From: Polynucleobacter sp.
Lineage (GTDB): Bacteria > Pseudomonadota > Gammaproteobacteria > Burkholderiales > Burkholderiaceae
Direction: 5' to 3'
Length of the DNA stretch: 64,000 nt
Assembly (NCBI GenBank): GCA_016462905.1
Contig: JAEMSI010000005.1
Location: 1-64,000 of the forward strand
This document shows positions 1 through 64,000 of the stretch, in pieces. A program made the translations under genes and the position numbers. Numbering within the stretch: the stretch's first letter is position 1; each line of letters starts with the position of its first letter. Under the pieces are notes generated by a model that was not told the DNA's origin, did not search any database, and saw nothing but the letters and a program-made list of their open reading frames with translations.

Positions 1-122
1 CTGTGGCCCTATTCCGCACGTCACCGTGGATGGCTGTTAGCCAACACCCTGCCCTGTGGAGTCCAGACTTTCCTCTCCCTTCTTACGAAAGCAGCGATTG
101 CCTAGTTAACTCTGCCTTCACA
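1..122 (-). ncRNA. rnpB: RNase P RNA (class A), 5' part only; runs off the left edge
   Basis: Reverse complement reads ...gggagaggaaagtctggactccacagggcagggtgttggctaacagccatccacggtgacgtgcggaatagggccacag, matching the conserved bacterial RNase P core (GAGGAAAGTCCGGRCTCC...CAGGGCAGGGTG...GGAATAGGGCCACAG). Exact 5' end approximate. Confidence 0.93.
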
Positions 123-144
123 GTCTAACCGAGAGTGGCACTCT

Positions 145-1200
145 TTATTGCAAACCCCACGCAATCGTTTGACCGGCGCGTAAGGGAACTAAAACGTCTT
201 TTCCCATGGGTAATTCAGAAGGTACTGAATGCGGTTTTTTTACTAGAACAATCTTTTGTGAATTACGGGGCAAACCATAGAAATCAGCGCCAAAAAAACT
301 GGCAAAACCCTCTAGTCGATTTAAACAATCGATACTCTCAAATGCTTCGGCATACAAACCTAATGCATTCCAAGCGGTATAACAACCTGCGCAACCACAG
401 TCATTTTCCTTTAAACCCTTAGAGTGTGGGGCACTATCGGTGCCCAAAAAGAAACGGGCGCTGCCGCTAGTTGCGGCTTCTAATAAAGCAAGGCGATGCT
501 CTTCGCGTTTTAGAATCGGTAGGCAATAATGATGAGGTCGAATGCCACCAGCAAAAATGGAATTGCGATTCATTAACAAATGATGGGCCGTAATCGTTGC
601 AGCAATCAATTTTTTATCTTGGGTATGTGCATCGCGTACATAATGCGCCGCCTGTTTTGTAGTGATGTGTTCAAACACAATCCGCAACTCAGGAAAATCA
701 TTTCGTAGTGGCTCTAAAATCCGATCAATAAAAACAGCTTCGCGATCAAATACATCAATTTCTGGATTAGTTACTTCGCCATGTATTAATAAGGGCATAC
801 CCAATTTTTGCATCGCCTCTAATGCTTTATAGCAATTCCGTAGATTGGTAACGCCAGCATCGCTGTTGGTAGTCGCGCCCGCAGGGTATAACTTAAAGCC
901 AATCATGTGTTCGGCATGGGCCTGTTGAACTTCGCTGGCAGGGGTATTGTCGGTTAAATACAGAGTCATTAAAGGTTTAAAGTCAGATTTACCTAAAACA
1001 TGTAACTGACTCTCGATGCGACTCTGATATGCCTTGGCAAGAGCGACGGTAGTCACTGGCGGTTTTAAATTCGGCATGATGACGGCGCGTCCAAACTGAG
1101 ATGCTGTGTGGCCCAAAACATCTTTTAACACCTCGCCATCTCGCACGTGCAAATGCCAATCATCCGGCTTTACTAAGGTCATGGTTTGTATTGAGCTCAT
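145..1200 (-). CDS. pyrC: Dihydroorotase
   Basis: 351 aa; begins ..MTLVKPDDWHLHVRDG (metal-binding HxH), contains FKLYPAGATTNSDAGV and GTDSAPHSKGLKE. Confidence 0.95.
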   Translation of the reverse strand: MSSIQTMTLVKPDDWHLHVRDGEVLKDVLGHTASQFGRAVIMPNLKPPVTTVALAKAYQSRIESQLHVLGKSDFKPLMTLYLTDNTPASEVQQAHAEHMIGFKLYPAGATTNSDAGVTNLRNCYKALEAMQKLGMPLLIHGEVTNPEIDVFDREAVFIDRILEPLRNDFPELRIVFEHITTKQAAHYVRDAHTQDKKLIAATITAHHLLMNRNSIFAGGIRPHHYCLPILKREEHRLALLEAATSGSARFFLGTDSAPHSKGLKENDCGCAGCYTAWNALGLYAEAFESIDCLNRLEGFASFFGADFYGLPRNSQKIVLVKKPHSVPSELPMGKDVLVPLRAGQTIAWGLQ

Positions 1201-1204
1201 TAAC

Positions 1205-2557
1205 TTACTCTATCAAAATAATCCTAAAGTCATTTACATTGGTCAGTGTTGGCCCAGTATGAACCAAGGCATTTAACTCAGAAAAAAATCCATAACTATC
1301 GTGGGCATCGATAAATTGACCAGCACGCAAACCTTGCTTTAATGCGCGTTCGCGTAGCTCAGCAGTAAACCATGCGCCCGCATTTTTTTCGCTACCATCA
1401 ATACCATCGGTATCGGCTGCTAAAGCAGATACTTGCTTAAGATCCTTGGTAGCAGCAAAGAGTGTCAGTAAAAACTCGCTACAGCGACCGCCACGACCCT
1501 TGCTGCCTGCAGGCAGAGTTACGGTACATTCACCGCCTGAGATTAAAGCAAGGGGTGGTTTTGCCCATTCTGAATATAAACAAATCTCTCGTGTAATACC
1601 AGCATGAACCAAGGCCACATCCCGCGCCTCCCCAGTAATGGTGTCGCCCAAAATAATCGTTTTGAAGCCTTGTAATTGACAGTAACTGGCAGCAGCCTCC
1701 AAGCTGAGGTGAGCGGTCGCAATCACATGGTTACGCACACGTGCTGACTTAAGATCAGCCTCCTTTAAAGTTTCTGGAATTTCACCCGCCAAACCTTTTT
1801 GTAAATGCAATAAAACCGACTTAGGAACTCCAGTTTGATCAAGACCATACTTTTTTAAGATGGCGATTGCATCTGCATAACTTGAGTAGTCTGCAGCACA
1901 AGGGCCACTAGCAATATCAGCAGGATGATCGCCCGTAACATCTGAAATGAGTAAGGCCTCGACTTGCGCACCCTGCTGAATCGCCATGCGTGCTAGGTTA
2001 CCTCCCAAAATGGCCGATAGATGTTTGCGAACTACATTCATTTCCTCAATCGGCGCTCCTGAGCGCAATAAACCCTCCGTAGTCGTTCGCATATCGTCGA
2101 TTGAAATTCCAGCCTGGGGCAAGGTTAATAAACTAGAGCCACCACCTGAAACAAGGGCAATTAAAATATCATTTGGTTTTAAATTACTGACAGCGCTTAA
2201 AATTTCTTTAGCCCCATCCATTCCAGCCTGATCGGGAACTGGGTGACCTGCTTCAATAATTTTGATATGGCTAGTGGGAGAAGCATGACCATAGCGAGTC
2301 AATACAACTCCCTCAATTTTAGTGTCAGGCCAAAATTGATCGGCATAACTTTCCAATGCACTTGCCATCGCAGCGCTGGCCTTACCAGCCCCCACCACCA
2401 AACATCGGCCTTGGGGCTCTTGACCCGGCGGGAAAATTTGCTTCAGATACTTAGGGATAATTTGTTTAGGGTCGGCCACCGACAAAGCGCTAGCAAAAGC
2501 GCCTTGAAGAATCTGGGCGCTGTCTTTTGTCTTAGTGTTGGAGTTGGCAGATAGCAT
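1205..2557 (-). CDS. Glycerate kinase type-2 (DUF4147/MOFRL family)
   Basis: 450 aa; VVGAGKASAAMA, GHPVPD, LVSGGGSSLL, GGECTVTLPAGSKGRGGRCSEF motifs. Confidence 0.9.
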   Translation of the reverse strand: MLSANSNTKTKDSAQILQGAFASALSVADPKQIIPKYLKQIFPPGQEPQGRCLVVGAGKASAAMASALESYADQFWPDTKIEGVVLTRYGHASPTSHIKIIEAGHPVPDQAGMDGAKEILSAVSNLKPNDILIALVSGGGSSLLTLPQAGISIDDMRTTTEGLLRSGAPIEEMNVVRKHLSAILGGNLARMAIQQGAQVEALLISDVTGDHPADIASGPCAADYSSYADAIAILKKYGLDQTGVPKSVLLHLQKGLAGEIPETLKEADLKSARVRNHVIATAHLSLEAAASYCQLQGFKTIILGDTITGEARDVALVHAGITREICLYSEWAKPPLALISGGECTVTLPAGSKGRGGRCSEFLLTLFAATKDLKQVSALAADTDGIDGSEKNAGAWFTAELRERALKQGLRAGQFIDAHDSYGFFSELNALVHTGPTLTNVNDFRIILIE

Positions 2558-2566
2558 GCGTTGATT

Positions 2567-4408
2567 TTATTCTGAAGTGAGGACTTGTTGGTGTTCTTGC
2601 ATTTTCCACATTTCTGCGTAACGCCCCTGAGCCGCCAGTAATTGCTGATGGCTACCGCGTTCAATAATTTGCCCGCGATCCATTACCAAAATTTGATCCG
2701 CATGAATAATCGTTGATAAACGATGGGCAATGATGAGGGTGGTTCGATTTTTAGCTAGATTAAATAATTCATCCTGAAAGGCGCGCTCGGTTTTTGAGTC
2801 GAGTGCCGATGTCGCTTCATCAAAAATAAGCATCGCTGGTTTCTTGAGCAAAGTACGCGCAATGGCTACGCGCTGCTTCTCCCCGCCCGAAAGTTTTAGG
2901 CCTCGCTCGCCTACAGCCGTATCGTATCCCTTAGGAAGTCGATTAATAAATTCCTCGATCTGCGCCGCACGAGCCGCCTCGCGGATTTCTTCTTGAGTGG
3001 CGCCCGGTTTTCCATAACCCATGTTGTAGCCAATGGTGTCATTAAATAGAACCGTGTCTTGCGGAACAATACCAATCGCTTTTCTTAAGGAAGCTTGCTG
3101 TACAGAGCGAATATCTTGGTCATCAATTTGAATCGAACCCCCTTGCACCTCATAGAAACGAAACAGTAAGCGTGCTAGGGTACTTTTACCCGCACCGCTT
3201 TCTCCCACTACCGCAGTAATCGTTCCAGCGGGGATAGAAAAACTAATATCCTGCAAGATAGGACGATTTTTTTCGTAGTAAAAAGAAACGTGCTTAAACG
3301 AAACCTCGGGTCCTCGTGAGTAATCTTTAATTTCCAAAACATGAGCGTCTGGAGCATCAGCAATCTCGCGATCGGTATTTAACAGAGAAAACATCCGATC
3401 CATATCGGTGAGTGCTTGTTTAATTTCTCGATAAATCACCCCTAAAAAATTCAAGGGGATATAGAGTTGAATCATTAAGGTATTGACCAGCACTAAATCG
3501 CCTAAAGTCATCGTGCCATTGGCAACACCTAAAGTAGCACGCCATAAAATCAGAACTAAACCAACAGCAATAATACATTGCTGCCCAATATTTAAGACTG
3601 CCAAGGATTTTTGGGATAGAACAGCAGCCGCTTGGTAATGTTTTAAATTTTCATCATATCGTTTTGACTCAAATGCCTCATTACCAAAATACTTAACCGT
3701 TTCAAAATTGAGTAATGAATCAATCGCTCTTTGATTGGCCCGTGAATCCATCTCGTTCATCGTGCGCCGATAATGAGTCCGCCATTCAGTCACCTTAACC
3801 GTAAAATAGATATAAAAAACCAAGGCAACTAAAGTAATTCCCGCAAACCAAAAATCATAGTTGTAAGCAAAATAGCCCAGCACCAAAATAAATTCAATTA
3901 ATGTTGGCAGAATGTTATAGAGCGAATACGTTACTAAAGACTGAATCGCACGGGTACCGCGTTCAATATCGCGGCTTACCCCACCCGTTTGACGAGCCAA
4001 ATGGAAACTGAGAGTTAAGGCGTGCAAATGCTCAAACACCTGTAATGCAATTTTTCGAACCGCCTCCTGTGTTACTTTGGCAAAAAGAAGTTCCCGTAAT
4101 TCAGCAAATAAAGCTCCCGCTAAACGTAATGCACCATATCCCAAAATTAAGCCAAGCGGAATAATAAAAAATGCCTGCGCTGAACGAAGATCGAGATTCA
4201 TCGAGTCGATCAGGTCTTTTAATAAAATTGGCACCCCTAAATTAGCAAACTTGGCTGCAATTAAACACAGCATTGCTAAAACAACCCGTAATTTATGTTC
4301 TAGAAGATAGGGCAATAAATCTCGAATGACGTGCCAATCCGCATTACTTGCTTTGCGATTACCCTCTAACGGCAATGCCGTGTCGGACTTGTGACTTAAA
4401 TGTCGCAT
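2567..4408 (-). CDS. ABC transporter ATP-binding/permease (ATM1/HMT1-type half transporter)
   Basis: Walker A GESGAGKST, signature LSGGEKQR, Walker B LIFDEATSALD; N-terminal TM domain. Start refined to MRHLSHK just inside the end of nudB; the listed ORF extends further upstream. Confidence 0.9.
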   Translation of the reverse strand: MRHLSHKSDTALPLEGNRKASNADWHVIRDLLPYLLEHKLRVVLAMLCLIAAKFANLGVPILLKDLIDSMNLDLRSAQAFFIIPLGLILGYGALRLAGALFAELRELLFAKVTQEAVRKIALQVFEHLHALTLSFHLARQTGGVSRDIERGTRAIQSLVTYSLYNILPTLIEFILVLGYFAYNYDFWFAGITLVALVFYIYFTVKVTEWRTHYRRTMNEMDSRANQRAIDSLLNFETVKYFGNEAFESKRYDENLKHYQAAAVLSQKSLAVLNIGQQCIIAVGLVLILWRATLGVANGTMTLGDLVLVNTLMIQLYIPLNFLGVIYREIKQALTDMDRMFSLLNTDREIADAPDAHVLEIKDYSRGPEVSFKHVSFYYEKNRPILQDISFSIPAGTITAVVGESGAGKSTLARLLFRFYEVQGGSIQIDDQDIRSVQQASLRKAIGIVPQDTVLFNDTIGYNMGYGKPGATQEEIREAARAAQIEEFINRLPKGYDTAVGERGLKLSGGEKQRVAIARTLLKKPAMLIFDEATSALDSKTERAFQDELFNLAKNRTTLIIAHRLSTIIHADQILVMDRGQIIERGSHQQLLAAQGRYAEMWKMQEHQQVLTSE

Positions 4409-4409
4409 C

Positions 4410-4937
4410 TTAGGATTGAGGCGCTTTAAATAAATCAGCTCTAGCAAATACATGCTGTATAGCTTCACGATTCGAACTTGAGAAACATTTCTTTGCGGCC
4501 TCTTCTACAGGCAACCAAAGATATGCAATATGCTCTCTGGGAGCTAGCTTAACCGGAGTTCCTATTGGCACTTGCAGGGCAAACCAATGTTCTTTATTTC
4601 GCTCGACCCCTGGGGGATAGCGATAACGCCATTGAGGGTAAATAGTGTATTCAATTTGTTTTTGCAAATTAACTAAAGAATCTTTTGGAAGACTGGATAT
4701 ATCAATTCCAGTCTCCTCAAAAACCTCACGCTTTGCGGTGTCGGTTAAAGGCTCATCAGCAGCATCCAAACTTCCTGTAACTGATTGCCAAAAATCGGGG
4801 CGATCTGCTCGCTCTATCAATAAAACCTCTCGATTTAAGTTGTATATAACAACTAAAACTGAGATTGGAATTTTCAAATTAAGCCGCCGGTGTGGTGTTA
4901 CGTAAACGAATATGCAATTCCCGTAACTGCCGCTCAT
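4410..4937 (-). CDS. nudB: Dihydroneopterin triphosphate diphosphatase (Nudix)
   Basis: Nudix box [10 protein letters not shown]; located directly after aspS. True start probably ..[13 protein letters not shown] (alternative start), inside the listed ORF. Confidence 0.85.
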
Positions 4938-6678
4938 CTACCGAGCTAGGTGCTTGAGTTAATAAGCATTGGGCACGCTGAGTTTTCGGAAATGCAATCA
5001 CGTCACGAATTGAGTCGGCGCCTGTCATCATCGTGATAATTCGATCTAAGCCAAATGCAATTCCGCCATGGGGTGGTGCGCCATAACGCAAGGCATCCAG
5101 TAAAAATCCGAACTTGGCAGCCGCTTCGTCGGGCCCAATCTTGAGCGCCCTAAACACTTGGCTTTGAACAGACTCTTGATGAATTCGAACTGAGCCGCCG
5201 CCAATTTCACTGCCATTTAAAACCATGTCATACGCTTTTGCCAAACACTTCCCTGGATCTGTTTCCAAATATTGAAGGTGATCATCCTTGGGGCTGGTAA
5301 ATGGATGATGGCATGCAACCCAACGGGCATCCGCCTCATCATAGTCAAACATCGGGAAATCAACCACCCATAGCGGCTTCCATCCTTCTTGCATTAATCC
5401 ATGCGACTTGCCCCATGCCGAATGAGCGATATGCAAACGAAGCCCGCCAATCGCATCATTGACTATTTTTGTCTTATCCGCACCAAAGAAAATAATGTCA
5501 CCATCTTTTGCGCCTGTTCTTTGCAAAATTCCAGCGATGGCGGCGTCATGAAGATTTTTTACAATCGGCGACTGCAAACCATTTCGTCCTTCAGCGACTG
5601 AATTTACTTTAATCCAAGCCAAGCCTTTTGCGCCATAAATAGCAACGAATTGGGTGTATTCATCAATTTCACTGCGGCTAATCTCTGCCCCGCCGGGTAC
5701 ACAGAGCGCCACTACGCGGCCACCATCTTGGTTCGCTGGACCAGAAAAAACTTTAAAATCAACGTCCTTCATCAGGTCGGTTAACTCAGTAAATTCCATA
5801 GCGACTCTTAAATCGGGCTTATCCGAACCAAAGCGGGCCATTGCTTCTGAATACGGCATCACAGGAAAAGGGTTGGGTAAGTCAAGCTGCATGGTTTTTT
5901 TGAAAATATGACGAATCATGTTTTCGAATAAATCGCGAATTTCAATTTCATTTAAAAAAGCAGTCTCGCAATCAATCTGTGTAAATTCGGGTTGACGATC
6001 TGCTCGCAAATCTTCATCTCGGAAACATTTTGTAATTTGGTAATAGCGGTCAAATCCGGCAACCATTAATAATTGCTTAAATAATTGAGGCGATTGCGGT
6101 AAAGCAAAAAATTGCCCGTCATGGACCCGCGATGGCACCAAGTAATCGCGCGCGCCCTCGGGAGTGCTCTTGGTTAACATGGGGGTTTCAATGTCGATAA
6201 AACCAGCGGCATCTAAATAACGACGGGTTTCCATTGCAACTTGATAACGCAAACGCAGATTTTTTTGCATTTGCGGGCGGCGTAAATCGAGAACACGATG
6301 GGTTAAGCGCGTGGTTTCAGAAAGATTATCGTCGTCAAGTTGAAAGGGTGGGGTAACCGAGGCGTTCAAGATGGTCAGCGCATGGCATAAAACCTCAACC
6401 TTGCCGCTGATTAGGTCTAGATTTTCTGTTCCGGCTGGACGCGCCCGCACCAACCCCTTAATTTGAATGCAAAACTCATTGCGCACCTCTTCAGCTAAAG
6501 CAAACATATCAGCACGATCGGGATCGCAAACTACCTGAACAAAGCCTTGATGATCGCGCAGATCAATAAAAATAACTCCGCCATGATCGCGGCGACGATT
6601 AACCCAACCCGCAAGCGTAATTTCTTGACCAATTAAACTATCGGTAACCTGTCCACAGGTATGGCTTCGCATCGACAT
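4879..6678 (-). CDS. aspS: Aspartyl-tRNA synthetase
   Basis: 599 aa; [67 protein letters not shown]. Confidence 0.97.
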
Positions 6679-6695
6679 ATATTCCCTAATAAAAA

Positions 6696-7337
6696 CTAAT
6701 TGTGAAGAGCTTTTTTTTCATTGCTTAAATGAGGCGGTACTGAGCCCATCGAGACAATATGCTTTAACGCATCTTCTACGCTCATTTTTAACTCAATCAC
6801 GGATGACCGAGGCACAATCATAAAAAATCCAGAGGTTGGGTTGGGGGTGGTGGGTAAAAAAACATTAACATAATCACCGCCTAACTTTTCAGCAACTTCA
6901 GGAGCGGGGTTACCAGTTTCAAACGCAATCGTCCAGGAATCAGGATGTGGGTAAGGTATTAAAAGGGCCTTACTAAATGCCTGACCACTGCCTGAAAACA
7001 AGGTAGAGGAGACCTGTTGAACGCTGGAATAAATGGAACGAACAATTGGAATTCGTTTGACTACCATATCAACAATTTTTAGCCACCACTGTCCAGCGAA
7101 ACTAATTGCCAAAACACCGGTAAAGCTAATGACAGCAATCACAATCACCACCCCGAGGCCTGGGATTTCACGGAAATGTTTGAGTTCTTCTGAAAATTGA
7201 GAGGGCAAAACGGCAATGATGGCTTGCATTACCGAGCCAAAAACTTGGTCGAGCAAGCCCAAGCCCCACGTTATTACCCAAACGGTAACCGCGATTGGGA
7301 TCCAAACCAGAATGCCCGCTAAAAAGTATTTTTTCAT
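6696..7337 (-). CDS. DUF502 family membrane protein
   Basis: 213 aa; [22 protein letters not shown], two TM segments, ..[34 protein letters not shown]. Confidence 0.88.
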
Positions 7338-7414
7338 GATTAATTACCTAACCCTCTATTCTAACGATTTAGGGGTGAATGGTGTCGATACAAACGCCCA
7401 CTAAGGCTGATCGC

Positions 7415-8995
7415 CTAATGAATCTTGAATACCACTAGGATTGCGCCCAAGAGGAAACCGCCCATGACCAAAAGCGCCCCAAGCAGCAAGGACCTAGACT
7501 TTCGCTCTTTGAGTAAGAGCGCTCTCAAAAGCTCTAATTCAGGTCCTGAGTCCCTCTTTTGCGCACTACTGGCCAGACTTTCGGCAATCAAGCGGGGCAA
7601 AGTGGGCAAAATTTTTGCCCAGTTAGGCGCCTCTGCTTTTAAGCTATCGAGCAAGCCCCTCCAGCCCAACTGACGGTCAACCCATTTTTCTAATATTGGC
7701 TTAGCAGTTTTCCAAAGATCTAAGTCTGGATCCAACTCTCTTCCCAAGCCCTCAATATTCAGTAAAGTTTTTTGCAGCAAGGTTAATTGGGGTTGTATTT
7801 CGACCTTAAAACGCCGTGAGGTTTGAAATAAACGCATTAAGACAATACCCAAAGAAATATCTTTTAAAGGGCGATCAAAGTAAGGTTCGCAAACCGTCCG
7901 AACCGCACCCTCTAATTCTTCTAAACGGGTATTTTCGGGAACCCAACCTGATTCAATATGTAACTCAGCCACGCGCCGATAATCACGATTAAAGAATGCT
8001 AAAAAATTTTGTGCCAAATAATTTTTGTCAAATTCACTTAAGTTTCCCACAATGCCAAAATCTAAAGAAATATATCGGCCAAACGTATTCGGTTCGAGAC
8101 TAATCATAATATTGCCAGGATGCATATCAGCATGAAAAAACCCGTGCTCAAAAACCTGTGTGAAAAAAATCTCCACCCCATCTACTGCTAATTTTTTAAA
8201 ATCAACCCCCGCATCTCTTAGCTCTTGCGTGCGGCCAATTGAAATACCATACATGCGCTCCATGATGATCACATTCGTGTGACAAAGGTCCCACAGCATT
8301 TCTGGAATCATCAACTTATCGGAATGCTCAAAATTACGACGCAATTGACTGGCGTTAGCGGCTTCGCGCATTAAATCCAATTCATCGTGTAAATAAATAT
8401 CAAATTCAGCAACTACCTCACGAGGCTTTAAGCGGCGGCCATCTTCGGAAACCATTTCAATAATGCCAGCCAAATCTCGCAATAAGGCTAGATCATCTTC
8501 AATGACGGGTAGAATTCCTGGCCTTAAAACCTTAATCGCGACTTTTTGATTTGCCCATTCTGGATGCTCAGGAGTAGCGCGCAGAACGCCAAAATGAACT
8601 TGCGCTACCGAGGCGCTTGCGATTGGCGTGGGATCAAACTCCTCAAACAGGGCTTCAATCTTTTTTTCTAAAGCGGCCTCAATGATTTCTCGTGATTTTT
8701 GATTTGAAAATGGCGGCACTTGATCTTGTAATTTCGCCAACTCATCTGAAATATCATCCGGCAAGAGGTCGCGACGCGTCGATAGTAGCTGTCCAAATTT
8801 AACGAATATCGGGCCCAAGGCTTCGAGCGCCAAACGAATCCGAACACCTCTAGGCAAAGTCGCTGGTGATGTCGCGACAAGACAACTTAATAGTGCGCGC
8901 TGAATACCGGGTCGTAAATTATCGCGAAGCAAGGAAAGTAGGTTGTAACGCCACGCGGTATAAAAAATAATACTCAAACGCGCCAAGCGTTTCAC
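7415..8995 (-). CDS. ubiB: Ubiquinone biosynthesis regulatory kinase-like UbiB (ABC1/ADCK family)
   Basis: 526 aa; [37 protein letters not shown], two C-terminal TM segments. Confidence 0.95.
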
Positions 8996-9630
8996 GAAAG
9001 ATTCCCCTTGATACCCAATTGATCAATTCTTTTGGCTAAGCGCTCAACCGAATCTCGCAGATCATTTAATTCCCTTTTATGCCTCAGAAAATCATCTTGC
9101 TGCAATAAAATATTTTTTTCCTCAGTGAGGTACTCCAGGGTATTTTGCTGAAAATCCTTGAGTGCCGATTGACCTGCTTCATAAAACTGAGTCGCCTTTT
9201 TGACAAGAAAATGGGCTGGTGCATCTCCGATTAACTTAGATAAATCCTCTTCGTATTCCCAGCGCAATTGCCCAGCCAGTTTCGATAACAATTGGGCTAA
9301 ATCAGCGTCACCTGAAATTTTTACCGCGCGCAAAGCCTCCTCTCTGCCTTTGCCAACACTCGTGATCAATTGGTTAAATGCCTGAGCAGAAATCACAAGA
9401 CTTAGATTCGGTTCGCTGGGAGTGCCTAGCTCTTCGCCCAATCGGCCTGAGAAAACCTTCAAATATCCATTTTCAGTGATTTGAAAAACAAATCGGCCAA
9501 GAGGTATCTCGGTTGCAATGGTTTTCAGTTGGTGCTTGATTAGCTCCTCACGCGCCCAAGATTCACTCTTGAGGCAATGATTGATCATGCCAATAAACGC
9601 GGAAGCGGGTAAATCAAGTAAGCTGGTCAT
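8992..9630 (-). CDS. ubiJ: Ubiquinone biosynthesis accessory factor UbiJ-like (SCP2 domain)
   Basis: Sits between ubiB and ubiE regions; SCP2-like N-terminus and coiled C-terminus. Start refined to [15 protein letters not shown] because the upstream extension crosses a terminator hairpin. Confidence 0.8.
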
Positions 9631-9636
9631 CAGTGT

Positions 9637-9664
9637 AAAAAACCCGCACAAAGGCGGGTTTTTC
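9637..9664 (-). terminator. Intrinsic terminator (bidirectional look) after the Tim44-like gene
   Basis: aaaaacccgc-acaaag-gcgggttttt hairpin with A/T flanks, between the Tim44-like gene and ubiJ. Confidence 0.8.
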
Positions 9665-9683
9665 CATGGGGAAAAGTAAGAGA

Positions 9684-10643
9684 TTAAACCAACTGTTGAA
9701 TTCCGGCTAAAACCCAACCGCCCTGACCCTCAACTGGTTTCGTTAAGTTCCAGATTTCGGTGAAGGGTTCGGCGGGTTGATCCGAACGCTCTCGAATCAT
9801 TCCGGAGAACTGAACGCTACATAAATAAGTGCTCGCAGATGTTTCAACCCCTAGTAACTCCGCATTTAAAGTTACCACATCCGTTTGATTGCTTGCTTCT
9901 GACCTTCCCTGAAGATCTTGTTGCAATGTCACGAACATCTCAGGCGTAGTGAACTCTCTTAAGGCATCCAAATCGCCAATATCCCAGGCCTTTTGCAAGC
10001 GGGTGAAGTAATGTTTTGCATTACTTAAAAAAGCGATTTGATCAAAGCCCTCTGGCAAGCGCTGTTCTACGATAACAGGGTCAGCTGCAGGCGTCCCAAA
10101 TTGATTGGCAAATTGCGTATTCGTTCCACCAACCGGTGTGTAATTCGGTTCTTGACGTGCATTTGAAAAATCGAGATTCGATTTTTGCAATGGCATCTCT
10201 GTCCTTGAATCCTTGGGGATATGCGCTTGGCTTGATTTAGCCGTTGTAGGCATGAATTTTCTGACAATAAACATCAAAACAACAGCGGCCAATAAAGCAA
10301 ATAAAAGTCCTGTGGCAAAAGAGGCTGCTGCTTCACCCATGCCGAAATGAGACAAGAGATAACCAATACCTAAACCCGCAGCAATCCCCCCCAGCATGCC
10401 TCCCATGCCAAACCCTTGCTTAGCTGGAGCTGGTGCTTGGGTGGCGGGCGTCGCTGGTTTTGTCTGTGGAGCCGTATTTTGCGCAGGAGCAGGTTGAGCT
10501 TGCTTTTGGATTGGCGCACTAGGGGTGCGTCCCATCGTTTTGCCGCCACCTAAACGCGCTGCCTCAACACTCGCAATTGAACTTGCCAATAAAAAAATAC
10601 TGGCGAAGCCAGAAAACAATATTTTTAACAACATTTTTTTCAT
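9684..10643 (-). CDS. Tim44-like domain membrane protein
   Basis: Signal sequence, P/A/Q-rich linker, GMGGMLGGIAAGLGIGYLLSHFG glycine-rich TM and C-terminal Tim44-like domain. Start refined to MKKMLLKILFSG. Confidence 0.85.
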   Translation of the reverse strand: MKKMLLKILFSGFASIFLLASSIASVEAARLGGGKTMGRTPSAPIQKQAQPAPAQNTAPQTKPATPATQAPAPAKQGFGMGGMLGGIAAGLGIGYLLSHFGMGEAAASFATGLLFALLAAVVLMFIVRKFMPTTAKSSQAHIPKDSRTEMPLQKSNLDFSNARQEPNYTPVGGTNTQFANQFGTPAADPVIVEQRLPEGFDQIAFLSNAKHYFTRLQKAWDIGDLDALREFTTPEMFVTLQQDLQGRSEASNQTDVVTLNAELLGVETSASTYLCSVQFSGMIRERSDQPAEPFTEIWNLTKPVEGQGGWVLAGIQQLV

Positions 10644-10721
10644 CTGCAAAATCTCCAAAAACGAAAAAACGATATAAACAAAATACCTCAATGCGTCTAA
10701 TACTACATGGAGTCCAAAAAC

Positions 10722-11465
10722 CTAGTATTTGACCCCAATATGTAGGGCTACTATACCCCCAGTCATTCTATGGGTATCAACCTGATCAAAACCTGAATCG
10801 AACATCATTTGTTTTAAGGTTTCAGCGTCTGGGTGCATCCGAATTGATTCGGCTAAGTATTGATAACTAGATGAATCTTGAGCCACTTTCGCCCCAAGCC
10901 AGGGGAGGACCTTAAACGAATAAAGGTCATAAATTGGTTGAATCAAGCGATCTGGCTTTGAAAATTCAAGGATCAAAACTTTGCCGCCTGGCTTTACTGT
11001 GCGAGCCATCTCTTGGAGCGCCACTTCTTTGTGCGTCATATTGCGCAATCCAAATGCAAGACTAATGACATCAAAATGATTGGCGGGAAAAGGAATTTTC
11101 TCGGCATCAAGCTGAATGCAAGGTAAGCGCATACCGCGGTCTAGCAGTCGATCCCGACCAACACTTAACATCGAGGCATTAATGTCGCTTAACCACACTT
11201 CAGCGTCAGGATGAACCCCCCACTGCGCCGCTTTCGCAAATGCAGCCGCAAGATCGCCTGTTCCACCGGCAATATCAAGCACCCGATTTCCTGGCTTAAC
11301 TTGAGCTTGGCCAATCGTAAATTGCTTCCAAAATCGATGTAGACCTAATGACATCAAATCATTCATCACATCATACTTATTAGCAACCGAATCAAACACC
11401 TCAGCAACTTTGCTTGCTTTTATTGACTCATCAACGCTTTCATAACCAAAATGAGTTTTTGACAT
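10722..11465 (-). CDS. ubiE: Demethylubiquinone/demethylmenaquinone methyltransferase
   Basis: [48 protein letters not shown]; start refined to MSKTHFGYE. Confidence 0.96.
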
Positions 11466-11482
11466 CGTTATTTTTCGACCCT

Positions 11483-11938
11483 CTAGTGGCCGCATCCGTG
11501 CGAAGCCGAAACCATGGGAGCATCCCGATCTATACCGGTTGCTTTAAGTTTTTGAAGATGCCCTTCCCACCATTCATCTTGGTGTTCACATAAATCGAGC
11601 AAATAATCCCAAGAATACAAACCAGAATCATGTCCGTCTGAAAAGGTCGGCTTAACGGCGTAATGCCCAACTGGCTCTAGGGTGACGATGGTGACATCGC
11701 GTTTTCCGGTTTGCAAGGTTTCTTGCCCAGGGCCATGACCCCTTACTTCGGCGGAGGGCGAAAAAACTCGCAAAAACTCAAAGGGCAAGCGATAACGTTT
11801 ACCCCCCTCATATTCAATCTCTAAAACCTTCGAGGTTTCATGCACTACTAAGTTGACTGGAAGCATTGAACCAAGACCCTTTTCAATTCCGCCTAGATTG
11901 GCGTAATTCACTGACTGTTTAATGCAATTGTCACCCAA
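11483..11938 (-). CDS. DUF971 domain protein (gamma-butyrobetaine hydroxylase-like N-terminal domain)
   Basis: [34 protein letters not shown] and [19 protein letters not shown]. Confidence 0.88.
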
Positions 11939-12053
11939 AAATGAGTTTCCTATCGTCGGAGCCGTGAAAGGTAAGGCAGCAGATGAATCAGATTAAAGAC
12001 GAAAAAACCTTGTAAAGTAAGGACTTAACTGGCATCCGTGGTACGCTCAAAGT

Positions 12054-13574
12054 ATGAAAACGAATTATTTACAAAAAATACTCACCGCGCGGGTTTATGA
12101 CGTGGCGCGAGAAACCGAATTGATGGAAGCCAAAGAGCTTTCAAAGCGACTTGGCAATCAAATTCTATTAAAAAGAGAAGATAACCAGCCCATCTTCTCA
12201 TTTAAGCTCCGCGGGGCATATAACAAAATGGCGCAACTCAGCCCTGCGGAATTAAAAAGGGGTGTCATTGCGGCTTCTGCTGGCAATCATGCGCAAGGGG
12301 TTGCGCTTGCTGCAGCAAAACTAAAATGCAAGGCAACGATTGTGATGCCGATTACTACCCCCCAAGTCAAAATCGATGCAGTCAAATCTCGGGGCAAATC
12401 TTGGGTGAACTTGCTACTTCATGGCGATTCTTATAGTGACGCCTTTGAATATTCTCAAGTATTGCAAAAAAAGAAAGGCTTCACTTTTGTTCATCCGTTT
12501 GATGATCCCGACGTGATTGCTGGTCAGGGAACCATTGCTCAAGAAATTTTGCAGCAGCACGAGGGTCATATCGACGCTATTTTTGTTGCAATTGGAGGAG
12601 GTGGATTAGTTTCTGGGATCGGTGCATATGTAAAAGCAGTGCAGCCTAAAATTAAAATTATTGGTGTTCAAACCGTCGACTCGGATGCAATGAAGCGCTC
12701 TCTAACGGCTGGCAAACGAGTTGAGTTAAAAGAAGTCGGACTTTTTTCAGACGGCACTGCTGTCAAATTGGTTGGCAAAGAAACATTTCGCATTTGCCAA
12801 GATGTCGTTGATGAAATTATTATCGTCGATACGGATGAAATTTGCGCCGCAATCAATGATGTTTTTACCGACACTCGCAGCATTTTAGAACCGGCTGGTG
12901 CTTTATCGATTGCTGGACTCAAAAAGTACGTTGATCAGCGTCGCCCCAAAAATAAAACTTTTGTCGCGATTGCCTGCGGTGCAAACATGAATTTTTCACG
13001 CCTGCGTTTTGTTGCAGAACGTGCCGATGTAGGCGAATTTCGTGAAGCGGTTTTTGCGGTGACCATTCCCGAAGAACGTGGCTCGTTTAAAGAATTCTGT
13101 CGCATTTTAGGAAAACGTAATGTCACTGAATTTAACTACCGAATTGCCGATCAAAAACAAGCCCACATTTTTGTTGGGATTAGCACCCAAAAAGCAAGCG
13201 ACAGTCGTTTAGTTGCGCAAAGTTTTCGTAAAGCTGGCTTTGCAACCGTTGATCTCACGCACGATGAATTAGCAAAGTCTCATATACGACATATGGTTGG
13301 CGGTAGCTCAAAGCTTGCTAAGGATGAGTTGGTTTATCGCTTTGAATTTCCAGAGCGGCCAGGGGCCCTAATGCGCTTTCTAGATAGCCTTGCGCCCAAT
13401 TGGAATATTAGTCTGTTTCATTATCGCAACCATGGCGCCGACTACGGCAGAATCTTGGTTGGTATTCAAGTTCCAGAAAAAGAAAAAAATGCTTTTCAAC
13501 ATTTTTTAAAAAAATTGGGCTACCCCCACTGGGATGAAAGCTCTAATCCCGCCTACCGTTTGTTCTTAAAATAG
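12054..13574 (+). CDS. ilvA: Threonine ammonia-lyase, biosynthetic
   Basis: 506 aa; KREDNQPIFSFKLRGAYNKM (PLP lysine), AASAGNHAQGVA, C-terminal ACT-like repeats. Confidence 0.96.
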   Translation: MKTNYLQKILTARVYDVARETELMEAKELSKRLGNQILLKREDNQPIFSFKLRGAYNKMAQLSPAELKRGVIAASAGNHAQGVALAAAKLKCKATIVMPITTPQVKIDAVKSRGKSWVNLLLHGDSYSDAFEYSQVLQKKKGFTFVHPFDDPDVIAGQGTIAQEILQQHEGHIDAIFVAIGGGGLVSGIGAYVKAVQPKIKIIGVQTVDSDAMKRSLTAGKRVELKEVGLFSDGTAVKLVGKETFRICQDVVDEIIIVDTDEICAAINDVFTDTRSILEPAGALSIAGLKKYVDQRRPKNKTFVAIACGANMNFSRLRFVAERADVGEFREAVFAVTIPEERGSFKEFCRILGKRNVTEFNYRIADQKQAHIFVGISTQKASDSRLVAQSFRKAGFATVDLTHDELAKSHIRHMVGGSSKLAKDELVYRFEFPERPGALMRFLDSLAPNWNISLFHYRNHGADYGRILVGIQVPEKEKNAFQHFLKKLGYPHWDESSNPAYRLFLK

Positions 13575-13579
13575 AGTGA

Positions 13580-14494
13580 TTGCCGATGTCGTATAGTCTC
13601 GCTGGAAAACTAGTCGTTGCGATTTCTTCAAGGGCTCTGTTTGACTTTGAAGAAGAAAATCATCTTTTTGAAACGAGTGATGATAGTGCTTATATGAAAT
13701 TACAATTGGAGCGCTTATCCATACCTGCCAAAGCAGGGGTTGCTTTTCCATTAGTAAAAAAATTGCTTACTTTTAACCAAGGCAAAGAGCAGCGGGTTGA
13801 AGTAGTCATTCTTTCACGGAACGATCCAGTAAGTGGTCTACGCGTATTTAGATCGGCACAGCATCATGGTCTCCGCCTAGAGCGAGGTGTCTTTACCAGA
13901 GGTCGACCCCCCTATCACTATCTCCGTTCATTGCAAGCAAATTTATTTTTATCCGCCAACGAAGATGATGTCCGCGCCACGATTGAGGCTGGATTTCCTG
14001 CTGCACGGGTTTATCCTGAATCGAATAAAACAGCAGAATCGCATCCGAATGAAATTCGAATTGCTTTTGATGGCGATGCCGTTCTTTTTTCAGATGAAGC
14101 CGAACAAGTTTTTCAAGATCAAGGCTTAGAGGCTTTTGTCAATCATGAGCGCCAAAAAGTTGCGATTCCACTTCCGCCAGGACCATTTAAACCGCTTTTG
14201 CAAGCGCTTCATCAACTGCAAGCTAATGGCAACCCAGACCAAGATATGCGGATTCGCACCGCCTTGGTTACAGCCCGATCTGCGCCAGCACATGAGCGCG
14301 CCATTCGCACCTTAATGAATTGGGGAATTGCAGTGGATGAGGCCATGTTTTTGGGAGGCTTATCGAAACATGATTTTTTAAAAGAATTTGAGCCTGATTT
14401 CTTTTTTGATGATCAAACCGGTCATTGCCAAGCTGCTTCGAGCGTGGTGCCCACCGGCCATGTTGTATCGGGTATTGCAAACGCTCCCAAATAA
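13580..14494 (+). CDS. Cytosolic 5'-nucleotidase I-like protein
   Basis: 304 aa; VVAISSRALFDFEEEN, RNDPVSGLRVFRSAQHHGL, RGRPPYHYL, AFDGDAVLFSDEAE; 5'-nucleotidase family PF06189-like. Confidence 0.85.
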   Translation: MPMSYSLAGKLVVAISSRALFDFEEENHLFETSDDSAYMKLQLERLSIPAKAGVAFPLVKKLLTFNQGKEQRVEVVILSRNDPVSGLRVFRSAQHHGLRLERGVFTRGRPPYHYLRSLQANLFLSANEDDVRATIEAGFPAARVYPESNKTAESHPNEIRIAFDGDAVLFSDEAEQVFQDQGLEAFVNHERQKVAIPLPPGPFKPLLQALHQLQANGNPDQDMRIRTALVTARSAPAHERAIRTLMNWGIAVDEAMFLGGLSKHDFLKEFEPDFFFDDQTGHCQAASSVVPTGHVVSGIANAPK

Positions 14495-14514
14495 ATTGGG
14501 GCTGATACTGAAAT

Positions 14515-15354
14515 ATGACTAATCTTATTCTTGGCAAAAATACCCCCTATCCAGATCGATATGATCCCGATCTCTTATTTGCCATACCACGAGAAAAAAA
14601 TCGCAGGCAATTAAATATTGCCCCTAATTCAGTATTGCCATTTATGGGGGTTGATATTTGGAATGCCTACGAACTTTCTTGGTTAAATATAAAAGGCAAA
14701 CCACAAATTGCGATTGGGGAATTTACGATTCCCGCCGACTCTACTTATCTGATTGAATCTAAATCGTTGAAGTTATACCTCAACAGCCTAAATCAAATGC
14801 GCTTTTTAGATATCACTGATTTGAAAAAAACAATGCAGCGCGATTTATCAAAAAAATTGGGGCTAAACCCTCAAATTGAAATTCGCTCTTTGGATACAGA
14901 AGCTCTCATTGAGAAGCCATTCAAAATTCAAGAAATGAATGGAAAATTATTAGACCGATTGGATATTGATGTCGATCCTAACTTAGTATCCGACCCGCTT
15001 TTATTGAGAGCCGATCGAGGTGCGGCACAGGTTAGCGAAATTTTGGTATCGCAGCTTTTAAAATCAAATTGCCCAGTAACCGGACAACCCGACTGGGCAA
15101 GCGTACAAATTGAATACCATGGCTGCCCGATCAATGAAGAAGGTTTATTGCGCTATCTGATCGGTTTTAGAAATGTGAATGAGTTTCACGAGCACTGCGT
15201 TGAAACTATTTTTTGTGATTTATTGCGGGAGTGTAAACCCGAAAAACTATCGGTCTACGCTCGTTATACACGGCGCGGTGGATTAGACATCAACCCATTC
15301 CGCACCAATCATAACGCCCTATGGCCAAGCAACATCCGACATGCTCGGCAATAA
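14515..15354 (+). CDS. queF: NADPH-dependent 7-cyano-7-deazaguanine reductase
   Basis: 279 aa; ESKSLKLYLNSLNQ, SNCPVTGQPDW, RYTRRGGLDINPFR. Confidence 0.95.
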   Translation: MTNLILGKNTPYPDRYDPDLLFAIPREKNRRQLNIAPNSVLPFMGVDIWNAYELSWLNIKGKPQIAIGEFTIPADSTYLIESKSLKLYLNSLNQMRFLDITDLKKTMQRDLSKKLGLNPQIEIRSLDTEALIEKPFKIQEMNGKLLDRLDIDVDPNLVSDPLLLRADRGAAQVSEILVSQLLKSNCPVTGQPDWASVQIEYHGCPINEEGLLRYLIGFRNVNEFHEHCVETIFCDLLRECKPEKLSVYARYTRRGGLDINPFRTNHNALWPSNIRHARQ

Positions 15355-15374
15355 GTTTCATTAAAATCTAAAAA

Positions 15375-15830
15375 CTAAAACGGAATGTCATCATCCATGG
15401 CGCCCAAAGAACTGGGTGAACTGATTGGGGCACTAGGCGCTTCTGACGCACGTGAACGACTTCCGCCATCAGGCGCCGAGTCACCTGAGCCAGCCATCTT
15501 TGAACCCAGCATTTGCATCGTTTCTGCAATAATTTCAGTCGAGTATTTTTCCTGCCCGCTTTGATCGGTCCACTTACGTGTTTGTAATCTTCCCTCAACA
15601 TAAACCTGTGAGCCTTTTTTTAAATACTGACCTGCAATTTCAGCCAGTTTTCCAAAGAAAGCAATGCGATGCCATTCGGTATTTTCTTTTGTCTCGCCCG
15701 TTTGCTTATCTTTATAGCGATTTGAAGTAGCTACTGAAATATTAGTAACAGCATCACCGCTGGGCATGTAACGTGTCTCTGGATCGCGGCCTACATTACC
15801 AACGATGATGACTTTATTAACTGAAGCCAT
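15375..15830 (-). CDS. ssb: Single-stranded DNA-binding protein
   Basis: [36 protein letters not shown]; acidic tail DDDIPF. Confidence 0.97.
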
Positions 15831-15897
15831 TTTGTCTCCCGAAGTAAAAGTGAATAAAAGGTGTGGCTAAAGCTTGCAATACATTTAAATTAAAAAT

Positions 15898-17070
15898 CTA
15901 TTGCGCGGTTTGCGCGGATGTTTGTTTTGAAATATCGCGCATAGGCCATGCAATTATAAGCCAGGCTAATATCAAAACTGCGCCACCGGCAAAGATCGCA
16001 AGCTCTCCTCGCCAATCCGCCAACAAGCCGCCTAAAGCGGCGCCCGTAAATAATCCTAAAGATTGTGTGGTGTTGTATACACCTAAAGCGGAGCCTTTTT
16101 CTTCCTTAGCCCACCGCGAAACTAAGGAGGGCTGAAGTGCTTCTAGTAAATTAAATCCAACGAAATATATCAATAAACCCGCAATAATTAGCGTTAAGGA
16201 ATTTGCTTGCAAAAAAATAATTTGTGAAATTAACAAAATCACAATCGCGGCTAACAAAACAGTACGTAACTGTTGTTTCTTCTCACCGTAAATGATGCCA
16301 GGAACCATTAAAAAGAAAGATGCGACTACGACTGGAAAGTAAATTTGCCAATGCCGCTCCAAGGGGAATCCAGCGTCAACCAATAAACGCGGCACTACCA
16401 AAAACATTGCCACTTGGGTTGCATTTAAAACAAATACCCCAATGTTGAGACGAACCAATTCTGGGCGTAACGCTATTTCTAACAAAGGAACTTTTTTTTG
16501 TTTTATTTGCTTTGGTGGACTTGGAACCATCAACCAAGCTACTAATACAGCCAATAAACCCATGATGGCTAATAATAAAAACATGCCATCTAAACCAATC
16601 ATGCGATATATGGGCGCCGCGATGACCAAGGATAAGGCAAACGAAATACCAATGCTGCCGCCCACAATAGCCATCGCGGCAGTTCTGACCTGATCCCGGG
16701 TTAAATCAGCAACCCACGCAGACACTGCAGCAGAAATTGCCCCTGCCCCCATAATTCCTCGTCCAATCGCAATCCATAGCAAATCATCGTGACTAGCTGC
16801 GATTAAAGCTCCTGCGACAAAAAGGCTTAAACCCCATAAAACCACCGGTTTACGACCAATACGGTCTGAAAGAGCTCCCAGCGGGATATGAAAAAAAGCC
16901 TGAACAATATTAAAAATCCCGAGGGTTAAACCGACTAAGAAGGCTTGTTGGCCGCCAGGCAAATCCCGAGCATGCAAGGCAAAGACGGGTAAAAGCAAAA
17001 ATAGGCCCAGCATTCTTAAGCCAAAAATGCCAGCTAGGGCCAGAGTTGAGCGAAGTTCGGAAGAGTTCAT
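15898..17070 (-). CDS. MFS transporter
   Basis: 390 aa, 12 hydrophobic segments, GALSDRIGRKPV motif A. Confidence 0.88.
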   Translation of the reverse strand: MNSSELRSTLALAGIFGLRMLGLFLLLPVFALHARDLPGGQQAFLVGLTLGIFNIVQAFFHIPLGALSDRIGRKPVVLWGLSLFVAGALIAASHDDLLWIAIGRGIMGAGAISAAVSAWVADLTRDQVRTAAMAIVGGSIGISFALSLVIAAPIYRMIGLDGMFLLLAIMGLLAVLVAWLMVPSPPKQIKQKKVPLLEIALRPELVRLNIGVFVLNATQVAMFLVVPRLLVDAGFPLERHWQIYFPVVVASFFLMVPGIIYGEKKQQLRTVLLAAIVILLISQIIFLQANSLTLIIAGLLIYFVGFNLLEALQPSLVSRWAKEEKGSALGVYNTTQSLGLFTGAALGGLLADWRGELAIFAGGAVLILAWLIIAWPMRDISKQTSAQTAQ

Positions 17071-17107
17071 GAGAAAAGGCTATATTAACAAGTTACGCTA
17101 AAAAATC

Positions 17108-20023
17108 ATGAATACTGAAATAAAAATCCGCGGTGCTCGCACCCATAATTTAAAAAACATCAACCTAGACATTCCCCGTGAGAAATTAGTCGTTCTTACT
17201 GGGCTATCTGGATCGGGCAAAAGTTCATTGGCTTTTGACACACTCTACGCTGAGGGTCAACGTCGTTACGTTGAATCGCTTTCAGCTTATGCGCGTCAAT
17301 TTCTTCAGCTCATGGAGAAACCGGATGTTGATGTCATTGAAGGTTTATCTCCAGCAATCTCGATTGAACAAAAGGCGACTAGTCATAATCCTCGCTCTAC
17401 GGTTGGCACGGTAACTGAGATACACGATTATCTGCGCTTGCTATTTGCGCGTGCTGGAACACCTTACTGCCCAGACCATGATCTCGCCTTAGAAGCACAA
17501 AGTGTTTCACAAATGGTCGATACGGTTTTAGCAATGCCCGAAGAGACGAAGTTAATGATCCTCGCGCCCATTGTTAGCGAGCGCAAAGGTGAGTTTGTTG
17601 ATTTATTCCAAAACCTTCAAGCCCAAGGGTTTGTGCGCTTTCGAGTGCGCTCTGGCGGTGGCACAGCAAATGCAGCACTGGCTCAAATTTTTGAATCAGA
17701 GCAACTCCCTAAATTAAAGAAAAACGACAAGCATTCGATTGAGGTTGTGGTTGATCGAATTAAAGTAAAGCCCGAGATTGAACAGCGCTTAGCAGAATCT
17801 TTTGAAACTGCACTGCGTCTTGCCGAAGGCAGAGCCATGATTGTCAATATGGACACTGGCGCTGAAATTATTTTTTCGAGTAAATTTGCTTGTCCGATTT
17901 GTTCTTATTCTTTACAAGAACTAGAGCCCCGCCTCTTTTCATTTAATAACCCAATGGGAGCATGCCCAAGCTGCGATGGCTTGGGACATATTTCCTTCTT
18001 TGATCCAAAAAGAGTCGTTGCCCATCCCGATCTTTCTTTAGCATCGGGAGCCATTAAAGGATGGGATCGACGTAACCAATTCTATTTCAAACTATTACAG
18101 ACCCTAGCAAAATATGGCGGTTTTGATTTAGAAAAGCCTTTCGAAAAATTAAGCAAAAAAGCGCAGGATTTAATTCTTCACGGATCTGGCGACGAAACGA
18201 TCCCGTTCGAATACTTAAATGAGCGCGGAAAAAATGTAGTGCGTGAACATTCTTTTGAAGGAATTTTGTCTAATTTTGAGCGGCGTTATCGAGAAACTGA
18301 TTCGAGCACAGTTCGAGAAGAGTTGGCGCGCTACCAAAACATACGATCTTGTCCGGAATGTGCCGGAACCCGCCTGCGCAAAGAAGCGCGCTTTGTAAAA
18401 GTAGGCGATGGCAAACAGGCGCGTGGCATTTACGAAATTAGTGCTCTGCCTCTTCAAGCCGCACAAGATTATTTCGCAACGCTTAACTTAAAAGGATCCA
18501 AACGCGAGATCGCCGATAAGATTGTTAAAGAAATCAGTTCGCGCTTACGCTTTTTAAATGATGTCGGTCTTGATTATCTCTCGCTTGAGAGAAGTGCCGA
18601 CACGCTTTCCGGGGGAGAGGCGCAACGAATTCGCCTCGCCTCGCAAATTGGCTCAGGATTAACTGGGGTGATGTACGTACTAGATGAGCCTTCGATTGGT
18701 TTGCACCAACGCGATAACGACCGCTTAATTTCAACACTGAAACATTTGCGCGATCTGGGTAATAGCGTTTTGGTTGTTGAGCACGACGAGGATATGATTC
18801 GCTCTTCTGATTATGTGATTGATATTGGCCCGGGAGCAGGTGTTCATGGCGGCGAAATTGTTGCCGTTGGGACCCCGCAAGAAGTTGAAAATAACCCCAA
18901 ATCACTAACTGGTGCCTATTTATCGGGACAAGAAAAAATTGACGTCCCTGAAAAGCGCACACCCTCGGACGGGCGATTTTTGACGATCATGGGTGCAAAA
19001 GGCAACAATCTTGCCAATGTGAATGCGGCAATCCCAATCGGTCTACTTACTTGCGTTACCGGAGTTTCGGGGTCGGGTAAATCAACCTTGATTAACGATA
19101 CCCTCCATTTTGCAGTCGCCCAACATTTGTATGGGTCAAGTGCTGAACCAGCGGCGCACTCAAGCATCGAGGGAATTGAGCATTTCGACAAAGTGATTAG
19201 CGTAGATCAATCCCCTATCGGCAGAACTCCGCGCTCAAATCCAGCGACTTACACGGGCTTATTTACGCCGATTCGCGAATTATTTGCTGGGGTTCCTGCC
19301 TCCCGCGAACGCGGATATGAGGCTGGGCGTTTTTCATTTAACGTCAAAGGTGGACGTTGTGAAACCTGCGAAGGCGATGGCGTCTTAAAAGTAGAAATGC
19401 ATTTCTTGCCAGACGTTTATGTACCTTGCGATGCCTGCCATGGCAAACGATATAACCGCGAAACCTTAGATATCCGCTATAAAGGAAAAAATATTAACGA
19501 AGTACTATCCATGACGATTGAGCAAGCGCATGAATTTTTTGATGCAGTGCCTGTCGTTAAACGCAAATTAAAAACCTTGTTAGATGTTGGCTTGGGTTAT
19601 GTTCGTCTTGGTCAAAGCGCAACCACCTTATCGGGGGGCGAAGCACAACGGGTCAAACTTTCTTTGGAACTATCTAAACGTGACACCGGCAGAACACTTT
19701 ATATTTTGGACGAGCCTACAACTGGATTGCATTTTCATGATATTAAATTGCTACTGGGTGTGATTCATACCCTGAAAAAACATGGGAACACGATTGTGAT
19801 TATCGAACATAACCTCGACGTCATCAAAACTGCGGATTGGATTATTGATTTGGGTCCGAATGGAGGAGCTGGCGGCGGCCAAATTATTGCTACAGGAACC
19901 CCTGAAGAAGTCGCCAGTAATCCGAAAAGCTTTACTGGAAAATATTTGGCCCCGTTATTAAAAAGTACAAACAAAAATAATGGCTTAGAAAAGAAGGTCT
20001 CAAAAAAACTTAGTCTGGTTTAA
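17108..20023 (+). CDS. uvrA: Excinuclease ABC subunit A
   Basis: 971 aa; [62 protein letters not shown], two ABC signatures, zinc CxxC motifs. Confidence 0.98.
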
Positions 20024-21767
20024 ATTCGGCCGGCGGCTCCTCTTCCTCATCTGCGCCAAAATAATCGCGGAAGAGGCTATATCTTTCTTTGCGGGCACCA
20101 TTAATCCGCTCTTCTACTTTTTCTGCAGGCATTCCCATAATTAAAAGAATGTGGGAGGCTAGGATCAAACTGCCCTCAATCAACTCGGGGATCACATCCG
20201 TAGCGCCCGCATTTTGCAATTGAACTAAATCGGCATCGTCGCGCGCTCGGACTAAGGCGGGAATATGGGGGTGCAAATGGTTTGCCTGGTGCAATATTTT
20301 TAAACTAGCTCTAGTATGGATAAAGCTAATTACTAAGGCTTTGGCGCGCTTAATTCCCGCCGCTTTCAAGTAGTTTTCACGGGTGGCATCGCCATAAACA
20401 ACCTTATAACCAGCTGCACTAGCCTCTGCAATGCGGTCAGGATTTAAATCCAAAGCCAAATACGGAATATTTTCTTGCTCTAAGATTTTTGCTAATCGTT
20501 GACCGGAGCGTCCGAACCCACAAATCACAATATGATTTTCGTTACGAACACTTTGGGATGCAACTTTGGTCAGTGCCAGTGATTGTAAAAGCCATTCACT
20601 GCTTGCAAATTTCATGGCAATACGATCGCTATAGAAAATCAAAAATGGTGCGACTAGCATCGATAAAAGCATGGCTGCTAAAACCGCCTGACTAAAAGCT
20701 GGATCAATCAAATTAAGCCCGTCGATTTGATTTAATAAAACAAAACCAAACTCTCCTGCTTGCGCCAAACAAAGTCCGGTGCGAATTGAAACGCCAGGGC
20801 TTGATCCCGATAATCGAGTAAGCGCTGCCACTAGAACAAACTTAAATAAGAGGGGCAGAATAAATAATGCGAGCACCAAACTCCACTCATTCACAATGAT
20901 GGTGAAATTAAGCTGCATACCAATCGTAATAAAAAAGAGGCCCAATAAAACATCCCTAAAGGGCTTGATGTCCTCTTCCACTTGATGGTGATAAGGCGTT
21001 TCGGAAATTAACATTCCCGCCAAAAAAGCCCCGAGCGCGAGGGATAATCCGAAAAATTCGGTTAACGCTGACATGCCCAATACGACCAATAGCAAATTGA
21101 GCATAAATAATTCTTGCGAGCGCTGATTAGCAACGATTCGAAACCAGCGACTCATTAATTGTTGGCCAATAAAGAAAATGAGGCCTAAAGCAATCGTAAT
21201 TTTGATTGCTGCCAAACCTAAAACTGAAACAATATCCTGTGTGTTGTTTCCTAAAGACGGTACCAAAATTAATAAAAAAATCACGGCCAAATCCTGGAAT
21301 AATAAAATTCCGATGACGTTTCGCCCATGAGGGCTCTCCGTTTCCATGCGATCTGAAATTAGCTTTGAAACAATCGCTGTCGAAGACATCGCTAACGCCC
21401 CTCCTAAAGCAATTGCCGCCTGCCATGAAATAGCATAAAGCCAATTAATCATTAAGCTGGCTGGAACAGACAAAAGAATAGTCAGGAAAACTTGGCTACC
21501 GCCAAGGCCAAAGACGATTTTGCGCATGGCCCGCAACTTATAAATATTGAATTCAAGGCCAATTGAAAACATTAAAAAAACCACCCCAAATTCCGCTAAA
21601 TACTTGACAGTATCGGAATCTGTTGCCAATCTGAGGGCATGCGGACCAATCAGAATTCCAATGCCCAGATAGCCTAAAATCGGTGGCAGCCCAAAATAGC
21701 GGAAAATAAGAACCCCAGCCACACCTGAGGCAAGCAAAATAAGGGTTAATTGAAGAACTGAGGGCAT
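20010..21767 (-). CDS. Monovalent cation:proton antiporter-2 family with TrkA-N domain (KefB/YbaL-like)
   Basis: 585 aa; [21 protein letters not shown]-terminal [21 protein letters not shown]. Confidence 0.9.
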
Positions 21768-21778
21768 ATACTCACTCC

Positions 21779-22771
21779 ATGATAGCCAAGACTCAAAACA
21801 ACACGCTTTCGCTAGCGCGAGATACCCTTACCATTGAGGCGGATTCGCTGATTACGATGCGCAATCGCCTAGAAGGCAATGGCGCCAATTCCTTTCTGAA
21901 AGCAATTGAATTGCTGCATGCCTGCCAAGGAAGAATTGTGGTTTCGGGGATGGGGAAATCGGGTCATATTGCGCGCAAAATCTCGGCTACCTTTGCTTCT
22001 ACAGGCTCGCCCGCTTTCTTTGTTCACCCGGCCGAAGCAAGCCATGGCGATTTAGGAATGGTCACTCGCGATGATGTTTTTGTAGCTCTTTCAAACTCGG
22101 GGGAGACTCAGGAGTTACTCACGATTGTGCCGATCATTAAAAGAACCGGGGCAAAACTGATCGCCCTAACAGGCGAACCCAATTCATCTTTAGCCAAGCT
22201 AGCCGATGCGCATTTGAATACAGCGGTAGAGCGTGAGGCCTGCCCCTTGAATTTAGCGCCCACCTCAAGCACAACCGCAATGTTAGCGATGGGCGATGCT
22301 CTTGCAGTAGCCTTGCTTGACGCCAGGGGATTCCAAGCCGAAGATTTTATTCGCTCGCATCCCGGGGGGCGACTTGGTCGCAAATTATTAATCCACGTTT
22401 CCGAGGTCATGCGCAGTTTTGAAAATACCCCCAAAGTTATGATTAGCGCTTCTTTTAAAAATGCCTTGCAAGAAATGACCGCTAAAAAAATGGGTTTAGT
22501 GGTGGTTACTCATCCCGATAACTCGGTGGCAGGAATTTTGACGGATGGCGATTTACGACGCTTATTAGAGAAATCAGCGAATTTAGAAGCAGTCACTCTC
22601 AATACCGCCATTACTCCAAAACCGCGCACGATCCCACCAGACTTGCTGGCTGAAGAGGCCATTGAAATGATGGAAAAATTTCGGATTAATCATTTAGTGG
22701 TCGCTGATAAAAATGGAAAATTATTGGGCGCCCTCAATCTACATGACCTATTTGCCGCTAAAGTCATTTAA
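21779..22771 (+). CDS. kdsD: Arabinose-5-phosphate isomerase
   Basis: 330 aa; SIS domain (VSGMGKSGHIARKISATFASTGSPAFFVHPAEASHGDLGM) plus two CBS domains. Confidence 0.95.
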   Translation: MIAKTQNNTLSLARDTLTIEADSLITMRNRLEGNGANSFLKAIELLHACQGRIVVSGMGKSGHIARKISATFASTGSPAFFVHPAEASHGDLGMVTRDDVFVALSNSGETQELLTIVPIIKRTGAKLIALTGEPNSSLAKLADAHLNTAVEREACPLNLAPTSSTTAMLAMGDALAVALLDARGFQAEDFIRSHPGGRLGRKLLIHVSEVMRSFENTPKVMISASFKNALQEMTAKKMGLVVVTHPDNSVAGILTDGDLRRLLEKSANLEAVTLNTAITPKPRTIPPDLLAEEAIEMMEKFRINHLVVADKNGKLLGALNLHDLFAAKVI

Positions 22772-22785
22772 TTTATATCGCCCTA

Positions 22786-23373
22786 TTGATGCCAATTGCT
22801 TTTAACACCCCCCTTTCAAATCAAATTCAAGCCTTTCCTCAGGCCTTAGAACGAGCCGCAAAAATTAAGATGCTGGTGCTCGATGTGGATGGCGTCCTGA
22901 CGAATGGCACTATTTTCCTTGGTAGCGATGGTAAAGAATTTCAAAAAGCATTCGATATTCAAGATGGCCATGGAATTAAACTCTTACAAAGTTGCGGAAT
23001 TCCCTGTGCCGTGATTACAGGCCGGCACTCAAAAATGATTTCAGTGCGCTGCGAAGAATTGGGAATTACACATCTCTTTATGGGCGTTACACATAAAAAT
23101 ATTGCTATGGCTGAATTATTAAAACGTGTCAATTTGAACGCAGCAGATCTTGCTGTGATGGGAGATGACTGGCCTGATATACCCATGATGCTGAAAGCAG
23201 GCTTAATCATTGCGCCAGCACAAGCGCATGCAGAAGTTATTGCTATGGCTCATTATGTGACTCACCAATCCGGGGGCGAAGGCGCTGTCAGAGAGGTATG
23301 TGATTTAATCTTAAAAGCACAAAATTATTATGAGCCACTATTGCAAGCGATTAAAAGTCAAACCTCATCTTAA
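22786..23373 (+). CDS. kdsC: 3-deoxy-D-manno-octulosonate 8-phosphate phosphatase
   Basis: HAD motif LVLDVDGVLTNGTIF, AVITGRHS, VMGDDWPDIPMM; adjacent to kdsD. Confidence 0.95.
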   Translation: MMPIAFNTPLSNQIQAFPQALERAAKIKMLVLDVDGVLTNGTIFLGSDGKEFQKAFDIQDGHGIKLLQSCGIPCAVITGRHSKMISVRCEELGITHLFMGVTHKNIAMAELLKRVNLNAADLAVMGDDWPDIPMMLKAGLIIAPAQAHAEVIAMAHYVTHQSGGEGAVREVCDLILKAQNYYEPLLQAIKSQTSS

Positions 23374-24011
23374 TGATTACCGCACTCACGATTCGCACTA
23401 GCGCATTTCGTTTTCTATTTAGAGTCATGCCATTTTTAATCATGGCGCTCCTAACCTTACTTACTTTTTGGTTGGTCAAAAAAAGTGCTCCGCCAGAAAC
23501 ATCCCTTCTACAACGCGTTCCAAAGCACGAGCCTGATTACATTCTGAATAATGGCGTACTTTCTAATTTAAATGAATTAGGCCAAACCAAATATCGACTA
23601 CTTGGAAAAAAACTAATTCATTACGAAGACGATGCATCGATCGACATTACCAAACCTCGTATGCGCAGTTTTAATGAAGGCAAAGCCCCCGTAACCGTCA
23701 CAGCTAATATGGGTCACTTAGATGGGGATGTCAGCATCCTCGACTTAAATGGCAACGGAGAAATTTTTCGCCCAGCTCAAGAGGCCAATGCAGAAAAAAA
23801 GGCGAGCCCCCAAATGATTGCTCGTTCAGATTATTTCCAAGTATTGATTAATGACGATGTGATTAAAACCCACTTGCCGATCCAGCTTGAGCAGGGATTT
23901 TCTGTTCTTAATTCGTCTGAGGGCGGCACTTTTAACAATGTCCAACAAAGCATGGTTCTCAACGGACGAGTCAAAGGACGTATAGAACGTTCAGAACAAG
24001 GTGCCCGATAA
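23373..24011 (+). CDS. lptC: LPS export system protein LptC
   Basis: Single N-terminal TM then DYILNNGVLSNLNELGQTKYRLLGKKLIHYEDD; position between kdsC and lptA. Confidence 0.9.
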   Translation: MITALTIRTSAFRFLFRVMPFLIMALLTLLTFWLVKKSAPPETSLLQRVPKHEPDYILNNGVLSNLNELGQTKYRLLGKKLIHYEDDASIDITKPRMRSFNEGKAPVTVTANMGHLDGDVSILDLNGNGEIFRPAQEANAEKKASPQMIARSDYFQVLINDDVIKTHLPIQLEQGFSVLNSSEGGTFNNVQQSMVLNGRVKGRIERSEQGAR

Positions 24012-24571
24012 TGGTCCGCCCATTCAATGCTACTGTTTTAGCTATTTTCTTATCAACCGCATTATTCGCTACCGATATCTTTGCTGAAAAAGCGGATCGG
24101 GATAAGCCTTTAATTATCAATGCTGACACAGTAAAACTCGATGACGTTGAACAAAAATATAATTTAATTGGTGATATTTTGTTAACTAAAGGGAGTATGT
24201 TAGCTACCGGTGATGATGGCCTGATTGTGGTGGACCCTCAAGGCTATGAAAATATGAATTTAAAGGCTGCCCCCCGAAATTTTGCCACTTTACGAACACG
24301 CCGTGAAGGTTTGCTCAATGAATATATGCAAGGCATAGGAAAAAATGTTCTTTATGATGGTAAAAAGGAACAGGTTATTTTTATTGGCGATGCGAAAATG
24401 AAACGTTTATTGAATATGCAAATGCTAGATGAACTGCAAGGCGCCAAAATCGAATATGAAGATATTAAAGAAAGTTATAAAGTGAGTTCGCCACTAGCCA
24501 ATCGGCAAAATTTGTTTCCACAATCAAAAGCGATCTTAGCGCCTCGCTCTAAAGCACCAATGAGTCAATAG
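24011..24571 (+). CDS. lptA: LPS transport periplasmic protein LptA
   Basis: Signal peptide; [32 protein letters not shown]. Confidence 0.9.
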
Positions 24572-24576
24572 ATATC

Positions 24577-25341
24577 GTGAGTAAGCTAGATTCAGTTCTA
24601 CCACCAGCTGTTTTAATAGCCACCAACCTCAAAAAACGCTATGGGTCTCGAACGGTTGTTCGGGATGTCAGTATTGAGGTTAAAAGCGGTGAAGTGGTTG
24701 GTCTTTTGGGCCCTAACGGAGCTGGAAAAACGACGTCGTTTTATATGATTGTTGGCTTGGTTCCGCTCGATGGTGGCGACATTACATTAGATGGCAAAAA
24801 AATTAGCGGTCTACCGATTCACGAACGCGCACGTCTCGGATTGTCTTATTTGCCACAAGAAGCGTCGGTATTCCGAAAATTGAATGTTGCTGAAAATATT
24901 CAAGCGGTTCTCGAGCTTCAAGTTCAAGGCGGTAAAAAATTAAGCGCTACACAAATAAAAACTCGTTTAAATGAATTATTAGATGAGTTACAAATTAGTC
25001 ATCTACGCAATAATCCCGCCCTCTCCCTTTCTGGAGGAGAGCGTCGTCGGGTTGAAATTGCTCGTGCACTAGCTTCCCAGCCCAAATTTATTCTGCTGGA
25101 TGAGCCCTTTGCTGGAGTAGATCCGATTGCAGTTGGAGAAATTCAACGCATTGTGCGTTTTTTACGAAATCGCCAAATTGGCGTTTTAATCACAGACCAC
25201 AATGTGAGAGAAACTTTGGGTATTTGTGATCACGCTTACATCATTAGCGAAGGTCGTGTTTTGGCGGCAGGTAAACCGGAAGAAATTATTCTTAACGAGG
25301 AGGTGCGTAGGGTCTATTTGGGCGAAAACTTCCGCATGTAA
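24577..25341 (+). CDS. lptB: LPS export ABC transporter ATP-binding protein
   Basis: Walker [53 protein letters not shown]. Confidence 0.96.
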
Positions 25342-25473
25342 ATTTCTTAAGCCTTTGTTTCTTTTGAATAATTTTAAGAAACTCAAAATTAGTCGATTTA
25401 GGGATTGGTTTTCATTGAAATCACTGGTAGGCTAGAGTAACGCAGTGGTTTTGCGTTGTCATAGGAGGAGTGA

Positions 25474-25815
25474 TTGATGAATTTAAAAATTAATAGTCGC
25501 CATCTTGAAATAACCCCTGGAATTAGAACGCATTTAGAAGAGCGTTTGCAGCGAATTCGTAAACATTTTGATCACGTGATTGATGCGTCCGCTTTTTTGA
25601 TGGTGGATAAAGCAAAAGAAAAGGATTTAAGGCAAACCGCTGAACTCACTTTGCACTTGAAAGGTAAAGATCTTTTTGCTCAAGCGCACCATGAGGATTT
25701 ATATCATGCGATGGATGCCGTAATTGACAAATTAGATCGCCAAGTCGTAAAACACAAAGAACGTATTCAAAATCACCATCATCCAAAAACTCAGGATTTC
25801 AGTCTCCCACTTTAG
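25474..25815 (+). CDS. hpf: Ribosome hibernation promoting factor / sigma-54 modulation protein family
   Basis: [45 protein letters not shown]; 113 aa; aggagga SD. Confidence 0.93.
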
Positions 25816-25834
25816 CGACATATAATGAAAGGTC

Positions 25835-26290
25835 ATGAGTGTACTTGCAGACCTTTTTGATCCTGACAGCATTTCACTGAATGTTTCGGCCACTTCTAAG
25901 GCTGAAGCATTCCGCCTTGCTGCTGATTACTTTGCAAAGAAACTATCTATTTCCAATGAATTAGTGGTTCGCTTCTTAAATGATCGGGAGGCGCTCGGTT
26001 CCACTGCGCTTGGCGCTGGAGTTGCAATTCCCCATGGGAGAATTAAAGGCCTTAAACAGTCCTGCGCTGCTTTTTTTAGACTGCCCCAAGGGATTGAATT
26101 TCAGGCGCCGGATCAATTACCAGTTTCAATCTTAATTTTTCTTTTAGTTCCAGAAAAAGCGACCCAAGATCATCTTGAAATTCTCTCGACTATTGCGCAA
26201 CTTTTATCGGATACCACTGCTCGAGAAACCCTTCAACAAGAACTGGATCCGAATAAGGTGAGTCAATTTATTCGTGGATGGAGTCCTTAA
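25835..26290 (+). CDS. ptsN: PTS IIA-like nitrogen regulatory protein
   Basis: LNDREALGSTALGAGVAIPHGRIKGL (active-site His). Confidence 0.95.
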   Translation: MSVLADLFDPDSISLNVSATSKAEAFRLAADYFAKKLSISNELVVRFLNDREALGSTALGAGVAIPHGRIKGLKQSCAAFFRLPQGIEFQAPDQLPVSILIFLLVPEKATQDHLEILSTIAQLLSDTTARETLQQELDPNKVSQFIRGWSP

Positions 26291-26293
26291 GCG

Positions 26294-27280
26294 ATGAGCC
26301 AGCAATTACTTTTAGAGGGGATAACGGCTCAACAAATTTTTGATGACAATCTGGCCGACTTAAAACTTTCCTGGCTTAGTGGTTTAGAAGGAGCTGATCG
26401 AAAATTTAATCCCGAGGCAGTCCGAGCTGCTGCAGCATCCTCTGACTTAGTGGGTCACTTGAATATGATCCACCCCAGCCGCATTCAAATTTTTGGTGAG
26501 CAAGAAGTGGATTACCATGACAATTTAAGCTCCATTGAGCGCTCCAAGCAATTTGAACAACTTATTTCCAAAAAACCCCCTTGCTTAATTATTGCTGATT
26601 CACGTAAAGCCGATCCTGATCTGCAACTGCATTGCCAACGCTCCTCCACACCACTGTTTGCGACATCTGTTTCTGCCGCGGAAGTGATCGATCATTTGCG
26701 TATTTATTTAACTAAAATTGGTGCCCCTTGCGTCACAATGCACGGCGTTTTTATGGATATCCTAGGTTTAGGCGTTTTAATAACAGGCGAGTCTGGCCTT
26801 GGTAAAAGCGAGTTAGGGCTTGAGCTCATTTCTCGTGGCCACGGTTTGGTTGCCGATGATGCAGTTGATTTCACCCGCCTAGGTCCCGACTACATTGAAG
26901 GGCGTTGCCCTCAAATTTTGCGAGATTTACTTGAAGTGCGTGGCTTAGGCCTTTTAGATATCCGAACTATTTTTGGCGAAACCGCAGTACGCCGCAAACT
27001 AAAACTCCGTTTAATTGTGCAATTACTTCGAAGAAGTGATGGCGAATTCGAACGCCTACCGATTGAATCTCAATTCATCCCTGTTCTGGATACCCCGATC
27101 CGCACCGTCAAAATTCAAGTGGCGGCTGGTCGCAACTTAGCTGTTTTGGTCGAGGCTGCGGTTCGAAATACCATTTTGCAATTACGCGGTATCGATACCC
27201 TCAAAGATTTTATTGATCGCCAACGCGCCCAAATGAATCATGATCAAGAAACAAGTAAAACTCAAGGTCGTTTACTTTAA
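26294..27280 (+). CDS. hprK: HPr kinase/phosphorylase
   Basis: [60 protein letters not shown]. Confidence 0.95.
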
Positions 27281-27297
27281 TAGCGGCGTGAATTGAT

Positions 27298-28170
27298 ATG
27301 AAAATACAACTGATTACTGGAATTTCTGGATCAGGAAAGTCGGTTGCGCTAAAAGTTTTTGAAGATGCGGGGTACGACTGTATTGATAATTTACCCGTAT
27401 TCTTGCTTGAAAATCTAGTCTTAGGAATGGAAAAGCTGGGGCAGGAGCGGATTGCCATTGCAATTGATGCTCGCCGTGGCGACTCAATTACTCAACTACC
27501 CCTTCAACTCAAGAAATTAAGTCAACAACATCAGGTTGATGTTTTATTTTTAAAATCAGATACCGCTACATTAGTGCAGCGTTTCTCCGAAACGCGCCGG
27601 CGCCATCCTCTTTCAAACCCACAAGAATCGAGCACGCTAATCGATGTGATCGAACGGGAACGAAACTTAATGGAGCCATTAGCAATCCAAGCCCATCAAA
27701 TTGATACTAGTAATCTACCGGCGCATACTTTGCGTCACTGGATTCAAATCTTGCTGAAGGAAAAAGCGATTGGACTAAGCATCATTTTTGAATCATTTGC
27801 TTTTAAAAAGGGGGTGCCTAGCGAAGCAGATATGGTGTTTGATGCACGCTGCCTACCCAATCCCCATTACATCGATACGCTTAGACCCTTTAATGGAAAG
27901 GATCTCGTGATCCAAGAATTCCTTGAAAAATCGCAAGACCCTAAAGAAATGTTGGAAGATATTACCTCCTATTTAAGGAAATGGATTCCCCGCTACCTTA
28001 AAGATGGCCGTAGTTATTTAACTGTTGCTATTGGCTGTACCGGAGGGCAACATCGATCGGTTTACTTGGTTCACCAGCTTAAAAAACGCTTTTCTGAGGA
28101 ATATGGCTCGGATACCCAAATTCATTTTTTAGAACGGCATCGAGAATTGGATTCAGCCCTGCCTACTTAA
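27298..28170 (+). CDS. rapZ: RNase adapter protein RapZ
   Basis: ITGISGSGKSVALKVFEDAGYDCIDNLPV; DARCLPNPHYIDTLRPFNGKD; IGCTGGQHRSVYL. Confidence 0.96.
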   Translation: MKIQLITGISGSGKSVALKVFEDAGYDCIDNLPVFLLENLVLGMEKLGQERIAIAIDARRGDSITQLPLQLKKLSQQHQVDVLFLKSDTATLVQRFSETRRRHPLSNPQESSTLIDVIERERNLMEPLAIQAHQIDTSNLPAHTLRHWIQILLKEKAIGLSIIFESFAFKKGVPSEADMVFDARCLPNPHYIDTLRPFNGKDLVIQEFLEKSQDPKEMLEDITSYLRKWIPRYLKDGRSYLTVAIGCTGGQHRSVYLVHQLKKRFSEEYGSDTQIHFLERHRELDSALPT

Positions 28171-29345
28171 GTGGCTATCTCACGTAATAACAATTTTATG
28201 GGCTGAGGTAATCCAAAGGAGTCTAATTGAGCCAAGGGCGCCCAAATCAATTTCCTATCGTTTAATTTAGGCAGTTCTTTAAGATCGATTCTCCAGGTCT
28301 GAATATGTAAACGACGATGGCTAAAAATATGCTGAAGGCTAATCCCCATTTGAAATTCCTGCGCACTAGAGGTAAGCGAGTCAAGCTCTTCTGCTGAAAA
28401 GATATTTTTTAGCATTTGGGAAATAACTCTGCGCTTCATTTTGCTTACTTTTACAGTTGCTTTGGCAGTTGCTTCCGCAGTTGTTTCATAAGGTATCCAA
28501 GGACTTTCAGGCAAACACCATAGACCCCCCCAAATTGAATCTGGCGGCCTCTTAACCAGTAAAACAGAATTCTCATAAAAAATCATCGCCATATCTGCAT
28601 AGAACTCAGGGGAGGCCTTTTTTTGTTTTTTTTGCGGAAGATCGTGCACCTGCTGATTTTTAAAAGCAAAGCAGGAGGAAATAAAAGGGCAGGTTTTTTT
28701 TGCCATAAGGCAAACTGGTTGTCGAGTAGTGCACCAAGTGGCACCAAAATCCATGAATGCCTGGGTATAAATTGGCATAGAACGGGCATTTTTAGGCAAT
28801 ACTTTTTTTGCCAAATCCCACAATTCGTCGAGCTTTTTTTTACTTTGTAAATCGCCCTGAACACCATAAACTCGGGACAATACGCGCTTTACGTTCGCAT
28901 CCAAAATGGGGGTTTTTTTAGCATACGCAAATGCTGCAATCGCTCCCGCAGTCGAACGGCCAATACCCGGTAAACTTTCTAACACTTTCGGATCTTCAGG
29001 GAATAGTCCCCCATATTCGTTCAGCAAAAGAATTGCGCAGCGATGCATATTTCGTGCGCGGGTGTAATACCCTAAGCCGCTCCACTCAGCCAACACCTCA
29101 TCTAAAGACGCTGCGGCCAATTTTTCTAGGCTTGGAAAGCGTCTTAAAAATTGGCCGTACCGCTCAATCACCGTAGTGACTTGTGTTTGTTGCAACATGA
29201 TCTCGGATACCCAAATTAAATAGGGGTCTCTGATTCCCTGCCAAGGTAAACCGGATCTGCCATGCATTTTTTGCCAAGCGATTAATCGGCTTGCAAAATT
29301 AACAGTGTCGATTTGAATGCTGGTGCTTATTTTGCTTGCCATCAT
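28167..29345 (-). CDS. mutY: A/G-specific adenine glycosylase
   Basis: LPWQGIRDPYLIWVSEIMLQQTQV; LPGIGRSTAGAIAAFAY; Cys motif of the Fe-S cluster; C-terminal Nudix-like domain. Confidence 0.95.
   Translation of the reverse strand: MMASKISTSIQIDTVNFASRLIAWQKMHGRSGLPWQGIRDPYLIWVSEIMLQQTQVTTVIERYGQFLRRFPSLEKLAAASLDEVLAEWSGLGYYTRARNMHRCAILLLNEYGGLFPEDPKVLESLPGIGRSTAGAIAAFAYAKKTPILDANVKRVLSRVYGVQGDLQSKKKLDELWDLAKKVLPKNARSMPIYTQAFMDFGATWCTTRQPVCLMAKKTCPFISSCFAFKNQQVHDLPQKKQKKASPEFYADMAMIFYENSVLLVKRPPDSIWGGLWCLPESPWIPYETTAEATAKATVKVSKMKRRVISQMLKNIFSAEELDSLTSSAQEFQMGISLQHIFSHRRLHIQTWRIDLKELPKLNDRKLIWAPLAQLDSFGLPQPIKLLLREIAT
28452..28487 (-). repeat. 3 x 12-bp in-frame tandem repeat within mutY (ETTA/EATA/KATV)
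   Basis: Coding strand GAAACAACTGCG GAAGCAACTGCC AAAGCAACTGTA. Confidence 0.85.
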
Positions 29346-30182
29346 TTATCTTTTTTGGCACTGCGGGCAAAAATAACTAGAGCGTTGGCCTTGAACTAAA
29401 TGCTTAATTGGGGTTTTACACGCGCGACAAGGTTCGCCAGCCCGATCATATACTTTTGCTTTCATTGTGAAATAACCTAAATCGCCATCCGCGTTAACAA
29501 AATCCTTCAAACTACTTCCCCCTGCTTGAATTGCTTTTGTAAGTACAGCGCGAATTGACTCTGCTAAACGTTCGCATTGGGGGCGCGTTAGCTTCCCAGC
29601 AGCCTTAGCGGGATGAATTCCAGCTTCAAACAAACATTCTGAACAATAAATATTACCAACACCCACTACAGCCTTCCCCGCTAACAAAAATTGCTTAACA
29701 GCGATGCTGCGCTTTCTTGAGTTTTTATATAAAACCTCAATTGCATTTGAACCACTAAATTCAGGAGAAAAGGGTTCGACCCCTAATTTCTGAATTAATG
29801 GATGGGACTCAATCGGGCCTTGCTGAAATGAGTGCCACAGAACTGCACCAAATTTTCTAGGGTCATGCAATCGCAAACTAAGTTCATTAAAAATAAATAC
29901 CACCCGATCGTGCGGTTTCCATTTTTCATGGCTCGATAAAACGCGTAAAACACCGGTCATTCCGAGGTGAATCATTAAAAAACCCGTGTCCATTTCTAAA
30001 AGTAAATATTTACCCCTTCTAGATATAGCAAGTACAGTTTGACCCAATAGAAGCCTGGGTAAGGTTTTAGGAACTGGCCAGCGTAAGCGCCCGTCTAAAA
30101 TTTTGACGTCCGAAATCGTTCGCCCTTGTATATGGGGCTCGATTCCTAAGCGTGTGACTTCTACTTCTGGCAATTCTGGCAT
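29346..30182 (-). CDS. mutM: Formamidopyrimidine-DNA glycosylase
   Basis: MPELPEVEVTRLGIEPHIQGR; C-terminal zinc finger CRACKTPIKHLVQGQRSSYFCPQCQ. Confidence 0.97.
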   Translation of the reverse strand: MPELPEVEVTRLGIEPHIQGRTISDVKILDGRLRWPVPKTLPRLLLGQTVLAISRRGKYLLLEMDTGFLMIHLGMTGVLRVLSSHEKWKPHDRVVFIFNELSLRLHDPRKFGAVLWHSFQQGPIESHPLIQKLGVEPFSPEFSGSNAIEVLYKNSRKRSIAVKQFLLAGKAVVGVGNIYCSECLFEAGIHPAKAAGKLTRPQCERLAESIRAVLTKAIQAGGSSLKDFVNADGDLGYFTMKAKVYDRAGEPCRACKTPIKHLVQGQRSSYFCPQCQKR

Positions 30183-30211
30183 CGAACTATTGTAGTTTCG
30201 AGGTTTAGAAT

Positions 30212-31849
30212 GTGCTTATGACTGATAAAATTCGCCAAAAAATGACGGGGCCTGTAATACTAGGTATCTACAGGCCTAAGAAGGCGTGGCTAAAAAGGAT
30301 CCTCGTATTGGGTGGAATCCCTTTAGCACTTCGCTTGGCACTTCACTTGGCGCTCCCCTTGGCGCTCCTAATGCCGATCGCTTGTAAGGCAGAAACACCC
30401 CCTAAATCAGCCCCCGAAAAACGGTTTCCTGAGTCTTACGCAACCCAATTAAAACATTCAAAAGTATCTGGGGCTAGTGCCGATCAGGTATTCGAAATAT
30501 TAGCTTCAGAAATTGCGATTCAACGGGGTGAAGTAGGGCCAGCCTACCAAACCTATCTCAGCTTAGCCCGTCAAACAGGGCAAGCCGAATTAGCCCAAAG
30601 GGCAATGGAAATTGCAATCGCTGCAAATGCCCCTGACCTTGCACTCGTTGCAGCACAAACTTGGGACTCTTTATCGCCGAATCAAATTAAATCCAAGGAA
30701 GTCTTGGTGACTCTGTTTTTGTTAAATCAACGGTGGGCTGAATCTGTATTACCCGCTTTGGCAATCTTAAATAAACAATCTGCAGCAGAAAAAGACAAAA
30801 CTTTATTGCAATGGTTGCCTTTATTTGGCAGGGCAAGCGATGAAAATGCTGCCTTAAGAGCTTATTTTGAAATCGTCTCCAATTTAAATACTCTTCCTAA
30901 AGAAACCGATGTTCTATACACCTACTCCATTGCGGCTGAAAAATCCCAACGCTTTGATGTCATGGAAAAAGTCTTACGCAGCATCATTGCAAAAAATCCA
31001 AATAATACCAATGCATTAAATGCGCTAGGCTATTCTTTTGCGGATCGCAATATTAAACTGAATGAAGCGCTTGAATTAATTAGTAAAGCCAATCGATTGG
31101 CGCCACAAGACGGATTTATTTTAGATAGTTTGGGTTGGGTCCATTTTCGCCTAGGCAACACAGAACTTGCTTTAAAAAATTTGCTAGAGGCTTTTGCGAT
31201 GAAACCCGAAGCCGATATTGCTGCCCACCTTGGGGAAGTGTTTTGGACGCTCAATCGTACACAAGAAGCTGAAAAATATTGGCGTATGGGTGAAAAATTA
31301 GACGCTAATAACGCGACGCTAAAGGAAACAATTAAGCGTTTCAAGCCAGAGTGGATTATTAGCAACCCCAAAAACCAGAAGCAATGGGATGGTCGTTTTG
31401 CGGTTAAATTCAAAGATGGTAGTACCGAAGAACAGGGTGGATCAGGTGGATTTACTCTCAATCAAAATTCCCTCATTGATACTTTAGAAATTCGTAATCC
31501 AATTGGCGGTTCGATCGCTAAAATTGTGATTCAGCCTGGCGAGGCGATTCTAGAAAAAGATGGTAAGAAAATTAGTGCGATCGATGCGGATACCTTGGTT
31601 CAAAATACCCTGGGTCTGCCATTACCGGCAAGGGGCTTATCAAACTGGCTTCAGGGCGAAGTCCGTGCTGGTAGCCCCGCCAGCTTAGAGCGGGATGAGC
31701 AGGGGAATGCGACACGGATTGTTCAAGACGGCTGGATCCTGGCTTATATCTGGAGCAATAATAAAAAAATTGAAAAACTCAATATGACGCGTAATTTCAG
31801 TGGCACGTCGATCGATGTCCGCTTAGTTTTTGATCAAGCGAATGACTAA
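30212..31849 (+). CDS. Tetratricopeptide repeat protein fused in frame to a LolB-like outer membrane lipoprotein insertase domain
   Basis: 545 aa. N-terminal TPRs (NNTNALNALGYSFADRNIKLNEALELISKANRLAPQDGFILDSLGWVHFRLGNTELALKNLLEAFAMKPEADIAAHLGEV); C-terminus WDGRFAVKFKDG..GGFTLNQ..DTLEIRNPIGGSIAKI..LGLPLPARGLSNWLQGE..QDGWILAYIW..KLNMTRNFSGTSIDVRLVFD resembles LolB. Upstream of ispE as lolB usually is. Confidence 0.82.
   Translation: MLMTDKIRQKMTGPVILGIYRPKKAWLKRILVLGGIPLALRLALHLALPLALLMPIACKAETPPKSAPEKRFPESYATQLKHSKVSGASADQVFEILASEIAIQRGEVGPAYQTYLSLARQTGQAELAQRAMEIAIAANAPDLALVAAQTWDSLSPNQIKSKEVLVTLFLLNQRWAESVLPALAILNKQSAAEKDKTLLQWLPLFGRASDENAALRAYFEIVSNLNTLPKETDVLYTYSIAAEKSQRFDVMEKVLRSIIAKNPNNTNALNALGYSFADRNIKLNEALELISKANRLAPQDGFILDSLGWVHFRLGNTELALKNLLEAFAMKPEADIAAHLGEVFWTLNRTQEAEKYWRMGEKLDANNATLKETIKRFKPEWIISNPKNQKQWDGRFAVKFKDGSTEEQGGSGGFTLNQNSLIDTLEIRNPIGGSIAKIVIQPGEAILEKDGKKISAIDADTLVQNTLGLPLPARGLSNWLQGEVRAGSPASLERDEQGNATRIVQDGWILAYIWSNNKKIEKLNMTRNFSGTSIDVRLVFDQAND
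30323..30370 (+). repeat. 4 x 12-bp tandem repeat encoding the signal-peptide hydrophobic core (LALR LALH LALP LALL)
   Basis: TTAGCACTTCGC TTGGCACTTCAC TTGGCGCTCCCC TTGGCGCTCCTA in register with the reading frame. Confidence 0.9.
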
Positions 31850-32726
31850 ATCTTTAGAGTTACTTGCACCAGCAAAACTGAATTTATTTCTTCATATTAT
31901 CGGGCGCAGAGCGGATGGATACCATTTGCTGCAATCTGTTTTCCAGTTAATAGATTGGACCGATACGGTTCATCTAACAAGTCTAAATCGAGACGCCATT
32001 GAGCGAACTAATCCCCTACCTAACGTAAACCCAGAAAATGATCTGACGGTACGGGCAGCCCATCTCCTTAAAAAATATTCGGGAACTAAGAGCGGAGTAG
32101 CAATTGAGTTAACGAAATCAATCCCAATGGGGGCTGGACTGGGTGGCGGATCCTCTGATGCTGCGAGCGTTCTGATTGGATTAAATACCTTATGGGAACT
32201 ACATCTTGATACGAAAGTTTTGATGAGCTTGGGCGCTCAACTTGGAGCAGATATCCCCTTTTTTATTTTTGGTAAAAATGCATTTGTTGAAGGTGTTGGA
32301 GAAAAATTAAGTTCAGTTCCTGTTGCAGAGCGTCGCTACTTCGTATTATTTCCTGGAAAATCGATATCTACCGCAGACGTTTTTCAATCTCCCGCATTAA
32401 TTCGTGACCATACGCCGCTCTCTATCGAGGCGCTCAATCCACAACTACTCCATCACCAATCGTTTACTAATGATTGTCAGTTGGCCGCTATTCAAATTTG
32501 TTCAGAAGTTCAAAATGCCTTAGATTGGCTTCAATTGCGGTTCCCAAAATCGCACCCAGTCATGACTGGATCGGGTAGTTCCACTTTTATTACACTTGAA
32601 GATAGCGATACACTTGATTTTTTACAAGTCGCATTGAAAGAACTTCCACCGGGATGGGTGGGTCGGGTTGTTCGGGGATTAAATCAAAATCCCGCTTACA
32701 ATTCGGTTATCCGTAATAAATTGTGA
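31842..32726 (+). CDS. ispE: 4-diphosphocytidyl-2-C-methyl-D-erythritol kinase
   Basis: APAKLNLFLHIIGRRADGYHLLQSVFQLIDW; IPMGAGLGGGSSDAA; start refined to MTKSLELL. Confidence 0.95.
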   Translation: MTKSLELLAPAKLNLFLHIIGRRADGYHLLQSVFQLIDWTDTVHLTSLNRDAIERTNPLPNVNPENDLTVRAAHLLKKYSGTKSGVAIELTKSIPMGAGLGGGSSDAASVLIGLNTLWELHLDTKVLMSLGAQLGADIPFFIFGKNAFVEGVGEKLSSVPVAERRYFVLFPGKSISTADVFQSPALIRDHTPLSIEALNPQLLHHQSFTNDCQLAAIQICSEVQNALDWLQLRFPKSHPVMTGSGSSTFITLEDSDTLDFLQVALKELPPGWVGRVVRGLNQNPAYNSVIRNKL

Positions 32727-32734
32727 GATACAAA

Positions 32735-32811
32735 AGGGGAGTCGCCAAGTTGGTCAAGGCACCGGATTTTGATTCCGGCATGCGAGGGTTCGAGTCCTTC
32801 CTCCCCTGCCA
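32735..32811 (+). tRNA. tRNA-Gln (anticodon TTG), CCA encoded
   Basis: aggggag tc gccaagttggtcaaggc a ccggattttgattccgg catgc gagggttcgagtccttc ctcccct g cca folds as a cloverleaf with anticodon ttg. Confidence 0.96.
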
Positions 32812-32847
32812 TTCCATAATGAATTTTTACCTACCCAGGCCAAAACG

Positions 32848-33801
32848 ATGAGTTCAGATTCGATCAATATTTTTACAGGAAATGCCAATCCAGCCCTAGC
32901 AGAGGCGGTCGCTAAGCAAATGAATATCCAACTAGGAAAAGCCTTTGTTGGGCGCTTTTCAGACGGTGAAATCCAGGTCGAAATTCAAGAAAATGTCCGT
33001 GGTAAAAATGTCGTGGTGATGCAGTCGACCTGCTACCCCACCAATGATAATTTAATGGAATTGATGATTATGATTGATGCCCTGAAACGGGCCTCAGCCT
33101 ATCGCATTACTGCAGTTATCCCCTACTTTGGATATGCTCGCCAAGACCGTCGCCCGAGGTCAGCTAGGGTGGCTATTTCGGCTCGTATTATTGCCAATAT
33201 GTTGCAATCCGTCGCTGGGATTGAACGGGTTCTGACCATGGATCTGCATGCTGACCAGATTCAGGGATTTTTTGATATCCCTGTCGACAATATTTATGCC
33301 TCCCCAGTCCTTCTCAGCGATTTAAGAACTAAAAAAGACAATGATTTGATGGTTGTCTCACCCGATATCGGCGGCGTCGTTCGTGCCCGGGCCCTCGCTA
33401 AGCAATTGGACTGTGACTTGGCGATTATCGATAAGCGCCGTCCTAAAGCCAATGTATCGGAAGTCATGCACTTAATTGGCGAGGTTGAGGGTCGCCACTG
33501 CGTCATTATGGATGACATTATCGATACTGGTGGAACCCTTTGTAAGGCTGCTGAAGCCCTTAAAGAGCGGGGTGCAAAGGGGGTTACTGCCTACTGTACC
33601 CATGCTGTTTTATCAGGTGATGCAGCCGATCGAATTGCTAGTTCACAAATTGATGAGTTAGTGGTTACTGACACTATTCCGCTCAATGCTGGGGCCAACA
33701 AAGTCAAAAAAATCCGCCAAATCAGCGTTGCCCCCCTTTTGGCTGAAACGCTGGCCCGAATCAGCAAAGGCGACTCGGTCATGTCTTTATTTGCCGAGTA
33801 A
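32848..33801 (+). CDS. prs: Ribose-phosphate pyrophosphokinase
   Basis: 317 aa; [66 protein letters not shown]. Confidence 0.97.
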
Positions 33802-33824
33802 GGCTGTAAAAACCAGAAAACCGC

Positions 33825-33858
33825 TATAATTTGAGGCTTTCCGTTTGGTCGCGAACGG
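33825..33858 (+). promoter_or_regulatory. Possible promoter -10 (TATAAT) and leader hairpin upstream of rplY
   Basis: TATAAT at 33825-33830; hairpin CCGTTTG-gtcg-CGAACGG at 33841-33858. No convincing -35 box seen. Confidence 0.4.
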
Positions 33859-33882
33859 ATTAACCCTTTAATAGGAGTCATC

Positions 33883-34560
33883 ATGAAAGTAGTTGCATTC
33901 GAAAGAAGCGTACAGGGCACTGGTGCGAGCCGCCGCCTGCGCAATTCCGGGAAAACCCCTGGAATTCTTTATGGCGGAAAAACAGAAAATCCTCGCGCAA
34001 TTGAACTCGATCACAATGCTCTTTTTCACGCGCTACGTAAAGAGGCATTCCATTCTTCAATTCTAGATATTGAAATTGGCGGAAAAACCCAAAAAGCATT
34101 ATTGCGTGATTACCAAATGCACCCATTTAAGCCTTTAGTTTTGCATATCGATTTTCAACGCGTTTCCGCTACAGAAAAAATTCATATGCGCATCCCATTG
34201 CACTTCACTAACGCCGAGCAGTCTGATGCGGTGAAGTTTGGTGGAGCTGTAGTGAGTCATATTGCCAATGATCTAGAAATCACCTGCTTACCAGCAGATC
34301 TACCTGAGTTCTTAGAAGTTAATTTGGGCTCTATTGTGGTGGGGCAATCGATTCACGCAAAAGAAGTTCCCTTACCCAAAGGCGTTTCCTTGGTACTGCA
34401 TGTTGAACAAGAGAACCCGGTTATTGCCAATGCGCGCATCCCAACCGTGAAGGCTGAACCCGATCCAGCTGAAGCGGCTACAGCTCTAGCTGCGGCGGCG
34501 ACACCTACCGCTACTGAAGGTGCAGAAGCAGGCAAAGAAAAAGAGTCTGAGAAAAAATAA
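33883..34560 (+). CDS. rplY: 50S ribosomal protein L25 (Ctc-type)
   Basis: [33 protein letters not shown]-terminal TL5/Ctc domain and A/E-rich tail. Confidence 0.96.
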
Positions 34561-34589
34561 GTTCGTTTTATTCTGGTTTCGATTAGCTG

Positions 34590-34629
34590 AAAAACCCGCT
34601 CAAGTTTATTTACTGAAGCGGGTTTTTTT
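34590..34629 (+). terminator. Intrinsic terminator after rplY
   Basis: aaaacccgct ... agcgggttttttt stem followed by T-run. Confidence 0.88.
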
Positions 34630-34673
34630 CTCAGTGAAGAACTGCTTACTGTGCTCTCATTAAAATTCCTTTT

Positions 34674-35276
34674 ATGATTCAATTAATTGTTGGTTTAGGC
34701 AATCCCGGCAACAAACATGAGGGCGATCGACATAATGCCGGTTTCTGGTTTGTGTCTGCTTTAGCCAAGCAACATAAACAAACTTTAGTATCTGAAAAAC
34801 GCTTCCAAGGTCAAATAGCGAAAATAAAAATTGCCACTCACGAGGTATGGCTCTTGCAGCCCGAGACATTTATGAACTTAAGTGGTGAGTCGGTTGCTGC
34901 AGTTTGTCGTTTTCGTAAAATCCCCCCACAAGAGGTTTTAGTTATACACGATGAACTTGATCTTAAACCAGGCATTGCCAGATTAAAACAAGGTGGCGGA
35001 ACTGGGGGTCACAACGGTCTCAAAGATATTCAGGCGCAACTTGGAAACCCGCAATTTTGGCGACTGCGGCTTGGAATCGGACACCCTCGTGATATTGAAT
35101 TGGTCAAAAATGGAGAAAAACCAGTAATGGATGTCGCTGATTTTGTTTTGAAAAGACCTACCGCATCCGAAGAAGAAAAAATACATCGAGCGATCGAGCG
35201 ATCGATTGCCATATTGCCCAAATTAGTTCTCGGTGATGCACAAAATGCGATGCAAGAACTGCATCAGGACGAATAA
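34674..35276 (+). CDS. pth: Peptidyl-tRNA hydrolase
   Basis: IQLIVGLGNPGNKHEGDRHNAGFWFV; KQGGGTGGHNGLKDI. Confidence 0.97.
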   Translation: MIQLIVGLGNPGNKHEGDRHNAGFWFVSALAKQHKQTLVSEKRFQGQIAKIKIATHEVWLLQPETFMNLSGESVAAVCRFRKIPPQEVLVIHDELDLKPGIARLKQGGGTGGHNGLKDIQAQLGNPQFWRLRLGIGHPRDIELVKNGEKPVMDVADFVLKRPTASEEEKIHRAIERSIAILPKLVLGDAQNAMQELHQDE

Positions 35277-35279
35277 AGT

Positions 35280-36056
<777 letters not shown>

Positions 36057-36094
36057 TTATCCAAGCCCAAGAATGGGCTCTCAACAACTACAGT

Positions 36095-36691
36095 TTAGCT
36101 GGATCTCCCAGAAAATAGAAAAGCCTGTACTTGCGTGGTTTTCATTTGCTTTGCAAGCTGCCAACTGGGGCCTAGACAAACTAGAATGTCCTCTAAATGA
36201 ACTTTGGTGGGGCATTCAATATAAATTCGCCCCCCTGCATGAGGATCACAGCAATGTGCCGCCTGTATCACTATCTTTTCGAATAAATCGTAACTAGCAA
36301 ATGGCGGGTCAATAAAAATTAGATCCCAACTGGAACCGGCTTGACGATCTAAAAATACAGTGGCGTCTTCACAGATTAAATTAACTTTTCCTAGGCAGGG
36401 GCTTGAATTTAATAAAGTCAATTGCTTTTCAAGATTTGCAAATATCGCGCGTTCTTTCTCGATTAAAGTAACCCAGCTCGCACCCCGTGAGGCAGCCTCA
36501 AAACCCAGCGCTCCACTGCCCGCAAACAAATCGAGTACCCGCAGATTCGATAAATCCCTGCCCAACCAATTAAACAAAGTTTCACGTACACGATCAGAGC
36601 TAGGTCTTAATCCAGGCCGATTGAGTACAGGAATTTTTCGGCTGCGCCAAATACCTGAAATAATCCGGATTTGATTTGCTTGGTCAGCCAA
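36095..36691 (-). CDS. rsmD: 16S rRNA (guanine(966)-N(2))-methyltransferase
   Basis: IISGIWRSRKIPVL..GLRPSSDRVRETLFNWLG; DLFAGSGALGFEAASRGA; DPPF. Confidence 0.95.
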   Translation of the reverse strand: MADQANQIRIISGIWRSRKIPVLNRPGLRPSSDRVRETLFNWLGRDLSNLRVLDLFAGSGALGFEAASRGASWVTLIEKERAIFANLEKQLTLLNSSPCLGKVNLICEDATVFLDRQAGSSWDLIFIDPPFASYDLFEKIVIQAAHCCDPHAGGRIYIECPTKVHLEDILVCLGPSWQLAKQMKTTQVQAFLFSGRSS

Positions 36692-36700
36692 AGAAATGAT

Positions 36701-38062
36701 TTACTTTTGTTGAGGTCCAAGCACTACGGTTAACATTCGTTGCATATCTAAATGCCTTTTAAATGCCTGCTGAATTTGTTCGCGACTGACAAGGGCTACA
36801 TTGTTGGTCCAAGTATCCATCGTATCTAATGGCAAACGATTCCATGTAATTGCTGATAAATTTTCAAGTAATTTTCGATTGCTATCAATCCTTAATGGAT
36901 ACCCATTTATTAAATTCGCCTTAGCAGCTTCAAGTTCTTTATCATCAGGTCCGTTAAGAATAAATTGACCAATAGTCTCAGCCAACACTTGCAAACTTAA
37001 TTTAGCCTGATCGTTTCTGGTTTGAACACCGGCTTGAAAAATTCCTGTGTCTTGCCCAAAATTGAAATAGCTGTAAACACTATAGGCTAAGCCTCGCTTT
37101 TCACGAACCTCTGCCATTAAGCGCGAGACGAAACCACCGCCCCCCAAAACATAGTTACCCACCATCAATGGAAAATAATCAGGGTGATCTCGAGCCACTC
37201 CTGTCATTCCCATAGCGATATGAGTCTGCTGACTATCAAAAACGACTTGGATTTCTCGCTCAGAACTGGGCAACAGGGGTGATACCGATAATTTAACTAG
37301 AGGCGAAGGATTTTTTGCTTTATTTTTAAGTTCTGCGCTTAACTGAAAGGCAATTAAATTGGCTTCAGCAATATCTAAGTCACCAACTAGATTAATAATG
37401 ATTCGATCTTTAGTATAAAAGTCTTGATAAAAACGTTTTAAATCGCTGGGTTGAATTGCGGCAATCGATTGAGAGCTGGGTGATTCTGCTAAAGGGTACG
37501 CTCCATATACTGCTCTTTTAAAACGCTTTGCTAATACCACATCTGGTTTCGTATTTTCTTCCCGCAAAGCAGTCATCGTGCGCTGTTTCTCACGCTCAAT
37601 AATTTTGGGGTCATAAATTGGATTTGATAAAACGGCGGCAAGCAAAGGAATAGCCCGCTCGCGGATATCGATGCGGCTTAAAGATCGCAATTTAATTAAG
37701 GCTCTTTCGCCGCTTGCGCCAGTACTTAGGTTGGCGCCTAAATCAGCAATTTCATCTGCCAACCTTGCTTCGCTCATCATTTGCCGATTCAAGATAATGC
37801 CGCGATCTAACAAATCGGCAGTCATTGCAGCAAGACCACTCTTGCCCTTAGGATCATAGCGCCCACCAGCATCGATACTAATTTCAATATCAATCATCGG
37901 CAAACTTTTAGTTTGAATTAAGTAAGCCTCGACCCCATTTTGAGGATTTAATTTGTGAATGGGTAGGGCTGCATTAGCGCTACTAAAAATCATTACTCCG
38001 AGCAATAAAAGCCATTTAATGGAACTCGTTTTAAATTGATAAAACATATTCATGGTTTCCAT
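36701..38062 (-). CDS. M16 family peptidase-like protein (non-catalytic-type partner)
   Basis: Peptidase M16 fold; lacks HxxEH; GGGGFVSRLMAEVREKRGLAYSVYS; tandem with the next gene. Confidence 0.88.
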   Translation of the reverse strand: METMNMFYQFKTSSIKWLLLLGVMIFSSANAALPIHKLNPQNGVEAYLIQTKSLPMIDIEISIDAGGRYDPKGKSGLAAMTADLLDRGIILNRQMMSEARLADEIADLGANLSTGASGERALIKLRSLSRIDIRERAIPLLAAVLSNPIYDPKIIEREKQRTMTALREENTKPDVVLAKRFKRAVYGAYPLAESPSSQSIAAIQPSDLKRFYQDFYTKDRIIINLVGDLDIAEANLIAFQLSAELKNKAKNPSPLVKLSVSPLLPSSEREIQVVFDSQQTHIAMGMTGVARDHPDYFPLMVGNYVLGGGGFVSRLMAEVREKRGLAYSVYSYFNFGQDTGIFQAGVQTRNDQAKLSLQVLAETIGQFILNGPDDKELEAAKANLINGYPLRIDSNRKLLENLSAITWNRLPLDTMDTWTNNVALVSREQIQQAFKRHLDMQRMLTVVLGPQQK

Positions 38063-39541
38063 CTAATGAGAGCGAAGATTTGACTTTTGTGGCTCTGCCT
38101 TACTGTTCGAGCGTGCTTGCGGATCTAATGTAACAAGAGTTAAACCTTCGTCTTGTAGATATTTTTTTGCAACCGCTTGAATTTGCTGCGGAGTAATGGA
38201 TTGCATACGATTTTGAATCGTATCCAACTGCCGCCAAGAGACGCCTGCAATTTCAGAAGACCCTATTTCCATCGCTTGTGCAAAAATAGAATCTCGCTTA
38301 TAAATCTGTTTGGCCAATAAGCGCACCTGAATCCGCTTTAATTCAGCCTCACTAATTCCCTGATTGATTATATTTTGTAAGCTAGCACGAATCGCTGCTT
38401 CTAACTGAGTCACCGTTTTATCCTTAGCCACCGAAGCCCTAATTAAAAATAACTGGGGCCCTCGCGAAATCAAGTCATAACCAGCATCAATTGAGTTGGC
38501 AACCTGTTTTTCGCGAACTAGTTCACGATTCAAACGTGCATTATCGTAACCATCTAATACGGCAGCTAATAATTCGAGAGCATAAGGCTCAATCTCTTCC
38601 ATGCGCTCTGGATTCAAATGGGGCACCTTCCAACCCATCGTGATTTGGGCTCCATCTGCTGGCGCCTTGATATTGACCCGCTTAATACCGCGTTGTGCAG
38701 GCTCTAATTGCGGCTTTCTTTCTGCCAATTCGCGGCTTGGTAATTGCCCATACGTTTCGTCTACCCATTGCTTTACTTCTTGCGGATTCACATCACCGCT
38801 AATCACCACAATGGCATTATTGGGTGCGTACCAATTCTGGTACCAAAGCCGAGCATCGCCTGGCTTTAGATTCTCTAAGTCATTCATCCAGCCGATGATT
38901 GGATGCCGATACGGCGACTCCATAAAAGCAGTTGCCATTAAGGACTCATACATCAAACTGCTCGGATTATCATCGGTTCGCAAGCGGCGCTCTTCCATAA
39001 CGACCTGAATTTCTTTTTGAAATTCCTCATCGGAAAATTGAAGATTGGCCATTCGATCAGACTCTAAACGAATCACATCCAATAATTTAGATTTTTCAAC
39101 TTGCTGAAAATAGGCAGTGTAATCTTGTGATGTGAATGCATTTTCACGACCACCCACCGCTGCTACTAATCGAGAAAAATCGCCAGCCTTTACTTTTTTA
39201 GTACCCTTAAACATCATGTGCTCTAAAACATGAGCCACGCCCGTTCTACCATTTATTTCATCCATCGAACCAGCCTTGTACCAGACCATATGAGCGACCG
39301 TAGGGGCGCGATGATCTTCTTTCACAATTAGGCGTAAACCATTGTTGAAGCGGTATTCGTGGGTTAGATTATCGGGACTGGATGACGCGCTTGAAGTTTG
39401 GTTCGCGAAAACTGCATTCATTGGTATCATGAATGCAACTATGCATAAAATAAAAACTTTATTTCTAAGCTGATGTACTCTGGCTATTCCACTGCTCACT
39501 GGATAAAGCTCCCGATTTAAAACTAAAATAGATGATTTCAT
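38063..39541 (-). CDS. M16 family zinc metallopeptidase
   Basis: HVLEHMMFKGT (HxxEH active site) and signal-like N-terminus. Confidence 0.92.
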   Translation of the reverse strand: MKSSILVLNRELYPVSSGIARVHQLRNKVFILCIVAFMIPMNAVFANQTSSASSSPDNLTHEYRFNNGLRLIVKEDHRAPTVAHMVWYKAGSMDEINGRTGVAHVLEHMMFKGTKKVKAGDFSRLVAAVGGRENAFTSQDYTAYFQQVEKSKLLDVIRLESDRMANLQFSDEEFQKEIQVVMEERRLRTDDNPSSLMYESLMATAFMESPYRHPIIGWMNDLENLKPGDARLWYQNWYAPNNAIVVISGDVNPQEVKQWVDETYGQLPSRELAERKPQLEPAQRGIKRVNIKAPADGAQITMGWKVPHLNPERMEEIEPYALELLAAVLDGYDNARLNRELVREKQVANSIDAGYDLISRGPQLFLIRASVAKDKTVTQLEAAIRASLQNIINQGISEAELKRIQVRLLAKQIYKRDSIFAQAMEIGSSEIAGVSWRQLDTIQNRMQSITPQQIQAVAKKYLQDEGLTLVTLDPQARSNSKAEPQKSNLRSH

Positions 39542-39567
39542 ACCTTATTTAATGAATTGTATCGATA

Positions 39568-40464
39568 ATGTTCGGTTTACGTAAAACCCTTGGGGCATTG
39601 TTTAAATTAAATCAAGTCGACGAAGTTTGGTTTGATGATCTGGAAGAAGCCCTAATTAAAGCGGATGTTGGCGTTAGTACTGCCAGTCAATTAATTCAGG
39701 CGCTAAAAAAATCGGCTAAATCACAATCGATTCAAAATCCAACTGATTTGCATCGTATTTTGGAACAAGAAATTGGCTCCCTTCTGCAAATCATTGAGCC
39801 CGCCCATAATCCATTGGCAGTAAACGCGGTCTCCCCCTCCCCTGAAATTTGGTTAATCGTCGGCGTCAATGGGGCTGGCAAAACAACCAGCATTGGAAAA
39901 CTGTGCCATCTTTTTCAAGAGCAAGGTAAATCCATCTTGCTGGCGGCTGGCGATACCTTTCGAGCTGCCGCTCGAGATCAGTTGAAAGAATGGGGTCTTC
40001 GTAATAAGGTGACTGTACTAAGTCAGGAAGGTGGCGACGCAGCGGCGATTGCGCATGATGCGATTCAGTCCGCTCTTTCTAAAAATATCGATGTCTTACT
40101 GATTGATACGGCTGGTCGTCTCGCTACTCAACAGAATCTAATGGAAGAATTAAAAAAAGTGAAGCGCGTTATTGCTAAGGTGCTGCCCGGGGCGCCTCAT
40201 CAAACAGTTTTGGTCTTAGACGGCAATACTGGTCAAAATGGCATCGCTCAAGTTCAAGCGTTTAAAGAAGCGATTGGCTTAAATGGTCTGATTATTACCA
40301 AGCTGGATGGTACAGCTAAAGGTGGTGTGATTTGCGCACTAGCCAATCTATTTCGATCGCAAAAAGAGCAGGATCGAACCTATGTTTACGCCGTAGGTAA
40401 AGGGGAAAAAATGGGGGATTTAGAGCTATTCAAGGCCAAATCCTATGCCGCTGAACTTTTATAA
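39568..40464 (+). CDS. ftsY: Signal recognition particle receptor FtsY (short N-terminus)
   Basis: [55 protein letters not shown]. Confidence 0.96.
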   Translation: MFGLRKTLGALFKLNQVDEVWFDDLEEALIKADVGVSTASQLIQALKKSAKSQSIQNPTDLHRILEQEIGSLLQIIEPAHNPLAVNAVSPSPEIWLIVGVNGAGKTTSIGKLCHLFQEQGKSILLAAGDTFRAAARDQLKEWGLRNKVTVLSQEGGDAAAIAHDAIQSALSKNIDVLLIDTAGRLATQQNLMEELKKVKRVIAKVLPGAPHQTVLVLDGNTGQNGIAQVQAFKEAIGLNGLIITKLDGTAKGGVICALANLFRSQKEQDRTYVYAVGKGEKMGDLELFKAKSYAAELL

Positions 40465-40501
40465 ATTCAATAAAATCAATAGTTTATAAATTTAATTTGC
40501 T

Positions 40502-40528
40502 TTAGCACTCGTACCGATAGAGTGCTAA
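40502..40528 (+). promoter_or_regulatory. CIRCE element (putative HrcA operator) upstream of rpoH
   Basis: TTAGCACTC-gtaccgata-GAGTGCTAA: exact match to the consensus inverted repeat with N9 spacer, 34 bp upstream of the rpoH ATG. Confidence 0.93.
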
Positions 40529-40562
40529 AATAGATTCATATTAACTCAGTAGTGAGCTATTC

Positions 40563-41480
40563 ATGAACCTGAAAACTAACTTAAATCCTTCTACAAACAA
40601 GGCTGGCTTAGCAGCCTTGGCTATGCCTTCTTTGCCCGCACTGGGTGTCGGTACGATCGATGCTTATATTTCGCATATCAACCGTTTACCCATGCTTTCT
40701 GCTACCGAAGAATTTCACCTTGCTCAAGAATTTCGTCGCACTGAAAATTTAGATGCTGCCCGTAGGCTCGTTCTATCTCATCTGCGCTTGGTAGCTTCGA
40801 TTTCTCGTCAATATCTTGGCTACGGAATTCCCCATGCCGATCTTATTCAAGAAGGCAATATAGGCTTGATGAAAGCGGTAAAGCGCTATGACCCTGCTCA
40901 GGGAGTGCGTTTAGTTTCTTATGCGATTCATTGGATCAAAGCAGAAATTCACGAATACATTTTAAAAAACTGGCGCCTTGTTAAAGTTGCCACTACGAAA
41001 GCGCAACGTAAATTATTTTTTAATTTACGTAGCAATAAACCCACTCTCAATTCCTTAAGTCCAGGGGAAATAGAATCGCTTGCAAAAGCCTTGGATGTTC
41101 GCGGGGAAGATGTCCGAGAGATGGAAGTGCGCTTAGCGGGAGGCGATGTATCGATCGAAGGGGATGACACGGATGATGATTCTTTTGCCCCGATTCAATG
41201 GTTAGCAGATGAGCGTAGCGAACCCACGGCGGTGATGGCCAACTCAGAACTTCATCAACTGTTCGGCCCCAAATTAGACCAGGCTCTCAATGGTCTGGAT
41301 GAAAGAAGTCGTCATATTGTTCAAGCACGCTGGCTTGATATAGACGCTGACGGTAAGGGCGCCAAAACACTTCATGATTTAGCGGACGAGTACCAAATCT
41401 CTGCTGAACGTGTAAGGCAAATTGAAGTAGCGGCATTTAAAAAAATGCGTCAGACACTACAAGCTGAAACACTAAACTAA
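40563..41480 (+). CDS. rpoH: RNA polymerase sigma-32 factor
   Basis: ATEEFHLAQEFRRTENLDAARRLVLSHLRLVASISRQYLGYGIPHADLIQEGNIGLMKAVKRYDPAQGVRLVSYAIHWIKAEIHEYIL; RpoH box-type region and C-terminal HTH. Confidence 0.96.
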   Translation: MNLKTNLNPSTNKAGLAALAMPSLPALGVGTIDAYISHINRLPMLSATEEFHLAQEFRRTENLDAARRLVLSHLRLVASISRQYLGYGIPHADLIQEGNIGLMKAVKRYDPAQGVRLVSYAIHWIKAEIHEYILKNWRLVKVATTKAQRKLFFNLRSNKPTLNSLSPGEIESLAKALDVRGEDVREMEVRLAGGDVSIEGDDTDDDSFAPIQWLADERSEPTAVMANSELHQLFGPKLDQALNGLDERSRHIVQARWLDIDADGKGAKTLHDLADEYQISAERVRQIEVAAFKKMRQTLQAETLN

Positions 41481-41499
41481 AAATAATTTTGAGCGTAAA

Positions 41500-42117
41500 T
41501 TAAAGTAGTAATTGCTTGAGATCGTGGGCAATGGGATCGGGTCCCTGCCCATGTTTAATATACAGCCGCAAGCGCCCATCAGTATCGAACACATAACTTC
41601 CCGCAGTATGGTCTATCGTATAAGACTGTGGATTATGACCTGGTACTCGGTTGAAATAAATTTTAAAATCTTTTGTTAATTGAGTTAACGCGCTCTCACT
41701 CTCAGGCCTTAAGCCTATAAACCTAGGATCAAATGCAGCGGGATACTGTGCCATTAATTCAGGCGTATCTCGTTGCGGGTCTAATGAAACAAAAATAACT
41801 TGAACGCGATCTGCCAAGGGGCCCATTGCCACCATCACCGTTTGCATTTCTTGCAAGGTAATCGGGCAAACATCGGGGCAATGCGTGTATCCAAAAAACA
41901 AAACCACTAACTTACCTTGATAGTCTGCCAAGGTTTTCGTTTTGCCTTGAGAATCAAGTAAGCTAAATTGTCCTGCAAATGCTTTACTACCGGTAATATC
42001 AACGTTCTTAAAGTTGGGTTTTTCGCCACAGGAAACTAGAATAAAGGCAAGTATGGCCAAAAAAAACGCGGTGATTTTTATTTTGAACTGCGAATTAAAA
42101 CGAAACATAATGATCAA
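41500..42117 (-). CDS. SCO1/SenC family copper chaperone (lipoprotein)
   Basis: Lipobox [22 protein letters not shown]. Confidence 0.93.
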
Positions 42118-42988
42118 TCAAAATAGCAGCAAAAATTAGAGATAGGTAGGTGATGGAGTAACGAAACAATTTCTTGGCCAAGAAATCACTGTACGCTCGA
42201 TACAGCTCAATTGCATAGTAAACAAATAATCCACTCAAAATAATAGCGCTTAGCAAATAAAGCAAACCGCTCATTCCATATACATAGGGTAATAGCGAAG
42301 CAGCAAACAAAATTAGCGTGTACAGCAGAATATTCAGTAAAGTAAATTTTTCACCATGGGTAACTGGCAACATCGGCAAACCAGACTGCTCATAATCATC
42401 GCGGCGATAGAGCGCTAAGGCCCAAAAATGGGGCGGTGTCCATACAAAAATAATTAACACCAATAACCACGCCTCTGCAGATAATTGATTCGTCACTGCA
42501 ACCCAGCCTAAGGCTGGAGGCATAGCCCCCGATAAACCGCCTATCACGATATTTTGGGGTGTTGCGGGCTTCAGTAGCCAGGTATAGATCACGGCATAGC
42601 CGACAAAAGTTGCGAACGTTAACCACATCGTTAAGGGATTAGTAAAAACCCACAAAATTACCATTCCAGTGGCGCCCAAAAGAATTGAAAAAATAATAAT
42701 TTGGAATGGTGTGATTTCACCTGTAGCAGAGGGACGCCAAGCGGTGCGCCGCATTTTGGAATCAACCGCTTGCTCTATTAAGCAATTAACTGCAAATGCA
42801 GCGCCAGCAAGCAACCAAATACCCATCGTCCCGCCAATCAAAACCGGCCACGGCACCATTCCTGGGGTTGCGAGGAACATCCCAATAATTGCGCAAAACA
42901 CAGCCAATTGGGTAACGCGCGGTTTAGTTAAAACCCAATATTGCCTCCACCGTGGCATTTCGGGCCGAATCATTTTTTCGATACTCAT
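42095..42988 (-). CDS. ctaB: Protoheme IX farnesyltransferase
   Basis: [51 protein letters not shown]. Confidence 0.95.
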
Positions 42989-44118
42989 ACTTTTCTTCCT
43001 GAGTTATCGACTGCCAAAAATGAACATGTAGACCAAGCGCTCATCCGCGTTAAACAAAAAACAAGGCCTGCCGCTCCTCCCGTATGCATTAAAGCCGCCA
43101 ATAAAGGCCACTGAAAAACGACATTTGAAATTCCCGTCACAATTTGCAGGCTTAATAAAATCATTAAACACTTAGCCCAAAAAACTAAATTCGGATTGCG
43201 GGTAGCATAAGCCCGTATCGCTAAATAAATCAACGCAGTAGCTGCAAAAATAGCTGTCGCACGATGGGTCCAATGAATGGTTACCAATGACGTCATTGAT
43301 AGAGACTCACCCGTTTTGGTTTGGCCTAAATCGCGCCACAGGTAAAAACTGTGTTGCCAATCAGTTGGGGGATACCACTGACCCAAACAAGTGGGGAAAT
43401 CGGGACAGGCTAAAACGGCGTAATTCGTACTAACCCAAGCGCCTAAAAATAGTTGTATTACTAATACTCCCGCTGCAAAGCTTAGGAGGCGTGCTGAAAT
43501 TTTGGAATGTTTAAAGATGGATTCGGTTTTATCGCTCGCACCAATCACGGTCTGATTCTTTTGGGCGTACCAGGTTAAGCAAGCAAATAAAAATAAGGCC
43601 AATAGTAAATGGGCCGAAACGATGATGGGTTGCAAGCGCAATGTCACCGTCCAAGCACCGAAGGCACCCTGCAAACTAACGAGAGTCAATAAAAACAAAC
43701 TGCCCATAAGCGCTTTATTTCCCAGTTGCTTACGCTGTCGCCATGCCAAAATCACTTGGGTAAGAATCAGGGCGCCAACACCCATGGCCAAATAACGGTG
43801 AATCATTTCTACCCATGCCTTAAAAACCGTTACAGGTCCGTTGGGCATCGCTTGTTCGGCGATTTGAATCTGCTCCAATGCCTTAAAAGGGTTAGAACTA
43901 CCGTAACATCCAGGCCAATCGGGACACCCTAAACCAGAATCACTTAATCGCGTAAATGCTCCAAACAAAATTAAATCAAAAGTAAAAAAAACTAATGCCC
44001 AATTGAGTTTGCTAAAAAAATCAATGCGTCGATTAAAATATAAGTAGCCTAATGGAATAACGGCAAAGCTTATTGCAATTCCAAAAAGTTCTAATATTAA
44101 TAATGGGGATGTCAACAT
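42985..44118 (-). CDS. ctaA: Heme A synthase (CtaA/COX15)
   Basis: [51 protein letters not shown]. Confidence 0.94.
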
Positions 44119-44121
44119 CGC

Positions 44122-44778
44122 TTATTGAGCTTTCTCACCCTTACGATTCAAGCGTAATAATTTTTCAAGATCTTTGCGCATTCTGACAAAGTCTTTTGCA
44201 TCGCCGGTGGCTGGAAAAAACATCATTTTTTCGCCGCTAGGATCAATTAATTGAATTTGTGAAGCTGCATTTTCCTTACCTAACCAAGCCCGCCAAGCAA
44301 CTGCCTGATCTTCAAGCGGTGCATTCACGATCATAAAACCTGCATTGGTCTGATCGTAGGCTTTAGCTAAATCGGGGTCGACTGGCTTACCGTCACTCAC
44401 CACCCAAACCAGCTGCAGACGAGGCGCTTCTTTACCCATAGCTACTCTAAGCTGTCTCATCAAGTATAAAAGCTGTACGCAAGCATCATTACCCTTACGA
44501 CACTCGTTGGCTGATCGCGAAACTAATAAAGTCCACTTACCTTTAGTTGGAATCGCCAACCAGTTGGGATTGATCGGCTGGGGCGGATTAACCAATACGC
44601 CATAATTTGTTTTATTACCTTCTGGCTTAAAAACGTAATATGCCAAATAAGAGGCAATCACTGGCGATGCGCAGGCTAATAATAAAAAAATCATTTGCAC
44701 ACGTCCGCGCCGAGTTCTAGCGTTCGGTGGCACCGAGTCGGGTTGACTGGCTGGTATTAGTAAATCTTGATCGCTCAC
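44122..44778 (-). CDS. Conserved membrane-anchored protein of the cytochrome oxidase assembly cluster
   Basis: Single TM, KWTLLVSRSANECRKGNDACVQLLYLMRQLRVAMGK; position between ctaA and SURF1 genes. Confidence 0.7.
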   Translation of the reverse strand: MSDQDLLIPASQPDSVPPNARTRRGRVQMIFLLLACASPVIASYLAYYVFKPEGNKTNYGVLVNPPQPINPNWLAIPTKGKWTLLVSRSANECRKGNDACVQLLYLMRQLRVAMGKEAPRLQLVWVVSDGKPVDPDLAKAYDQTNAGFMIVNAPLEDQAVAWRAWLGKENAASQIQLIDPSGEKMMFFPATGDAKDFVRMRKDLEKLLRLNRKGEKAQ

Positions 44779-44794
44779 TTGAATTTTCTTTAGA

Positions 44795-45571
44795 TCAACT
44801 CATTTGTTTACGGTAAGCAAGCCACCCAGTAATTAACCAAAACAGGGTAGCGCATGCGGCTAATGAAAACCACTGAAAAGCATAAGCATAATGGCGATCA
44901 ACCCCGAAGGTGATTGGTGGCCAATTACGACTTAAACCATCGCCATTATTGGGATCACTTTGACGAACGATAAACGGAAATTGATTCCATCCACCTATTT
45001 TTATTTGATCTTCCAAAATGAAATTTTGCATTACTCTAGGCTTTTTTGAGGTCATTTTTTCGTCATCGCTTTTTTCCGAGCCCAATTCAAAAACTTTACC
45101 AGGGCCAGAAAAAACAAGCCCTTGTATCTGAATAGTTTGCTGAGGGGTTTCAATTTTTGGCAAGCGCAAACGATCCTCGACATCCCTTGGGACCCAGCCA
45201 CGATTAACCCAAATCACTTTATTTTCTTTTCCCTCAATTTGAAATGGCATCAAAACGTAAAATCCAGAATGCCCCAGATTGCTTCCGCCCATCTCGGGAC
45301 TAGGTCTTGGACGATTATCAAGCCAAATGGCATATTCAGGCAGAAAATAACCTCGAACAAATACCCGCCGATAATTTATTTCCTGAAGACTCCAGTCCTT
45401 TTCTAAAAGCGAAACTGGCTTCAAAGCCTCCATTTGTATTAATTCATTACCGAGCGCTATTTTTCCTTGTGCCCGTTTGACCTGCCAAACGCCAGCGCCG
45501 ACGCCCACCATGACTAGTACTAAAGTCGCTAAACTGGCGATTTTTCTAGAAAATAAAAAGGTCAACAACAT
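44795..45571 (-). CDS. SURF1 family cytochrome oxidase biogenesis protein
   Basis: YRRVFVRGYFLPEYAIWLDNRP; GFYVLMPFQIEG..VIWVNRGWVPRD; N- and C-terminal TMs. Confidence 0.92.
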   Translation of the reverse strand: MLLTFLFSRKIASLATLVLVMVGVGAGVWQVKRAQGKIALGNELIQMEALKPVSLLEKDWSLQEINYRRVFVRGYFLPEYAIWLDNRPRPSPEMGGSNLGHSGFYVLMPFQIEGKENKVIWVNRGWVPRDVEDRLRLPKIETPQQTIQIQGLVFSGPGKVFELGSEKSDDEKMTSKKPRVMQNFILEDQIKIGGWNQFPFIVRQSDPNNGDGLSRNWPPITFGVDRHYAYAFQWFSLAACATLFWLITGWLAYRKQMS

Positions 45572-45592
45572 CTTCAGTGGTAGGATTTAGTC

Positions 45593-45802
45593 ATGAAATG
45601 GATTATTTTATTTTTGCTTATTCTGATCATTGGCAGCCTTGGCTCGGCACTGTTTTTCATGATGAAAGATAAAGGCGGAAGCTCGAGAATGGTACGCTCC
45701 CTCATGCTGCGGATTGGCTTATCGATTCTATTATTCATTGGAATTTGGGTCGCCTACTCACTAGGCTACATTCAATCAACCGGCCTAAAAATTGCGCAAT
45801 AA
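45593..45802 (+). CDS. Twin transmembrane protein (DUF2909-like)
   Basis: 69 aa with two TM segments flanking MMKDKGGSSRMVRSLMLRIGLS; opposite strand between SURF1 and cox III genes. Confidence 0.75.
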   Translation: MKWIILFLLILIIGSLGSALFFMMKDKGGSSRMVRSLMLRIGLSILLFIGIWVAYSLGYIQSTGLKIAQ

Positions 45803-45837
45803 TACTTTGCAATAACAGATGGAGTAATAATTAATTC

Positions 45838-45868
45838 AGCAGACCTGGCTAGGATCTGCTATTTTTTA
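45838..45868 (+). terminator. Probable intrinsic terminator after the twin-TM gene
   Basis: agcagacct..aggatctgct stem followed by attttttaaa. Confidence 0.6.
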
Positions 45869-45894
45869 AATTTAAAAGCGCGTTGGCGCCAGCC

Positions 45895-46746
45895 TTACAT
45901 CCAATAAACAACGATATATAAACCTAACCATACGACGTCAACAAAATGCCAGTACCATGCTGCGCCCTCAAATCCAAAATGATTTTCAGGAGTAAAGTCG
46001 CCGCGCATTAAGCGAACCAATATTACTGACAACATCAAGGCGCCCAAAAATACGTGAAATCCATGAAAACCAGTCAACATAAAGAAGGTTGAACCGTAAA
46101 TTCCTGAGGTGAGCTTCAGATTTAATTCGGAGTAAGCGTGAATATATTCATAGACCTGGAAACCCAAAAAGATTGCCCCCAATAAAACGGTCGCAAATAA
46201 TCCTAAAATAGCTTGCTGACGATGCCCCTCACGAAGCGCATGGTGCGCATACGTCACCGTGACGCCCGAACTCAATAACAATATCGTATTAATCGTTGGG
46301 ATAGGCCAGGGTCCCATCGTAGTAAATTTTTCAACTAAGCCAGCGGGGCCGGTGCTCGGCCAGACAGCTGAAAAATTAGGCCAAAGTAATTTACTATCGA
46401 CATCCCCTAACCAAGGCATCGAAATGCTTCTTGCATAGAACAGGGCTGAGAAAAAAGCGGCGAAGAACATAATCTCAGAAAAAATAAACCAGCTCATCGA
46501 CCAACGATAAGAAACATCGACATTCGTGCCGTATTTGCCGCTATTCGACTCACTTCGAGCGGCACCAAACCAGCCATACAGCACATAGAGAATCCATATC
46601 ACTCCTGCAGCAACTAAGTAGGCGCCCCAGGTTTGTTGATTAACCCAGGCAGACATACCCATCCCAAAGCCAATCAAACCGATACTAGCCAAGACTGGGT
46701 ATTTGGATGGATTAGGAACGAAATAATGCGGAGTGTTCGATGACAT
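45895..46746 (-). CDS. ctaE: Cytochrome c oxidase subunit III
   Basis: YRWSMSWFIFSEIMFFAAFFSALFYAR; TGFHGFHVFLGALML; AAWYWHFVDVVWLGLYIVVYW. Confidence 0.96.
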   Translation of the reverse strand: MSSNTPHYFVPNPSKYPVLASIGLIGFGMGMSAWVNQQTWGAYLVAAGVIWILYVLYGWFGAARSESNSGKYGTNVDVSYRWSMSWFIFSEIMFFAAFFSALFYARSISMPWLGDVDSKLLWPNFSAVWPSTGPAGLVEKFTTMGPWPIPTINTILLLSSGVTVTYAHHALREGHRQQAILGLFATVLLGAIFLGFQVYEYIHAYSELNLKLTSGIYGSTFFMLTGFHGFHVFLGALMLSVILVRLMRGDFTPENHFGFEGAAWYWHFVDVVWLGLYIVVYWM

Positions 46747-46769
46747 CGTGTTCTTTCTAATAAATCAAA

Positions 46770-46982
46770 TTAAGTAGATACAACTGCTTTAACGATTAAA
46801 AATAATAGGGTCATAAAAATAAGCGCCCCAAATACACCAGCAATAATGATGTGAAAAAAACTGAGGTTAGCAACATCATGTTGCAAACCCGATTTCTTGC
46901 GAACGCCTAAAAAAGCCCACATCACCGCTTTCATTGATAGCCAAAAACCGCCTTTTTTAATCACGTGTTCTGGTGCGCTCAT
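46770..46982 (-). CDS. DUF2970 domain protein
   Basis: FWLSMKAVMWAFLGVRKKSGLQHDVANLSFFHIIIAGVFGALIFMTLLFLIVKAVV; located between cox11 and cox III. Confidence 0.88.
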   Translation of the reverse strand: MSAPEHVIKKGGFWLSMKAVMWAFLGVRKKSGLQHDVANLSFFHIIIAGVFGALIFMTLLFLIVKAVVST

Positions 46983-47599
46983 GTTGAACTCTTTAAGAAC
47001 TTTGCTTCAGAAATTGCTGGCACAACAGGCGCGCTTGGTTTAACTACGGGTGTAATTTCAAAAAAGGTGTAAGACAGGGTAATGGTCTTAACATCTTTTG
47101 GTAAGTTTGGATCCACAATAAAAACGACTGGCATCTGTTGCGCCTGATTAGGCGCCAAGGTTTGCTGTTGAAAACAAAAGCATTCAATCTTGGTGAAATA
47201 TTCCGTAGCCGCTTTTGGCGCATAACTAGGGATTGCCTGCGCAGCAACTGCCCGATTCAGGGTATTCGTAACCTCATATACGATCTCAGTCATCTCGCCA
47301 GGAAAAACCTCTAGAGATTTTTGAATCGGTCGAAATGCAAATGGGCCACGACTATTCGAGTCAAACTCGATTGTTACCTTTCTTGAATAATCAATCTGCG
47401 TATTGTCTGATTTTCTAGCCTTGTATGCTCTTACGCCGTAATCATTTTTATTAGTGACCACATTGATTCCCGTAACTTCACATAAGGCCTTATAGAGCGG
47501 GATCATGGCATAACCAAAACCAAACATCAGCACAGCCACTACAAATAACTTCAGCATCATTTGTTTATTCGAGGTGTGTAAGCGAACTGTCATGATCAA
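46979..47599 (-). CDS. ctaG: Cytochrome c oxidase assembly protein CtaG/Cox11
   Basis: FGFGYAMIPLYKALCEVTGIN; PFAFRPIQKSLEVFPGE; KIECFCFQQQTL. Confidence 0.95.
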   Translation of the reverse strand: MIMTVRLHTSNKQMMLKLFVVAVLMFGFGYAMIPLYKALCEVTGINVVTNKNDYGVRAYKARKSDNTQIDYSRKVTIEFDSNSRGPFAFRPIQKSLEVFPGEMTEIVYEVTNTLNRAVAAQAIPSYAPKAATEYFTKIECFCFQQQTLAPNQAQQMPVVFIVDPNLPKDVKTITLSYTFFEITPVVKPSAPVVPAISEAKFLKSST

Positions 47600-47607
47600 T
47601 AGATGGC

Positions 47608-47712
47608 TTAGAAAAGAATATTTTTAATAATGATGCCGATAAAGAAAATGACGGCAATTGACCCCAAAATAAGTGCTAAGCGCAAATTGCTGGCTGGTTT
47701 TTGCACTGGCAT
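47608..47712 (-). CDS. Cytochrome oxidase small assembly-like single-TM protein (34 aa); absent from the supplied ORF track
   Basis: Reverse strand ATGCCAGTGCAAAAACCAGCCAGCAATTTGCGC...ATTCTTTTCTAA = MPVQKPASNLRLALILGSIAVIFFIGIIIKNILF*; AGGAGG upstream; fits exactly between ctaD and ctaG. Confidence 0.78.
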   Translation of the reverse strand: MPVQKPASNLRLALILGSIAVIFFIGIIIKNILF

Positions 47713-47746
47713 TGGGGTCAATAGCCTCCTAGCTAAGCTCACTGAA

Positions 47747-49345
47747 TTATTTAACCTGAGGTGGCTGTTCAAAGGTATGGAATGGAGCAGGAGATGGGAT
47801 GCTCCACTCTAAGGTATTCGCCGTCTCCCAAGGACTATCAGGTGCTTTTTCGCCAACACCACGATAGGCTGGCAACACCACAAATAGCAAGAAATATACT
47901 TGCATCAAGCCAAAACCAAGACCGCCTATTGAAGCAATCATATTGAAATCAGCAAACTGAGTGGGGTAATCCGCGTAACGACGTGGCATGCCAGCCAATC
48001 CCAAGAAGTGCATTGGGAAAAAGGTGAGGTTAAAGAAAATCATGGAGCCCCAAAAATGAATCTTGCCGCGGGTCTCATTGGCCATGCGCCCCGTCCACTT
48101 AGGACACCAGTAATAAAAGCCAGCAAACATCGCAAACAATGATCCAGCCACCAAAACATAATGGAAGTGGGCCACGACGTAGTAGGTATCTTGTAAGCCA
48201 ATATCAATCGGGGCCATCGCCAATATCAAACCTGTAAAGCCGCCCATCGTGAATACGAAAATAAATCCTACCGACCACAACATGGGGGTTTCAAATGTCA
48301 TCGAACCTTTCCACATGGTTGCAACCCAATTGAAAATTTTGACCCCAGTAGGAACAGCAATCAACATAGTGGCATACATGAAGAAGAGCTGGCCAGTGAC
48401 TGGCATGCCAGTGGCAAACATATGGTGAGCCCAAACAATAAACGATAGGATTGCAATCGATGAGGTTGCATACACCATGGAACTGTAGCCAAACAAGGTT
48501 TTTCTGGAGAAAACAGGAACCACTTCGCTAATAATTCCGAAAGCGGGGAGAATCATGATGTACACCTCAGGATGCCCAAAGAACCAGAAAATATGCTGGT
48601 ACATCACTGGGTCACCACCGCCGGCAGCAGAGAAAAAGCTAGTACCAAAATGACGATCCGTTAAAACCATCGTAATCGCCCCTGCCAATACTGGCATGAC
48701 AGCAATCAACAGATAAGCAGTAATGAGCCAAGTCCAACAGAACATAGGCATCTTCATTAATGTCATACCAGGAGCGCGCATATTCAGAACGGTCACAATA
48801 ATATTAATTGAACCCATAATGGATGAGGCGCCCAAGAGGTGGATAGCAAAAATCGCCATATCCATTCCTGGCCCCATCTGCAGTGATAACGGTGCATATA
48901 AGGTCCATCCGCCAGCAGGAGCTCCGCCCGGCGCCAAAAACGAACCAAACAATAGCAGTGCCGCAACTGGCAAAATCCAAAAACTAAAATTATTCATGCG
49001 CGCAAAGGCCATATCGGATGCGCCAATTTGCAGAGGAATAATCCAGTTAGCAAAACCAACAAAAGCCGGCATGATAGCGCCAAACACCATGACTAAACCA
49101 TGCATGGTGGTTAACTGATTAAAAAACTCAGGGCGTAAATATTGCAATCCAGGCTGGAATAGTTCCAAACGAATTCCCATCGCCATAGCACCGCCAGCTA
49201 ATAAGCTAACAAAGGAAAAAATTAAATACATCGTTCCAATATCTTTGTGATTGGTGGCAAACAACCAACGCCGCCATCCATGAGGATGCTCATGCGCATG
49301 AGCATGGTCTACAGCGTGATCATGGGTGCTTGATATGGTGCTCAT
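47747..49345 (-). CDS. ctaD: Cytochrome c oxidase subunit I
   Basis: 532 aa; [52 protein letters not shown]. Confidence 0.98.
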
Positions 49346-49381
49346 AATTGCTCCGAATAATGAAGTGAAATCGTATAAAAA

Positions 49382-50536
49382 TTATTTTGCTGCGCGTGCT
49401 GTGCTGAATTCTTGGGTTTGAATTACGTCGCCTGTTTTATTGCTCCATGAATTCCGGGTATAAGTCATTACCGAGGCAAGATTTCCATCCGAAATTACCC
49501 CGCCCCATTTGGGCATCGCGCCTTTACCGTTAATCAAAATATGGTAATTTGCCTCTTTGGGACCCAGCACCACCTTGCTACCATCTAAAGCAGGGAAAGC
49601 GCCTGCGCCCTTACCATTGGCTTGGTGACATGCAACGCAATTCGCTGCATATACTTTTGCGCCACGCTCCATTTGTTCCGCCAGGGTATAGGTTTTTGAA
49701 GGATCATCAGCAGCCGCGGCCATTGCTTTTTGTTTCTCAGCAACCCATTTGGTGTAATCCTCCTGCGAAACCACCCTTACTACGATTGGCATAAAAGCGT
49801 GCTGTGCACCACATAATTCGGAGCACTGGCCGCGATAAGTGCCGATTTTTTCTGCCCTAAACCAAGCATCGCGAACAAAACCGGGAATAGCATCTTGCTT
49901 AATCCCGAAGGCGGGAATAGTCCAAGCGTGGATAACATCATTGGCAGTCGTGATGATGCGAATCTTGCGATTCACCGGAACCACCATTTCGTTATCAACT
50001 TCCATTAAATAGGTATTACTCTTGGGCGCTAAATTATTAATTGATTCGCGTGAGGTAGATAAGGTCGATAAAAAACTAATGCCTTCGCCTTCGCCCTTAA
50101 TGTAGTCATATCCCCACTTCCACTGATATCCGGTTGTTTTGATCGTGATATCTGAATTGGTTGTATCTTTCATGGCCACTACCGTTTTCGTTGCTGGCAG
50201 TGCCATTCCGATCACAATAATTAGCGGGATGATGGTCCATATGATTTCAACGGTTGTGCTTTCGTGAAAATCGGCGGGCTTGGCGCCTTTTGATTTGCGA
50301 TGCTTAACGATTGAATAGAACATTACCCCAAACACGCCAATAAAAATGACGGTGCAAATAATGATCATGAACCAATGTAACCAATGGATCTCTTCCATAA
50401 TCTTGGTTGCTGGTGCTGGGAAATTGAGCTGGTACTCTGAGGGGCCGCCGGGCATGTCCGCCGCAAATGCGAGGAAACTCCAAATGGAAATTCCTAGAAC
50501 TAAGGATATTTTTACAAGCGTTTTACTTAAACTCAT
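49382..50536 (-). CDS. ctaC: Cytochrome c oxidase subunit II with C-terminal cytochrome c domain (caa3-type)
   Basis: CuA motif GQCSELCGAQHAFMPIVV; C-terminal heme motif CVACH with QANGKGAGAFPALDGS. Confidence 0.96.
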   Translation of the reverse strand: MSLSKTLVKISLVLGISIWSFLAFAADMPGGPSEYQLNFPAPATKIMEEIHWLHWFMIIICTVIFIGVFGVMFYSIVKHRKSKGAKPADFHESTTVEIIWTIIPLIIVIGMALPATKTVVAMKDTTNSDITIKTTGYQWKWGYDYIKGEGEGISFLSTLSTSRESINNLAPKSNTYLMEVDNEMVVPVNRKIRIITTANDVIHAWTIPAFGIKQDAIPGFVRDAWFRAEKIGTYRGQCSELCGAQHAFMPIVVRVVSQEDYTKWVAEKQKAMAAAADDPSKTYTLAEQMERGAKVYAANCVACHQANGKGAGAFPALDGSKVVLGPKEANYHILINGKGAMPKWGGVISDGNLASVMTYTRNSWSNKTGDVIQTQEFSTARAAK

Positions 50537-50663
50537 TTTTTAAACCTAATTTAATTGGAATAACTATCTGCATTAATCGATTACCCGTCACACTGAAGAT
50601 GCTCAACGTGGCCGCCTTACTGAGTTACCAAGAGCTTGCCAAGTTGTCTAGAAATCTAAACAG

Positions 50664-50669
50664 ATTATA
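50664..50669 (-). promoter_or_regulatory. Possible -10 element (TATAAT) upstream of the cytochrome oxidase operon
   Basis: TATAAT on the minus strand within the 235-bp intergenic upstream of ctaC; no strong -35 seen. Confidence 0.3.
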
Positions 50670-50771
50670 AGACCAAATGACTTAAGATCTTGGTTTTTTG
50701 CAGCACAACAAAATAGTTATCAATTGATCTTAATTAAATGTAAGTACTTACTCTTTATAAGAATAAGAGCT

Positions 50772-51545
50772 TTATAATCTCTTAATTTGATCAGGGCTAA
50801 TAAAAACTTCTTTGCCCTGCTGCAGGTCAAGCTGTTTATTTCCTACCCAAGCATGTCCATAAACAATTTCAAGGCTCAGCTTTCTACTTGCGGGCATGAT
50901 CCACGTCTTCTTTTCTTCTGCGCTTGCACCTTCAGGCAACAATCCAATGGCTTGAGCATCGGCAAAATAAGTTGCCTCAGTCTCGTAATCTAAAGTGAGG
51001 TACTCCATGTCCATGACAGGATCTGAAAACCGTGCGGCCACCAAAGCATCTCCCACATCGTGCATATCCCAAGCGCCTGGAAGCTTGGCGCCTAAATGAA
51101 AAATTTCTTTTCCAGTATCGGGGCCAAAATAGGCAAAGGCGAATAGGCCGTTCTCTTGCAAAATTCGTTGAATCTCCCCAATAAAAAGGGGGGGCTTTAT
51201 AAATCGGTGTGCTAACAAAGGACTAAAAATAAAATCAAAAGAGCTCGCATCAAAATGAGTGGTTACCAATTCATTCGATGCCATTCTTTTAACCAAGCCG
51301 CCGCCACGCCAAAGCGCTTGTCTCAATCTAGAAAACCTAAGGCGCCAATAATCCAAAGCATTCAAATTGGAGTCAATCAAAGAATCAATAGAGGCCCCTG
51401 AATAGCGCTGAATTAAAGCTTGATTGGCAGGGGTACTGCAATCAGGCCAGATTAATATTTTTTTAGGTTGAATTTTCATGAATGCTAATTTTGTGAGCAT
51501 TCGCTGTGCGATTTCGTGTTGAAGCCATGCTAAAGAATGGGTCAT
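50772..51545 (-). CDS. BioC-like SAM-dependent methyltransferase
   Basis: FDFIFSPLLAHRFIKPPLFIGEIQRILQENGLFAFAYFGPDT; MHDVGDALVAARFSDPVMDMEYLTLDY. Start refined to MTHSLAWLQHE. Confidence 0.82.
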   Translation of the reverse strand: MTHSLAWLQHEIAQRMLTKLAFMKIQPKKILIWPDCSTPANQALIQRYSGASIDSLIDSNLNALDYWRLRFSRLRQALWRGGGLVKRMASNELVTTHFDASSFDFIFSPLLAHRFIKPPLFIGEIQRILQENGLFAFAYFGPDTGKEIFHLGAKLPGAWDMHDVGDALVAARFSDPVMDMEYLTLDYETEATYFADAQAIGLLPEGASAEEKKTWIMPASRKLSLEIVYGHAWVGNKQLDLQQGKEVFISPDQIKRL

Positions 51546-51568
51546 TTTCTGAGTATACTCACGCGCCC

Positions 51569-52303
51569 ATGCCCCTATTTTCATCACTATTTCAAGTCTG
51601 TATTCAATGGGCATTGCCTACTGAATGTATCCTTTGTAGAAAAATTCAGCCGCAGAGTTGCTGCTCATCCTGCCTCCAAAACCTACTACTTCAATTCAAT
51701 CAAGCAAAACAGCGTTGTGAGTCTTGTGGCTTAGCTTGCGATTCTTTGCGCTCCATTTGTAATGCCTGTTTTATCCGAGCCCCAGCCTTTGATCGAACTT
51801 ATTTTCTGGCTTATTATCAAAGCCCACTAAAAGAAGCTCTGCATCGTTTGAAATATCAGGCGCGTTTAGCAAATGCCCACGGGATAGCCTCCATATGGAA
51901 TGCATTAATGCAAAAAATAATCGAAGGGCAGCAAGCGGATTGGGCTATTCCAGTACCACTCAGTAAAAATAAACTGGCAGCAAGGGGTTTTAATCAAAGC
52001 TGGGAAATCTTGAGGCGAATTTATTTAGCAAAATCGGTAGAGAAAAATCCATTCCTTTTAAAACGGCATCACCATTCAATGGCGCAAGCTCTAGCAAATC
52101 GAAAAGAAAGGCAGGTTCGCTTAAAAAAACAGTTTTATATCGAAGCTAGCTTTAGGCCGCATTTAAAAAACAAATCTGTTATTGTTTTTGATGATGTGAT
52201 GACAACCGGATCAACTCTCAATGAAATTGCTTTAGTACTAAAGGAAAATGGCGTGAAAAAAGTGATTAACTGGGTTGTTTTACGAACACCAACCCCTTAT
52301 TGA
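51569..52303 (+). CDS. comF: ComF family phosphoribosyltransferase
   Basis: N-terminal zinc-ribbon cysteines (CILC..CCSSC, CESCGLAC..CNAC); PRPP motif VIVFDDVMTTGSTLNEIA; start refined to MPLFSSLF. Confidence 0.92.
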   Translation: MPLFSSLFQVCIQWALPTECILCRKIQPQSCCSSCLQNLLLQFNQAKQRCESCGLACDSLRSICNACFIRAPAFDRTYFLAYYQSPLKEALHRLKYQARLANAHGIASIWNALMQKIIEGQQADWAIPVPLSKNKLAARGFNQSWEILRRIYLAKSVEKNPFLLKRHHHSMAQALANRKERQVRLKKQFYIEASFRPHLKNKSVIVFDDVMTTGSTLNEIALVLKENGVKKVINWVVLRTPTPY

Positions 52304-52785
52304 ATGGCTTATTGATGTTTCACGTAGTACTTTTTGAACCTGAAATTCCACCCAATACCGGCAATATTATTCGCCTGTGCGCGAATACCGGAGCCCAGCT
52401 GCATTTAATCGAACCACTGGGGTTTCCCTTGGAGCACAGCAAATTAAGACGCGCTGGTCTTGACTATCATGAGTTTGCGAATGTTTTAACCCATCCCAAC
52501 TGGAATCAGTTTCTAGAAAAACAAAATCCTGACCCCCAAGATCTATTTGTCTTTACAACCCGCGGTAGAAATCATTTTGCTAGTGTTCAATTCAAAAAAA
52601 ATAGTTATTTTATTTTTGGTTCAGAAACAAAAGGGGTTAGCGATGAAATTCGAAATAAGGTCTTGCCAGAAAATCAGATCCGACTCCCCATGCGCGAAAA
52701 TAGTCGTAGCTTAAATTTATCAAACACGGTTGCCATTGTCGTTTACGAGGCTTGGCGACAAAATCAATTCTGGGGTGGATCCTAA
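52300..52785 (+). CDS. trmL: tRNA (cytidine(34)-2'-O)-methyltransferase
   Basis: SPOUT family: FHVVLFEPEIPPNTGNIIRLCANTGAQLHLIEPLGF; IFGSETKG; SRSLNLSNTVAIVVYEA. Confidence 0.95.
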   Translation: MNGLLMFHVVLFEPEIPPNTGNIIRLCANTGAQLHLIEPLGFPLEHSKLRRAGLDYHEFANVLTHPNWNQFLEKQNPDPQDLFVFTTRGRNHFASVQFKKNSYFIFGSETKGVSDEIRNKVLPENQIRLPMRENSRSLNLSNTVAIVVYEAWRQNQFWGGS

Positions 52786-52798
52786 ATTAGAAAATGCC

Positions 52799-53818
52799 TC
52801 ATTCCTGCTTGGGATTCCGGCGCATTAATTGATGCAAGGCTTCTTGAGGTGATAGTTTTCCAGTCAAAACACGACAAACCATCGAGGTAATGGGCATTTC
52901 AATCTGATATTGTTTAGCCAATCCTTCAACTGCTTGGGCACATAAAACACCTTCGGCTACATGCCCTAGATGCTGAGTCACTGATGTTAAAGATTCTCCT
53001 GCCGCCAAAGCCAAACCAACTCGGCGATTACGCGACAAATCGCCCGTTGCGGTCAAAATAAGGTCGCCTAAACCGGTAAGGCCTGTGCATGTTTCCACTT
53101 TACCCCCAGCGGATTTTACTAATCGCGTCATTTCGGCTAAGCCCCGCGTTAATAATGCAGCACGCGCATTGAGTCCTAAGCCAAGACCATCTCCGATACC
53201 GGCAGCAATCGCCAAAATATTTTTAACTGCTCCGCCAATTTCTACACCAATTAAATCCTCACTAGCGTAGACACGTAAGTTACCGTGATGAAATACTTCT
53301 TGAACCACATCACATAAGGCTTGATTTTCACTTGCAATCGTCAGGGCACACGGTAAACCCTCTCCAACTTCTCGAGCAAAACTGGGTCCAGCTAAAACAC
53401 CAAAGCGATGCGGTATGCCCTTGCTGTGGATTGCTAACTCGCGTACAAATACCTCATGAGCCAACGCATAAGTTAGGGGCTCGATTCCCTTGCAAAGGCA
53501 AACAAAATGAAGCGCTTTATGCGCGTTTGCCATTACCCCAGATAGTGTTTCTGCTAAGCCCGACATCGGGGTTGCAATCACGGCGATGTCACCATTGGAT
53601 AAATCTCCCGCCGCTTTTTTAAAATCTGCTTCCAAAGAAAGAGTGGGGGGTAGAAAAATTCCAGGCAGGTATCTTTTATTCTCCAACGCGACTTGCATAT
53701 CAGCGATCTGAGCTGGATCACGTGCCCATAAGAAAACGGAATTCAATTTTGAAAACTGCGCCACTTGCGAAGCAAGCGCAGTTCCCCATGCTCCAGCGCC
53801 AAAAATACCGACTTTCAT
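52799..53818 (-). CDS. gpsA: Glycerol-3-phosphate dehydrogenase (NAD(P)+)
   Basis: GIFGAGAWGTALA; VLAGPSFAREV; GGAVKNILAIAAGI; GLGDLILTATGDLSRNRRVG. Confidence 0.97.
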   Translation of the reverse strand: MKVGIFGAGAWGTALASQVAQFSKLNSVFLWARDPAQIADMQVALENKRYLPGIFLPPTLSLEADFKKAAGDLSNGDIAVIATPMSGLAETLSGVMANAHKALHFVCLCKGIEPLTYALAHEVFVRELAIHSKGIPHRFGVLAGPSFAREVGEGLPCALTIASENQALCDVVQEVFHHGNLRVYASEDLIGVEIGGAVKNILAIAAGIGDGLGLGLNARAALLTRGLAEMTRLVKSAGGKVETCTGLTGLGDLILTATGDLSRNRRVGLALAAGESLTSVTQHLGHVAEGVLCAQAVEGLAKQYQIEMPITSMVCRVLTGKLSPQEALHQLMRRNPKQE

Positions 53819-53854
53819 TAATTTAATTCCATGAAAGTATTTTCTTAAAATTGC

Positions 53855-54379
53855 TTAATTAGGAAGAATGATTTTGCTTTCCTCATCCGCCCCTGAATTA
53901 CCAGTCTTTGCAGCAGCTTGCTGAGCCTGTGCAAGACGATGCTCATACATTCCGCGGAAATTCACTTCCGATAAATGGATGGGCTGGAAACCAGCGCGGC
54001 TTGTTATATCAGCTATGTTAGAACGTAAATAAGGATATAAGATGGTTGGGCAGGTAATTCCTAACATGGGATCGATTTGCTCCGGCGGGATATTTTTAAA
54101 TTCAAAAATACCTGCTTGCCGTGCCTCCACCAAAAATAAAACCTTACCATCGACTCGAGCAGTAAGGGTTGTTAACAAGTTTACCTCGAATAATTCATCA
54201 CTTAAACGCTCTACCGCCGCATCTAATTCAACTTGAATTTGTGGCTCACTAGTGACCAGAAAGATGCCGGGAGAATTGGGCTGCTCTAGAGATAATTCTT
54301 TTAAATAAATTCGCTGAATTAAAAAAGAGGGCTGCCCATCATTCGGGGCAGATGAATTTAGATTAATTGCTTCGCTCAT
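53855..54379 (-). CDS. secB: Protein-export chaperone SecB
   Basis: [55 protein letters not shown]. Confidence 0.97.
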
Positions 54380-54414
54380 AAAAATTTCTTTCTATTAATG
54401 GTGGCCAGGGTACA

Positions 54415-54669
54415 TTAGGTCAGTAAGGGGTCTAAGTTGCCGGCTTGATCTAGAGCCGCTAAATCATCAAATCCGCCAATATGACGCTCACCAATATAAA
54501 TTTGTGGCACGGTTCTTCGGCCGGTTCGATTCATCATTTCTTGGCGTAACTGAGGATCTTGATCAATCAAAATTTTTTTTAAATTAGTAACGCCTTTTTT
54601 TTGTAATAGCTTTTCAGCCATAGTGCAATATGGGCAAACTCGCGAACTATACATCACCACTTCGGCCAT
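54415..54669 (-). CDS. grxC: Glutaredoxin 3
   Basis: VVMYSSRVCPYCTMAEKLL; TGRRTVPQIYIGERHIGGFDDL. Confidence 0.96.
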   Translation of the reverse strand: MAEVVMYSSRVCPYCTMAEKLLQKKGVTNLKKILIDQDPQLRQEMMNRTGRRTVPQIYIGERHIGGFDDLAALDQAGNLDPLLT

Positions 54670-54693
54670 AAATTACCTTTACTTTTTATTCAT

Positions 54694-55104
54694 TCACTTT
54701 ATTAAAGGGAGGCCTGCCGATTTCCATGCATTCACTCCACCATCTAAGAACCCAACTTCAGTAAATCCTATTGCCTTGAGTTCTTTTAACGCTTTTTGAT
54801 TTTGCGCACCAATGCCAATAATTAAAACTGGTAGCTGACGATCTAATTTTAGGCGCTCAATTCCTTTTGACAAATCTGCTGGGACTAAATTTTTAGATTG
54901 AGGTAAGTGCCCCGCTTTAAAATCAGCTTCGGAACGCAAATCGATAACGGAAGCTTTTCGGCGGTTAATCCAAATAGTAGCTTCAGTAGGAGATAAACCC
55001 TTGCCGCCAATCAGCATCGATAATGTAGGCATAAACAAAGCTGCGCCCGAAGTAAGGATGATGGAAAGTAATACCAGATTATCGATTTGTGTAAGAAAGT
55101 TCAT
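54694..55104 (-). CDS. Rhodanese-like domain protein (membrane anchored)
   Basis: N-terminal TM; VIDLRSEADFKAGHLPQSKNLV; FLDGGVNAWKSAGLPL. Active-site Cys appears absent (VLIIGIGAQNQKA). Confidence 0.88.
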   Translation of the reverse strand: MNFLTQIDNLVLLSIILTSGAALFMPTLSMLIGGKGLSPTEATIWINRRKASVIDLRSEADFKAGHLPQSKNLVPADLSKGIERLKLDRQLPVLIIGIGAQNQKALKELKAIGFTEVGFLDGGVNAWKSAGLPLIK

Positions 55105-55126
55105 AATTCAATTATAGAATGTCTGT

Positions 55127-55822
55127 ATGAAACAACTTGTTCTTATTCGACATGGCGAATCCGCCTGGAACCTTGAAAATCGCTTTACAGGCTGGGCCGA
55201 TGTTGATTTAACGGCTAAAGGCATTCAACAATCTATAGATAGTGGCAAGATTCTTAAGGATGCAGGGTATGAGTTTGACCTTGCCTATACCTCGGTCCTG
55301 AAGCGTGCAATTCGGACTTTGTGGCACGTTCAAGACGCCATGGACCTGATGTGGATACCCGTTGTCCATAGTTGGAGGTTAAATGAACGCCACTACGGCT
55401 CTCTAACTGGCCTTAATAAGGCTCAAACCGCAGCCAAGTACGGCGAGGATCAAGTTCATCTTTGGCGACGGTCTTACGCAATAGCGCCACCGCCTCTAGG
55501 GCCGGAAGAAAAAATGGCTCTATTATCCGACCCACGCTACACCAAACTGAAGCATGAGGATATCCCTCTCAGCGAATGCTTGGCGGATACGGTGAATCGG
55601 GTATTGCCGCTTTGGAATGAATCCGTAGCCCCCGCACTGAAATTAGGTAAGCGGGTGCTATTGGTTGCCCATGGTAATAGTATTCGCGCCTTAATTAAGC
55701 ATTTTGATCAGGTATCCGAAGAGGAAATTATGGGTGTTAATGTGCCTAATGGCACCCCTTTGGTATATGAATTTGACGAAAATCTGCAACCCATACGCCA
55801 TTTCTATTTACAGGCAAAATAG
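55127..55822 (+). CDS. gpmA: 2,3-bisphosphoglycerate-dependent phosphoglycerate mutase
   Basis: [59 protein letters not shown]. Confidence 0.97.
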
Positions 55823-55854
55823 AGGTCTTACTCTTAATTCGGTTCTAGCGTCGT

Positions 55855-57288
55855 ATGCGCCCCTTGCTTAAAAATATTACCCTAATTTCCATTGGCCTCA
55901 TCGCCGGTATTGCTGCCACTATTCAATTTTCTGCTACTGCTCAACAAGGCAATACCTTGCCATTAGCGGAGTTAAGAACCCTTTCGGATGTATTTGGCCA
56001 AATTAAACGCGAGTATGTAGAACCAATTGAAGATAAGCAATTGTTAACCGATGCCGTTAAAGGCATGGTTAGTAGCCTAGATCCCCACTCCTCGTATTTA
56101 GATAAAAAAGACTTTGCAGAAATGCAAGAGCAAACCGCCGGAAAATTTGCCGGTCTGGGGATTGAAATTACCTCTGAAGATGGATTGGTAAAAGTTTTAA
56201 ATCCGATCGAAGATTCTCCAGCAGCTAAAGCAGGTCTTCAAGCGGGTGATCTGATTACTCGACTTGACGATAAACCAGTTCGTGGCATGTCCTTAGATAA
56301 AGCAGTCAGAACAATGCGCGGCGCACCTGGAACTAAAATTACGCTAACTATTTTTCGCAAAAGTGAAGAACGCACTTTTCCAGTAACAATTACCCGTGCA
56401 GAAATCAAAGTTCAATCGATCAAAACTAAAATTATCGATAATATGGCTTGGGTTCGAATTACCAGCTTTCAAGAACGAACCGTTTCAGACTTGGCGCGTC
56501 GCCTTACTGAGATGCTACAAAAAGATCCGAATTTAAAAGGGATTGTGTTGGACTTGAGAAACAACGGTGGTGGCCTTCTGCAAGGGGCCGTGGGAGTGGC
56601 TGCTGCGTTCTTACCGCCCAACGCATTAATTGTTTCGACAAAAGGGCAGGCTGCTGATTCTAAGCAAGTATTCAACGCAACCCCTGGAATGTATCGACTC
56701 AGCGAAGGTGCAGATCCTTTGGCAAGCTTGCCGGCTATTTTTAAGAAATTGCCAATGGTAGTTTTAGTCAATGCCTATTCAGCATCCGCTTCTGAAATTG
56801 TCGCTGGCGCACTGCAGGATCACAAACGCGCCACCATCATGGGGAAAACTACCTTTGGTAAGGGCTCAGTCCAAACCGTACGATCGCTTAGCGCTGATTC
56901 CGCGCTAAAAATTACAACCGCCTACTATTACACTCCGCAGGGTCGTTCGATCCAGGCATACGGAATTAAACCGGATGTGCCTGTTGATCAAAACAAAGAT
57001 GGTGATCCAGATGATGTCTTAATTACCCGCGAAATTGACAGCGAGAAACATTTAAGAAATAAACAGCACACTGGCGAAGAAGCTTTGATAAAAGAACGTG
57101 AAAAACGGCGCCTTGAAGAACTTCAACGCATTGAAGAAAAGAATGCCAAGAAAACCGCTGAGGAAAAAGAAAAAGAAAAGAATCGAAAGCCTCCTGAGTT
57201 TGGTAGCAGTGATGATTTCATGTTGCAACAAGCGATTGCTTTATTAAAAGGTCAAACCGTTAAACGCTCGAGTTCTAAACTCGAATAG
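55855..57288 (+). CDS. S41 family C-terminal processing peptidase
   Basis: PDZ domain and catalytic VNAYSASASEIVAGALQDHKRATIMGKTTFGKGSVQ. Confidence 0.94.
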   Translation: MRPLLKNITLISIGLIAGIAATIQFSATAQQGNTLPLAELRTLSDVFGQIKREYVEPIEDKQLLTDAVKGMVSSLDPHSSYLDKKDFAEMQEQTAGKFAGLGIEITSEDGLVKVLNPIEDSPAAKAGLQAGDLITRLDDKPVRGMSLDKAVRTMRGAPGTKITLTIFRKSEERTFPVTITRAEIKVQSIKTKIIDNMAWVRITSFQERTVSDLARRLTEMLQKDPNLKGIVLDLRNNGGGLLQGAVGVAAAFLPPNALIVSTKGQAADSKQVFNATPGMYRLSEGADPLASLPAIFKKLPMVVLVNAYSASASEIVAGALQDHKRATIMGKTTFGKGSVQTVRSLSADSALKITTAYYYTPQGRSIQAYGIKPDVPVDQNKDGDPDDVLITREIDSEKHLRNKQHTGEEALIKEREKRRLEELQRIEEKNAKKTAEEKEKEKNRKPPEFGSSDDFMLQQAIALLKGQTVKRSSSKLE

Positions 57289-57308
57289 TTGCCGATCTTG
57301 GCGGTACC

Positions 57309-58058
57309 ATGAATGACGATCAATTACTGCGCTATTCTCGTCATCTCTTGCTTGAGGAGATTGATGTTGCTGGGCAAGAAAAATTGCTGCGCTCCCATGT
57401 GCTTGTGATTGGCGCCGGAGGTTTAGGTTCTGCGGCCACACCGTATTTAGCAGCAGCGGGGATTGGGCAAATTACCCTAATCGACCCAGATAAAGTTGAA
57501 TTGACTAATTTGCAACGCCAAATTATGCATCGCCAAAGCAGTATTGGCATGCTCAAAACAGAATCTGGTAAAGCCTTTTTACAGCAACTCAATCCGGATA
57601 TTCAAATTCATACCTACGCAGAATTAGCAACTGCGAGTTTGCTATCACGTGTACTGCCTTTAGTCGATATTGTTTTAGACTGCACTGATAATTTCAAGGC
57701 GAGGCAATTAATTAATGCTTCTTGCCACCAGCATCAAACCCCATTGGTTTCTGGTGCAGCCCTTCGTTTTGATGGGCAAATCAGTGTTTTTAACTCCGGT
57801 AAGCCGCAATCACCTTGTTACGCCTGTGTTTTTTCGCCCAATGAGGTGTTTGAAGAAACCCAATGTGCCACCATGGGTGTTTTTTCGCCTTTAGTTGGTA
57901 TTATTGGCAGCATTCAAGCCGCGCAAGCTCTGCAAGTGCTTCTTGGGTTTGGCGAATCGTTAATCGGAAAATTGATGCTGTGGAATGCAAAAACCAATCA
58001 GGTCGACATGATTCAATTAAAACGCAACCCAAATTGTCCGGTTTGTAAAAATCACTAA
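57309..58058 (+). CDS. HesA/MoeB/ThiF family adenylyltransferase
   Basis: RYSRHLLLEEIDVAGQEKLLRSHVLVIGAGGLGSAATPYLAAAGIG; zinc CxxC pairs CYAC and CPVC. Confidence 0.93.
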   Translation: MNDDQLLRYSRHLLLEEIDVAGQEKLLRSHVLVIGAGGLGSAATPYLAAAGIGQITLIDPDKVELTNLQRQIMHRQSSIGMLKTESGKAFLQQLNPDIQIHTYAELATASLLSRVLPLVDIVLDCTDNFKARQLINASCHQHQTPLVSGAALRFDGQISVFNSGKPQSPCYACVFSPNEVFEETQCATMGVFSPLVGIIGSIQAAQALQVLLGFGESLIGKLMLWNAKTNQVDMIQLKRNPNCPVCKNH

Positions 58059-58063
58059 TTAAT

Positions 58064-59818
58064 CTAGTGGCGACTAATTCTTCCGAGTAAATCAATTTGG
58101 CTTTCGGGCTCGTAGGTTTTTAATAAGGCCTGAACATCGGCTTTTAATTTTGATATATCGACGCCCAAAATTTCACGCTTAATTAAAAGAATTTGGCTAA
58201 AGTGCATTGAAAAATCCGTTAAGCCCATACCTAATAGAACTCGAGTTAAAGTCGGGTCTCCAGCCATTTCTCCGCAAACTGCAATCGGCACTTTAGCTTC
58301 ATTTGCCTGTTTAATAATCAACGCAATCAGATTTAAAACTGCTGGATGAAGTGGATCATAAAGATGCGCAACCGCATGGTCGGCACGATCGATCGCCAAC
58401 GTGTATTGAATTAAATCATTGGTGCCAATCGATAAAAAATCAAAATGGCTAATAAATAATGGGAGTGTGAGGGCTGCGGCAGGTATTTCAATCATTGCGC
58501 CAATTTCAATCTCTGGATTAAACGCCTGCCCTTTAGCTAATAATTGTTGTTTTGCTTTTTCAATCAGACGAAGGCTTTCACTAATTTCACTGGCATGCGC
58601 CAACATCGGCAACATCAAACGTGCCTTGCCATGGGCAGAAGCTCGCAAAATAGCGCGTATTTGAGTTAAAAATATTTCAGGCTCAGACAAAGACCAACGT
58701 ATTGCCCGTAAACCTAGCGGCGATATGCCGGATACGGGGGTTTCTACCTTCGAGCCAAACACTTTGTCGGCGCCAATATCGATAGTGCGAATATTCACCG
58801 GCAATCCAAACATCGCCTCAACGCAGCGGCGATACTCTTGATATTGCTCCTCTTCATCAGGTAGGCTATCTACTCGATTCATAAATAAAAATTCGGAGCG
58901 GAATAAACCTACGCCAACAGCACCAAGATCAATGGCTTGGGTAGCGTCTTCCGGTAATTCAATATTGGCAAATAATCGAATTTCAGTACCGTCTTTTGTT
59001 TTGGTGGCAGTATGCTTTAAAAGTTGTAATTTTTTAGTTTCAGCACGTCCTTTTTCTTGCTGTAATCGATATTGCTCCAATAAGTGCTCGTCTGGATTAA
59101 TAACGACAATACCGTTATCGCCATCAATGACCACCCAGTCTCCATGCTCAATCATTTCGCTGGCATGCCGAATCCCAACTACAGCTGGAATTTCAAGACT
59201 CCGCGCAACAATAGCGGTGTGCGACGTTTTACCTCCTAAATCAGTCACAAAACCACTGAGTGCATTTTCTTTAAAACGCAACATATCATGTGGCGCAATG
59301 TCGTGAGCAACCACGATGGTTCCCATCTCAGGATCGCCATGCAAATATTCATCAGCCAATAAAGTAGCCTCTTTTTGCAAGGTATGAATAGCCTTGAGCA
59401 CTCGCTCGGCTACTTGACGAATATCATGGGCGCGCTCTTTTAAATAAGGGTCTTCAATTTCGGCAAACTGCTCCAGCAAATCGTTCAATTGGGTTGTTAA
59501 GGCCCATGCCGCATTCAACCGCTGCGAGCGAATCAACTCGAGCGGTTTCTCGGCTAATGTTGGATCCGACAAAATGAGTTGATGAACGTCTAAAAACGCT
59601 GCCATTTCTTGAGGCGCATCTTTAGGCAAGCCACTCCTTAATTTACCTAATTCTTTTCGAACTTGATCAAATGCCTTGAGTAATTTTTGTGCCTCAGCTT
59701 CTTCGGCACCGATCTCGACTAAATGATGACTGACTTCTAATGCAGCTCGAGAAATCAACATCGCCTTGCCAATCGCAATTCCTTTTGATACCGCAATGCC
59801 GTGTAAAGAAAAACTCAA
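58064..59818 (-). CDS. ptsI: Phosphoenolpyruvate-protein phosphotransferase (PTS enzyme I)
   Basis: FVTDLGGKTSHTAIVARSLEIPAVVG (active-site His); IGTNDLIQYTLAIDRAD. Confidence 0.97.
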   Translation of the reverse strand: MSFSLHGIAVSKGIAIGKAMLISRAALEVSHHLVEIGAEEAEAQKLLKAFDQVRKELGKLRSGLPKDAPQEMAAFLDVHQLILSDPTLAEKPLELIRSQRLNAAWALTTQLNDLLEQFAEIEDPYLKERAHDIRQVAERVLKAIHTLQKEATLLADEYLHGDPEMGTIVVAHDIAPHDMLRFKENALSGFVTDLGGKTSHTAIVARSLEIPAVVGIRHASEMIEHGDWVVIDGDNGIVVINPDEHLLEQYRLQQEKGRAETKKLQLLKHTATKTKDGTEIRLFANIELPEDATQAIDLGAVGVGLFRSEFLFMNRVDSLPDEEEQYQEYRRCVEAMFGLPVNIRTIDIGADKVFGSKVETPVSGISPLGLRAIRWSLSEPEIFLTQIRAILRASAHGKARLMLPMLAHASEISESLRLIEKAKQQLLAKGQAFNPEIEIGAMIEIPAAALTLPLFISHFDFLSIGTNDLIQYTLAIDRADHAVAHLYDPLHPAVLNLIALIIKQANEAKVPIAVCGEMAGDPTLTRVLLGMGLTDFSMHFSQILLIKREILGVDISKLKADVQALLKTYEPESQIDLLGRISRH

Positions 59819-59820
59819 GC

Positions 59821-60090
59821 TTATTCGCCTTCATCAAAACGGTTATTAATTAGATTCTGAATCGCCACAAAAGCCTCCTCAGAGCGCTCGCCGACTGTTT
59901 CTAGGGTGATCATTGAGCCCATTCCAGCCGCTAGCATCATTACACCCATAATACTTTTAGCATTTATTTTCCGGCCATTTTTAGATAAATAGACCTCGCA
60001 AGGAAACTCTCCTGCCAGCTGGGATAACTTTGCGGAAGCACGTGCGTGCAGACCTAATTTATTAATAATCTCGATTTCAGCACTAGCCAT
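59821..60090 (-). CDS. ptsH: Phosphocarrier protein HPr
   Basis: INKLGLHARASAKLSQLA (His15) and INAKSIMGVMMLAAGMGS (Ser46-type site). Confidence 0.97.
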   Translation of the reverse strand: MASAEIEIINKLGLHARASAKLSQLAGEFPCEVYLSKNGRKINAKSIMGVMMLAAGMGSMITLETVGERSEEAFVAIQNLINNRFDEGE

Positions 60091-60114
60091 TTTTTACATC
60101 GCTTTCATCTTGAA

Positions 60115-60537
60115 CTAATTGCTACTCATGCTCACTGCTTGAGTGCCTAAACGCAAAATACCATTTTGTCCACCTTGAATGGTTTTTTGGACTACAGTTT
60201 CTAGCCCTTCTTGGCGATAGGATATGGCCCGCATCAGCATGGGCAAATTTAACCCCGCTAAAACAGCCACATTACAAGTTAAAACATCAGGGGCTGTTAA
60301 TCGCGAAGCCACGTTTGCTGGAGTAGCTCCCATGACATCCGTTAATACCAAAATACCATCATCGCTAATAATCTTTTGGGCTGCTTGCAATACTCTTTCA
60401 AAACTAATTTTGAGATCTTCATGGGGCGGAATATCAATGGCAGCTACACCCTCTGGTAAAAGTCCATAGGTGTGCTCTGCAAAGCCCAGCATGGCATCTG
60501 CAACCGGAGTATGGGCAACAATTAAAATACTAACCAT
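60115..60537 (-). CDS. PTS EIIA component, mannose (PTS-4) type
   Basis: VSILIVAHTPVADAMLGFAEHTYG; GILVLTDVMGATPANVASRL. Confidence 0.93.
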   Translation of the reverse strand: MVSILIVAHTPVADAMLGFAEHTYGLLPEGVAAIDIPPHEDLKISFERVLQAAQKIISDDGILVLTDVMGATPANVASRLTAPDVLTCNVAVLAGLNLPMLMRAISYRQEGLETVVQKTIQGGQNGILRLGTQAVSMSSN

Positions 60538-60539
60538 AA

Positions 60540-61481
60540 TTACGACAAAGCCTCCTCTAGCGATTTCAACCAGAATTGCGCAACATCAAATTGACTTTGT
60601 TGCGTAATCTCAACGAAACAAGTCGGACTAGTTACATTAATTTCAGTTAAAAAACCGCCAATCATATCCAGTCCCACTACCAATAAACCCCTCTGCCACA
60701 GGATTGGCGCTAAATAATCCGCAATCATCTGCTCGCGTTTACTTAATGGCATTGCAATCCCCTTGCCGCCGGCAGCTAAATTGCCACGAATTTCCGAGCC
60801 CTGCGGAATTCTCGCTAAGGCGAAGGGCGCCACTTTCCCGCCAATTAATAGAACTCGTTTGTCTCCCTCAATGATTTCCGGTATGAAGCGCTGTGCCATT
60901 AAGGTTCTTTGCCCCTGATTGCCCAGAGTCTCTACGATACTGGCTAAATTTAAGCCATCTTGCCCCACTCGGAAAACACCCATACCGCCCATACCGTCAA
61001 GAGGTTTGATCACAATATCGTGATGCAGGGCGTGAAATGCTTTAATCGCACCTAGATCACGCGTGATTATTGTTGGCGCTATAAATTCAGTAAATTCGGT
61101 TATCGCAATTTTTTCGGAATGATTACGCAGCGCATCTGGATGGTTAAATACCTTAGCACCCTCACGCACGGCAGCTGAAAGAAGCCAAGTTGCATTTAAA
61201 TACTCAAGATCAAAAGGGGGATCTTGCCGCATCAATACCGCTGAAAATTGCTCTAAAGCAATCTCTTCAGATTCGCCCAAGGAATACCATGGGGAATGAT
61301 TGAGTTGCAATTTTAATGAGCGACATCTTGCCTTAGTTTTTGCATCCAACCAAATCAACTCATGAGTTCGGGCAAACCAAAGCGAATGTCCAGCCTCTTG
61401 GGCGGCCTGCATCATTGCTAAAGTCGAGTCTTTACTTAGCTGAAGGGATTCAAGCGGATCAGCAATAAATAAAAATTTCAT
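60540..61481 (-). CDS. gshB: Glutathione synthetase
   Basis: FIADPLESLQLSKDSTLAMMQAAQEAGH; RQDPPFDLEYLNATWLL; DIVIKPLDGMGGMGVFRV. Confidence 0.96.
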   Translation of the reverse strand: MKFLFIADPLESLQLSKDSTLAMMQAAQEAGHSLWFARTHELIWLDAKTKARCRSLKLQLNHSPWYSLGESEEIALEQFSAVLMRQDPPFDLEYLNATWLLSAAVREGAKVFNHPDALRNHSEKIAITEFTEFIAPTIITRDLGAIKAFHALHHDIVIKPLDGMGGMGVFRVGQDGLNLASIVETLGNQGQRTLMAQRFIPEIIEGDKRVLLIGGKVAPFALARIPQGSEIRGNLAAGGKGIAMPLSKREQMIADYLAPILWQRGLLVVGLDMIGGFLTEINVTSPTCFVEITQQSQFDVAQFWLKSLEEALS

Positions 61482-61491
61482 TGCTTCTTAC

Positions 61492-62790
61492 TTAGGCTGA
61501 CTCTGCATTGGGGTCGGTTCGCTCGAGCTCAATCGATGCTGCCAATAAGGCAAGACGGGCTACCACACCATATAGATAGAAACGGTTCGGTGATGCGCTT
61601 CCTGGTTTGGCTTTGGCATCAGGAATTGCATTTTGCTCAAACGCCAATGGAACAAAATGCATTCCGGGTGAATTCAGATTTTCATCGGGTCCGCGATCGG
61701 TATGAACACGATAAAAACCACCGACGACGTAACGGTCAATCATATAAACCACAGGTTCAGCAACGGCTTCGTTGACTTTTTCAAAGGTGTATACGCCCTC
61801 CTGCACTAAAACATCGTTAACTTCTAAACCCTCTTTGACCACACTCATCTTGTTGCGTTCGCGCCGGTTTAAGTTTTTTACATCATTGGCATCATGCGCA
61901 ATCATGACGCCCATGCCGTACGTTCCCGCATCTGGTTTTACTACGACATATGGCTTTTCTTTAATCCCATATTCGCGATATTTTTTAGCAATCTTCTTCA
62001 AAATAAGATCAACCGCTTCCTGTAACTCAAGTTCACCGCGTTGCTCTTGAAAATTAACATTGGTGCAATGGGTAAAAAATGGATTGATCATCCAAGGGTC
62101 AATATTAATCACCTTACTAAACCGTTTTACAACCTCATCGTAAGCTTGAAAATGACTTGATTTGCGGCGCGTTGGCCAGCCTGCATGCAAACCAGGCAAT
62201 AAATATTGCTCGTTTAATTTTTCTAAGATAGGCGGCACTCCCGCCGATAAATCATTATTCAAAAGAATCGAGCAAGGATCAAAATCTTTTAGCCCTAGGC
62301 GCTGTTTGCGCAGACCTAAACGAACTAATGGCTCTAGAATTAATCGTCCACCCTCGGGTAATTCAATTGCAGTGGGCTTTTTTATCTCATCAGACAGAGT
62401 TCCCAAGCGAACATGAAGTCCTGCTTGACGCAAAATGGAAGAAAGTTGTGCGATATTTTGCAAGTAAAACGTATTGCGTGTATGCCTCTCAGGTATTAAA
62501 AGTAAATTCTTAGCCTCAGGGCAAATCTTCTCGATGGCAGCCATTGCGGCCTGAACTGCCAAAGGCAACATTTCTCGAGATAAGTTATTAAAACCGCCCG
62601 GAAAAAGATTGGTGTCGACTGGGGCAAGTTTAAATCCAGAATTACGCAGATCGACAGAGCAATAAAAGGGGGGTGTATGTTCCTGCCATTCAAGCCTAAA
62701 CCAACGCTCGATCGTAGGCGTTGCCTCCAAAGCCTTTGCCTCTAATTCGTGTAAAGGACCAGATAAAGCTGTAATTAAGTGTGGGACCAT
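61492..62790 (-). CDS. gshA: Glutamate-cysteine ligase (proteobacterial GshA type)
   Basis: SVDLRNSGFKLAPVDTNLFPGGFNNL; VVKPDAGTYGMGVM; adjacent to gshB. Confidence 0.93.
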   Translation of the reverse strand: MVPHLITALSGPLHELEAKALEATPTIERWFRLEWQEHTPPFYCSVDLRNSGFKLAPVDTNLFPGGFNNLSREMLPLAVQAAMAAIEKICPEAKNLLLIPERHTRNTFYLQNIAQLSSILRQAGLHVRLGTLSDEIKKPTAIELPEGGRLILEPLVRLGLRKQRLGLKDFDPCSILLNNDLSAGVPPILEKLNEQYLLPGLHAGWPTRRKSSHFQAYDEVVKRFSKVINIDPWMINPFFTHCTNVNFQEQRGELELQEAVDLILKKIAKKYREYGIKEKPYVVVKPDAGTYGMGVMIAHDANDVKNLNRRERNKMSVVKEGLEVNDVLVQEGVYTFEKVNEAVAEPVVYMIDRYVVGGFYRVHTDRGPDENLNSPGMHFVPLAFEQNAIPDAKAKPGSASPNRFYLYGVVARLALLAASIELERTDPNAESA

Positions 62791-62805
62791 TACAGCATTG
62801 TAAGT

Positions 62806-62842
62806 TTTTTAAAAGAAAGACGCGGAATCTTGCGATTCCGCG
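62806..62842 (-). terminator. Intrinsic terminator downstream of amtB
   Basis: Perfect 9-bp stem CGCGGAATC-ttgc-GATTCCGCG; on the minus strand followed by TCTTTCTTTT. Confidence 0.85.
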
Positions 62843-62905
62843 CTTAAAAACTAGACAAGCAACCAAACCTGCCTAGCGAGGGGTAAATCGAATTAACTTT
62901 ACAGA

Positions 62906-64000
62906 TTAACTTTCGTAAGCAGCTTCGCCATGGGAAGTAATATCCAAACCTTCGCGCTCAGCCTCTTCCTTAACACGCAAGCCAATAATTAAATCCACTA
63001 ATTTGAAGGCAATAAATGAAACGATGCCCGACCAAATTAAGGTGGTAATAACACCTTGTGCCTGAATCCATACTTGGCTAGTAATCGAATAATCTTTTGC
63101 AACCGCATTAGCAACGTAATCCCAAATACCAGTTCCGCCTAATGCGGGATCAGCAAAAACACCGGTTAATAAAGCGCCTAGAATTCCGCCAACGCCATGC
63201 ACGCCAAATACATCAAGACTATCATCGGAGCCAAGCATTTTCTTCAAGCCAGAAACACCCCACAAGCAAATTACGCCGGCTAGAAAACCGATTGCAATCG
63301 CGCCCATTGGACCAACAAAACCTGCTGCAGGAGTGATAGCAACTAAACCGGCCACACAACCTGAAGCGGCACCCAACATTGATGGTTTGCCTTTGGTGAT
63401 CCATTCTGCCAAAGTCCATCCCAATACTGCAGCAGAAGTTGCAATTAAGGTAGTCACAAAAGCTAATGCTGCGGTTCCATTTGCTTCTAATGCAGAGCCT
63501 GCATTGAAGCCAAACCAACCAAACCATAACAATGCAGCACCAACCATGGTGTAAACCAAGTTATGGGGTTTCATGGCTTCCTTACCAAAACCAATTCGCT
63601 TACCAATCACATAAGAACCCACTAAACCAGCGATCGCTGCATTAATGTGAACTACGGTGCCGCCTGCAAAATCAAGAATGCCTTTCTGCCATAACCAACC
63701 TGCTCTAGCAGTAATCGATTCAAGCGATGCAGCATCTTTAATATCATCAGGACCAGGCCAGAACCAAACCATGTGTGCGATGGGTAAATAGCTAAAGGTA
63801 AACCATAAAACCATGACTAATAAGATCGCAGAAAATTTAGCGCGCTCGGCAAAGGAACCAATAATTAAACAACACGTAATGGTTGCAAAAGCAGCCTGAA
63901 ATGCCATAAAGACAAACTCAGGAATAACCACGCCCTTGCTAAAGGTTGCCGCATTGGTATCGGGCGTAATTCCGCCTAAAAACAAGCGATCTAAACCGCC
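62906..64000 (-). CDS. amtB: Ammonium transporter (5' end beyond window)
   Basis: GGTVVHINAAIAGLVGSYVIGKR; LLWFGWFGFNAGSALEANGTAALAFVTTL; DVFGVHGVGGILGALLTGVFADP. Frame stays open to the right edge. Confidence 0.95.
   Translation of the reverse strand, partial: GGLDRLFLGGITPDTNAATFSKGVVIPEFVFMAFQAAFATITCCLIIGSFAERAKFSAILLVMVLWFTFSYLPIAHMVWFWPGPDDIKDAASLESITARAGWLWQKGILDFAGGTVVHINAAIAGLVGSYVIGKRIGFGKEAMKPHNLVYTMVGAALLWFGWFGFNAGSALEANGTAALAFVTTLIATSAAVLGWTLAEWITKGKPSMLGAASGCVAGLVAITPAAGFVGPMGAIAIGFLAGVICLWGVSGLKKMLGSDDSLDVFGVHGVGGILGALLTGVFADPALGGTGIWDYVANAVAKDYSITSQVWIQAQGVITTLIWSGIVSFIAFKLVDLIIGLRVKEEAEREGLDITSHGEAAYES

Follow-up and report, generated by a model that had tools for sequence, protein, structure and literature searches.

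An HrcA operator predicted to share its letters with the promoter of rpoH in Polynucleobacter and its relatives

Introduction

How is rpoH, the gene for the heat shock sigma factor, transcribed in bacteria that also carry the repressor HrcA? Most control of sigma-32 in Escherichia coli is post-transcriptional. A stretch of 64,000 nucleotides from a Polynucleobacter sp. genome (GenBank assembly GCA_016462905.1, contig JAEMSI010000005.1, positions 1 to 64,000), which we call the window, carries an inverted repeat that reads as CIRCE, the HrcA binding site, ahead of rpoH. A preliminary description of this repeat proposed that HrcA represses rpoH, in a cascade from HrcA to RpoH to the chaperones that would stand in for control of the E. 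coli type, exerted through translation and stability only. Here we examine this proposal in the window, in the whole genome, and among relatives.

Results

The repeat, TTAGCACTC-GTACCGATA-GAGTGCTAA, occupies positions 40502 to 40528 of the forward strand. It is a perfect 9-9-9 inverted repeat with 0 mismatches to the operator of the HrcA/CIRCE regulon, TTAGCACTC-N9-GAGTGCTAA, and the window holds no other match at up to 3 mismatches (0.01 are expected in shuffled sequence). The ATG of rpoH (40563 to 41480, forward strand) begins 34 bp past the end of the repeat. Its product scores 381.7 bits against the RpoH family TIGR02392, above the curated cut-off of 323.1, and is 77% identical to RpoH of Polynucleobacter sp. 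UK-Kesae-W10, the best named relative; identity is at a like level in the three genomes of the same genus. The perfect CIRCE that had been described 34 bp upstream of rpoH is thus confirmed by the motif scan and the family match.

The genome that we scanned (1.84 Mb, 98% complete) carries hrcA, the gene on which the proposal depends (PF01628, 217 bits, E = 1.8 × 10−64). At up to 3 mismatches, a CIRCE scan of the whole genome returned rpoH (0 mismatches), groES (1 mismatch), and a site with 3 mismatches within a coding gene. We set the last aside for its mismatches and its position, as probably a chance match, which leaves two good sites only, rpoH and groES. The same scan found no CIRCE at dnaK, grpE, clpB, or hrcA. 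The heat shock genes are ordered hrcA-hemH-grpE-dnaK; apart from hrcA and dnaK, they were named from inspection of their protein sequences. dnaK is preceded by a perfect sigma-32 promoter (CTTGAAA-N13-CCCCAT; 13/13); grpE (12/13), groES (11/13), and clpB (10/13) have weaker ones, which are only suggestive when taken alone because scores of at least 11 arise 24 times in 128 kb by the same method. The ferrochelatase gene lies within this heat shock cluster, and the sigma-32 promoter of grpE overlaps its end.

Across 300 Burkholderiales genomes, CIRCE (up to 2 mismatches) was found in 264, and hrcA also in 264. The two agree in 288 genomes (258 with both, 30 with neither), and the discordant ones, 6 in each direction, are mostly incomplete assemblies. 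Fisher's test for this co-occurrence gives p of about 2 × 10−29, which is no formal probability, since the genomes are related. We read the region upstream of rpoH in 90 Burkholderiales genomes, 85 with hrcA and 5 without. The operator (up to 3 mismatches) is kept in 82 of the former and in 1 of the latter, an 84% complete assembly, and is absent from the other 4; the repeat is therefore conserved among relatives, as would be expected if it served HrcA. The remaining 3 hrcA-positive genomes, all of one genus, have a degenerate operator with 4 to 5 mismatches, so HrcA wiring of rpoH is dispensable in that genus. With hrcA kept, the rpoH CIRCE decayed, and RpoE also absent, these three genomes offer a natural experiment on what drives rpoH once CIRCE decays.

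CIRCE also stands at rpoH in named loci from Trinickia, Pandoraea, Rugamonas, Variovorax, Nitrosomonas, and Uliginosibacterium and, among the gamma-proteobacteria, from Alcanivorax, Dyella, Methylocaldum, Pseudoalteromonas, and Thiodiazotropha. It was not found at the sampled Vibrio, Pseudomonas, and Haemophilus loci. E. coli differs from the Polynucleobacter genome in being without hrcA in the control genomes searched, and the sampled enterobacterial rpoH loci are without CIRCE. The presence of CIRCE at rpoH is ancient and common, across beta-proteobacteria and many gamma-proteobacteria, and is no peculiarity of this genome.

The operator coincides with a predicted promoter. A -35-like hexamer, TTAGCA, lies in the left arm of CIRCE (40502 to 40507, forward strand), and after a spacer of 18 bp the right arm, extended by AAT, gives an extended -10, TGC-TAAAAT (40523 to 40531, forward strand). 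The right arm plus three bases thus reads TGCTAANAT, and the -10 itself is made of the last three right-arm letters and AAT. This TTAGCA-18-TAAAAT element, with TG preceding the -10, is the sole sigma-70-like promoter of the rpoH upstream region, and it spans the operator. Taken singly, its score of 9/12 hardly exceeds chance (0.7 expected); support for the putative promoter comes from conservation, not from its score. Among 157 distinct rpoH operators, which are phylogenetically non-independent, 133 are followed by NAT, completing TGCTAANAT, against 0 of 35 groES operators, a smaller control set taken entirely from Burkholderiales (p = 7 × 10−23). After removal of sequences at least 70% identical, the count at rpoH is 126 of 148. 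The two arms also differ in how they change. An A-to-G change at position 3 (TTAGCA to TTGGCA) occurs in the left arm of 35 rpoH operators and its mirror image in the right arm of 2 (p = 1 × 10−8 for the asymmetry; 5 and 2 at groES), as expected if the right arm doubles as a -10. We conclude that the rpoH operator probably shares letters with its promoter, which is the new detail here. If true, this sharing would explain why the operator at rpoH hardly drifts.

Many relatives have, in addition, a sigma-E-type promoter upstream of rpoH, GGAACTT-N15-17-TC... In the commonest layout its -10 consists of the TC of the CIRCE left arm and the first loop bases, with GGAACTT at -16 or -17. In Variovorax, Diaphorobacter, and loci like them, the motif is shifted by four bases (to -12), and in Burkholderia-like genomes it lies entirely upstream of CIRCE, at about -28 to -33. 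Scores of at least 7/9 were obtained at 89 of the 157 rpoH sites (1.35 in shuffles) and of at least 8/9 at 57 (0.1 in shuffles). Where the sigma-E -35 sits at -16 or -17, loop position 3 is A in 43 of 51 sites, against 12 of 60 sites without it. In 106 genomes, a motif scoring at least 6 accompanies RpoE in 70 of 94, against 2 of 12 genomes without RpoE (p = 2 × 10−4, from few lineages). A sigma-E input at rpoH is familiar from E. coli, whose rpoH P3 is a sigma-E promoter.

In the genus of the window, RpoE is absent from all four genomes searched, and rpoH of three sister genomes has no sigma-E motif. The window itself contains a single match, located at -50 relative to the operator and reading into the ftsY stop region; with RpoE absent and the match missing in the sister genomes, we judge it to be chance or a relic. 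The pairing of a GGAACTT-N16-TC.AA motif with an rpoE gene, which would mark a sigma-E-dependent rpoH promoter, was accordingly not found for the window. Because it is without RpoE, the genus would be left with the sigma-70 rpoH promoter alone, under HrcA. We lean toward a general picture in which rpoH of beta- and many gamma-proteobacteria has overlapping sigma-E and extended -10 sigma-70 promoters made of CIRCE letters; an HrcA dimer would gate both cytoplasmic and envelope stress inputs, and lineages that lose RpoE would keep the HrcA-gated sigma-70 half. If this is true, the shared letters would make it possible to predict in which relatives rpoH is coupled to envelope stress.

At groESL, the classical place of CIRCE, operator and repressor are the same as at rpoH, but the setting differs. 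Besides having no NAT that would complete a -10, the groES operators are preceded by a sigma-32 promoter: 33 of the 35 have one scoring at least 10/13 (14% in shuffled sequence), mostly at -28 to -30, and CIRCE sits just downstream of it. At rpoH, sigma-32 matches of at least 10/13 occur at 16 of 157 sites (8% in shuffles) and of at least 11 at 2 of 157. No CTTGAAA-N11-16-CCCCAT promoter scoring at least 9/13 was found upstream of rpoH in the window. With matches near chance at the 157 sites and none in the window, we rejected sigma-32 autoregulation of rpoH. In three loci, CIRCE lies 24 to 29 bp before a groES-like gene, where 55 to 133 bp is usual; two of them are without a good sigma-32 promoter, and these are perhaps extra groES copies under other control.

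These sites bear on the proposed cascade. Its first step, HrcA acting on rpoH, has good support from the sequence: the genome carries hrcA, the only recognizable promoter is overlapped by the operator, and operator and hrcA are kept or lost together across the order. A simple cascade is an incomplete description, since groES also carries an HrcA operator just after its sigma-32 promoter. The circuit would most likely be a coherent feed-forward loop: HrcA would keep both rpoH and groESL off, and sigma-32 would turn on groESL and dnaK.

Discussion

The sites, the overlap of operator and promoter, and their conservation are direct observations. We think it likely that they reflect a sigma-70 promoter of rpoH repressed by HrcA, within a feed-forward loop with negative feedback. 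At normal temperature, free GroEL would keep HrcA active, and an HrcA dimer would bind CIRCE at rpoH and cover the -35 and the extended -10, excluding RNA polymerase. Heat or misfolded protein would occupy GroEL, HrcA would dissociate, and rpoH and groESL would be freed together. Fresh sigma-32 would drive groESL, grpE, dnaK, and probably clpB from their sigma-32 promoters, and rising GroEL would restore HrcA, closing the loop by negative feedback. In relatives with RpoE, envelope stress would also feed rpoH through sigma-E, fully only when HrcA is off. We infer HrcA binding, occlusion of polymerase, and derepression by heat at rpoH from the arrangement of these letters. Control of HrcA activity by GroEL is established in other bacteria, and by analogy it would close the circuit here.

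Could HrcA bind at rpoH and yet matter little? The gene ftsY (39568 to 40464, forward strand; TIGR00064, 305 bits) lies upstream on the same strand, and a search for terminator-like sites found none between it and rpoH. Because ftsY reads toward rpoH without a terminator, transcription of rpoH by readthrough, independent of HrcA, is possible. rpoH might then be transcribed mainly from ftsY or from another promoter, with CIRCE trimming the level of mRNA and with heat control exerted at translation and protein stability. The precedent of E. coli favors such a reading, as does the capacity of the rpoH leader and early coding region to fold; the predicted segment from 40538 to 40780 folds slightly better than shuffled sequences (z = -1.67), a value that speaks neither for nor against a translational thermosensor. 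Nevertheless, the fusion of promoter and operator is strongly constrained across the order, whereas the spacing between operator and start codon differs greatly among relatives, and we regard this reading as rather improbable. The folding result, together with the lack of an Rfam family match at the rpoH leader, also leaves unsupported the part of the proposal in which HrcA replaces E. coli-type control of translation and stability; these layers could coexist with HrcA.

The RNA copy of a perfect inverted repeat can fold, and at other genes CIRCE can be part of the transcript, which would allow the repeat to be mainly a terminator-like element or a hairpin of the rpoH leader. At rpoH, the best promoter would begin transcription downstream of CIRCE. 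Its -10 places the start point near 40538 and predicts a short leader (40532 to 40562, forward strand), and CIRCE would therefore fall outside the rpoH mRNA. The hairpin reading also finds no support in the terminator and Rfam searches, and the exact match to the letters of CIRCE, beyond mere pairing, and the tracking of the presence and absence of hrcA make it very improbable. A chance palindrome can be dismissed as negligible: loose matches can arise, as the 3-mismatch site found within another gene of the genome illustrates, but the expected number in the window is far below one, and the repeat is kept at orthologous rpoH genes in the order and beyond.

An earlier comparative survey by Permina and Gelfand reportedly treats these two regulons in the same taxonomic groups, and probably lists rpoH in beta-proteobacteria. 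The analysis of Geobacter sulfurreducens in PMC545781 (2004), which according to its available text builds on that survey (Permina and Gelfand 2003; beta-, gamma-, and epsilon-proteobacteria), predicts in Table 8 a perfect CIRCE upstream of rpoH at position -51. Because it is listed there, HrcA-rpoH wiring is an already known kind, and the caution in the preliminary description that it may not be novel was justified. As far as the accessible portion of PMC545781 goes, G. sulfurreducens resembles our case in having both rpoH and groESL under CIRCE. It differs in that its hrcA-grpE-dnaK-dnaJ operon also has CIRCE, while here hrcA has none and dnaK and grpE have sigma-32 promoters only. That portion contains no description of a promoter overlapping the rpoH CIRCE. 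In the parts of the literature that our search covered, PMC545781 alone described rpoH with CIRCE or HrcA; the fused promoter-operator and the sigma-E overlap had no description there, which is weak evidence given its open-access scope.

For Burkholderia pseudomallei, the available part of PMC5552950, citing Vanaporn et al. 2008, describes a heat-inducible rpoH promoter as being under RpoE control. This fits the sigma-E motif just upstream of CIRCE in Burkholderia-like genomes and differs from the genus of the window, which is without RpoE; the same part of PMC5552950 makes no mention of CIRCE at B. pseudomallei rpoH.

If the HrcA-gated promoter operates as we propose, the heat shock master switch of a very large group of bacteria would be tied transcriptionally to the load on the chaperonin. 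Such control of rpoH transcription would depart from the E. coli textbook picture, and the exact bases on which it depends can be tested.

Two loci from the wider set deserve mention in their own right. One contig bearing the title Verrucomicrobia encodes an RpoH of proteobacterial type behind a sigma-E/CIRCE promoter; the assembly is probably mislabeled or contaminated. The rpoH operator of Luteimonas reads TTAGCAGTC-N9-CACTGCTAA, with a mirrored change in both arms, at positions 7 and 21, that may reflect a shifted specificity of HrcA.
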